Source: Brachycybe producta
Lineage: Eukaryota; Arthropoda; Diplopoda; Playtdesmida; Andrognathidae
DNA: 64,000 nucleotides
Direction: 5' to 3'
NCBI GenBank assembly: GCA_036925085.1
Contig: JAUPFP010000053.1
Span: 186,001 to 250,000, forward strand
Under the pieces are notes generated by a model. It was not told where the DNA came from. It worked only from the letters and a program-made list of their open reading frames with translations, and did not search any database. Positions 1 through 64,000 of the stretch are shown here, piece by piece (position 1 is the stretch's first letter; every line of letters starts with the position of its first letter). The position numbers and the translations under genes are program-made.

Positions 1-787
1 GCATTCCTGATTGTCCAAAGAATGCAATGAAAATAACTGCTTCATTCTACATCAATTAGTTCATTTGCAATGAATTTTAGAATTTACAAATCCATGAGCA
101 AGCTTAGACACTTCAATGACGCCCACTTTGAACTGGTGTAACTTTTGAAGCATGCAGTGCACACCGGAATTGAAGACCTCCCTGCATTTCTGAATGTCCT
201 AGAAATGCAATGCATCTAACAGCTTCATTCTATGTCCATTATTTCATTTGAAACGATTTTTAGAATTTACAAATCCATGAGCAAGCTTAGACCCTTCAAT
301 GATGCCCACTTTGAACTGTTGTATTTTTTGAAGAATGCAGTGCACACTGGAATTGAAGACATCACTGAATTCCTGATTGTCCAAAGAACGCAATGAAAAT
401 AACTGCTTCATTCTACATCAATTAGTTCATTTGCAATGAATTTTAGAATTTACAAATCCATGAGCAAGCTTAGACACTTCAATGACACCCACTTTGAACT
501 GGTGTAACTTTTGAAGCATACAGTGCACACTGGAATTGAAGACATCGCTGCATTCCTGATTGTACAAGGAATGCAATGCATCTAACAGCTCCATTCTAAA
601 AAAATGAGTAAAAATTGTCAAAAAATGACATTTTTTCATGAGTACCCGTGTTGGAAGTTTTTCAAAAAACGGCAATAAATGAAATAACTGGTGTAACTTT
701 TGAAACATGCAGTGCACACCGGAATTGAAGACATCACTGCATTCCTGATTGTCCAAAGAACGCAATGAAAATAACTGCTTCATTTTA

Positions 788-970
788 CATCAATTAGTTC
801 ATTTGCAATGAATTTTAGAATTTACAAATCCATGAGCAAGCTTAGACACTTCAATGACGCCCACTTTGAACTGGTGTAACTTTTGGAGCATGCAGTGCAC
901 ACTGGTATTGAAGACATCGCTGCATTCCTGATTGTACAAGGAATGCAATGCATCTAACAGCTCCATTCTA
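788..970 (+). repeat. Representative A1 monomer (183 bp)
   Basis: Defined by cutting after the CATTCTA-like junction. The 5' half starts ATCAATTAGTTCATTTGCAA, includes the HindIII-type AAGCTT and the phrase TTAGACACTTCAATGACGCC, and ends GAACTGGTGTAAC. The 3' half reads GACATCGCTGCATTCCTGAT and ends GCATCTAACAGCTCCATTCTA. In the array this tail is almost always followed by a B monomer, so the tail and the next monomer type are linked. Confidence 0.9.
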
Positions 971-1159
971 CAAAAATTAGTAAAAATTGTCAAAAAATGA
1001 CATTTTTTCATGAGTACCCATGTTGGAAGTTTTTCAAAAAACGGCAAAAAATGAAATAACTGGTGTAACTTTTGAAGCATGCAGTGCACACCGGAATTGA
1101 AGACCTCCCTGCATTTCTGAATGTCCTAGAAATGCAATGCATCTCACAGCTTCATTCTA
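971..1159 (+). repeat. Representative B monomer (189 bp) with phased A-tracts
   Basis: The 5' half is diverged from the A classes and rich in homopolymer tracts. A-runs begin at 972, 982 and 992, a T-run at 1003, a T-run at 1030, and A-runs at 1036 and 1046. The segment 992-1008 is AAAAAATGACATTTTTT, an inverted repeat with 8-bp arms round one base. Positions 1029-1042 form a second small dyad (GTTTTT, CA, AAAAAC). The 3' half is the shared core followed by GACCTCCCTGCATTTCTGAA and GTCCTAGAAATGCAATGCAT. That tail normally leads into A2. The B class lacks the AAGCTT site. Confidence 0.9.
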
Positions 1160-1342
1160 CATCCATTAGTTCATTTGAAACGATTTTTAGAACTTACAAA
1201 TCCATGAGCAAGCTTAGACCCTTCAATGATGCCCACTTTGAACTGTTGTATTTTTTGAAGCATGCAGTGCACACTGGAATTGAAGACATCACTGCATTCC
1301 TGATTGTCCAAAAAATGCAATGAAAATAACAGCTTCATTCTA
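1160..1342 (+). repeat. Representative A2 monomer (183 bp)
   Basis: Close relative of A1, distinguished by CATTAGTTCATTTGAAACGA, by TTAGACCCTTCAATGATGCC instead of TTAGACACTTC, and by TTGAACTGTTGTATTTTTTG. Its tail reads GACATCACTGCATTCCTGAT and ends GCAATGAAAATAACAGCTTC. This GAAAATAAC tail normally precedes A1, closing the A1-B-A2 cycle. Confidence 0.9.
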
Positions 1343-4300
1343 CATCAATTAGTTCATTTGCAATGAATTTTAGAATTTACAAATCCATGAGCAAGCTTAG
1401 ACACTTCAATGACGCCCACTTTGAACTGGTGTAACTTTTGAAGCATGCAGTGCACACTGGAATTGAAGACATCGCTGCATTATTGATTGTACAAGGAATG
1501 CAATGCATCTAACAGCTCCATTCTACGAAAATTAGTAAAAATTGTCAAAAAATGACATTTTTTCATGAGTACCCATGTTGGAAGTTTTTCAAAAAACGGC
1601 AAAAAATGAAATAACTGGTGTAACTTTTGAAGCATGCAGTGCACACCACAATTGAAGACCTCCCTGCATTCCTGATTGTCCAAGAAATGCAATGCATTTA
1701 ACAGCTTCATTCTACGTCCATTAGTTCATTTGAAACGAATTTTAGAATTTACAAATCCATGAGCAAGCTTTAGACCCTTCAATGATGCCCACTTTGAACT
1801 GTTGTATTTTTTGAAGCATGCAGTGCACACTGGAATTGAAGACATCACTGCATTCCTGATTGTCCAAAGAACGCAATGAAAATAACTGCTTCATTCTACA
1901 TCAATTAGTTCATTTGCAATGAATTTTAGAATTTACAAATCCATGAGCAAGCTTAGACACTTCAATGACTTTGAACTGGTGTAACTTTTGGAGCATGCAG
2001 TGCACACTGGAATTGAAGACATCGCTGCATTCCTGATTGTACAAGGAATGCAATGCATCTAACATCTCCATTCTGCAAAAATTAGTAAAAATTGTCAAAA
2101 AATGACATTTTTTCATAAGTACCCATGTTGGAAGTTTTTCAAAAAACGGCAAAAAATGAAATAACTGGTGTAACTTTTGAAGCATGCAGTGCACACCGGA
2201 ATTGAAGACCTCCCTGCATTTCTGAATGTCCTAGAAATGCAATGCATCTAACAGCTTCATTCTATGTCCATTAGTTCATTTGAAACGATTTTTAGAATTT
2301 ACAAATCCATGAGCAAGCTTAGACCCTTCAATGACGCCCACTTTGAACTGTTGTATTTTTTGAAGAATGCAGTGCACACTGGAATTGAAGACATCACTGA
2401 ATTCCTGATTGTCCAAAGAACGCAATGAAAATAACAACTTCATTCTACATCAATTAGTTCATTTGCAATGAATTTTAGAATTTACAAATCCATGAACAAG
2501 CTTAGACCCTTCAATGATGCCCACTTTGAACTGTTGTATTTTTTGAAGCATGCAGTGCATACTGGAATTGAAGAAATCACTGCATTCCTGATTGTCCAAA
2601 AAATGCAATGAAAATAACAGCTTCATTCTACAACAATTAGTTCATTTGCAATGAATTTTAGAATTTACAAATCCATGAGCAAGCTTAGACACTTCAATGA
2701 CGCCCACTTTGAACTGGTGTAACTTTTGAAGCATGCAGTGCACACTGGAATTGAAGACATCGCTGCATTCCTGATTGTACAAGGAATGCAATGCATCTAA
2801 CAGCTCTATTCTATAAAAATTAGTAAAAATTGTCAAAAAATGACATTTTTTCATGAGTACCCATGTTGGAAGTTTTTCAAAAAACGGCAAAAAATGAAAT
2901 AACTGGTGTAACTTTTGAAGCATGCAGTGCACACCGGAATTTAAGACATCACTGCATTCCTGATTGTCCAAAGAACGCAATGAAAATAACTGCTTCATTC
3001 TACATCAATTAGTTCATTTGCAATGAATTTTAGAATTTACAAATCCATGAGCAAGCTTAGACACTTCAATGACGCCCACTTTGAACTGGTGTAACTTTTG
3101 AAGCATACAGTGCACACTGGAATTGAAGACATCGCTGCATTCCTGATTGTACAAGGAATGCAATGCATCTAACAGCTCCATTCTAAAAAAATGAGTAAAA
3201 ATTGTCAAAAAATGACATTTTTTCATGAGTACCCGTGTTGGAAGTTTTTCAAAAAACGGCAATAAATGAAATAACTGGTGTAACTTTTGAAACATGCAGT
3301 GCACACCGGAATTGAAGACATCACTGCATTCCTGATTGTCCAAAGAATGCAATGAAAATAACTGCTTCATTTTACATCAATTAGTTCATTTGAAATGAAT
3401 TTTAGAATTTACAAATCCATGAGCAAGCTTAGACACTTCAATGACGCCCACTTTGAACTGTTGTATTTTTTGAAGAATGCAGTGCACACAGGAATTGAAG
3501 ACATCACTGAATTCCTGATTGTCCAAAGATTGCAATGAAAATAACAGCTTCATTCTACATCAATTAGTTCATTTGCAATGAATTTTAGAATTTACAAATC
3601 CATAAGCAAGCTTAGACACTTCAATGACGCCCACTTTGAACTGGTGAAACTTTTGAAGCATGCAGTGCACACTGGAATTGAAGACATCGCTGCATTCCTG
3701 ATTGTACAAGGAATGCAATGCATCTAACAGCTCCATTCTAAAAAAATGAGTAAAAATTGTCAAAAAATGACATTTTTTCATGAGTACCCGTGTTGGAAGT
3801 TTTTCAAAAAACGGCAATAAATGAAATAACTGGTGTAACTTTTGAAACATGCAGTGCACACCGGAATTGAAGACATCACTGCATTCCTGATTGTCCAAAA
3901 AACGCAATGAAAATAACTGCTTCATTTTACATCAATTAGTTCATTTGCAATGAATTTTAGAATTTACAAATCCATGAGCAAGCTTAGACACTTCAATGAC
4001 GCCCACTTTGAACTGGTGTAACTTTTGGAGCATGCAGTGCACACTGGTATTGAAGACATCGCTGCATTCCTGATTGTACAAGGAATGCAATGCATCTAAC
4101 AGCTCCATTCTACAAAAATTAGTAAAAATTGTCAAAAAATGACATTTTTTCATGAGTACCCATGTTGGAAGTTTTTCAAAAAACGGCAAAAAATGAAATA
4201 ACTGGTGTAACTTTTGAAGCATGCAGTGCACACCGGAATTGAAGACCACCCTGCATTTCTGAATGTCCTAGAAATGCAATGCATCTCACAGCTTCATTCT

Positions 4301-4621
4301 ACATCCATTAGTTCATTTGAAACGATTTTTAGAACTTACAAATCCATGAGCAAGCTTAGACCCTTCAATGATGCCCACTTTGAACTGTTGTATTTTTTGA
4401 AGCATGCAGTGCACACTGGAATTGAAGACATCACTGCATTCCTGATTGTCCAAAAAATGCAATGAAAATAACAGCTTCATTCTACATCAATTAGTTCATT
4501 TGCAATGAATTTTAGAATTTACAAATCCATGAGCAAGCTTAGACACTTCAATGACGCCCACTTTGAACTGGTGTAACTTTTGAAGCATGCAGTGCACACT
4601 GGAATTGAAGACATCACTGCA

Positions 4622-7600
4622 TTATTGATTGTACAAGGAATGCAATGCATCTAACAGCTCCATTCTACGAAAATTAGTAAAAATTGTCAAAAAATGACAT
4701 TTTTTCATGAGTACCCATGTTGGAAGTTTTTCAAAAAACGGCAAAAAATGAAATAACTGGTGTAACTTTTGAAGCATGCAGTGCACACCACAATTGAAGA
4801 CCTCCCTGCATTCCTGATTGTCCAAGAAATGCAATGCATTTAACAGCTTCATTCTACATCCATTAGTTCATTTGAAACGAATTTTAGAATTTACAAATCC
4901 ATGAGCAAGCTTTAGACCCTTCAATGATGCCCACTTTGAACTGTTGTATTTTTTGAAGCATGCAGTGCACACTGGAATTGAAGACATCACTGCATTCCTG
5001 ATTGTCCAAAGAATGCAATGAAAATAACTGCTTCATTCTACATCAATTAGTTCATTTGCAATGAATTTTAGAATTTACAAATCCATGAGCAAGCTTAGAC
5101 ACTTCAATGACGCCCACTTTGAACTGGTGTAACTTTTGAAGCATACAGTGCACACTGGAATTGAAGACATCGCTGCATTCCTGATTGTACAAGGAATGCA
5201 ATGCATCTAACAGCTCCATTCTAAAAAAAATGAGTAAAAATTGTCAAAAAATGACATTTTTTCATGAGTACCCGTGTTGGAAGTTTTTCAAAAAACGGCA
5301 ATAAATGAAATAACTGGTGTAACTTTTGAAACATGCAGTGCACACCGGAATTGAAGACATCACTGCATTCCTGATTGTCTAAAGAACGCAATGAAAATAA
5401 CTGCTTCATTTTACATCAATTAGTTCATTTGCAATGAATTTTAGAATTTACAAATCCATGAGCAAGCTTAGACACTTCAATGACGCCCACTTTGAACTGG
5501 TGTAACTTTTGGAGCATGCAGTGCACACTGGAATTGAAGACATCGCTGCATTCCTGATTGTACAAGGAATGCAATGCATCTAACAGCTCCATTCTACAAA
5601 AATTAGTAAAAATTGTCAAAAAATGACATTTTTTCATGAGTACCCATGTTGGAAGTTTTTCAAAAAACGGCAAAAAATGAAATAACTGGTGTAACTTTTG
5701 AAGCATGCAGTGCACACCACAATTGAAGACCTCCCTGCATTCCTGATTGTCCAAGAAATGCAATGCATTTAACAGCTTCATTCTACATCCATTAGTTCAT
5801 TTGAAACGAATTTTAGAATTTACAAATCCATGAGCAAGCTTAGACCCTTCAATGACGCCCACTTTGAACTGTTGTATTTTTTGAAGCATGCAGTGCACAC
5901 TGGAATTGAAGACATCACTGCATTCCTGATTGTCCAAAGATTGCAATGAAAATAACAGCTTCATTCTACATTAATTAGTTCATTTGCAATGAATTTTAGA
6001 ATTTACAAATCCATGAGCAAGCTTAGACACTTCAATGACGCCCACTTTGAACTGGTGTAACTTTTGAAGCATGCAGTGCACACTGGAATTGAAGACATCG
6101 CTGCATTCCTTATTGTACAAGGAATGCAATGCATCTAACAGCTCCATTCTACAAAAATTAGTAAAAATTGTCAAAAAATGACATTTTTTCATGAGTACCC
6201 GTGTTGGATTTTTTCAAAAAACGGCAAAAAATGAAATAACCGGTGTAACTTATGAAACATGCAGTGCACACCGGAATTGAAGACCTCCCTGCATTTCTGA
6301 ATGTCCTAGAAATGCAATGCACCTAACAGCTTCATGCTACATTCATTACTTCATTTGAAACAATTTTTAGAATTTACAAATCCATGAGCAAACTTAGACC
6401 CTTCAATGACGCCCACTTTGAACTGTTGTATTTTTTGAAGCATGCAGTGCACACTGGAATTGAAGACCTCGCTGCATTCCTGATTGTACAAGAAATACAA
6501 TGCATCTAACAGCTCCATTCTAAAAAAATTAGTAAAAATTGTCAAAAAATGAAATTTTTTCATGAGTACCCGTGTTGGAAGTTTTTCAAAAAACGGCAAA
6601 AAATGAAATAACTGGTGTAACTTTTGAAGCATGCAGTGCACACCACAATTGAAGACCTCCCTGCATTTCTGAATGTCCTAGAAATGCAATGCATCTAACA
6701 GCTTCATTCTACGTTCATTAGTTCATTTGAAACGATTTTTAGAATTTACAAATCCATGAGCAAGCTTAGACCCTTCAATGACGCCCACTTTGAACTGTTG
6801 TATTTTTTGAAGCATGGAGTGCACACTGGAATTAAAGACATCGCTGCATTCCTGATTGTACAAGGAATGCAATGCATCTAACAGCTCCATTCTACAAATA
6901 TTAGTAAAAATTGTCAAAAAATGACATTTTTTCATGAGTACCCCATGTTGGAAGTTTTTCAAAAAACGGCAAAAAATGAAATAACTTCTCTAACTTTTGA
7001 AGCATGCAGTGCACACCGGAATTGAAGACCTCCCTGCATTTCTGAATGTCCTAGAAATGCAATGCATCTAACAGCTTCATTCTACATCCATTAGTTCATT
7101 TGAAACGATTTTTAGAACTTACAAATCCATGAGCAAGCTTAGACCCTTCAATGATGCCCACTTTGAACTGTTGTATTTTTTGTAGCATGCAGTGCACACT
7201 GGAATTGAAGACATCACTGCATTCCTGATTGTCCAAAAAATGCAATGAAAATAACAGCTTCATTCCACATCAATTAGTTCATTTGCAATGAATTTTAGAA
7301 TTTACAAATCCATGAGCAAGCTTAGACACTTCAATGACGCCCACTTTGAACTGGTGTAACTTTTGAAGCATGCAGTGCACACTGGAATTGAAGACATCGC
7401 TGCATTATTGATTGTACAAGGAATGCAATGCATCTAACAGCTCCATTCTACGAAAATTAGTAAAAATTGTCAAAAAATGACATTTTTTCATGAGTACCCA
7501 TGTTGGAAGTTTTTCAAAAAACGGCAAAAAATGAAATAACTGGTGTAACTTTTGAAGCATGCAGTGCACACCACAATTGAAGACCTCCCTGCATTCCTGA

Positions 7601-10600
7601 TTGTCCAAGAAATGCAATGCATTTAACAGCTTCATTCTACGTCCATTTGTTCATTTGAAACGAATTTTAGAATTTACAAATCCATGAGCAAGCTTTAGAC
7701 CCTTCAATGACGCCCACTTTGAACTGTTGTATTTTTTGAAGCATGCAGTGCACACTGGAATTGAAGACATCACTGCATTCCTGATTGTCCAAAGAACGCA
7801 ATGAAAATAACTGCTTCATTCTATATCAATTAGTTCATTTGCAATGAATTTTAGAATTTACAAATCCATGAGCAAGCTTAGACACTTCAATGACGCCCAC
7901 TTTGAACTGGTGTAACTTTTGAAGCATACAGTGCACACTGGAATTGAAGACATCGCTGCATTCCTGATTGTACAAGGAATGCAATGCATCTAACAGCTCC
8001 ATTCTAAAAAAAATGAGTAAAAATTGTCAAAAAATGACATTTTTTCATGAGTACCCGTGTTGGAAGTTTTTCAAAAAACGGCAATAAATGAAATAACTGG
8101 TGTAACTTTTGAAACATGCAGTGCACACCGGAATTGAAGACATCACTGCATTCCTGATTGTCTAAAGAACGCAATGAAAATAACTGCTTCATTTTACATC
8201 AATTAGTTCATTTGCAATGAATTTTAGAATTTACAAATCCATGAGCAAGCTTAGACACTTCAATGACGCCCACTTTGAACTGGTGTAACTTTTGGAGCAT
8301 GCAGTGCACACTGGAATTGAAGACATCGCTGCATTCCTGATTGTACAAGGAATGCAATGCATCTAACAGCTCCATTCTACAAAAATTAGTAAAAATTGTC
8401 AAAAAATGACATTTTTTCATGAGTACCCATGTTGGAAGTTTTTCAAAAAACGGCAAAAAATGAAATAACTGGTGTAACTTTTGAAGCATGCAGTGCACAC
8501 CACAATTGAAGACCTCCCTGCATTCCTGATTGTCCAAGAAATGCAATGCATTTAACAGCTTCATTCTACATCCATTAGTTCATTTGAAACGAATTTTAGA
8601 ATTTACAAATCCATGAGCAAGCTTAGACCCTTCAATGACGCCCACTTTGAACTGTTGTATTTTTTGAAGCATGCAGTGCACACTGGAATTGAAGACATCA
8701 CTGCATTCCTGATTGTCCAAAGATTGCAATGAAAATAACAGCTTCATTCTACATTAATTAGTTCATTTGCAATGAATTTTAGAATTTACAAATCCATGAG
8801 CAAGCTTAGACACTTCAATGACGCCCACTTTGAACTGGTGTAACTTTTGAAGCATGCAGTGCACACTGGAATTGAAGACATCGCTGCATTCCTTATTGTA
8901 CAAGGAATGCAATGCATCTAACAGCTCCATTCTACAAAAATTAGTAAAAATTGTCAAAAAATGACATTTTTTCATGAGTACCCGTGTTGGATTTTTTCAA
9001 AAAACGGCAAAAAATGAAATAACTTGGGTAACTTATGAAACATGCAGTGCACACCGGAATTGAAGACCTCCCTGCATTTCTGAATGTCCTAGAAATGCAA
9101 TGCATCTAACAGCTTCATGCTACATTCATTACTTCATTTGAAACAATTTTTAGAATTTACAAATCCATGAGCAAGCTTAGACCCTTCAATGATGCCCACT
9201 TTGAACTGTTGTATTTTTTGAAGCATGCAGTGCACACTGGAATTGAAGACCTCGCTGCATTCCTGATTGTACAAGAAATACAATGCATCTAACAGCTCCA
9301 TTCTAAAAAAATTAGTAAAAATTGTCAAAAAATGAAATTTTTTCATGAGTACCCGTGTTGGAAGTTTTTCAAAAAACGGCAAAAAATGAAATAACTGGTG
9401 TAACTTTTGAAGCATGCAGTGCACACCACAATTGAAGACCTCCCTGCATTTCTGAATGTCCGAGAAATGCAATGCATCTAACAGCTTCATTCTACGTTCA
9501 TTAGTTCATTTGAAACGATTTTTAGAATTTACAAATCCATGAGCAAGCTTAGACCCTTCAATGACGCCCACTTTGAACTGTTGTATTTTTTGAAGCATGG
9601 AGTGCACACTGGAATTAAAGACATCGCTGCATTCCTGATTGTACAAGGAATGCAATGCATCTAACAGCTCCATTCTACAAATATTAGTAAAAATTGTCAA
9701 AAAATGACATTTTTTCATGAGTACCCCATGTTGGAAGTTTTTCAAAAAACGGCAAAAAATGAAATAACTTCTCTAACTTTTGAAGCATGCAGTGCACACC
9801 GGAATTGAAGACCTCCCTGCATTTCTGAATGTCCTAGAAATGCAATGCATCTAACAGCTTCATTCTACATCCATTAGTTCATTTGAAACGATTTTTAGAA
9901 CTTACAAATCCATGAGCAAGCTTAGACCCTTCAATGATGCCCACTTTGAACTGTTGTATTTTTTGTAGCATGCAGTGCACACTGGAATTGAAGACATCAC
10001 TGCATTCCTGATTGTCCAAAAAATGCAATGAAAATAACAGCTTCATTCTACATCAATTAGTTCATTTGCAATGAATTTTAGAATTTACAAATCCATGAGC
10101 AAGCTTAGACACTTCAATGACGCCCACTTTGAACTGGTGTAACTTTTGAAGCATGCAGTGCACACTGGAATTGAAGACATCGCTGCATTATTGATTGTAC
10201 AAGGAATGCAATGCATCTAACAGCTCCATTCTACGAAAATTAGTAAAAATTGTCAAAAAATGACATTTTTTCATGAGTACCCATGTTGGAAGTTTTTCAA
10301 AAAACGGCAAAAAATGAAATAACTGGTGTAACTTTTGAAGCATGCAGTGCACACCACAATTGAAGACCTCCCTGCATTCCTGATTGTCCAAGAAATGCAA
10401 TGCATTTAACAGCTTCATTCTACGTCCATTTGTTCATTTGAAACGAATTTTAGAATTTACAAATCCATGAGCAAGCTTTAGACCCTTCAATGACGCCCAC
10501 TTTGAACTGTTGTATTTTTTGAAGCATGCAGTGCACACTGGAATTGAAGACATCACTGCATTCCTGATTGTCCAAAGAACGCAATGAAAATAACTGCTTC

Positions 10601-10617
10601 ATTCTATATCAATTAGT
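4622..10617. repeat. Array domain 2: 2783-bp block copies
   Basis: Blocks at 4622-7404 and 7405-10187 are near-identical with a shift of 2783 bp, about 15 monomers. A partial third copy continues to about 11350. Diagnostic shared variants include a B monomer with GTGTTGGATTTTTTC (3 bp short), the GAAATACAATGCAT tail, GCATGGAGTGCACAC in place of the usual core, and an ATAACTTCTCTAAC B variant. Only satellite is present. Confidence 0.9.
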
Positions 10618-13600
10618 TCATTTGCAATGAATTTTAGAATTTACAAATCCATGAGCAAGCTTAGACACTTCAATGACGCCCACTTTGAACTGGTGTAACT
10701 TTTGAAGCATACAGTGCACACTGGAATTGAAGACATCGCTGCATTCCTGATTGTACAAGGAATGCAATGCATCTAACAGCTCCATTCTAAAAAAATGAGT
10801 AAAAATTGTCAAAAAATGACATTTTTTCATGAGTACCCGTGTTGGAAGTTTTTCAAAAAACGGCAATAAATGAAATAACTGGTGTAACTTTTGAAACATG
10901 CAGTGCACACCGGAATTGAAGACATCACTGCATTCCTGATTGTCTAAAGAACGCAATGAAAATAACTGCTTCATTTTACATCAATTAGTTCATTTGCAAT
11001 GAATTTTAGAATTTACAAATCCATGAGCAAGCTTAGACACTTCAATGATGCCCACTTTGAACTGGTGTAACTTTTGGAGCATGCAGTGCACACTGGAATT
11101 GAAGACATCGCTGCATTCCTGATTGTACAAAGAATGCAATGCATCTAACAGCTCCATTCTACAAAAATTAGTAAAAATTGTCAAAAAATGACATTTTTTC
11201 ATGAGTAGCCATGTTGGAAGTTTTTCAAAAAACGGCAAAAAATGAAATAACTGGTGTAACTTTTGAAGCATGCAGTGCACACCACAATTGAAGACCTCCC
11301 TGCATTCCTGATTGTCCAAGAAATGCAATGCATTTAACAGCTTCATTCTACGTCCATTTGTTCATTTGAAACGAATTTTAGAATTTACAAATCCATGAGC
11401 AAGCTTTAGACCCTTCAATGACGCCCACTTTGAACTGTTGTATTTTTTGAAGCATGCAGTGCACACTGGAATTGAAGACATCACTGCATTCCTGATTGTC
11501 CAAAGAACGCAATGAAAATAACTGCTTCATTCTATATCAATTAGTTCATTTGCAATGAATTTTAGAATTTACAAATCCATGAGCAAGCTTAGACACTTCA
11601 ATGACGCCCACTTTGAACTGGTGTAACTTTTGAAGCATACAGTGCACACTGGAATTGAAGACATCGCTGCATTCCTGATTGTACAAGGAATGCAATGCAT
11701 CTAACAGCTCCATTCTAAAAAAATGAGTAAAAATTGTCAAAAAATGACATTTTTTCATGAGTACCTGTGTTGGAAGTTTTTCAAAAAACGGCAATAAATG
11801 AAATAACTGGTGTAACTTTTGAAACATGCAGTGCACACCGGAATTGAAGACATCACTGCATTCCTGATTGTCTAAAGAACGCAATGAAAATAACTGCTTC
11901 ATTTTACATCAATTAGTTCATTTGCAATGAATTTTAGAATTTACAAATCCATGAGCAAGCTTAGACACTTCAATGACGCCCACTTTGAACTGGTGTAACT
12001 TTTGGAGCATGCAGTGCACACTGGAATTGAAGACATCGCTGCATTCCTGATTGTACAAAGAATGCAATGCATCTAACAGCTCCATTCTACAAAAATTAGT
12101 AAAAATTGTCAAAAAATGACATTTTTTCATGAGTACCCATGTTGGAAGTTTTTCAAAAAACGGCAAAAAATGAAATAACTGGTGTAACTTTTGAAGCATG
12201 CAGTGCACACCACAATTGAAGACCTCCCTGCATTCCTGATTGTCCAAGAAATGCAATGCATTTAACAGCTTCATTCTACGTCCATTTGTTCATTTGAAAC
12301 GAATTTTAGAATTTACAAATCCATGAGCAAGCTTAGACACTTCAATGACGCCCACTTTGAACTGGTGTAACTTTTGAAGCATACAGTGCACACTGGAATT
12401 GAAGACATCGCTGCATTCCTGATTGTACAAGGAATGCAATGCATCTAACAGCTCCATTCTAAAAAAATGAGTAAAAATTGTCAAAAAATGACATTTTTTC
12501 ATGAGTACCCGTGTTGGAAGTTTTTCAAAAAACGGCAATAAATGAAATAACTGGTGTAACTTTTGAAACATGCAGTGCACACCGGAATTGAAGACATCAC
12601 TGCATTCCTGATTGTCTAAAGAACGCAATGAAAATAACTGCTTCATTTTACATCAATTAGTTCATTTGCAATGAATTTTAGAATTTACAAATCCATGAGC
12701 AAGCTTAGACACTTCAATGATGCCCACTTTGAACTGGTGTAACTTTTGGAGCATGCAGTGCACACTGGAATTGAAGACATCGCTGCATTCCTGATTGTAC
12801 AAAGAATGCAATGCATCTAACAGCTCCATTCTACAAAAATTAGTAAAAATTGTCAAAAAATGACATTTTTTCATGAGTAGCCATGTTGGAAGTTTTTCAA
12901 AAAACGGCAAAAAATGAAATAACTGGTGTAACTTTTGAAGCATGCAGTGCACACCACAATTGAAGACCTCCCTGCATTCCTGATTGTCCAAGAAATGCAA
13001 TGCATTTAACAGCTTCATTCTACGTCCATTTGTTCATTTGAAACGAATTTTAGAATTTACAAATCCATGAGCAAGCTTTAGACCCTTCAATGACGCCCAC
13101 TTTGAACTGTTGTATTTTTTGAAGCATGCAGTGCACACTGGAATTGAAGACATCACTGCATTCCTGATTGTCCAAAGAACGCAATGAAAATAACTGCTTC
13201 ATTCTATATCAATTAGTTCATTTGCAATGAATTTTAGAATTTACAAATCCATGAGCAAGCTTAGACACTTCAATGACGCCCACTTTGAACTGGTGTAACT
13301 TTTGAAGCATACAGTGCACACTGGAATTGAAGACATCGCTGCATTCCTGATTGTACAAGGAATGCAATGCATCTAACAGCTCCATTCTAAAAAAATGAGT
13401 AAAAATTGTCAAAAAATGACATTTTTTCATGAGTACCTGTGTTGGAAGTTTTTCAAAAAACGGCAATAAATGAAATAACTGGTGTAACTTTTGAAACATG
13501 CAGTGCACACCGGAATTGAAGACATCACTGCATTCCTGATTGTCTAAAGAACGCAATGAAAATAACTGCTTCATTTTACATCAATTAGTTCATTTGCAAT

Positions 13601-14145
13601 GAATTTTAGAATTTACAAATCCATGAGCAAGCTTAGACACTTCAATGACGCCCACTTTGAACTGGTGTAACTTTTGGAGCATGCAGTGCACACTGGAATT
13701 GAAGACATCGCTGCATTCCTGATTGTACAAAGAATGCAATGCATCTAACAGCTCCATTCTACAAAAATTAGTAAAAATTGTCAAAAAATGACATTTTTTC
13801 ATGAGTACCCATGTTGGAAGTTTTTCAAAAAACGGCAAAAAATGAAATAACTGGTGTAACTTTTGAAGCATGCAGTGCACACCACAATTGAAGACCTCCC
13901 TGCATTCCTGATTGTCCAAGAAATGCAATGCATTTAACAGCTTCATTCTACGTCCATTTGTTCATTTGAAACGAATTTTAGAATTTACAAATCCATGAGC
14001 AAGCTTTAGACCCTTCAATGACGCCCACTTTGAACTGTTGTATTTTTTGAAGCATGCAGTGCACACTGGAATTGAAGACATCACTGCATTCCTGATTGTC
14101 CAAAGAACGCAATGAAAATAACTGCTTCATTCTATATCAATTAGT
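10618..14145. repeat. Array domain 3: 1672-bp tandem pair
   Basis: 10618-12289 and 12290-13961 are a tandem pair shifted by 1672 bp, about 9 monomers, and mostly A1-B dimers of 372 bp. Shared rare variants include GAGTAGCCATGTTGG (stop-like TAG variant of the B monomer) and GAGTACCTGTGTTGG. Only satellite is present. Confidence 0.9.
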
Positions 14146-17100
14146 TCATTTGCAATGAATTTTAGAATTTACAAATCCATGAGCAAGCTTAGACACTTCA
14201 ATGACGCCCACTTTGAACTGGTGTAACTTTTGAAGCATACAGTGCACACTGGAATTGAAGACATCGCTGCATTCCTGATTGTACAAGGAATGCAATGCAT
14301 CTAACAGCTCCATTCTAAAAAAATGAGTAAAAATTGTCAAAAAATGACATTTTTTCATGAGTACCCGTGTTGGAAGTTTTTCAAAAAACGGCAATAAATG
14401 AAATAACTGGTGTAACTTTTGAAACATGCAGTGCACACCGGAATTGAAGACATCACTGCATTCCTGATTGTCTAAAGAACGCAATGAAAATAACTGCTTC
14501 ATTTTACATCAATTAGTTCATTTGCAATGAATTTTAGAATTTACAAATCCATGAGCAAGCTTAGACACTTCAATGACGCCCACTTTGAACTGGTGTAACT
14601 TTTGGAGCATGCAGTGCACACTGGAATTGAAGACATCGCTGCATTCCTGATTGTACAAGGAATGCAATGCATCTAACAGCTCCATTCTACAAAAATTAGT
14701 AAAAATTGTCAAAAAATGACATTTTTTCATGAGTACCCATGTTGGAAGTTTTTCAAAAAACGGCAAAAAATGAAATAACTGGTGTAACTTTTGAAGCATG
14801 CAGTGCACACCACAATTGAAGACCTCCCTGCATTCCTGATTGTCCAAGAAATGCAATGCATTTAACAGCTTCATTCTACATCCATTAGTTCATTTGAAAC
14901 GAATTTTAGAATTTACAAATCCATGAGCAAGCTTAGACCCTTCAATGACGCCCACTTTGAACTGTTGTATTTTTTGAAGCATGCAGTGCACACTGGAATT
15001 GAAGACATCACTGCATTCCTGATTGTCCAAAGATTGCAATGGAAATAACAGCTTCATTCTACATTAATTAGTTCATTTGCAATGAATTTTAGAATTTACA
15101 AATCCATGAGCAAGCTTAGACACTTCAATGACGCCCACTTTGAACTGGTGTAACTTTTGAAGCATGCAGTGCACACTGGAATTGAAGACATCGCTGCATT
15201 CCTTATTGTACAAGGAATGCAATGCATCTAACAGCTCCATTCTACAAAAATTAGTAAAAATTGTCAAAAAATGACATTTTTTCATGAGTACCCGTGTTGG
15301 ATTTTTTCAAAAAACGGCAAAAAATGAAATAACTGGTGTAACTTATGAAACATGCAGTGCACACCGGAATTGAAGACCTCCCTGCATTTCTGAATGTCCT
15401 AGAAATGCAATGCATCTAACAGCTTCATGCTACATTCATTACTTCATTTGAAACAATTTTTAGAATTTACAAATCCATGAGCAAGCTTAGACCCTTCAAT
15501 GATGCCCACTTTGAACTGTTGTATTTTTTGAAGCATGCAGTGCACACTGGAATTGAAGACCTCGCTGCATTCCTGATTGTACAAGAAATACAATGCATCT
15601 AACAGCTCCATTCTAAAAAAATTAGTAAAAATTGTCAAAAAATGAAATTTTTTCATGAGTACCCGTGTTGGAAGTTTTTCAAAAAACGGCAAAAAATGAA
15701 ATAACTGGTGTAACTTTTGAAGCATGCAGTGCACACCACAATTGAAGACCTCCCTGCATTTCTGAATGTCCTAGAAATGCAATGCATCTAACAGCTTCAT
15801 TCTACGTTCATTAGTTCATTTGAAACGATTTTTAGAATTTACAAATCCATGAGCAAGCTTAGACCCTTCAATGACGCCCACTTTGAACTGTTGTATTTTT
15901 TGAAGCATGGAGTGCACACTGAAATTAAAGACATCGCTGCATTCCTGATTGTACAAGGAATGCAATGCATCTAACAGCTCCATTCTACAAATATTAGTAA
16001 AAATTGTCAAAAAATGACATTTTTTCATGAGTACCCCATGTTGGAAGTTTTTCAAAAAACGGCAAAAAATGAAATAACTTCTCTAACTTTTGAAGCATGC
16101 AGTGCACACCGGAATTGAAGACCTCCCTGCATTTCTGAATGTCCTAGAAATGCAATGCATCTAACAGCTTCATTCTACATCCATTAGTTCATTTGAAACG
16201 ATTTTTAGAACTTACAAATCCATGAGCAAGCTTAGACCCTTCAATGATGCCCACTTTGAACTGTTGTATTTTTTGTAGCATGCAGTGCACACTGGAATTG
16301 AAGACATCACTGCATTCCTGATTGTCCAAAAAATGCAATGAAAATAACAGCTTCATTCTACATCAATTAGTTCATTTGCAATGAATTTTAGAATTTACAA
16401 ATCCATGAGCAAGCTTAGACACTTCAATGACGCCCACTTTGAACTGGTGTAACTTTTGAAGCATGCAGTGCACACTGGAATTGAAGACATCGCTGCATTA
16501 TTGATTGTACAAGGAATGCAATGCATCTAACAGCTCCATTCTACGAAAATTAGTAAAAATTGTCAAAAAATGACATTTTTTCATGAGTACCCATGTTGGA
16601 AGTTTTTCAAAAAACGGCAAAAAATGAAATAACTGGTGTAACTTTTGAAGCATGCAGTGCACACCACAATTGAAGACCTCCCTGCATTCCTGATTGTCCA
16701 AGAAATGCAATGCATTTAACAGCTTCATTCTACGTCCATTTGTTCATTTGAAACGAATTTTAGAATTTACAAATCCATGAGCAAGCTTTAGACCCTTCAA
16801 TGACGCCCACTTTGAACTGTTGTATTTTTTGAAGCATGCAGTGCACACTGGAATTGAAGACATCACTGCATTCCTGATTGTCCAAAGAACGCAATGAAAA
16901 TAACTGCTTCATTCTATATCAATTAGTTCATTTGCAATGAATTTTAGAATTTACAAATCCATGAGCAAGCTTAGACACTTCAATGACGCCCACTTTGAAC
17001 TGGTGTAACTTTTGAAGCATACAGTGCACACTGGAATTGAAGACATCGCTGCATTCCTGATTGTACAAGGAATGCAATGCATCTAACAGCTCCATTCTAA

Positions 17101-19073
17101 AAAAATGAGTAAAAATTGTCAAAAAATGACATTTTTTCATGAGTACCCGTGTTGGAAGTTTTTCAAAAAACGGCAATAAATGAAATAACTGGTGTAACTT
17201 TTGAAACATGCAGTGCACACCGGAATTGAAGACATCACTGCATTCCTGATTGTCTAAAGAACGCAATGAAAATAACTGCTTCATTTTACATCAATTAGTT
17301 CATTTGCAATGAATTTTAGAATTTACAAATCCATGAGCAAGCTTAGACACTTCAATGACGCCCACTTTGAACTGGTGTAACTTTTGGAGCATGCAGTGCA
17401 CACTGGAATTGAAGACATCGCTGCATTCCTGATTGTACAAAGAATGCAATGCATCTAACAGCTCCATTCTACAAAAATTAGTAAAAATTGTCAAAAAATG
17501 ACATTTTTTCATGAGTACCCATGTTGGAAGTTTTTCAAAAAACGGCAAAAAATGAAATAACTGGTGTAACTTTTGAAGCATGCAGTGCACACCGGAATTG
17601 AAGACCTCCCTGCATTTCTGAATGTCCTAGAAATGCAATGCATCTAACAGCTTCATTCTACATCCATTAGTTCATTTGAAACGATTTTTAGAACTTACAA
17701 ATCCATGAGCAAGCTTAGACCCTTCAATGATGCCCACTTTGAACTGTTGTATTTTTTGTAGCATGCAGTGCACACTGGAATTGAAGACATCACTGCATTC
17801 CTGATTGTCCAAAAAATGCAATGAAAATAACAGCTTCATTCTACATCAATTAGTTCATTTGCAATGAATTTTAGAATTTACAAATCCATGAGCAAGCTTA
17901 GACACTTCAATGACGCCCACTTTGAACTGGTGTAACTTTTGAAGCATGCAGTGCACACTGGAATTGAAGACATCGCTGCATTATTGATTGTACAAGGAAT
18001 GCAATGCATCTAACAGCTCCATTCTACGAAAATTAGTAAAAATTGTCAAAAAATGACATTTTTTCATGAGTACCCATGTTGGAAGTTTTTCAAAAAACGG
18101 CAAAAAATGAAATAACTGGTGTAACTTTTGAAGCATGCAGTGCACACCACAATTGAAGACCTCCCTGCATTCCTGATTGTCCAAGAAATGCAATGCATTT
18201 AACAGCTTCATTCTACGTCCATTTGTTCATTTGAAACGAATTTTAGAATTTACAAATCCATGAGCAAGCTTTAGACCCTTCAATGACGCCCACTTTGAAC
18301 TGTTGTATTTTTTGAAGCATGCAGTGCACACTGGAATTGAAGACATCACTGCATTCCTGATTGTCCAAAGAACGCAATGAAAATAACTGCTTCATTCTAT
18401 ATCAATTAGTTCATTTGCAATGAATTTTAGAATTTACAAATCCATGAGCAAGCTTAGACACTTCAATGACGCCCACTTTGAACTGGTGTAACTTTTGAAG
18501 CATACAGTGCACACTGGAATTGAAGACATCGCTGCATTCCTGATTGTACAAGGAATGCAATGCATCTAACAGCTCCATTCTAAAAAAATGAGTAAAAATT
18601 GTCAAAAAATGACATTTTTTCATGAGTACCCGTGTTGGAAGTTTTTCAAAAAACGGCAATAAATGAAATAACTGGTGTAACTTTTGAAACATGCAGTGCA
18701 CACCGGAATTGAAGACATCACTGCATTCCTGATTGTCTAAAGAACGCAATGAAAATAACTGCTTCATTTTACATCAATTAGTTCATTTGCAATGAATTTT
18801 AGAATTTACAAATCCATGAGCAAGCTTAGACACTTCAATGACGCCCACTTTGAACTGGTGTAACTTTTGGAGCATGCAGTGCACACTGGAATTGAAGACA
18901 TCGCTGCATTCCTGATTGTACAAAGAATGCAATGCATCTAACAGCTCCATTCTACAAAAATTAGTAAAAATTGTCAAAAAATGACATTTTTTCATGAGTA
19001 CCCATGTTGGAAGTTTTTCAAAAAACGGCAAAAAATGAAATAACTGGTGTAACTTTTGAAGCATGCAGTGCAC
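14146..19073. repeat. Array domain 4: 6310-bp-shifted copy and 1483-bp tandem pair
   Basis: About 14146-17590 repeats about 7836-11280 with a shift of 6310 bp, carrying along the diagnostic variants of domain 2. Within the tail, 16498-17980 and 17981-19073 form a second pair shifted by 1483 bp, about 8 monomers. The nesting shows that a large duplication came before, or included, smaller ones. Only satellite is present. Confidence 0.88.
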
Positions 19074-20244
19074 ACCGGAATTGAAGACCTCCCTGCATTT
19101 CTGAATGTCCTAGAAATGCAATGCATCTCACAGCTTCATTCTACATCCATTAGTTCATTTGAAACGAATTTTAGAATTTACAAATCCATGAGCAAGCTTA
19201 GACCCTTCAATGACGCCCACTTTGAACTGTTGTATTTTTTGAAGCATGCAGTGCACACTGGAATTGAAGACATCACTGCATTCCTGATTGTCCAAAGATT
19301 GCAACGAAAATAACAGCTTCATTCTACATTAATTAGTTCATTTGCAATGAATTTTAGAATTTACAAATCCATGAGCAAGCTTAGACACTTCAATGACGCC
19401 CACTTTGAACTGGTGTAACTTTTGAAGCATGCAGTGCACACTGGAATTGAAGACATCGCTGCATTCCTTATTGTACAAGGAATGCAATGCATCTATCAGC
19501 TCCATTCTACAAAAATTAGTAAAAATTGTCAAAAAATGACATTTTTCATGAGTACCCGTGTTGGATTTTTTCAAAAAACGGCAAAAAATGAAATAACCGG
19601 TGTAACTTATGAAACATGCAGTGCACACCGGAATTGAAGACCTCCCTGCATTTCTGAATGTCCTAGAAATGCAATGCATCTAACAGCTTCATTCTACGTT
19701 CATTAGTTCATATGAAACGATTTTTAGAATTTACAAATCCATGAGCAAGCTTAGACCCTTCAATGACGCCCACTTTGAACTGTTGTATTTTTTGAAGCAT
19801 GCAGTGCACACTGGAATTGAAGACATCGCTGCATTCCTGATTGTCCAAGGAATGCAATGCATGTAACAGCTTCATTCTACATCCAGTAGTTCATTTGAAA
19901 CGATTTTTAGAATTTACAAATCCATGAACAAGCTTAGACCCTTCAATGACGCCCACTTTGAACTGTTGTATTTTTTGAAGCATGCAGTGCATACTGGAAT
20001 TGAAGAAATCACTGCATTCCTGATTGTCCAAAAAATGCAATGAAAATAACAGCTTCATTCTACATCAATTAGTTCATTTGCAATGAATTTTAGAATTTAC
20101 AAATCCATGAGCATGCTTAGACACTTCAATGACGCCCACTTTGAACTGGTGTATTTTTTGAAGCATGCAGTGCACACTGGAATTGAAGACATCGCTGCAT
20201 TCCTGATTGTACAAGGAATGTGATGCATCTAACAGCTCCATTCT

Positions 20245-20623
20245 ACAAAAAATTAGTAAAAATTGTCAAAAAATGACATTTTTCATGAGTACCCATGTTG
20301 GAAGTTTTTCAAAAAACGGCAAAAAATGAAATAACTGGTGTAACTTTTGAAGCATGCAGTGCACACTGGAATTGAAGACATCGCTGCATTCCTGATTGTA
20401 CAAGGAATGCGATGCATCTAACAGCTCCATTCTAAAAAAAATGAGTAAAAATTGTCAAAAAATGACATTTTTCATGAGTACCCGTTTTGGAAGTTTTTCA
20501 AAAAACGGCAAAAAATGAAATAACTGGTGTAACTTTTGAAGCATGCAGTGCACACCGGAGTTGAAGACCTCCCTGCATTTCTGAATGTCCTAGAAATGCA
20601 ATGAAAATAACAGCTTCATTCTA
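20245..20623 (+). repeat. B-B monomer pair
   Basis: Two B monomers are directly adjacent (20245-20434 and 20435-20623). The first ends with an A1-type tail (GACATCGCTGCATTCCTGAT, then GCGATGCATCTAACAGCTCC), which explains why another B follows. The second ends with a hybrid tail: B-type up to GAAATGCAATG, then A2-type AAAATAACAGC. Both features fit unequal exchange within the conserved AATGCAATG stretch. Confidence 0.85.
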
Positions 20624-21734
20624 CATCAATTAGTTCATTTGCAATGAATTTTAGAATTTACAAATCCATGAGCATGCTTAGACACTTCAATGACGCCCAC
20701 TTTGAACTGGTGTATTTTTTGAAGCATGCAGTGCACACTGGAATTGAAGACATCGCTGCATTCCTGATTGTACAAGGAATGCGATGCATCTAACAGCTCC
20801 ATTCTACAAAAAATTAGTAAAAATTGTCAAAAAATGACATTTTTTCATGAGTACCCGTGTTGGAAGTTTTTCAAAAAACGGCAAAAAATGAAATAACTGG
20901 TCTAACTTTTGAAGCATGCAGTGCACACTGGAATTGAAGACATCGCTGCATTTCTGAATGTCCTAGAAATGCAATGCATCTAACAGTTTCATTAAACATC
21001 CATTAGTTCATTTGAAGTGATTTTTATAATTTACAAATAAATGAGCAAGCTTAGACCCTTCAATGATGCCCACTTTGAACTGTTGTAATTTTTGAAGCAT
21101 GCAGTGCACACTGGAATTGAAGACATCGCTGCATTCCTGATTGTACAAGGAATGCAATGCATCTAACAGCTCCATTCTAAAAAAATGAGTAAAAATTGTC
21201 AAAAAATGACATTTTTTCATGAGTACCCGTGTTGGAAGTTTTTCAAAAAACGGCAATAAATGAAATAACTGGTGTAACTTTTGAAGCATGCAGTGCACAC
21301 CGGAATTGAAGACCTCCCTGCATTTCTGAATGTCCTAGAAATGCAATGCATCTAACAGCTTCATTCTACGTCCTTTAGTTCATTTGAAACGAGTTTTAGA
21401 ATTTACAAATTCATTAGCAAGCTTAGACCCTTCAATGATGCCCACTTTGAACTGTTGTATTTTTTGAAGCATGCAGTGCACACTGGAATTGAAGACATCG
21501 CTGCATTCCTGATTGTCCAAGGAATGCAATGAAAATAACAGCTTCATTCTACATCAATTAGTTCATTTGCAATGAATTTTAGAATTTACAAATCCATGAG
21601 CAAGCTTAGACACTTCAATAACGCCCACTTTGAACTGGTGTAACTTTTGAAGCATGCAGTGCACACTGGAATTGAAGACATCGCTGCATTCCTGATTGTA
21701 CAAGGAATGCAATGCATCTAACAGCTCTATTCTA

Positions 21735-22113
21735 TAAAAATTAGTAAAAATTGTCAAAAAATGACATTTTTTCATGAGTACCCATGTTGGAAGTTTTTCA
21801 AAAAACGGCAAAAAATGAAATAACTGGTGTAACTTTTGAAGCATGCAGTGCACACCGGAATTGAAGACATCGCTACATTCCTGATTGTACAAGGAATGCA
21901 ATGCATCTAACAGCTCCATTCTACAAAAAATTAGTAAAAATTGTCAAAAAATGACATTTTTTCATTAGTACCCATGTTGGAAGTTTTTCAAAAAACGGCA
22001 AAAAATGAAATAACTGGTGTAACTTTTGAAGCATGCAGTGCACACCGGAATTGAAGACCTCCCTGCATTTCTGAATGTCCTAGAAATGCAATGCATCTAA
22101 CAGTTTCATTCTA
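21735..22113 (+). repeat. B-B monomer pair
   Basis: Adjacent B monomers at 21735-21923 and 21924-22113. The first again carries an A1-type tail (GACATCGCTACATTCCTGAT), the second a normal B tail that leads into A3. Confidence 0.85.
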
Positions 22114-22296
22114 CATCCATTAGTTCATTTGAAGTGATTTTTATAATTTACAAATAAATGAGCAAGCTTAGACCCTTCAATGATGCCCACTTTGAACTGT
22201 TGTAATTTTTGAAGCATGCAGTGCACACTGGAATTGAAGACATCGATGCATTCCTGATTGTACAAGGAATGCAATGCATCTAACAGCTCCATTCTA

Positions 22297-22674
22297 AAAA
22301 AAATGAGTAAAAATTGTCAAAAAATTACATTTTTTCATGAGTACCCGTGTTGGAAGTTTTCCAAAAAACGGCAATAAATGAAATAACTGGTGTAACTTTT
22401 GAAGCATGCAGTGCACACCGGAATTGAAGACATCGCTACATTCCTGATTGTACAAGGAATGCAATGCATCTAACAGCTCTATTCTATAACAATTAGTAAA
22501 AATTGTCAAAAAATGACATTTTTTCATGAGTACCCATTTTGGAAGTTTTTCAAAAAACGGCAAAAAATGAAATAACTGGTGTAATTTTTGAAGCATGCAG
22601 TGCACACCGGAATTGAAGACCTCCCTGCATTTCTGAATGTCCTAGAAATGCAATGCATCTAACACTTTCATTCT
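22297..22674 (+). repeat. B-B monomer pair
   Basis: Adjacent B monomers at 22297-22486 and 22487-22674. The first shows AAAAAATTACATTTTTTC, which breaks the usual 17-bp dyad at one base, and has an A1-type tail with GCTACATTCC as in the pair at 21735-22113. Confidence 0.82.
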
Positions 22675-24100
22675 ACATCCATTAGTTCATTTGAAATGAT
22701 TTTTATAATTTACAAATAATTGAGCAAGCTTAGACCCTTCAATGACGCCCACTTTGAACTGTTGTAATTTTTGAAGCATGCAGTACACACTGGAATTGAA
22801 GACATCGCTACATTCCTGATTGTACAAGGAATGCGATGCATCTAACAGCTCCATTCTAAAAAAAATGAGTAAAAATTGTCAAAAAATGACATTTTTTCAT
22901 GAGTACCCGTTTTGGAAGTTTTTCAAAAAACGGCAAAAAATGAAATAACTGGTGTAACTTTTGAAGCATGCAGTGCACACCGGAGTTGAAGACCTCCCTG
23001 CATTTCTGAATGTCCTAGAAATGCAATGAAAATAACAGCTTCATTCTACATCAATTAGTTCATTTGCAATGAATTTTAGAATTTACAAATCCATGAGCAT
23101 GCTTAGACACTTCAATGACGCCCACTTTGAACTGGTGTATTTTTTGAAGCATGCAGTGCACACTGGAATTGAAGACATCGCTGCATTCCTGATTGTACAA
23201 GGAATGCAATGCATCTAACAGCTCCATTCTACAAAAAATTAGTAAAAATTGTCAAAAAATGACATTTTTTCATGAGTACCCCGTGTTGGAAGTTTTTCAA
23301 AAAACGGCAAAAAATGAAATAACTGGTCTAACTTTTGAAGCATGCAGTGCACACTGGAATTGAAGACATCGCTGCATTTCTGAATGTCCTAGAAATGCAA
23401 TGCATCGAACAGTTTCATTATACATCCATTAGTTCATTTGAAGTGATTTTTATAATTTACAAATAAATGAGCAAGCTTAGACCCTTCAATGATGCCCACT
23501 TTGAACTGTTGTATTTTTTGAAGCATGCAGTGCACACTGGAATTGAAGACATCGCTGCATTCCTGATTGTCCAAGGAATGCAATGCATGTAACAGCTTCA
23601 TTCTAAATCCATTAGTTCATTTGAAACGATTTTTAGAATTTACAAATCCATGAACAAGCTTAGACCCTTCAATGACGCCCACTTTGAACTGTTGTATTTT
23701 TTGAAGCATGCAGTGCATACTGGAATTGAAGAAATCACTGCATTCCTGATTGTCCAAAGAATGCAATGAAAATAACAGCTTCAATCTACATCAATTAGTT
23801 CATTTGCAATGAATTTTAGAATTTACAAATCCATGAGCAAGCTTAGACACTTCAATGACGCCCACTTTGAACTGGTGTATTTTTTGAAGCATGCAGTGCA
23901 CACTGGAATTGAAGACATCGCTGCATTCCTGATTGTACAAGGAATGCAATGCATCTAACAGCTCCATTCTACAAAAAATTAGTAAAAATTGTCAAAAAAT
24001 GACATTTTTTCATGAGTACCCGTGTTGGAAGTTTTTCAAAAAACGGCAAAAAATGAAATAACTGGTCTAACTTTTGAAGCATGCAGTGCACACTGGAATT

Positions 24101-27100
24101 GAAGACCTCCCTGCATTTCTGAATGTCCTAGAAATGCAATGCATCTAACAGCTTCATTCTATGTCCATTAGTTCATTTGAAACGATTTTTAGAATTTACA
24201 AATCCATGAGCAAGCTTAGACCCTTCAATGACGCCCACTTTGAACTGTTGTATTTTTTGAAGAATGCAGTGCACACTGGAATTGAAGACATCACTGAATT
24301 CCTGATTGTCCAAAGAACGCAATGAAAATAACAGCTTCATTCTACATCAATTAGTTCATTTGCAATGAATTTTAGAATTTACAAATCCATGAACAAGCTT
24401 AGACCCTTCAATGACGCCCACTTTGAACTGTTGTATTTTTTGAAGCATGCAGTGCATACTGGAATTGAAGAAATCACTGCATTCCTGATTGTCCAAAGAA
24501 TGCAATGAAAATAACAGCTTCATTCTACATCAATTAGTTCATTTGCAATGAATTTTAGAATTTACAAATCCATGAGCAAGCTTAGACACTTCAATGACGC
24601 CCACTTTGAACTGGTGTAACTTTTGAAGCATGCAGTGCACACTGGAATTGAAGACATCGCTGCATTCCTGATTGTACAAGGAATGCAATGCATCTAACAG
24701 CTCTATTCTATAAAAATTAGTAAAAATTGTCAAAAAATGACATTTTTTCATGAGTACCCATGTTGGAAGTTTTTCAAAAAACGGCAAAAAATGAAATAAC
24801 TGGTGTAACTTTTGAAGCATGCAGTGCACACCGGAATTGAAGACCTCCCTGCATTTCTGAATGTCCTAGAAATGCAATGCATCTAACAGTTTCATTCTAC
24901 ATCCATTAGTTCATTTGAAGTGATTTTTATAATTTACAAATAAATGAGCAAGCTTAGACCCTTCAATGATGCCCACTTTGAACTGTTGTAATTTTTGAAG
25001 CATGCAGTGCACACTGGAATTGAAGACATCGCTGCATTCCTGATTGTACAAAGAGTGCAATGCATCTAACAGCTCCATTCTAAAAAAAATGAGTAAAAAT
25101 TGTCAAAAAATGACATTTTTTCATGAGTACCCATGTTGGAAGTTTTTCAAAAAACGGCAAAAAATGAAATAACTGGTGTAACTTTTGAAACATGCAGTGC
25201 ACACCGGAATTGAAGACATCACTGCATTCCTGATTGTCCAAAGAACGCAATGAAAATAACTGCTTCATTCTACATCAATTAGTTCATTTGCAATGAATTT
25301 TAGAATTTACAAATCCATGAGCAAGCTTAGACACTTCAATGACGCCCACTTTGAACTGGTGTAACTTTTGAAGCATGCAGTGCACACTGGAATTGAAGAC
25401 ATCGCTGCATTCCTGATTGTACAAGGAATGCAATGCATCTAAGAGCTCTATTCTATAAAAATTAGTAAAAATTGTCAAAAAATGACATTTTTTCATTAGT
25501 ACCCATGTTGGAAGTTTTTCAAAAAACGGCAAAAAATGAAATAACTGGTGTAACTTTTGAAGCATGCAGTGCACACCGGAATTGAAGACCTCCCTGCACT
25601 TCTGAATGTCCTAGAAATGCAATGCACCTAACAGTTTCATTCTACATTCATTAGTTCATTTGAAGTGATTTTTATAATTTACAAATAAATGAGCAAGCTT
25701 AGACCCTTCAATGATGCCCACTTTGAACTGTTGTAATTTTTTAAGCATGCAGTGCACACTGGAATTGAAGAAATCGCTGCATTCCTGATTGTACAAGGAA
25801 TGCAATGCATCTAACAGCTCTATTCTATAAAAATTAGTAAAAATTGTCAAAAAATGACATTTTTTCATGAGTACCCATGTTGGAAGTTTTTCAAAAAACG
25901 GCAAAAAATGAAATAACTGGTCTAACTTTTGAAGCATGCAGTGCACACTGGAATTGAAGACCTCCCTGCATTTCTGAATGTCCTAGAAATGCAATGCATC
26001 TAACAGCTTCATTCTATGTCCATTAGTTCATTTGAAACGATTTTTAGAATTTACAAATCCATGAGCAAGCTTAGACCCTTCAATGACGCCCACTTTGAAC
26101 TGTTGTATTTTTTGAAGAATGCAGTGCACACTGGAATTGAAGACATCACTGAATTCCTGATTGTCCAAAGAACGCAATGAAAATAACAGCTTCATTCTAC
26201 ATCAATTAGTTCATTTGCAATGAATTTTAGAATTTACAAATCCATGAACAAGCTTAGACCCTTCAATGACGCCCACTTTGAACTGTTGTATTTTTTGAAG
26301 CATGCAGTGCATACTGGAATTGAAGAAATCACTGCATTCCTGATTGTCCAAAGAATGCAATGAAAATAACAGCTTCATTCTACATCAATTAGTTCATTTG
26401 CAATGAATTTTAGAATTTACAAATCCATGAGCAAGCTTAGACACTTCAATGACGCCCACTTTGAACTGGTGTAACTTTTGAAGCATGCAGTGCACACTGG
26501 AATTGAAGACATCGCTGCATTCCTGATTGTACAAGGAATGCAATGCATCTAACAGCTCTATTCTATAAAAATTAGTAAAAATTGTCAAAAAATGACATTT
26601 TTTCATGAGTACCCATGTTGGAAGTTTTTCAAAAAACGGCAAAAAATGAAATAACTGGTGTAACTTTTGAAGCATGCAGTGCACACCGGAATTGAAGACC
26701 TCCCTGCATTTCTGAATGTCCTAGAAATGCAATGCATCTAACAGTTTCATTCTACATCCATTAGTTCATTTGAAGTGATTTTTATAATTTACAAATAAAT
26801 GAGCAAGCTTAGACCCTTCAATGATGCCCACTTTGAACTGTTGTAATTTTTGAAGCATGCAGTGCACACTGGAATTGAAGACATCGCTGCATTCCTGATT
26901 GTACAAAGAGTGCAATGCATCTAACAGCTCCATTCTAAAAAAAATGAGTAAAAATTGTCAAAAAATGACATTTTTTCATGAGTACCCATGTTGGAAGTTT
27001 TTCAAAAAACGGCAAAAAATGAAATAACTGGTGTAACTTTTGAAACATGCAGTGCACACCGGAATTGAAGACATCACTGCATTCCTGATTGTCCAAAGAA

Positions 27101-29164
27101 CGCAATGAAAATAACTGCTTCATTCTACATCAATTAGTTCATTTGCAATGAATTTTAGAATTTACAAATCCATGAGCAAGCTTAGACACTTCAATGACGC
27201 CCACTTTGAACTGGTGTAACTTTTGAAGCATGCAGTGCACACTGGAATTGAAGACATCGCTGCATTCCTGATTGTACAAGGAATGCAATGCATCTAAGAG
27301 CTCTATTCTATAAAAATTAGTAAAAATTGTCAAAAAATGACATTTTTTCATTAGTACCCATGTTGGAAGTTTTTCAAAAAACGGCAAAAAATGAAATAAC
27401 TGGTGTAACTTTTGAAGCATGCAGTGCACACCGGAATTGAAGACCTCCCTGCACTTCTGAATGTCCTAGAAATGCAATGCACCTAACAGTTTCATTCTAC
27501 ATTCATTAGTTCATTTGAAGTGATTTTTATAATTTACAAATAAATGAGCAAGCTTAGACCCTTCAATGATGCCCACTTTGAACTGTTGTAATTTTTTAAG
27601 CATGCAGTGCACACTGGAATTGAAGAAATCGCTGCATTCCTGATTGTACAAGGAATGCAATGCATCTAACAGCTCTATTCTATAAAAATTAGTAAAAATT
27701 GTCAAAAAATGACATTTTTTCATGAGTACCCATGTTGGAAGTTTTTCAAAAAACGGCAAAAAATGAAATAACTGGTGTAACTTTTGAAGCATGCAGTGCA
27801 CACCGGAATTGAAGACCTCCCTGCATTTCTGAATGTCCTAGAAATGCAATGCATCTAACAGTTTCATTCTACATCCATTAGTTCATTTGAAGTGATTTTT
27901 ATAATTTACAAATAAATGAGCAAGCTTAGACCCTTCAATGATGCCCACTTTGAACTGTTGTAATTTTTGAAGCATGCAGTGCACACTGGAATTGAAGACA
28001 TCGCTGCATTCTTGATTGTACAAAGAATGTAATGAAAATAACAGCTTCATTCTACATCAATTAGTTCATTTGCAATGAATTTTAGAATTTACAAATCCAT
28101 GAGCAAGCTTAGACACTTCAATGACGCCCACTTTGAACTGGTGTAACTTTTGAAGCATGCAGTGCACACTGGAATTGAAGACATCGCTGCATTCCTGATT
28201 GTACAAGGAATGCAATGCATCTAACAGCTCTATTCTATAAAAATTAGTAAAAATTGTCAAAAAATGACATTTTTTCATGAGTACCCATGTTGGAAGTTTT
28301 TCAAAAAACGGCAAAAAATGAAATAACTGGTGTAACTTTTGAAGCATGCAGTGCACACCGGAATTGAAGACCTCCCTGCATTTCTGAATGTCCTAGAAAT
28401 GCAATGCATCTAACAGTTTCATTCTACATCCATTAGTTCATTTGAAGTGATTTTTATAATTTACAAATAAATGAGCAAGCTTAGACCCTTCAATGATGCC
28501 CACTTTGAACTGTTGTAATTTTTGAAGCATGCAGTGCACACTGGAATTGAAGACATCGCTGCATTCCTGATTGTACAAAGAATGTAATGAAAATAACAGC
28601 TTCATTCTACATCAATTAGTTCATTTGCAATGAATTTTAGAATTTACAAATCCATGAGCAAGCTTAGACACTTCAATGACGCCCACTTTGAACTGGTGTA
28701 ACTTTTGAAGCATGCAGTGCACACTGGAATTGAAGACATCGCTGCATTCCTGATTGTACAAGGAATGCAATGCATCTAACAGCTCTATTCTATAAAAATT
28801 AGTAAAAATTGTCAAAAAATGACATTTTTTCATGAGTACCCATGTTGGAAGTTTTTCAAAAAACGGCAAAAAATGAAATAACTGGTGTAACTTTTGAAGC
28901 ATGCAGTGCACACCGGAATTGAAGACCTCCCTGCATTTCTGAATGTCCTAGAAATGCAATGCATCTAACAGTTTCATTCTACATCCATTAGTTCATTTGA
29001 AGTGATTTTTATAATTTACAAATAAATGAGCAAGCTTAGACCCTTCAATGATGCCCACTTTGAACTGTTGTAATTTTTGAAGCATGCAGTGCACACTGGA
29101 ATTGAAGAAATCGCTGCATTCCTGATTGTACAAGGAATGCAATGCATCTAACAGCTCCATTCTA
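24101..29164. repeat. Array domain 6: 1855-bp tandem pair, then pure 555-bp trimers
   Basis: About 24100-25950 and 25955-27800 are a tandem pair shifted by 1855 bp, about 10 monomers. It is followed by A1-B-A3 trimers repeating at exactly 555 bp (for example 28066-28620 and 28621-29164), with the shared rare tail CAAAGAATGTAATGAAAATA. Only satellite is present. Confidence 0.9.
28982..29164 (+). repeat. Representative A3 monomer (183 bp)
   Basis: Variant of A2 marked by TTTGAAGTGATTTTTATAAT, by ACAAATAAATGAGC where other A monomers have ACAAATCCATGAGC, and by GTTGTAATTTTTGAAGC. It occupies the A2 slot in many trimers between about 21.0 and 35.7 kb and again near 38.8 kb. It is absent from the first 20 kb and from the right arm as far as I can see. 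It marks a regional subfamily. Confidence 0.85.
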
Positions 29165-32100
29165 AAAAAAATGAGTAAAAATTGTCAAAAAATGACATTT
29201 TTTCATGAGTACCCGTGTTGGAAGTTTTTCAAAAAACGGCAATAAAGGAAATAACTGGTGTAACTTTTGAAGCATGCAGTGCACACCACAATTGAAGACC
29301 TCCCTGCATTCCTGATTGTCCAAGAAATGCAATGCATTTAACAGCTTCATTCTACGTCCATTAGTTCATTTGAAACGATTTTTAGAATTTACAAATCCAT
29401 GAGCAAGCTTAGACCCTTCAATGATGCCCAGTTTGAACTGTTGTATTTTTTGAAGCATGCAGTGCACACTGGAATTGAAGACATCACTGCATTCCTGATT
29501 GTCCAAAGATTGCAATGAAAATAACAGCTTCATTCTACATCAATTAGTTCATTTGCAATGAATTTTAGAATTTACAAATCCATGAGCAAGCTTAGACACT
29601 TCAATGACGCCCACTTTGAACTGGTGTAACTTTTGAAGAATGCAGTGCACACTGGAATTGAAGACATCGCTGCATTCCTTATTGTACAAGGAATGCAATG
29701 CACCTAACAGCTCCATTCTACAAAAATTAGTAAAAATTGTCAAAAAATAACATTTTTTCATGAGTAGCCATGTTGGAAGTTTTTCAAAAAAGGGCAAAAA
29801 ATGAAATAACTGGTGTAACTTTTGAAGCATGCAGTGCACACCGGAATTGAAGACCTCCCTGCATTTCTGAATGTCCTAGAAATGCAATGCATCTAACAGC
29901 TTCATTCTATGTCCATTAGTTCATTTGAAAGGATTTTTAGAATTTACAAATCCATGAGCAAGCTTAGACCCTTCAATGACGCCCACTTTGAACTGTTGTA
30001 TTTTTTGAAGAATGCAGTGCACACTGGAATTGAAGACATCACTGAATTCCTGATTGTCCAAAGAACGCAATGAAAATAACAGCTTCATTCTACATCAATT
30101 AGTTCATTTGCAATGAATTTTAGAATTTACAAATCCATGAACAAGCTTAGACCCTTCAATGATGCCCACTTTGAACTGTTGTATTTTTTGAAGCATGCAG
30201 TGCATACTGGAATTGAAGAAATCACTGCATTCCTGATTGTCCAAAGAATGCAATAAAAATAACAGCTTCATTCTACATCAATTAGTTCATTTGCAATGAA
30301 TTTTAGAATTTACAAATCCATGAGCAAGCTTAGACACTTCAATGACGCCCACTTTGAACTGGTGTAACTTTTGAAGCATGCAGTGCACACTGGAATTGAA
30401 GACATCGCTGCATTCCTGATTGTACAAGGAATGCATTGCATCTAACAGCTCCATTCTAAAAAAATGAGTAAACATTGTCAAAAAATGACATTTTTTCATG
30501 AGTTCTCGTGTTGGAAGTTTTTCAAAAAACGGCAATAAATGAAATAACTGGTGTAACTTTTGAAACATGCAGTGCACACCGGAATTGAAGACATCACTGC
30601 ATTCCTGATTGTCCAAAGAACGCAATGAAAATAACTGCTTCATTCTACATCAATTAGTTCATTTGCAATGAATTTTAGAATTTACAAATCCATGAGCAAG
30701 CTTAGACACTTCAATGACGCCCACTTTGAACTGGTGTAACTTTTGAAGCATGCAGTGCACACTGGAATTGAAGACATCGCTGCATTCCTGATTGTACAAG
30801 GAATGCAATGCATCTAACAGCTCCATTCTAAAAAAATGAGTAAAAATTGTCAAAAAATGACATTTTTTCATGAGTACCCGTGTTGGAAGTTTTTCAAAAA
30901 ACGGCAAAAAATGAAATAACTGGTGTAACTATTGAAGCATGCAGTGCACACCGGAATTGAAGACCTCCCTGCATTTCGGAATGTCCTAGAAATGCAATGC
31001 ACCTAACAGTTTCATTCTACATCCATTAGTTCATTTGAAGTGATTTTTATAATTTACAAATAAATGAGCAAGCTTAGACCCTTCAATGACGCCCACTTTG
31101 AACTGGTGTAACTTTTGAAGCATGCAGTGCACACCGGAATTGAAGACATCACTGCATTCCTGATTGTCCAAAGAACGCAATGAAAATAACTGCTTCATTT
31201 TACATCAATTAGTTCATTTGCAATGAATTTTAGAATTTACAAATCCATGAGCAAGCTTAGACACTTCAATGACGCCCACTTTGAACTGGTGTAACTTTTG
31301 AAGCATGCAGTGCACACTGGAATTGAAGACATCGCTGCATTCCTGATTGTACAAGGAATGCAATGCATCTAACAGCTCTATTCCATAAAAATTAGTAAAA
31401 ATTGTCAAAAAATGACATTTTTTCATGAGTACCCATGTTGGAAGTTTTTCAAAAAATGGCAAAAAATGAAATAACTGGTGTAACTATTGAAGCATGCAGT
31501 GCACACCGGAATTGAAGACCTCCCTGCATTTCTGAATGTCCTAGAAATGCAATGCACCTAACAGTTTCATTCTACATCCATTAGTTCATTTGAAGTGATT
31601 TTTATAATTTACAAATAAATGAGCAAGCTTAGACCCTTCAATGACGCCCACTTTGAACTGCTGTAATTTTTGAAGCATGCAGTGCACACTGGAATTGAAG
31701 ACATCGCTGCATTCCTGATTGTACAAGGAATGCAATGCATCTAACAGCTCTATTCCATAAAAATTAGTAAAAATTGTCAAAAAATGACATTTTTTCATGA
31801 GTATCCATGTTGGAAGTTTTTCAAAAACGGCAATAAATGAATTAACTGGTGTAACTTTTGAAGCATGCAGTGCACACCGGAATTGAAGACCTCCATGCAT
31901 TTCTGAATGTCCTAGAAATGCAATGCATCTAACAGCTTCATTCTATGTCCATTAGTTCATTTGAAACGATTTTTAGAATTTACAAATCCATTAGCAAGCT
32001 TAGACCCTTCAATGATGCCCAATTTGAACTGTTGTATTTTTTGAAGAATGCAGTGCACACTGGAATTGAAGACATCACTGAATTCCTGATTGTCCAAAGA

Positions 32101-35100
32101 ACGCAATGAAAATAACAGCTTCATTCTACATCAATTAGTTCATTTGCAATGAATTTTAGAATTTACAAATCCATGAGCAAGCTGAGACACTTCAATGACG
32201 CCCACTTTGAACTGGTGTAACTTTTGAAGCATGCAGTGCACACTGGAATTGAAGACATCGCTGCATTCCTTATTGTACAACGAATGCAATGCATCTAACA
32301 GCTCCATTCTACAAAAATTAGTAAAAATTGTCAAAAAATAACATTTTTTCATGAGTAGCCATGTTGGAAGTTTTTCAAAAAAGGGCAAAAAATGAAATAA
32401 CTGGTGTAACTTTTGAAGCATGCAGTGCACACCGGAATTGAAGACCTCCCTGCATTTCTGAATGTCCCAGAAATGCAATGCATCTAACAGCTTCATTCTA
32501 TGTCCATTACTTCATTTGAAACGATTTTTAGAATTTACAAATCCATGAGCAGGCTTAGACCCTTCAATGACGCCCACTTTGAACTGTTGTATTTTTTGAA
32601 GAATGCAGTGCACACTGGAATTGAAGACATCACTGAATTCCTGATTGTCCAAAGAACGCAATGAAAATAACAGTTTCATTCTACATCCATTAGTTCAATT
32701 GAAGTGATTTTTATAATTTACAAATAAATGAGCAAGCTTAGACCCTTCAATGATGCCCACTTTGAACTGTTGTAATTTTTTAAGCATGCAGTGCACACTG
32801 GAATTGAAGAAATCGCTGCATTCCTGGTTGTACAAGGAATGCAATGCATCTAACAGCTCCATTCTAAAAAAAATGAGTAAAAATTGTCAAAAAATGACAT
32901 TTTTTCATGAGTACCCGTGTTGGAAGTTTTTCAAAAAACGGCAATAAATGAAATAACTGGTGTAACTTTTGAAGCATGCAGTGCACACCACAATTGAAGA
33001 CCTCCCTGCATTCCTGATTGTCCAAGAAATGCAATGCATTTAACAGCTTCATTCTACGTCCATTAGTTCATTTGAAACGATTTTTAGAATTTACAAATCC
33101 ATGAGCAAGCTTAGACCCTTCAATGATGCCCAGTTTGAACTGTTGTATTTTTTGAAGCATGCAGTGCACACTGGAATTGAAGACATCACTGCATTCCTGA
33201 TTGTCCAAAGATTGCAATGAAAATAACAGCTTCATTCTACATCAATTAGTTCATTTGCAATGAATTTTAGAATTTACAAATCCATGAGCAAGCTTAGACA
33301 CTTCAATGACGCCCACTTTGAACTGGTGTAACTTTTGAAGAATGCAGTGCACACTGGAATTGAAGACATCGCTGCATTCCTTATTGTACAAGGAATGCAA
33401 TGCACCTAACAGCTCCATTCTACAAAAATTAGTAAAAATTGTCAAAAAATAACATTTTTTCATGAGTAGCCATGTTGGAAGTTTTTCAAAAAAGGGCAAA
33501 AAATGAAATAACTGGTGTAACTTTTGAAGCATGCAGTGCACACCGGAATTGAAGACCTCCCTGCATTTCTGAATGTCCTAGAAATGCAATGCATCTAACA
33601 GCTTCATTCTATGTCCATTAGTTCATTTGAAACGATTTTTAGAATTTACAAATCCATGAGCAAGCTTAGACCCTTCAATGACGCCCACTTTGAACTGTTG
33701 TATTTTTTGAAGAATGCAGTGCACACTGGAATTGAAGACATCACTGAATTCCTGATTGTCCAAAGAACGCGATGAAAATAACAGCTTCATTCTACATCAA
33801 TTAGTTCATTTGCAATGAATTTTAGAATTTACAAATCCATGAACAAGCTTAGACCCTTCAATGATGCCCACTTTGAACTGTTGTATTTTTTGAAGCATGC
33901 AGTGCATACTGGAATTGAAGAAATCACTGCATTCCTGATTGTCCAAAGAATGCAATAAAAATAACAGCTTCATTCTACATCAATTAGTTCATTTGCAATG
34001 AATTTTAGAATTTACAAATCCATGAGCAAGCTTAGACACTTCAATGACGCCCACTTTGAACTGGTGTAACTTTTGAAGCATGCAGTGCACACTGGAATTG
34101 AAGACATCGCTGCATTCCTGATTGTACAAGGAATGCAATGCATCTAACAGCTCCATTCTAAAAAAATGAGTAAAAATTGTCAAAAAATAACATTTTTTCA
34201 TGAGTACCCGTGTTGGAAGTTTTTCAAAAAACGGCAATAAATGAAATAACTGGTGTAACTTTTGAAACATGCAGTGCACACCGGAATTGAAGACATCACT
34301 GCATTCCTGATTGTCCAAAGAACGCAATGAAAATAACTGCTTCATTTTACATCAATTAGTTCATTTGCAATGAATTTTAGAATTTACAAATCCATGAGCA
34401 AGCTTAGACACTTCAATGACGCCCACTTTGAACTGGTGTAACTTTTGAAGCATGCAGTGCACACTGGAATTGAAGACATCGCTGCATTCCTTATTGTACA
34501 AGGAATGCAATGCATCTAACAGCTCCATTCTACAAAAATTAGTAAAAATTGTCAAAAAATAACATTTTTTCATGAGTAGCCATGTTGGAAGTTTTTCAAA
34601 AAAGGGCAAAAAATGAAATAACTGGTGTAACTTTTGAAGCATGCAGTGCACACCGGAATTGAAGACCTCCCTGCATTTCTGAATGTCCTAGAAATGCAAT
34701 GCATCTAACAGCTTCATTCTATGTCCATTAGTTCATTTGAAACGATTTTTAGAATTTACAAATCCATGAGCAAGCTTAGACCCTTCAATGACGCCCACTT
34801 TGAACTGTTGTATTTTTTGAAGAATGCAGTGCACACTGGAATTGAAGACATCACTGAATTCCTGATTGTCCAAAGAACGCAATGAAAATAACAGCTTCAT
34901 TCTACATCAATTAGTTCATTTGCAATGAATTTTAGAATTTACAAATCCATGAACAAGCTTAGACCCTTCAATGACGCCCACTTTGAACTGTTGTATTCTT
35001 TGAAGCATGCAGTGCATACTGGAATTGAAGAAATCACTGCATTCCTGATTGTCCAAAGAATGCAATGAAAATAACAGCTTCATTCTACATCAATTAGTTT

Positions 35101-35400
35101 ATTTGCAATGAATTTTAGAATTTACAAATCCATGAGCAAGCTTAGACACTTCAATGATGCCCACTTTGAACTGGTGTAACTTTTGAAGCATGCAGTGCAC
35201 ACTGGAATTGAAGACATCGCTGCATTCCTGATTGTACAAGGAATGCAATGCATCTAACAGCTCTATTCTATAAAAATTAGTAAAAATTGTCAAAAAATGA
35301 CATTTTTTCATGAGTACCCATGTTGGAAGTTTTTCAAAAAACGGCAAAAAATGAAATAACTGGTGTAACTTTTGAAGCATGCAGTGCACACCGGAATTGA
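29165..35400. repeat. Array domain 7: 3702-bp block copies
   Basis: About 29040-30700 recurs at about 32742-34400, shifted by 3702 bp or about 20 monomers. Shared variants include AAAAAATAACATTTTTTC in B (dyad base change), AAAAAAGGGCAAAAAATG in place of the usual ACGGC, GCCCAGTTTGAACTG, and TGCAATAAAAATAAC. Only satellite is present. Confidence 0.88.
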
Positions 35401-38400
35401 AGACCTCCCTGCATTTCTGAATGTCCTAGAAATGCAATGCACCTAACAGTTTCATTCTACATCCATTAGTTCATTTGAAGTGATTTTTATAATTTACAAA
35501 TAAATGAGCAAGCTTAGACCCTTCAATGATGCCCACTTTGAACTGTTGTAATTTTTGAAGCATGCAGTGCACACTGGAATTGAAGAAATCGCTGCATTCC
35601 TGATTGTACAAGGAATGCAATGCATCTAACAGCTCCATTCTAAAAAAAATGAGTAAAAATTGTCAAAAAATGACATTTTTTCATGAGTACCCGTGTTAGA
35701 AGTTTTTCAAAAAACGGCAATAAATGAAATAACTGGTGTAACTTTTGAAACATGCAGTGCACACCGGAATTGAAGACATCACTGCATTCCTGATTGTCCA
35801 AAGAACGCAATGAAAATAACTGCTTCATTTTACATCAATTAGTTCATTTGCAATGAATTTTAGAATTTACAAATCCATGAGCAAGCTTAGACACTTCAAT
35901 GATGCCCACTTTGAACTGGTGTAACTTTTGAAGCATGCAGTGCACACTGGAATTGAAGACATCGCTGCATTCCTGATTGTACAAGGAATGCAATGCATCT
36001 AACAGCTCCATTCTACAAAAATTAGTACAAATTGTCAAAAAATGACATTTTTTCATGAGTACCCATGATGGAAGTTTTTCAAAAAATGGCAAAAAATGAA
36101 ATAACTGGTGTAACTTTTGAAGCATGCAGTGCACACCACAATTGAAGACCTCCCTGCATTCCTGATTGTCCAAGAAATGCAATGCATTTAACAGCTTCAT
36201 TCTATGTCCATTAGTTCATTTGAAACGATTTTTAGAATTTACAAATCCATGAGCAAGCTTAGACCCTTCAATGACGCCCACTTTGAACTGTTGTATTTTT
36301 TGAAGCATGCAGTGCACACTGGAATTGAAGACATCACTGCATTCCTGATTGTCCAAAGATTGCAATGAAAATAACAGCTTCATTTTACATTAATTAGTTC
36401 ATTTGCAATGAATTTTAGAATTTACAAATCCATGAGCAAGCTTAGACACTTCAATGACGCCCACATTGAACTGGTGTAACTTTTGAAGCATGCAGTGCAC
36501 ACCACAATTGAAGACCTCCCTGCATTCCTTATTGTCCAAGAAATGCAATGCATTTAACAGCTTCATCCTATGTCCATTAGTTCATTTGAAACGATTTTTA
36601 GAATTTACAAATCCATGAGCAAGCTTAGACCCTTCAATGACGCCCACTTTGAACTGTTGTATTTTTTGAAGCATGGAGTGCACACTGGAATTGAAGACAT
36701 CGCTGCATTCCTGATTGTACAAGGAATGCAATGCATCTAATAGCTCAATTCTACAAAAAATAGTAAAAATTGTCAAAAAATGATATTTTTTCATGAGTAC
36801 CCATGTTTGAAGTTTTTCAAAAAATGGCAAAAAATGAAATAACTGGTGTAACTTTTGAAGCATGCAGTGCACACCGGAATTGAAGACCTCCCTGCATTTC
36901 TGAATGTCCTAGAAATGCAATGCATCTCACAGCTTCATTCTACGTCCATTAGTTCATTTGAAATGATTTTTAGAACTTACAAATCCATGAGCAAGCTTAG
37001 ACCCTTCAATGATGCCCACTTTGAACTGTTGTATTTTTTGAAGCATGCAGTGCACACTGGAATTGAAGACATCACTGCATTCCTGATTGTCCAAAAAATG
37101 CAATGAAAATAACAGCTTCATTCTACATCAATTAGTTCATTTGCAATGAATTTTAGAATTTACAAATCCATGAGCAAGCTTAGACACTTCAATGACGCCC
37201 ACTTTGAACTGGTGTAACTTTTGAAGCATGCAGTGCACACTGGAATTGAAGACATCGCTGCATTATTGATTGTACAAGGAATGCAATGCATCTAACAGCT
37301 CCATTCTACGAAAATTAGTAAAAATTGTCAAAAAATGACATTTTTTCATGAGTACCCATGTTGGAAGTTTTTCAAAAAACGGCAAAAAATGAAATAACTG
37401 GTGTAACTTTTGAAGCATGCAGTGCACACCACAATTGAAGACCTCCCTGCATTCCTGATTGTCCAAGAAATGCAATGCATTTAACAGCTTCATTCTACGT
37501 CCATTAGTTCATTTGAAACGAATTTTAGAATTTACAAATCCATGAGCAAGCTTAGACCCTTCAATGACGCCCACTTTGAACTGTTGTATTTTTTGAAGCA
37601 TGCAGTGCACACTGGAATTGAAGACATCACTGCATTCCTGGTTGTCCAAAGATTGCAATGAAAATAACAGCTTCATTCTACATTAATTAGTTCATTTGCA
37701 ATGAATTTTAGAATTTACAAATCCATGAGCAAGCTTAGACACTTCAATGACGCACACATTGAACTGGTGTAACTTTTGAAGCATGCAGTGCACACTGGAA
37801 TTGAAGACATCGCTGCATTCCTTATTGTACAAGGAATGCAATGCATCTAACAGCTTTATTCTACAAAAATTAGTAAAAATTGTCAAAAAATAACATTTTT
37901 TTATGAGTACCCCATGTTGGAAGTTTTTCAAAAAACGGCAAAAAATGAAATAACTTCTGTAACTTTTGAAGCATGCAGTGCACACCGGAATTGAAGACCT
38001 CCCTGCATTTCTGAATGTCCTATTAATGCAATGCATCTAACAGCTTCATTCTATGTCCATTAGTTCATTTGAAACGATTTTTAGAATTTACAAATCCATG
38101 AGCAAGCTTAGACCCTTCAATGACGCCCACTTTGAACTGTTGTATTTTTTGAAGCATGGAGTGCACACTGGAATTGAAGACATCGCTGCATTCCTGATTG
38201 TACAAGGAATGCAATGCATCTAATAGCTCAATTCTACAAAAATTAGTAAAAATTGTCAAAAAATGACATTTTTTCATGAGTACCCATGTTTGAAGTTTTT
38301 CAAAAAATGGCAAAAAATGAAATAACTGGTGTAACTTTTGAAGCATGCAGTGCACACCGGAATTGAAGACCTCCCTGCATTTCTGAATGTACTAGAAATG

Positions 38401-41400
38401 CAATGCATCTCACAGCTTCATTCTACGTCCATTAGTTCATTTGAAATGATTTTTAGAACTTACAAATCCATGAGCAAGCTTAGACCCTTCAATGATGCCC
38501 ACTTTGAACTGTTGTATTTTTTGAAGCATGCAGTGCACACTGGAATTGAAGACATCACTGCATTCCTGATTGTCCAAAAAATGCAATGAAAATAACAGCT
38601 TCATTCTACATCAATTAGTTCATTTGCAATGAATTTTAGAATTTACAAATCCATGAGCAAGCTTAGACACTTCAATGACGCCCACTTTGAACTGGTGTAA
38701 CTTTTGAAGCATGCAGTGCACACTGGAATTGAAGACATCGCTGCATTTCTGAATGTCCTAGAAATGCAATGCACCTAACAGTTTCATTCTACATCCATTA
38801 GTTCATTTGAAGTGATTTTTATAATTTACAAATAAATGAGCAAGCTTAGACCCTTCAATGATGCCCACTTTGAACTGTTGTAATTTTTGAAGCATGCAGT
38901 GCACACTGGAATTGAAGAAATCGCTGCATTCCTGATTGTACAAGGAATGCAATGCATCTAACAGCTCCATTCTAAAAAAAATGAGTAAAAATTGTCAAAA
39001 AATGACATTTTTTCATGAGTACCCGTGTTAGAAGTTTTTCAAAAAACGGCAATAAATGAAATAACTGGTGTAACTTTTGAAACATGCAGTGCACACCGGA
39101 ATTGAAGACATCACTGCATTCCTGATTGTCCAAAGAACGCAATGAAAATAACTGCTTCATTTTACATCAATTAGTTCATTTGCAATGAATTTTAGAATTT
39201 ACAAATCCATGAGCAAGCTTAGACACTTCAATGATGCCCACTTTGAACTGGTGTAACTTTTGAAGCATGCAGTGCACACTGGAATTGAAGACATCGCTGC
39301 ATTCCTGATTGTACAAGGAATGCAATGCATCTAACAGCTCCATTCTACAAAAATTAGTACAAATTGTCAAAAAATGACATTTTTTCATGAGTACCCATGA
39401 TGGAAGTTTTTCAAAAAATGGCAAAAAATGAAATAACTGGTGTAACTTTTGAAGCATGCAGTGCACACCACAATTGAAGACCTCCCTGCATTCCTGATTG
39501 TCCAAGAAATGCAATGCATTTAACAGCTTCATTCTATGTCCATTAGTTCATTTGAAACGATTTTTAGAATTTACAAATCCATGAGCAAGCTTAGACCCTT
39601 CAATGACGCCCACTTTGAACTGTTGTATTTTTTGAAGCATGCAGTGCACACTGGAATTGAAGACATCACTGCATTCCTGATTGTCCAAAGATTGCAATGA
39701 AAATAACAGCTTCATTTTACATTAATTAGTTCATTTGCAATGAATTTTAGAATTTACAAATCCATGAGCAAGCTTAGACACTTCAATGACGCCCACATTG
39801 AACTGGTGTAACTTTTGAAGCATGCAGTGCACACCACAATTGAAGACCTCCCTGCATTCCTTATTGTCCAAGAAATGCAATGCATTTAACAGCTTCATCC
39901 TATGTCCATTAGTTCATTTGAAACGATTTTTAGAATTTACAAATCCATGAGCAAGCTTAGACCCTTCAATGACGCCCACTTTGAACTGTTGTATTTTTTG
40001 AAGCATGGAGTGCACACTGGAATTGAAGACATCGCTGCATTCCTGATTGTACAAGGAATGCAATGCATCTAATAGCTCAATTCTACAAAAAATAGTAAAA
40101 ATTGTCAAAAAATGATATTTTTTCATGAGTACCCATGTTTGAAGTTTTTCAAAAAATGGCAAAAAATGAAATAACTGGTGTAACTTTTGAAGCATGCAGT
40201 GCACACCACAATTGAAGACCTCCCTGCATTCCTGATTGTCCAAGAAATGCAATGCATTTAACAGCTTCATTCTACGTCCATTAGTTCATTTGAAACGAAT
40301 TTTAGAATTTACAAATCCATGAGCAAGCTTAGACCCTTCAATGACGCCCACTTTGAACTGTTGTATTTTTTGAAGCATGCAGTGCACACTGGAATTGAAG
40401 ACATCACTGCATTCCTGGTTGTCCAAAGATTGCAATGAAAATAACAGCTTCATTCTACATTAATTAGTTCATTTGCAATGAATTTTAGAATTTACAAATC
40501 CATGAGCAAGCTTAGACACTTCAATGACGCACACATTGAACTGGTGTAACTTTTGAAGCATGCAGTGCACACTGGAATTGAAGACATCGCTGCATTCCTT
40601 ATTGTACAAGGAATGCAATGCATCTAACAGCTTTATTCTACAAAAATTAGTAAAAATTGTCAAAAAATAACATTTTTTTATGAGTACCCCATGTTGGAAG
40701 TTTTTCAAAAAACGGCAAAAAATGAAATAACTTCTGTAACTTTTGAAGCATGCAGTGCACACCGGAATTGAAGACCTCCCTGCATTTCTGAATGTCCTAT
40801 TAATGCAATGCATCTAACAGCTTCATTCTATGTCCATTAGTTCATTTGAAACGATTTTTAGAATTTACAAATCCATGAGCAAGCTTAGACCCTTCAATGA
40901 CGCCCACTTTGAACTGTTGTATTTTTTGAAGCATGGAGTGCACACTGGAATTGAAGACATCGCTGCATTCCTGATTGTACAAGGAATGCAATGCATCTAA
41001 TAGCTCAATTCTACAAAAATTAGTAAAAATTGTCAAAAAATGACATTTTTTCATGAGTACCCATGTTTGAAGTTTTTCAAAAAATGGCAAAAAATGAAAT
41101 AACTGGTGTAACTTTTGAAGCATGCAGTGCACACCGGAATTGAAGACCTCCCTGCATTTCTGAATGTACTAGAAATGCAATGCATCTCACAGCTTCATTC
41201 TACGTCCATTAGTTCATTTGAAATGATTTTTAGAACTTACAAATCCATGAGCAAGCTTAGACCCTTCAATGATGCCCACTTTGAACTGTTGTATTTTTTG
41301 AAGCATGCAGTGCACACTGGAATTGAAGACATCACTGCATTCCTGATTGTCCAAAAAATGCAATGAAAATAACAGCTTCATTCTACATCAATTAGTTCAT

Positions 41401-42300
41401 TTGCAATGAATTTTAGAATTTACAAATCCATGAGCAAGCTTAGACACTTCAATGACGCCCACTTTGAACTGGTGTAACTTTTGAAGCATGCAGTGCACAC
41501 TGGAATTGAAGACATCGCTGCATTATTGATTGTACAAGGAATGCAATGCATCTAACAGCTCCATTCTACGAAAATTAGTAAAAATTGTCAAAAAAATGAC
41601 ATTTTTTCATGAGTACCCATGTTGGAAGTTTTTCAAAAAACGGCAAAAAATGAAATAACTGGTGTAACTTTTGAAGCATGCAGTGCACACCACAATTGAA
41701 GACATCCCTGCATTCCTGATTGTCCAAGAAATGCAATGCATTTAACAGCTTCATTCTACGTCCATTAGTTCATTTGAAACGAATTTTAGAATTTACAAAT
41801 CCATGAGCAAGCTTAGACCCTTCAATGACGCCCACTTTGAACTGTTGTATTTTGTGAAGCATGCAGTGCACACTGGAATTGAAGACATCACTGCATTCCT
41901 GATTGTCCAAAGATTGCAATGAAAATAACAGCTTCATTCTACATTAATTAGTTCATTTGCAATGAATTTTAGAATTTACAAATCCATGAGCAAGCTTAGA
42001 CACTTCAATGACGCACACATTGAACTGGTGTAACTTTTGAAGCATGCAGTGCACACTGGAATTGAAGACATCGCTGCATTCCTTATTGTACAAAGAATGC
42101 AATGCATCTAACAGCTGCATTCTACGAATATTAGTAAAAATTGTCAAAAAATGACATTTTTTCATGAGTACCCATGTTGGAAGTTTTTCAAAAAACGGCA
42201 AAAAATGAAATAACTGGTGTAACTTTTGAAGCATGCAGTGCACACCACAATTGAAGACCTCCCTGCATTCCTGATTGTCCAAGAAATGCAATGCATTTAA
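35401..42300. repeat. Array domain 8: 3332-bp and 2777-bp block copies
   Basis: About 35400-36870 recurs at about 38740-40200 (shift 3332 bp, about 18 monomers). About 37430-38745 recurs at about 40207-41522 (shift 2777 bp, about 15 monomers). Shared variants include GTACCCATGATGGAAG, GTACCCATGTTTGAAG, TTAGTACAAATTGTC, GACGCACACATTGAAC and the CCTATTAATGCAATGC tail. The switch between the two shifts near 40.2 kb marks an exchange breakpoint. Only satellite is present. Confidence 0.88.
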
Positions 42301-45300
42301 CAGCTTCATTCTACGTCCATTAGTTCATTTGAAACGAATTTTAGAATTTACAAATCCATGAGCAAGCTTAGACCCTTCAATGACGCCCACTTTGAACTGT
42401 TGTATTTTTTGAAGCATGCAGTGCACACTGGAATTGAAGACATCACTGCATTCCTGGTTGTCCAAAGATTGCAATGAAAATAACAGCTTCATTCTACATT
42501 AATTAGTTCATTTGCAATGAATTTTAGAATTTACAAATCCATGAGCAAGCTTAGACACTTCAATGATGCACACATTGAACTGGTGTAACTTTTGAAGCAT
42601 GCAGTGCACACTGGAATTGAAGACATCGCTGCATTCCTTATTGTACAAGGAATGCAATGCATCTAACAGCTCCATTCTACAAAAATTAGTAAACATTGTC
42701 AAAAAATAACATTTTTTTATGAGTTTTTTTATGTTGGAAGTTTTTCAAAAAACGGCAAAAAATGAAATAACTTCTGTAACTTTTGAAGCATGCAGTGCAC
42801 ACCGGAATTGAAGACCTCCCTGCATTTCTGAATGTCCTATTAATGCAATGCATCTAACAGCTTCATTCTATGTCCATTAGTTCATTTGAAACGATTTTTA
42901 GAATTTACAAATCCATGAGCAAGCTTAGACCCTTCAATGACGCCCACTTTGAACTGGTGTAACTTTTGAAGCATGCAGTGCACACTGGAATTGAAGACAT
43001 TGCTGCATTCCTGATTGTACAAGGAACGCAATGCATCTAACAGCTCCATTCTACAAAAGTTAGTAAAATTTGTCAAAAAATGACATTTTTTTATGAGTAC
43101 CCGTGTTGAATTTTTTCAAAAAACGGCAAAAAATGAAATAACTGGTGTAACTTATGAAACATGCAGTGCACACCGGAATTGAAGACCTCTCTGCATTTCT
43201 GAATGTCCTAGAAATGCAATGCATCTAACAGCTTCATTCTACGTCCATTAGTTCATTTGAAACGATTTTTAGAATTTACAGATCCATGAGCAAGCTTAGA
43301 CCCTTCAATGACGCCCACTTTGAACTGTTGTATTTTTTGAAGCATGGAGTGCACACTGGAATTAAAGACATCGCTGCATTCCTGATTGTACAAGGAATGC
43401 AATGCATCTAACAGCTCCATTCTACAAATATTAGTAAAAATTGTCAAAAAATGACATTTTTTCATGAGTACCCCGTTGGAAGTTTTTCAAAAAACTTCAA
43501 AAAATGAAATAACTTCTCTAACTTTTGAAGCATGCAGTGCACACCGGAATTGAAGACCTCCCTGCATTTCTGAATGTCCTAGAAATGCAATGCATCTAAC
43601 AGCTTCATTCTATGTCCATTAGTTCATTTGAAACGATTTTTAGAATTTACAAATCCATGAGCAAGCTTAGACCCTTCAATGACGCCCACTTTGAACTGTT
43701 GTATTTTTTGAAGCATGCAGTGCACACTGGAATTGAAGACATCACTGCATTCCTGATTGTCCAAAAAACGCAATGAAAATAACTCCTTCATTCTACATCA
43801 ATTATTTCATTTGCAATGAATTTTAGAATTTACAAATCCATGAGCAAGCTTAGACACTTCAATGACGCCCACATTGAACTGGTGTAACTTTTGAAGCATG
43901 CAGTGCACACTGGAATTGAAGACATCGCTGCATTCCTTATTGTACAAAGAATGCAATGCATCTAACAGCTCCATTCTACGAAAATTAGTAAAAATTGTCA
44001 AAAAATGACATTTTTTCATGAGTACCCATGTTGGAAGTTTTTCAAAAAACGGCAAAAAATGAAATAACTGGTGTAACTTTTGAAGCATGCAGTGCACACC
44101 ACAATTGAAGACCTCCCTGCATTCCTGATTGTCCAAGAAATGCAATGCATTTAACAGCTTCATTCTACGTCCATTAGTTCATTTGAAACGAATTTTAGAA
44201 TTTACAAATCCATGAGCAAGCTTAGACCCTTCAATGACGCCCACTTTGAACTGTTGTATTTTTTGAAGCATGCAGTGCACACTGGAATTGAAGACATCAC
44301 TGCATTCCTGGTTGTCCAAAGATTGCAATGAAAATAACAGCTTCATTCTACATTAATTAGTTCATTTGCAATGAATTTTAGAATTTACAAATCCATGAGC
44401 AAGCTTAGACACTTCAATGACGCACACATTGAACTGGTGTAACTTTTGAAGCATGCAGTGCACACTGGAATTGAAGACATCGCTGCATTCCTTATTGTAC
44501 AAGGAATGCAATGCATCTAACAGCTCCATTCTACAAAAATTAGTAAAAATTGTCAAAAAATATCATTTTTTTATGAGTTTTTTTATGTTGGAAGTTTTTC
44601 AAAAAACGGCAAAAAATGAAATAACTTCTGTAACTTTTGAAGCATGCAGTGCACACCGGAATTGAAGACCTCCCTGCATTTCTGAATGTCCTATTAATGC
44701 AATGCATCTAACAGCTTCATTCTATGTCCATTAGTTCATTTGAAACGATTTTTAGAATTTACAAATCCATGAGCAAGCTTAGACCCTTCAATGACGCCCA
44801 CTTTGAACTGTTGTATTTTTTGAAGCATGGAGTGCACACTGGAATTGAAGACATCGCTGCATTCCTGATTGTACAAGGAATGCAATGCATCTAATAGCTC
44901 AATTCTACAAAAATTAGTAAAAATTGTCAAAAAATGACATTTTTTCATGAGTACCCATGTTTGAAGTTTTTCAAAAAATAGCAAAAAATGAAATAACTGG
45001 TGTAACTTTTGAAGCATGCAGTGCACACCGGAATTGAAGACCTCCCTGCATTTCTGAATGTCCTAGAAATGCAATGCATCTCACAGCTTCATTCTACGTC
45101 CATTAGTTCATTTGAAATGATTTTTAGAACTTACAAATCCATGAGCAAGCTTAGACCCTTCAATGATGAACACTTTGAACTGTTGTATTTTTTGAAGCAT
45201 GCAGTGCACACTGGAATTGAAGACATCACTGCATTCCTGGTTGTCCAAAGATTGCAATGAAAATAACAGCTTCATTCTACATTAATTAGTTCATTTGCAA

Positions 45301-48300
45301 TGAATTTTAGAATTTACAAATCCATGAGCAAGCTTAGACACTTCAATGACGCACACATTGAACTGGTGTAACTTTTGAAGCATGCAGTGCACACTGGAAT
45401 TGAAGACATCGCTGCATTCCTTATTGTACAAGGAATGCAATGCATCTAACAGCTCCATTCTACAAAAATTAGTAAACATTGTCAAAAAATAACATTTTTT
45501 TATGAGTTTTTTTATGTTGGAAGTTTTTCAAAAAACGGCAAAAAATGAAATAACTTCTGTAACTTTTGAAGCATGCAGTGCACACCGGAATTGAAGACCT
45601 CCCTGCATTTCTGAATGTCCTATTAATGCAATGCATCTAACAGCTTCATTCTATGTCCATTAGTTCATTTGAAACGATTTTTAGAATTTACAAATCCATG
45701 AGCAAGCTTAGACCCTTCAATGACGCCCACTTTGAACTGGTGTAACTTTTGAAGCATGCAGTGCACACTGGAATTGAAGACATTGCTGCATTCCTGATTG
45801 TACAAGGAACGCAATGCATCTAACAGCTCCATTCTACAAAAGTTAGTAAAATTTGTCAAAAAATGACATTTTTTTATGAGTACCCGTGTTGAATTTTTTC
45901 AAAAAACGGCAAAAAATGAAATAACTGGTGTAACTTATGAAACATGCAGTGCACACCGGAATTGAAGACCTCTCTGCATTTCTGAATGTCCTAGAAATGC
46001 AATGCATCTAACAGCTTCATTCTACGTCCATTAGTTCATTTGAAACGATTTTTAGAATTTACAGATCCATGAGCAAGCTTAGACCCTTCAATGACGCCCA
46101 CTTTGAACTGTTGTATTTTTTGAAGCATGGAGTGCACACTGGAATTAAAGACATCGCTGCATTCCTGATTGTACAAGGAATGCAATGCATCTAACAGCTC
46201 CATTCTACAAATATTAGTAAAAATTGTCAAAAAATGACATTTTTTCATGAGTACCCCGTTGGAAGTTTTTCAAAAAACTTCAAAAAATGAAATAACTTCT
46301 CTAACTTTTGAAGCATGCAGTGCACACTGGAATTGAAGACATCACTGCATTCCTGATTGTCCAAAAAACGCAATGAAAATAACTCCTTCATTCTACATCA
46401 ATTATTTCATTTGCAATGAATTTTAGAATTTACAAATCCATGAGCAAGCTTAGACACTTCAATGACGCCCACATTGAACTGGTGTAACTTTTGAAGCATG
46501 CAGTGCACACTGGAATTGAAGACATCGCTGCATTCCTTATTGTACAAAGAATGCAATGCATCTAACAGCTCCATTCTACGAAAATTAGTAAAAATTGTCA
46601 AAAAATGACATTTTTTCATGAGTACCCATGTTGGAAGTTTTTCAAAAAACGGCAAAAAATGAAATAACTGGTGTAACTTTTGAAGCATGCAGTGCACACC
46701 ACAATTGAAGACCTCCCTGCATTCCTGATTGTCCAAGAAATGCAATGCATTTAACAGCTTCATTCTACGTCCATTAGTTCATTTGAAACGAATTTTAGAA
46801 TTTACAAATCCATGAGCAAGCTTAGACCCTTCAATGACGCCCACTTTGAACTGTTGTATTTTTTGAAGCATGCAGTGCACACTGGAATTGAAGACATCAC
46901 TGCATTCCTGGTTGTCCAAAGATTGCAATGAAAATAACAGCTTCATTCTACATTAATTAGTTCATTTGCAATGAATTTTAGAATTTACAAATCCATGAGC
47001 AAGCTTAGACACTTCAATGACGCACACATTGAACTGGTGTAACTTTTGAAGCATGCAGTGCACACTGGAATTGAAGACATCGCTGCATTCCTTATTGTAC
47101 AAGGAATGCAATGCATCTAACAGCTCCATTCTACAAAAATTAGTAAAAATTGTCAAAAAATATCATTTTTTTATGAGTTTTTTTATGTTGGAAGTTTTTC
47201 AAAAAACGGCAAAAAATGAAATAACTTCTGTAACTTTTGAAGCATGCAGTGCACACCGGAATTGAAGACCTCCCTGCATTTCTGAATGTCCTATTAATGC
47301 AATGCATCTAACAGCTTCATTCTATGTCCATTAGTTCATTTGAAACGATTTTTAGAATTTACAAATCCATGAGCAAGCTTAGACCCTTCAATGACGCCCA
47401 CTTTGAACTGTTGTATTTTTTGAAGCATGGAGTGCACACTGGAATTGAAGACATCGCTGCATTCCTGATTGTACAAGGAATGCAATGCATCTAATAGCTC
47501 AATTCTACAAAAATTAGTAAAAATTGTCAAAAAATGACATTTTTTCATGAGTACCCATGTTTGAAGTTTTTCAAAAAATAGCAAAAAATGAAATAACTGG
47601 TGTAACTTTTGAAGCATGCAGTGCACACCGGAATTGAAGACCTCCCTGCATTTCTGAATGTCCTAGAAATGCAATGCATCTCACAGCTTCATTCTACGTC
47701 CATTAGTTCATTTGAAATGATTTTTAGAACTTACAAATCCATGAGCAAGCTTAGACCCTTCAATGATGAACACTTTGAACTGTTGTATTTTTTGAAGCAT
47801 GCAGTGCACACTGGAATTGAAGACATCACTGCATTCCTGGTTGTCCAAAGATTGCAATGAAAATAACAGCTTCATTCTACATTAATTAGTTCATTTGCAA
47901 TGAATTTTAGAATTTACAAATCCATGAGCAAGCTTAGACACTTCAATGACGCACACATTGAACTGGTGTAACTTTTGAAGCATGCAGTGCACACTGGAAT
48001 TGAAGACATCGCTGCATTCCTTATTGTACAAGGAATGCAATGCATCTAACAGCTCCATTCTACAAAAATTAGTAAAAATTGTCAAAAAATATCATTTTTT
48101 TATGAGTTTTTTTATGTTGGAAGTTTTTCAAAAAACGGCAAAAAATGAAATAACTTCTGTAACTTTTGAAGCATGCAGTGCACACCGGAATTGAAGACCT
48201 CCCTGCATTTCTGAATGTCCTATTAATGCAATGCATCTAACAGCTTCATTCTATGTCCATTAGTTCATTTGAAACGATTTTTAGAATTTACAAATCCATG

Positions 48301-50463
48301 AGCAAGCTTAGACCCTTCAATGACGCCCACTTTGAACTGTTGTATTTTTTGAAGCATGGAGTGCACACTGGAATTGAAGACATCGCTGCATTCCTGATTG
48401 TACAAGGAATGCAATGCATCTAATAGCTCAATTCTACAAAAATTAGTAAAAATTGTCAAAAAATGACATTTTTTCATGAGTACCCATGTTTGAAGTTTTT
48501 CAAAAAATAGCAAAAAATGAAATAACTGGTGTAACTTTTGAAGCATGCAGTGCACACCGGAATTGAAGACCTCCCTGCATTTCTGAATGTCCTAGAAATG
48601 CAATGCATCTCACAGCTTCATTCTACGTCCATTAGTTCATTTGAAATGATTTTTAGAACTTACAAATCCATGAGCAAGCTTAGACCCTTCAATGATGAAC
48701 ACTTTGAACTGTTGTATTTTTTGAAGCATGCAGTGCACACTGGAATTGAAGACATCACTGCATTCCTGATTGTCCAAAAAATGCAATGAAAATAACAGCT
48801 TCATTCTACATCAATTAGTTCATTTGCAATGAATTTTAGAATTTACAAATCCATGAGCAAGCTTAGACACTTCAATGACGCCCACATTGAACTGGTGTAA
48901 CTTTTGAAGCATGCAGTGCACACTGGAATTGAAGACATCGCTTCATTCCTTATTGTACAAAGAATGCAATGCATCTAACAGCTCCATTCTACGAAAATTA
49001 GTAAAAATTGTCAAAAAATGACATTTTTTCATGAGTACCCATGTTGGAAGTTTTTCAAAAAACGGCAAAAAATGAAATAACTGGTGTAACTTTTGAAGCA
49101 TGCAGTGCACACCACAATTGAAGACATCCCTGCATTCCTGATTGTCCAAGAAATGCAATGCATTTAACAGCTTCATTCTACGTCCATTAGTTCATTTGAA
49201 ACGAATTTTAGAATTTACAAATCCATGAGCAAGCTTAGACCCTTCAATGACGCCCACTTTGAACTGTTGTATTTTTTGAAGCATGCAGTGCACACTGGAA
49301 TTGAAGACATAACTGCATTCCTGGTTGTCCAAAGATTGCAATGAAAATAACAGCTTCATTCTACATTAATTAGTTCATTTGCAATGAATTTTAGAATTTA
49401 CAAATCCATGAGCAAGCTTAGACACTTCAATGACGCACACATTGAACTGGTGTAACTTTTGAAGCATGCAGTGCACACTGGAATTGAAGACATCGCTGCA
49501 TTCCTTATTGTACAAGGAATGCAATGCATCTAACAGCTCCATTCTACAAAAATTAGTAAAAATTGTCAAAAAATAACATTTTTTTATAAGTTTTTTTATG
49601 TTGGAAGTTTTTCAAAAAACGGCAAAAAATGAAATAACTTCTGTAACTTTTGAAGCATGCAGTGCACACCGGAATTGAAGACCTCCCTGCATTTCTGAAT
49701 GTCCTATTAATGCAATGCATCTAACAGCTTCATTCTATGTCCATTAGTTCATTTGAAACGATTTTTAGAATTTACAAATCCATGAGCAAGCTTAGTCCCT
49801 TCAATGACGCCCACTTTGAACTGTTGTATTTTTTGAAGCATGGAGTGCACACTGGAATTGAAGACATCGCTGCATTCCTGATTGTACAAGGAATGCAATG
49901 CATCTAATAGCTCAATTCTACAAAAATTAGTAAAAATTGTCAAAAAATGACATTTTTTCATGAGTACCCATGTTTGAAGTTTTTCAAAAAATAGCAAAAA
50001 ATGAAATAACTGGTGTAACTTTTGAAGCATGCAGTGCACACCGGAATTGAAGACCTCCCTGCATTTATGAATGTCCTAGAAATGCAATGCATCTAACAGC
50101 TTCATTCTATGTCCATTAGTTCATTTGAAACGATTTTTAGAATTTACAAATCCATGAGCAAGCTTAGACCCTTCAATGACGCCCACTTTGAACTGTTGTA
50201 TTTTTTGAAGCATGCAGTGCACACTGGAATTGAAGACATCACTGCATTCCTGATTGTCCAAAAAACGCAATAAAAATAACTCCTTCATTCTACATCAATT
50301 AGTTCATTTGCAATGAATTTTAGAATTTACAAATCCATGAGCAAGCTTAGACACTTCAATGACGCCCACTTTGAACTGGTGTAACTTTTGAAGCATGCAG
50401 TGCACACTGGAATTGAAGACATCGCTGCATTCCTTATTGTACAAGGAATGCAATGCATCTAAC
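42301..50463. repeat. Array domain 9: 2783-, 2600- and 929-bp block copies
   Basis: About 42500-43500 recurs at 45285-46300 (shift 2783). About 43800-45490 recurs at 46400-48090 (shift 2600). About 46960-47880 recurs at 47890-48800 (shift 929, about 5 monomers). This is the most nested part of the window. It carries a private B variant in which the GAGTACCCATG segment is replaced by GAGTTTTTTTATG. The domain ends at the transposon. Confidence 0.9.
42680..42870 (+). repeat. Poly-T variant of the B monomer
   Basis: B monomer of 191 bp with T-runs of seven at 42712-42718 and 42724-42730, where ordinary B has one six-T run followed by GAGTACCCATG. The A-T-A centre of the usual dyad is also changed (AAAAAATAACATTTTTTT). 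The same variant recurs near 44566, 45495, 47166, 48095 and 49578, always in this domain, spread by the block copies. Confidence 0.85.
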
Positions 50464-50471
50464 AGCTCCAT
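50464..50471. repeat. Left target-site duplication (AGCTCCAT)
   Basis: The eight bases just outside the left transposon end match the eight just outside the right end (52709-52716). In the uninterrupted satellite this octamer occurs once at the same place (CAGCTCCATTCTAC), so it is a true duplication made on insertion. Confidence 0.93.
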
Positions 50472-50615
50472 TAGGGTGGTCCCTTGATATATATGGTAAT
50501 TTTTAAATGCAAATATTTCATGTTCTGACCCCCCAGAATTGTTCTCCCAACCAAAAAAATAGTCTACATAAAAGTTTATAAATTTTAATTGATATTTAGA
50601 GGTAGCTCAATGAAT
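50472..50615 (+). repeat. Left terminal inverted repeat (144 bp, imperfect)
   Basis: Matches the right end in blocks: the outer 11 bp (TAGGGTGGTCC), a TCTGACCC-containing block near 50525, TTGTTCT near 50539, and an inner block at 50592-50615 that is identical to the right arm at 23 of 24 positions. Sequence between the blocks has diverged or differs in length. Confidence 0.85.
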
Positions 50616-50766
50616 TCAAAGTTTTCGTAATAGCGTAATCATTATGTATTCTCCTAAAATGTATATACCATTGTTTATCTAGTGTCACTAATATTGAAAT
50701 AATTAGAATGAACTATTTTATACACATAAGTTACAATTAAAACACAACAATGTAATTTATGCACAT

Positions 50767-50772
50767 TTTATT
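50767..50772 (-). promoter_or_regulatory. Candidate polyadenylation signal AATAAA
   Basis: On the minus strand AATAAA occurs 25 bases downstream of the last stop codon of the transposase frame (stop at 50797-50799). Position and motif fit a transposon 3' end, but an AT-rich context makes chance matches common. Confidence 0.4.
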
Positions 50773-50796
50773 AACATTGGACCAAACATGTAATGA

Positions 50797-52513
50797 CTAC
50801 AAAGTAGCTAATGTAGTCTTTTTGCAATCTGGATAACGACTAGAATGTTCTTTCACAACTTGAAGCAAATACTGTTTCTGATCTTCATTTTTTGTTAATA
50901 TTGGATTGTACTCTTTCATCAATGCCACACCTCTTTCAGCATTGTCATTCACAACTTGTAAATGTTTTATGATATCCTTAGCTTGCTTGTAGTCTTCTCG
51001 CAGATGCCATATCTTTGGATCATGTTCTAAGAACCTTTTGGAAATGCCAAGATGGTCAAATAAGTGCATTGAGTTCTTCGATACAAAGTCTTCTATTCTC
51101 ATATTAACGGAGCCACTGGCATTTTTGGATTCTCTTCAGAGGCTGATCTGCACCTTCCTTTTCATAAAGATATTTTAGCATTGCCTGTTTTGATTTGATT
51201 GGCACACTGTCATCAAAAAATGCCAATCCAACTAGTTCCTCACTTAAGTACCAAAAATGTCCCTCAAATTTCTTGCAAGTAACATTGGATATTGAAGGAT
51301 TGATTTTTTTATAATCTCTAAGCTTTTGCAGAAGCTGTTGATCATTGAAAACTGCAGTAATGGGAAGTGGGGCAGTGAACCAAGCCTTGATGTAGACATA
51401 AACAAGAAAGACACATATGTTGCATAGTCCTTTTTTTTCTCTTGCAGTGAGAGTAAACTGGTTACGAAACAGCCACATTTTTAGTGAGTATATTGCTTTG
51501 GACATTCATCTTGCATGATGTACAGCCCCAGGGGCTAAAAATCGCACACCTCGTGGTGGTGTACCTCCCAGAAAGATAATAGCTAATTCTAAACATTCTC
51601 TAATTATCTCTGATTTTAGTGTCAGTTTGTTGAAGCTGGTTAGTACAGAATTCAATGACACTGTCTTTTTCATCTTTCATCACAAGCTGTACAGTTTCAC
51701 TGCTGTCTAAAGACATGTAAGATGACTGATCTATTTTAACCCAGAATTGCGTGAATCGCTTGAATATGGTTACATCAGGGCCAGAAAAGGTACAACCCAT
51801 GGCTTCATTAAATGCACTAGCAAGAACAAGTTCTAAGATATGGTGACGGCATGAAAAGTACAGAAGATCCTTCTGCAATTTCTGCTCTAACAGAATACAA
51901 GTTCCATTTCTGTGACCTGTGTTGCTAAATGTGGTATCGAAGCACATAGCTTTCACTTGATCGACAACATCCCATTCTTTAAGGAAATCTGCAACAGCAG
52001 TTGCCTGACACCCCTAGTGCCTGCCTGCAACTTAGGCACACCTAGAAGCTGGTTAACACCTAAAACCTGAAACAATCACAGGAAGCCGACCTTTTTCTCT
52101 CTGTGCAAGTAGAAAATACTTGTCTTCTAGAATAGTAATCATTGTGAGGGCATCCTTATGAGCAATGTCAAATAAATTATCGAGGTCATCTTTAAACTGA
52201 CTCTCATGACTTTGCTGAACAGCACTTTTCCTATTACAATTTTTTTTCAGTTTGACCCACTTCTCATGAAGCTGTTCTGTCTTCTTAACACAATCCTGTT
52301 CATGTCTTACAGGAATCCAGGCTTTTTCCAAAAATACTGCAGCTTCTTTTACAGCACTACGGGAACTTTCACGGATTGTCTTTTTTAAGGTTCGGTGGTG
52401 ATAAAAAATACACTGAGCACTTGTTTATTAGAGGGTAACTTTGATCCCTTGATAGAGGTCTCTTCTGGCCCAATAAGCCATAAAGTATTGGTTTTTCTGG
52501 TTGCAGTAGCCAT
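50797..52513 (-). pseudogene. Broken transposase-like gene of the TIR transposon
   Basis: Reads on the minus strand from an ATG at 52511-52513 to a TAG at 50797-50799, about 570 codons if it were whole. Disruptions seen: a frameshift at the A-run 52403-52408 (stop follows at 52385-52387); a frameshift near 52062 with a stop at 52053-52055; a second shift near 52008-52016; a shift near 51600-51610; an in-frame TGA at 51506-51508 where similar proteins probably have Trp; and a shift at about 51122-51130. The open pieces are 52331-52053, 51956-51600, 51505-51104 and 51102-50797. The second piece has an Asp in CFDTT (codon 51936-51938) followed by a CRHH motif (51840-51851), reminiscent of the first catalytic Asp and the C-x2-H motif of RNase H-fold transposases. 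The third has WYLSEEL. I recall similar unnamed proteins in arthropods and cnidarians. No BED zinc finger and no typical hAT C-terminal dimerisation motif were recognised, so superfamily is unsure. Some one-base shifts at homopolymers could be assembly errors; the TGA is less easily explained that way. Confidence 0.8.
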
Positions 52514-52577
52514 AACTATTAATTTTTCACTTTACCTGCAATAAAAGAGAAAAATCATAAAAAATAAAGAATTTCAT

Positions 52578-52708
52578 ATTCATTGAGCTACCCCTAAATA
52601 TTGCTTGACTGTAATATAACTTTGCACAACATAATTTTATACATAATAGAACAACATGGGAGGGTCAGACAAAGACTTTTAAAAACTTAAAAAATAAGGA
52701 CCACCCTA
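52578..52708 (-). repeat. Right terminal inverted repeat (131 bp, imperfect)
   Basis: Reverse complement of the left arm in the same block order: outer TAGGGTGGTCC at the end, then GTCTGACCCTCCCA, TTGTTCT, and the inner 24-bp block at 52578-52601. The inner block contains GGTAGCTCAATGAAT. Its conservation above the surrounding sequence makes it a candidate transposase-binding site (inference). Confidence 0.85.
52635..52641 (-). promoter_or_regulatory. Candidate TATA box of the transposon
   Basis: TATAAAA on the minus strand lies about 122 bases upstream of the likely start codon, inside the right inverted repeat. It could be the promoter element for the transposase. The surroundings are AT-rich and no initiator was identified, so support is weak. 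Confidence 0.25.
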
Positions 52709-52716
52709 AGCTCCAT
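52709..52716. repeat. Right target-site duplication (AGCTCCAT)
   Basis: Perfect second copy of the octamer at 50464-50471. It is followed at once by TCTACAAAAATTAG, the normal start of a B monomer, so the satellite is resumed without loss. Confidence 0.93.
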
Positions 52717-55700
52717 TCTACAAAAATTAGTAAAAATTGTCAAAAAATGACATTTTTTCATAAGTACCCGTGTTGGATTTTTTCAAAAAACGGCAAAAAA
52801 TGAAATAACTGGTGTAACTTATGAAACATGCAGTGCACACCGGAATTGAAGACCTCCCTGCATTTCTGAATGTCCTAGAAATGCAATGCATCTAACAGCT
52901 TCATTCTACGTTCATTAGTTCATATGAAACGATTTTTAGAATTTACAAATCCATGAGCAAGCTTAGACCCTTCAATGACGCCCACTTTGAACTGGTGTAT
53001 TTTTTGAAGCATGCAGTGCACACTGGAATTGAAGACATCGCTGCATTCCTGATTGTACAAGGAATGCAATGCATCTAGCAGATCCATTCTACAAAAGTTA
53101 GTAAAATTTGTCAAAAAATGACATTTTTTCATGAGTACCCGTGTTGGAAGTTTTTCAAAAAACGGCAAAAAATAAAATAACTGGTTTAACTTTTGAAGCA
53201 TGCAGTGCACACCAAAATTGAAGACCTCCCTGCATTCCTGATTGTCCAAGGAATGCAATGCATCTAACAGCTTCATTCTACGTCCATTAGTTCGTTTGAA
53301 ACAATTTTTAGAATTTACAAATCCATGAGCAAGCTTAGACCCTTCAATGACGCCCACTTTGAACTGTTGTATTTTTTGAAGCATGCAGTGCACACTGGAA
53401 TTGAAGACCTCGCTGCATTCCTGATTGTACAAGAAATGCAATGCATCTAACAGCTCCATTCTAAAAAAAATTAGTAAAAATTGTCAAAAAATGAAATTTT
53501 TTCATGAGTACCCGTGTTGGAAGTTTTTCAAAAAACGGCAAAAAATGAAATAACTGGTGTAACTTTTGAAGCATGCAGTGCACACCAAAATTGAAGACCT
53601 CCCTGCATTCCTGATTGTCCAAGGAATGCAATGCATCTAACAGCTTCATTCTACGTCCATTAGTTCATTTGAAACGATTTTTAGAATTTACAAATCCATG
53701 AGCAAGCTTAGACCCTTCAATGACGCCCACTTTGAACTGTTGTATTTTTTGAAGCATGCAGTGCACACCGGAATTGAAGACCTCCCTGCATTTCTGAATG
53801 TCCTAGAAATGCAATGCATCTAACAGCTTCATTCTACGTTCATTAGTTCATATGAAACGATTTTTAGAATTTACAAATCCATGAGCAAGCTTAGACCCTT
53901 CAATGATGCCCACTTTTAACTGTTGTATTTTTTGAAGCATGCAGTGCACACTATAATTGAAGACATCGCTGCATTCCTGATTGTACAAGGAATGCAATGC
54001 ATCTAACAGCTCAATTCTACAAAAATTAGTAAAAATTGTCAAAAAATGACATTTTTTCATGAGTACCCGTGTTGGAAGTTTTTCAAAAAACGGCCAAAAA
54101 TGAAATAACTGGTGTAACTTTTGAAGCATGCAGTGCACACCAGAATTGAAGACCTCCCTGCATTCCTTATTGTCCAAGAAATGCAATGCATTTAACAGCT
54201 TCATCCTATGTCCATTAGTTCATTTGAAACGATTTTTAGAATTTACAAATCCATGAGCAATCTTAGACCCTTCAATGACGCCCACTTTGAACTGTTGTAT
54301 TTTTTGAAGCATGGAGTGCACACTGGAATTGAAGACATCGTTGCATTCCTGATTGTACAAGGAATGCAATGCATCTAATAGCTCAATTCTACAAAAATTA
54401 GTAAAAATTGTCAAAAAATGACATTTTTTCATGAGTACCCATGTTTGAAGTTTTTCAAAAAATGGCAAAAAATGAAATAACTGGTGTAACTTTTGAAGCA
54501 TGCAGTGCACACCAGAATTGAAGACCTCCCTGCATTTCTGAATGTCCTAGAAATGCAATGCATCTCACAGCTTCATTCTACGTCCATTAGTTCATTTGAA
54601 ACGATTTTTAGAACTTACAAATCCATGAGCAAGCTTAGACCCTTCAATGATGCCCACTTTGAACTGTTGTATTTTTTGAAGCATGCAGTGCACACTGGAA
54701 TTGAAGACATCACTGCATTCCTGATTGTCCAAAAAATGCAATGAAAATAACAGCTTCATTCTACATCAATTAGTTCATTTGCAATGAATTTTAGAATTTA
54801 CAAATCCATGAGCAAGCTTAGACACTTCAATGACGCCCACTTTGAACTGGTGTAACTTTTGAAGCATGCAGTGCACACTGGAATTGAAGACATCGCTGCA
54901 TTATTGATTGTACAAGGAATGCAATGCATCTAACAGCTCCATTCTACGAAAATTAGTAAAAATTGTCAAAAAATGACATTTTTTCATGAGTACCCATGTT
55001 GGAAGTTTTTCAAAAAACGGCAAAAAATGAAATAACTGGTGTAACTTTTGAAGCATGCAGTGCACACCACAATTGAAGACATCCCTGCATTCCTGATTGT
55101 CCAAGAAATGCAATGCATTTAACAGCTTCATTCTACGTCCATTAGTTCATTTGAAACGAATTTTAGAATTTACAAATCCATGAGCAAGCTTAGACCCTTC
55201 AATGACGCCCACTTTGAACTGTTGTATTTTGTGAAGCATGCAGTGCACACTGGAATTGAAGACATCACTGCATTCCTGATTGTCCAAAGATTGCAATGAA
55301 AATAACAGCTTCATTCTACATTAATTAGTTCATTTGCAATGAATTTTAGAATTTACAAATCCATGAGCAAGCTTAGACACTTCAATGATGCACACATTGA
55401 ACTGGTGTAACTTTTGAAGCATGCAGTGCACACTGGAATTGAAGACATCGCTGCATTCCTTATTGTACAAGGAATGCAATGCATTTAACAGCTTCATCCT
55501 ATGTCCATTAGTTCATTTGAAACGATTTTTAGAATTTACAAATCCATGAGCAAGCTTAGACCCTTCAATGACGCCCACTTTGAACTGTTGTATTTTTTGA
55601 AGCATGGAGTGCACACTGGAATTGAAGACATCGTTGCATTCCTGATTGTACAAGGAATGCAATGCATCTAATAGCTCAATTCTACAAAAATTAGTAAAAA

Positions 55701-57500
55701 TTGTCAAAAAATGACATTTTTTCATGAGTACCCATGTTTGAAGTTTTTCAAAAAATGGCAAAAAATGAAATAACTGGTGTAACTTTTGAAGCATGCAGTG
55801 CACACCAGAATTGAAGACCTCCCTGCATTTCTGAATGTCCTAGAAATGCAATGCATCTCACAGCTTCATTCTACGTCCATTAGTTCATTTGAAATGATTT
55901 TTAGAACTTACAAATCCATGAGCAAGCTTAGACCCTTCAATGATGCCCACTTTGAACTGTTGTATTTTTTGAAGCATGCAGTGCACACTGGAATTGAAGA
56001 CATCACTGCATTCCTGATTGTCCAAAAAATGCAATGAAAATAACAGCTTCATTCTACATCAATTAGTTCATTTGCAATGAATTTTAGAATTTACAAATCC
56101 ATGAGCAAGCTTAGACACTTCAATGACGCCCACTTTGAACTGGTGTAACTTTTGAAGCATGCAGTGCACACTGGAATTGAAGACATCGCTGCATTATTGA
56201 TTGTACAAGGAATGCAATGCATCTAACAGCTCCATTCTACGAAAATTAGTAAATTTGTCAAAAAATGACATTTTTTCATGAGTACCCATGTTGGAAGTTT
56301 TTCAAAAAACGGCCAAAAATGAAATAACTGGTGTAACTTTTGAAGCATGCAGTGCACACCACAATTGAAGACCTCCCTGCATTCCTGATTGTCCAAGAAA
56401 TGCAATGCATTTAACAGCTTCATCCTACGTCCATTAGTTCATTTGAAACGAATTTTAGAATTTACAAATCCATGAGCAAGCTTAGACCCTTCAATGACGC
56501 CCACTTTGAACTGTTCTATTTTTTGAAGCATGCAGTGCACACTGGAATTGAAGACATCACTGCATTCCTGATTGTCCAAAGCTTGCAATGAAAATAACAG
56601 CTTCATTCTACATTAATTAGTTCATTTGCAATGAATTTTAGAATTTACAAATCCATGAGCAAGCTTAGACACTTCAATGACGCACACATTGAACTGGTGT
56701 AACTTTTGAAGCATGCAGTGCACACTGGAATTGAAGACATTGCTGCATTCCTGATTGTACAAGGAACGCAATGCATCTAACAGCTCCATTCTACAAAAGT
56801 TAGTAAAATTTGTCAAAAAATGACATTTTTTTATGAGTACCCGTGTTGGATTTTTTCAAAAAACGGCAAAAAATGAAATAACTGGTGTAACTTATGAAAC
56901 ATGCAGTGCACACTGGAATTGAAGACCTCTCTGCATTTCTGAATGTCCTAGAAATGCAATGCATCTAACAGCTTCATTCTACGTCCATTAGTTCATTTGA
57001 AACGATTTTTAGAATTTACAGATCCATGAGCAAGCTTAGACCCTTCAATGACGCCCACTTTGAACTGTTGTATTTTTTGAAGCATGGAGTGCACACTGGA
57101 ATTAAAGACATCGCTGCATTCCTGATTGTACAAGGAATGCAATGCATCTAACAGCTCCATTCTACAAATATTAGTAAAAATTGTCAAAAAATGACATTTT
57201 TTCATGAGTACCCCGTTGGAAGTTTTTCAAAAAACGGCAAAAAATGAAATAACTTCTCTAACTTTTGAAGCATGCAGTGCACACCGGAATTGAAGACCTC
57301 CCTGCATTTCTGAATGTCCTAGAAATGCAATGCATCTAACAGCTTCATTCTATGTCCATTAGTTCATTTGAAACGATTTTTAGAATTTACAAATCCATGA
57401 GCAAGCTTAGACCCTTCAATGACGCCCACTTTGAACTGTTTTATTTTTTGAAGCATGCAGTGCACACTGGAATTGAAGACATCACTGCATTCCTGATTGT
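52717..57500. repeat. Array domain 10: 1293-bp block copies
   Basis: 54220-55512 and 55513 to about 56210 are block copies shifted by 1293 bp, about 7 monomers. Shared variants include GACATCGTTGCATTCC, CACACCAGAATTGAAG and CATCTCACAGC. Around 56.6-57.4 kb the sequence repeats variants of domain 9 (GTTAGTAAAATTTGTC, TTACAGATCCATGAGC, GTACCCCGTTGG) on the other side of the transposon, showing that the two arms share ancestry by block copying. Only satellite is present. Confidence 0.86.
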
Positions 57501-60500
57501 CCAAAGAACGCAATGAAAATAAAAGCTTCATTCTACATCAATTAGTTCATTTGCAATGAATTTTAGAATTTACAAATCCATGAGCAAGCTTAGACACTTC
57601 AATGACGCCCACTTTGAACTGGTGTAACTTTTGAAGCATGCAGTGCACACTGGAATTGAAGACATCGCTGCATTCCTGATTGTACAAGGAATGCAATGCA
57701 TCTAACAGCTACATTCTACAAAAATTAGTAAAAATTGTAAAAAAATGGCATTTTTTCATGAGTACCCATGTTGGAAGTTTTTCAAAAAACGGCCAAAAAT
57801 GAAATAACTGGTGTAACTTTTGAAGCATGCAGTGCACACCAGAATTGAAGACCTCCCTGCATTTCTGAATGTCCTAGAAATGCAATGCATCTAACAGCTT
57901 CATTCTACGTCCATTAGTTCATTTGAAACGATTTTTAGAATTTACAAATCCATGAGCAAGCTTAGACCCTTCAATGACGCCCACTTTGAACTGTTGTATT
58001 TTTTGAAGCATGCAGTGCACACTGGAATTGAAGATATCACTGCATTCCTGATTGTCCAAAGAACGCAATGAAAATAACACCTTCATTCTACATCAATTAG
58101 TTCATTTGCAATGAATTTTAGAATTTACAAATCCATGAGCAAGCTTAGACACTTCAATGACGCCCACTTTGAACTGGTGTAACTTTTGAAGCATGCAGTG
58201 CACACCGGAATTGAAGACCTCCCTGCATTTCTGAATGTCCTAGAAATGCAATGCATCTAACAGCTTCATTCTACGTCCATTAGTTCATTTGAAACGATTT
58301 TTAGAATTTACAAATCCATGAGCAAGCTTAGACCCTTCAATGATGCCCACTTTGAACTGTTGTATTTTTTGAAGCATGCAGTGCACACTGGAATTGAAGA
58401 CATCACTGCATTCCTGATTGTCCAAAGAACGCAATGAAAATAACACCTTCATTCTACATCAATTAGTTCATTTGCAATGAATTTTAGAATTTACAAATCC
58501 ATGAGCAAGCTTAGACACTTCAATGACGCCCACTTTGAACTGGTGTAACTTTTGAAGCATGCAGTGCACACCGGAATTGAAGACCTCCCTGCATTTCTGA
58601 ATGTCCTAGAAATGCAATGCATCTAACAGCTTCATTCTACGTCCATTAGTTCATTTGAAACGATTTTTAGAATTTACAAATCCATGAGCAAGCTTAGACC
58701 CTTCAATGACGCCCAATTTGAACTGGTGTATTTTTTGAAGCATGGAGTGCACACTGGAATTAAAGACATCGCTGCATTCCTGATTGTACAAGTAATGCAA
58801 TGCATCTAACAGCTCCATTCTACAAATATTAGTAAAAATTGTCAAAAAATGACATTTTTTCATGAGTACCCCGTTGGAAGTTTTTCAAAAAACGGCAAAA
58901 AATGAAATACCTTCTCTAACTTTTGAAGCATGCAGTGCACACCGGAATTGAAGACCTCCCTGCATTTCTGAATGTCCTAGAAATGCAATGCATCTAACAG
59001 CTTCATTCTATGTCCATTAGTTCATTTGAAACGATTTTTAGAATTTACAAATCCATGAGCAAGCTTAGACCCTTCAATGACGCCCACTTTGAACTGTTGT
59101 ATTTGTTGAAGCATGCAGTGCACACTGGAATTGAAGACATCAATGCATTCCTGATTGTCCAAAGAACGCAATGAAAATAAAAGCTTCATTCTACATCAAT
59201 TAGTTCATTTGCAATGAATTTTAGAATTTACAAATCCATGAGCAAGCTTAGACACTTCAATGACGCCCACTTTGAACTGGTGTAACTTTTGAAGCATGCA
59301 GTGCACACTGGAATTGAAGACATCGCTGCATTCCTGATTGTACAAGGAATGCAATGCATCTAACAGCTACATTCTACAAAAATTAGTAAAAATTGTGAAA
59401 AAATGGCATTTTTTCTTGAGTACCCATGTTGGAAGTTTTTCAAAAAACGGCCAAAAATGAAATAACTGGTGTAACTTTTGAAGCATGCAGTGCACACCAG
59501 AATTGAAGACCTCCCTGCATTTCTGAATGTCCTAGAAATGCAATGCATCTAACAGCTTCATTCTACGTCCATTAGTTCATTTGAAACGATTTTTAAAATT
59601 TACAAATCCATGAGCAAGCTTAGACCCTTCAATGACGCCCACTTTGAACTGTTGTATTTTTTGAAGCATGCAGTGCACACTGGAATTGAAGACATCACTG
59701 CATTCCTGATTGTCCAAAAAATGCAATGAAAATAAGAGCTTCATTCTACATCAATTAGTTCATTTGCAATGAATTTTAGAATTTACAAATCCATGAGCAA
59801 GCTTAGACACTTCAATGACGCCCACTTTGATCTGGTGTAACTTTTGAAGCATGCAGTGCACACTGGAATTGAAGACATCGCTGCATTCCTCATTGTACAA
59901 GGAATGCAATGTATCTAACAGCTCCATTCTACAAAATTAGTAAAAATTGTCAAAAAATGACATTTTTTCATGAGTACCCATGTTGGAAGTTTTTCAAAAA
60001 ATGGCAAAAAATGAAATAACTTCTGTAACTTTTGAAGCATGCAGTGCACACCGTAATTGAAGACCTCCCTGCATTTCTGAATGTCCTAGAAATGCAATGC
60101 ATTTAACAGCTTCATTCTACGTTCATTAGTTCATTTGAAACGATTTTTAGAATTCACAAATCCATGAGCAAGCTTAGACCCTTCAATGATGCCCACTTTG
60201 AACTGTTGTATTTTTGAAGCATGCAGTGCACACTGGAATTGAAGACATCACTGCATTCCAGATTGTCCAAAGAACGCAAAGAAAATAACACCTTCATTCT
60301 ACATCAATTAGTTCATTTGCAATGAATTTTAGAATTTACAAATCCATGAGCAAGCTTAGACACTTCAATGACGCCCACTTTGAACTGGTGTAACTTTTGA
60401 AGCATGCAGTGCACACCGGAATTGAAGACCTCCCTGCATTTCTGAATGTCCTAGAAATGCAATGCATCTAACAGCTTCATTCTACATCCATTAGTTCATT

Positions 60501-63500
60501 TGAAACGATTTTTAGAATTTACAAATCCATGAGCATGCTTAGACACTTCAATGATGCCCACTTTGAACTGGTGTATTTTTTGAAGCATGCAGTGCACACT
60601 GGAATTTAAGACATCACTGCATTCCTGTTTGTACAAGGAATGCAATGCATCTAACAGCTCCTTTCTACAAAAGTTAGTAAAATTTGTCAAAAAAAGACAT
60701 TTTTTCATGAGTACCTGTGTTGGATTTTTTCAAAAAACGGCAAAAAATGAAATAACTGGTGTAACTTATGAAACATGCAGTGCACACCGGAATTGAAGAC
60801 CTCCCTGCATTTCTGAATGTCCTAGGAATGCAATGCATCTAACAGCTTCATTCTACGTCCATTAGATCATTTGAAACAATTTTTAGAATTTACAAATTCA
60901 TGAGCAAGCTTAGACCCTTCAATGACGCCCACTTTGAACTGTTGTATTTTTTGAAGCATGCAGTGCACACTGGAATTGAAGACATCGCTGCATTCCTGAT
61001 TGTACAAGAAATGCAATGCATCTAACAGCTCCATTCTACAAAAATTAGTAAAAATTGTCAAAAAATGACATTTTTTCATGAGTACCCCATGTTGGAAGTT
61101 TTTCAAAAAACGGCAAAAAATGAAATAACTTCTGTAACTTTTGAAGCATGCAGTGCACACCGGAATTGAAGACCTCCCTGCATTTCTGAATGTCCTAGAA
61201 ATGCAATGCATCTAACAGCTTCATTCTACGTCCATTAGTTCATTTGAAACAATTTTTAGAATTTACAAATCCATGAGCATGCTTAGACACTTCAATGATG
61301 CCCACTTTGAACTGGTGTATTTTTTGAAGCATGCAGTGCACACTGGAATTGAAGACATCGCTGCATTCCTGATTGTACAAGGAATGCAATGCATCTAACA
61401 GCTCCATTCTACAAAAGTTAGTAAAAATTGTCAAAAAATGACATTTTTTCATGAGTACACATGTTGGAAGTTTTTCAAAAAACGGCAAAAAATGAAATAA
61501 CTTCTGTAACTTTTGAAGCATGCAGTGCACACCGGAATTGAAGACCTCCCTGCATTTCTGAATGTCATATTAAAGCAATGCATCTAACAGCTTCATTCTA
61601 TGTCCATTAGTTCATTTGCAATGAATTTTAGAATTTACAAATCCATGAACAAGCTTAGACCCTTCAATGACGCCCACTTTGAACTGTTGTATTCTTTGAA
61701 GCATGCAGTGCATACTGGAATTGAAGAAATCACTGCATTCCTGATTGTCCAAAGAATGCAATGAAAATAACAGCTTCATTCTACATCAATTAGTTCATTT
61801 GCAATGAATTTTAGAATTTACAAATCCATGAGCAAGCTTAGACACTTCAATGACGCCCACTTTGAACTGGTGTAACTTTTGAAGCATGCAGTGCACACTG
61901 GAATTGAAGACATCGCTGCATTCCTGATTGTACAAGGAATGCAACGCATCTAACAGCTCCATTCTACAAAAGTTAGTAAAAATTGTCAAAAAATGACATT
62001 TTTTCATGAGTACACATGTTGGAAGTTTTTCAAAAAACGGCAAAAAATAAAATAACTGGTTTAACTTTTGAAGCATGCAGTGCACACCGGAATTGAAGAC
62101 CTCCCTGCATTCCTGATTGTCCAAGAAATGCAATGCATCTAACAGCTTCATTCTACGTCCATTAGTTCATTTGAAACGATTTTTAGAATTTACAAATCCA
62201 TGAGCAAGCTTAGACCCTTCAATGACGCCCAATTTGAACTGGTGTATTTTTTGAAGCATGCAGTGCACACTGGAATTCAAGACATCGCTGCATTCCTGAT
62301 TGTACAAGGAATGCAATGCATCTAACAGCTCCATTCTACAAAAGTTAGTAAAATTTATCAAAAAATGACATTTTTTTATGAGTACCCGTGTTGGATTTTT
62401 TCAAAAAACGGCAAAAAATGAAATAACTGGTGTAACTTATGAAACATGCAGTGCACACCGGAATTGAAGACCTCCCTGCATTTCTGAATGTCCTAGAAAT
62501 GCAATGCATCTAACAGCTTCATTCTACGTCCATTAGTTCATTTGAAACAATTTTTAGAATTTACAAATCCATGAGCAAGTTTAGACCCTTCAATGACGCC
62601 CACTTTGAACTGTTGTATTTTTTGAAGCATGCAATGCACACTGGAATTGAAGACATCGCTGCATTCCTGATTGTACAAGGAATGCAATGCATCTAACAGC
62701 TCCATTCTACAAATATTAGTAAAAATTGTCAAAAAATGACATTTTTTCATGAGTACCCCATGTTGGAAGTTTTTCAAAAAACGGCAAAAAATGAAATAAC
62801 TTCTGTAACTTTTGAAGCATGCAGTGCACACCGGAATTGAAGACCTCCCTGCATTTCTGAATGTCCTAGAAATGCAATGCATCTAACAGCTTCATTCTAC
62901 GTCCATTAGTTCATTTGAAACGATTTTTAGAATTTACAAATCCATGAGCAAGCTTAGACCCTTCAATGACGCCCACTTTGAACTGTTTTTTTTTTTAAGC
63001 ATGCAGTGCACACTGGAATTGAAGACATCACTGCATTCCTGATTGTACAAGGAATGCAATGCATCTAACAGCTCCTTTCTACAAAAGTTAGTAAAATTTG
63101 TCAAAAAAAAACATTTTTTCATGAGTACCCGTGTTGGATTTTTTCAAAAAACGGCAAAAAAATGAAATAACTGGTGTAACTTATGAAACATGCAGTGCAC
63201 ACCGGAATTGAAGACCTCCCTGCATTTCTGAATGTCCTAGGAATGCAATGCATCTAACAGCTTCATTCTATGTCCATTAGATCATTTGAAACAATTTTTA
63301 GAATTTAAAAATTCATGAGCAAGATTAGACCCTTCAATGATGCCCACTTTGAACTGTTGTATTTTTTGAAGCATGCAGTGCACACTTGAATTGATGACAT
63401 CGCTGCATTCCTGATTGTACAAGGAATGCAACGCATCTAACAGCTCCATTCTACGAAAGTTAGTAAAAATTGTCAAAAAATGACATTTTTTCATGAGTAC

Positions 63501-64000
63501 ACATGTTGGAAGTTTTTCAAAAAACGGCAAAAAATGAAATAACTTCTGTAACTTTTGAAGCATGCAGTGCACACCGGAATTGAAGACCTCCCTGCATTTC
63601 TGAATGTCATATTAAAGCAATGCATCTAACAGCTTCATTCTATGTCCATTAGTTCATTTGAAACGATTTTTAGAATTTACAAATCCATGAGCAAGCTTAG
63701 ACCCTTCAATGATGCCCACTTTGAACTGTTGTATTTTTTGAAGCATGCAGTGCACACTGGAATTAAAGACATCGCTGCATTCCTGATTGTGCAAGGAATA
63801 CAATGCATCTAACAGCTCCATTCTACAAAAGTTAGTAAAATTTGTCAAAAAATGACATTTTTTCATGAGTACCCATGTTGGAAGTTTTTCAAAAAACGGC
63901 AAAAAATGAAATAACTGGTGTAACTTTTGAAACATGCAGTGCACACCGGAATTGAAGACATCACTGCATTCCTGATTGTCCAAAGAACGCAATGAAAATA
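57501..64000. repeat. Array domain 11: diverged satellite with B-less dimers
   Basis: Monomers here differ from each other more than in most of the left arm. Examples are the AAACTGTTTTTTTTTTTAAGC-like T-run near 62985, GAAAATAACACC and GAAAATAAAAGC tails, and several B monomers with GTTAGTAAAATTTGTC. A1-A2 dimers without B occur near 58.1-58.8 and 60.3 kb. Only satellite is present, and the array continues past the window end. Confidence 0.85.
58091..58456 (+). repeat. A1-A2 dimer lacking B (366 bp)
   Basis: A1 (58091-58273) passes directly into A2 (58274-58456). The A1 has its own 5' half but a B-type tail (GACCTCCCTGCATTTCTGAA), so the B 5' half has been lost by exchange in the shared core. 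The next unit starts exactly 366 bp later with the same rare AACACCTTCATTC junction, and a third example lies near 60.3 kb. Confidence 0.87.

Follow-up and report, generated by a model that had tools for sequence, protein, structure and literature searches.

A satellite of one shared segment and two alternative blocks, with unit order probably shaped by homology-limited unequal exchange

Results and Discussion

The window analysed here, a stretch of 64,000 nucleotides (C53:186001-250000, in an assembly of 295.3 Mb and 442 contigs), lies in a two-block satellite, the order of whose units was very probably shaped by homology-limited unequal exchange and by the duplication of runs of units, and would need no function. 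Each unit combines a shared segment of ~114 bp with either the 75-bp block B or the 69-bp block A, which has subtypes x and y. The array would grow and shrink through unequal exchange and duplication of unit runs, with exchange occurring mostly between fully matching units, A with A and B with B. One shared segment combined with two unrelated blocks provides a clean case for testing whether homology alone has shaped unit order, and the array illustrates that a satellite can look coded when the cut point falls inside a linked unit.

Array layout and unit classes

Tandem Repeats Finder covered the window with periods of 183 and 372. A 48-base landmark occurred at 333 places, and 331 of the 332 spacings measured 177-191 bp (193 of them 183 bp and 81 of them 189 bp); the sole outlying spacing, of 2433 bp, held an insertion. 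Units ran in the same direction throughout positions 1-50471 on the forward strand (182-191 bp, with one of 177 bp), and the forward-strand array resumed beyond the insertion at 52709-64000, as placed by landmark spacings and the insertion boundaries. The landmark intervals across 255 kb measured 150-230 bp with three exceptions (1270 of 1273), all in a single orientation, giving the long head-to-tail array of similar units that characterizes satellite DNA. Reverse-strand units inside the array were rejected, as the two matches lay exactly at the threshold (20 mismatches in 48) and were taken as chance.

The sequence-only reading had described an A1-B-A2 trimer at 788-1342, and this trimer was recovered (183 + 189 + 183 = 555 bp). 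Read directly on the forward strand, monomer A1 (788-970, 183 bp) has a y-type head and a B-type tail and ends in GCATCTAACAGCTCCATTCTA; monomer B (971-1159, 189 bp) has a B head and an x-type tail, with GTCCTAGAAATGC near its end; and monomer A2 (1160-1342, 183 bp) has an x-type head and a y-type tail and ends in GAAAATAACAGCTTCATTCTA.

For clustering, units were cut at GAACTGG, yielding 331 units in the window. The top split, at a distance of 0.458, separated 126 units of 187-191 bp (B) from 205 units of 177-184 bp (A), and the A class split again at 0.134 into 114 x and 91 y units, indicating separate classes rather than one continuous monomer class. The description of this DNA as a multi-class higher-order repeat (HOR) was therefore upheld, with three clean classes in non-random order. 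The shared segment of B was identical to that of x and to that of y at 86 of 96 positions each, and x was identical to y at 81 of 96; the heads of x and y agreed at 81 of 87. The core GCATGCAGTGCACAC, exemplified at 888-902 on the forward strand, was common to the three unit classes, and it is the place where two LTR elements lie inserted in units beyond the window.

The first 18 bases of the head were common to B and A units. Past base 18, the resemblance between B and A heads was at chance level, with scores as high in 60.8% and 83.1% of 1000 shuffles, and the B block likewise showed no match to the reverse-complemented A block beyond that of shuffles. The earlier wording of "widely diverged 5' halves" was not sustained, as the heads past base 18 showed no likeness beyond that of shuffles. 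From these sequence comparisons, B is best seen as a unit in which a 75-bp block stands in exchange for the 69-bp A block, as at 982-1056 on the forward strand; block replacement and divergence beyond recognition would both fit the B and A heads, which do not distinguish between them. The B block was rejected both as an inverted or shifted A block and as a piece of the inserted elements, since the similarity was within the range of shuffles in each case; the best match, to LTR element 1 in the forward direction, was equalled by 8.3% of 60 shuffles.

Order of the units

Type-to-type steps were non-random, as had been proposed: the cycle y>B>x>y accounted for 238 of 327 steps in the window, compared with 108.6 (sd 8.7, maximum 136) in 2000 shuffles. 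Words starting at B were mixed, comprising 46 Bxy, 37 Bx, 21 By and 22 others among the 126 in the window, and 199 Bx, 98 Bxy, 70 By and 117 others among the 484 in the 255 kb. Exact B-x-y words followed by B held 135 of 331 units in the window and 288 of 1270 in the 255 kb. The claim of a fixed three-part code did not withstand these counts, in which Bxy was a minority at either scale.

The best local repeat lag shifted along the array (3, 5, 6, 10, 15 and 21 units, among others), ranging from 2 to more than 50 units, with a mean identity at the local lag of 0.83-0.96. The array is a higher-order repeat in that its class order was non-random and multi-unit copies were more alike than neighbouring units; it was not built of one fixed multi-unit block, as the lag varied and the words were mixed. 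A local B-x-x trimer with a lag of 3 and a mean identity of 0.906 was observed at C53:95051-105 kb. At C53 ~265-320 kb, local periods of 545, 1100 and 362 replaced those of 555 and 372, and units of 179 bp (55 in the 255 kb) were among the local variants.

Over the 255 kb, the distance from one B unit to the next was 2-4 units in 464 of 483 cases. They rarely adjoined one another, with 5 B-B neighbours seen among the 483 spacings versus 184.5 expected at random, and A-A neighbours numbered 302. Unit counts are not independent events; grouping the junctions by similarity gave, depending on the cut-off, 5, 3 or 1 groups of B-B junctions and 72, 30 or 13 groups of A-A junctions.

Unequal exchange as the source of the order

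Because local repeats span from 3 to tens of units, we infer that unequal exchange and the duplication of unit runs have been at work. Exchange of like with like would let the A units between successive B units vary in number (usually one to three) and would make B-B meetings rare, and we infer, with backing from simulations, that it is the cause of the B-B rarity. These simulations were started from Bxy arrays, with 200 runs per setting. Without a homology rule, a B-B share as low as that observed was reached in 0 of 200 runs; when exchange was permitted only between like blocks it was reached in 200 of 200, and allowing this rule a 2% leak lowered the number to 133 of 200. An earlier, simpler simulation without the homology rule produced a B fraction of 0.30-0.46 in 61 of 300 runs; in these, the B-B share went no lower than 0.21, compared with 0.016 observed. 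The homology-limited simulation failed on word frequencies, giving Bx a frequency of 0.01 or less although Bx was the commonest word observed in the 255 kb; its common short word was By. Under this model, homology-limited exchange would explain the spacing rule of B and not the word frequencies.

The B block as a possible selected element

The strongest competing explanation, which we nevertheless consider unlikely, is that the B block is a selected element, such as a centromere-protein binding site, and that selection spaces the B blocks 2-4 units apart. The model for such an arrangement is the CENP-B box, NTTCGNNNNANNCGGGN, which sits in every second alphoid monomer. The B block would by analogy be an independently evolved, palindromic and A/T-rich cis element, a counterpart of the CENP-B box without its sequence, which seems to us improbable; we are similarly doubtful that a DNA-binding protein of centromeric chromatin would need a spacing of 2-4 units on more than one chromosome. 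The scarcity of B-B neighbours (5 of 483 spacings) would be expected of a selected spacing, but simulated homology-limited exchange yielded the B spacing without selection. The B block contains a 17-bp palindrome, AAAAAATG-A-CATTTTTT, at 992-1008 by direct reading, and in similarity to its own reverse complement it exceeds 199 of 200 shuffles. The predicted fold of the B head was ordinary, however (z -1.15), and a cruciform-like fold was rejected on this value. The block also occurs on a second contig, C5, as another sequence variant, with no spacing below 555 bp among the 54 intervals listed, these spacings being upper bounds because the C5 list covers one B variant only.

A CENP-B box was not found above chance in any of the three classes: the best match in each was 6 of 9 core bases, a score that 404 of 500 shuffled B sequences also attained, and a CENP-B-box satellite of the alphoid type was rejected accordingly. 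Conservation was fairly even along the units, and the B block as a whole was not better conserved than the rest of the unit (decamers 0.88-0.99). Given the lack of a CENP-B box, the even conservation and the ordinary fold, we regard the unit order as a by-product of exchange. If the B spacing were selected, it would represent a rare spaced box outside CENP-B systems.

Tail and head as one inherited unit

Tails and heads were typed separately for linkage scoring. Of the window's units, 330 could be scored (one more was unscored), and 324 of these had a tail of the same type as the head after it; tail and next head shared 1.44 of 1.57 bits of mutual information; the link between a head and its own monomer's tail was looser (0.705 versus 1.443 bits). 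Over the 255 kb, the tail equalled the next head in 1146 of 1247 scorable units. The 101 units that broke the rule were lopsided, with 63 joining a B tail to an A head, 5 joining an A tail to a B head and 33 mismatched between x and y; a B tail with an x head was found in 52 units in the 255 kb. The imbalance of 63 versus 5 is not explained by plain reciprocal exchange.

Linkage between neighbouring variable columns was scanned in the window at every possible cut point. The weakest linkage, 0.37, fell in the shared half at unit position 48, a minimum based on few variable columns (5 on the left and 12 on the right). At the CATTCTA cut (positions 96-102) linkage was 0.69-0.77, and within the head block it rose to 0.97-0.99; over the first 30 bases of the unit it was 0.57-0.70, little below the value at the CATTCTA cut. 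A tail and the head after it form a single inherited unit, whose natural span is from AACTGG to the next AACTGG. A tail "predicts" the next head because the CATTCTA cut falls inside this linked unit; the rule is not a signal read by something, and it holds at any cut within the linked unit. The proposal that tails predict the next monomer was thus correct as a regularity, and a special meaning of the tail was not supported.

A fixed A1-B-A2 trimer, with each tail dictating which monomer follows, is a highly improbable description of the array. The trimer exists at 788-1342, Bxy leads among the window's words (46 of 126), and cycle steps account for 238 of 327 there, but words other than Bxy make up 80 of 126 in the window and 386 of 484 in the 255 kb, which refutes a fixed trimer, and the tail rule, valid wherever the linked unit is cut, is no separate property. 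An assembly artefact, with repeat order scrambled or collapsed, is the least credible explanation: near-identical long copies are open to misjoining, but the 255 kb show regular unit lengths and junctions (150-230 bp in 1270 of 1273 intervals), inserted elements keep intact target duplications, and C5 shows the same classes with its own variant.

Elements inserted in the array

A DNA-transposon-like insertion, not satellite, occupied 50472-52708 of the window on the minus strand, the strand being taken from its open frames. It carried 11-bp terminal inverted repeats (TAGGGTGGTCC) and an 8-bp target duplication (AGCTCCAT), by which we take it to be hAT-like. Its four open frames (92-133 aa) matched no Pfam family above the cut-off.

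Two LTR retroelements of the same family lay in opposite orientations, element 1, with a gag containing a CCHC knuckle, at C53:113268-122847 and element 2 at C53:325435-333210. Both were found at the identical base of the satellite core, GAAGCATG[CAGT]GCACAC, with CAGT duplicated (two of two elements in the 255 kb). Two independent insertions would fall on one base by chance about once in 185. The LTR pair within each element was 99.855% alike over 688 aligned bases, indicating that both elements are young. The CAGT-preceded LTR end occurred in one direction at 2 places genome-wide, both on C53 (113264 and 412224), and in the other direction at 8 exact places, two of them on C53 (325431 and 368363); the same-direction pairs on C53 may be copies of one event. 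The family was rejected as satellite-specific, as 817 LTR ends with at most one mismatch were counted genome-wide and the first 100 listed lay on C1-C3.

Genome distribution

The exact core pattern matched 2305 times on the plus strand and 553 times on the minus strand genome-wide; among the first 100 matches listed, 1 was on C4, 79 on C5, 4 on C10 and 16 on C12. The A block, with up to two mismatches, matched 4005 times on the plus and 2409 times on the minus strand (C5, C12, C17 and C53 among the matches listed), and the B block, with up to three mismatches, 2002 and 798 times (C53 and C5 among the matches listed). Exact B-block matches numbered 460, with 99 of the 100 listed on C53 and 1 on C5; a B block private to C53 was rejected, as mismatched copies occur on C5, where the variant has GTGCCC in place of GTACCC. 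On C53, B blocks extended from base 518 to at least 545306. Exact core matches on C5 ran from 1474 to 190299, and A-block matches there began at 353. When the counts were scaled to how many of the units in the 255 kb each pattern recovers, the genome total came roughly to ~5100 units by the core and 10300 by A + B, which amounts to 0.9-1.9 Mb and 0.3-0.65% of the genome.

Both blocks were present on more than one contig, and two contigs (C53 and C5) start inside the satellite, as is usual for (peri)centromeric arrays. From the several contigs and the two that begin in satellite, we consider (peri)centromeric heterochromatin the rather likely, candidate position of the arrays.

Comparison with published satellites

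The satellite was not found in print in a literature search of open-access text. By analogy, TCAST1 of Tribolium castaneum is a close published precedent. The passages on TCAST1 in PMC3411249 describe Tcast1a and Tcast1b as similar in length, sharing most of the unit, differing by a subfamily-specific region of ~100 bp and interspersed with each other in pericentromeric arrays; the units measure 362 and 377 bp, are 79% alike and make up 35% of the genome. The present satellite likewise has two interspersed subfamilies and a subfamily-specific block, a likeness of layout, whereas its units are 183 and 189 bp and it makes up ~0.3-0.65% of the genome.

For Meloidogyne chitwoodi and M. fallax, the relevant passages of PMC3694981 describe HORs whose monomers are related to each other only in short conserved boxes, with monomer junctions in the boxes and long and short HOR variants coexisting. 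The present array resembles them as a HOR of monomers unrelated outside shared parts. It differs in that their conserved box, as described there, includes a CENP-B-box-like motif, whereas none was found above chance here, and in that their boxes are short, whereas the shared segment here exceeds half of the unit.

Primate alpha satellite, as outlined in parts of PMC8122249, forms alternating dimers with a box in one unit type only and chromosome-specific HORs. It is similar in its two alternating unit types of ~170-190 bp, one with a particular box; in contrast, the present array has no CENP-B box above chance, an entire unrelated block distinguishes its B units from its A units, and its HOR length varies along the array. 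The same parts of that source describe monomers together with dimer and trimer HORs of one ~211 bp unit in Chrysolina carnifex, which is likened to the present array by unit organisation alone. By these analogies, the array is a further satellite of an already published kind (two-subfamily satellites, boxed HORs and alphoid dimers).

Mitochondrial contig

Contig C442 was a mitochondrial contig of 15359 bp with 18.8% G+C that reads with the invertebrate code, its gene names being assigned by reading open frames. The contig was rearranged, with ND1 on the minus strand near COX1 and with ND4L, ND4 and ND5 on the strand of COX1. It kept the tRNA runs A-R-N-S-E and K-D, which we take to be the arthropod ground pattern, and the invertebrate code together with these runs indicated that the genome is arthropod-like. 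A Strigamia centipede was rejected as the source, since PMC4368715 reports its trnF-nad5-trnH-nad4-nad4L block to be on the minus strand, and thrips were rejected because the mitochondrial gene blocks reported for them in PMC6971079 are unlike those of C442. COX1-like stretches were also observed on C1 and C17 and are probably nuclear copies.
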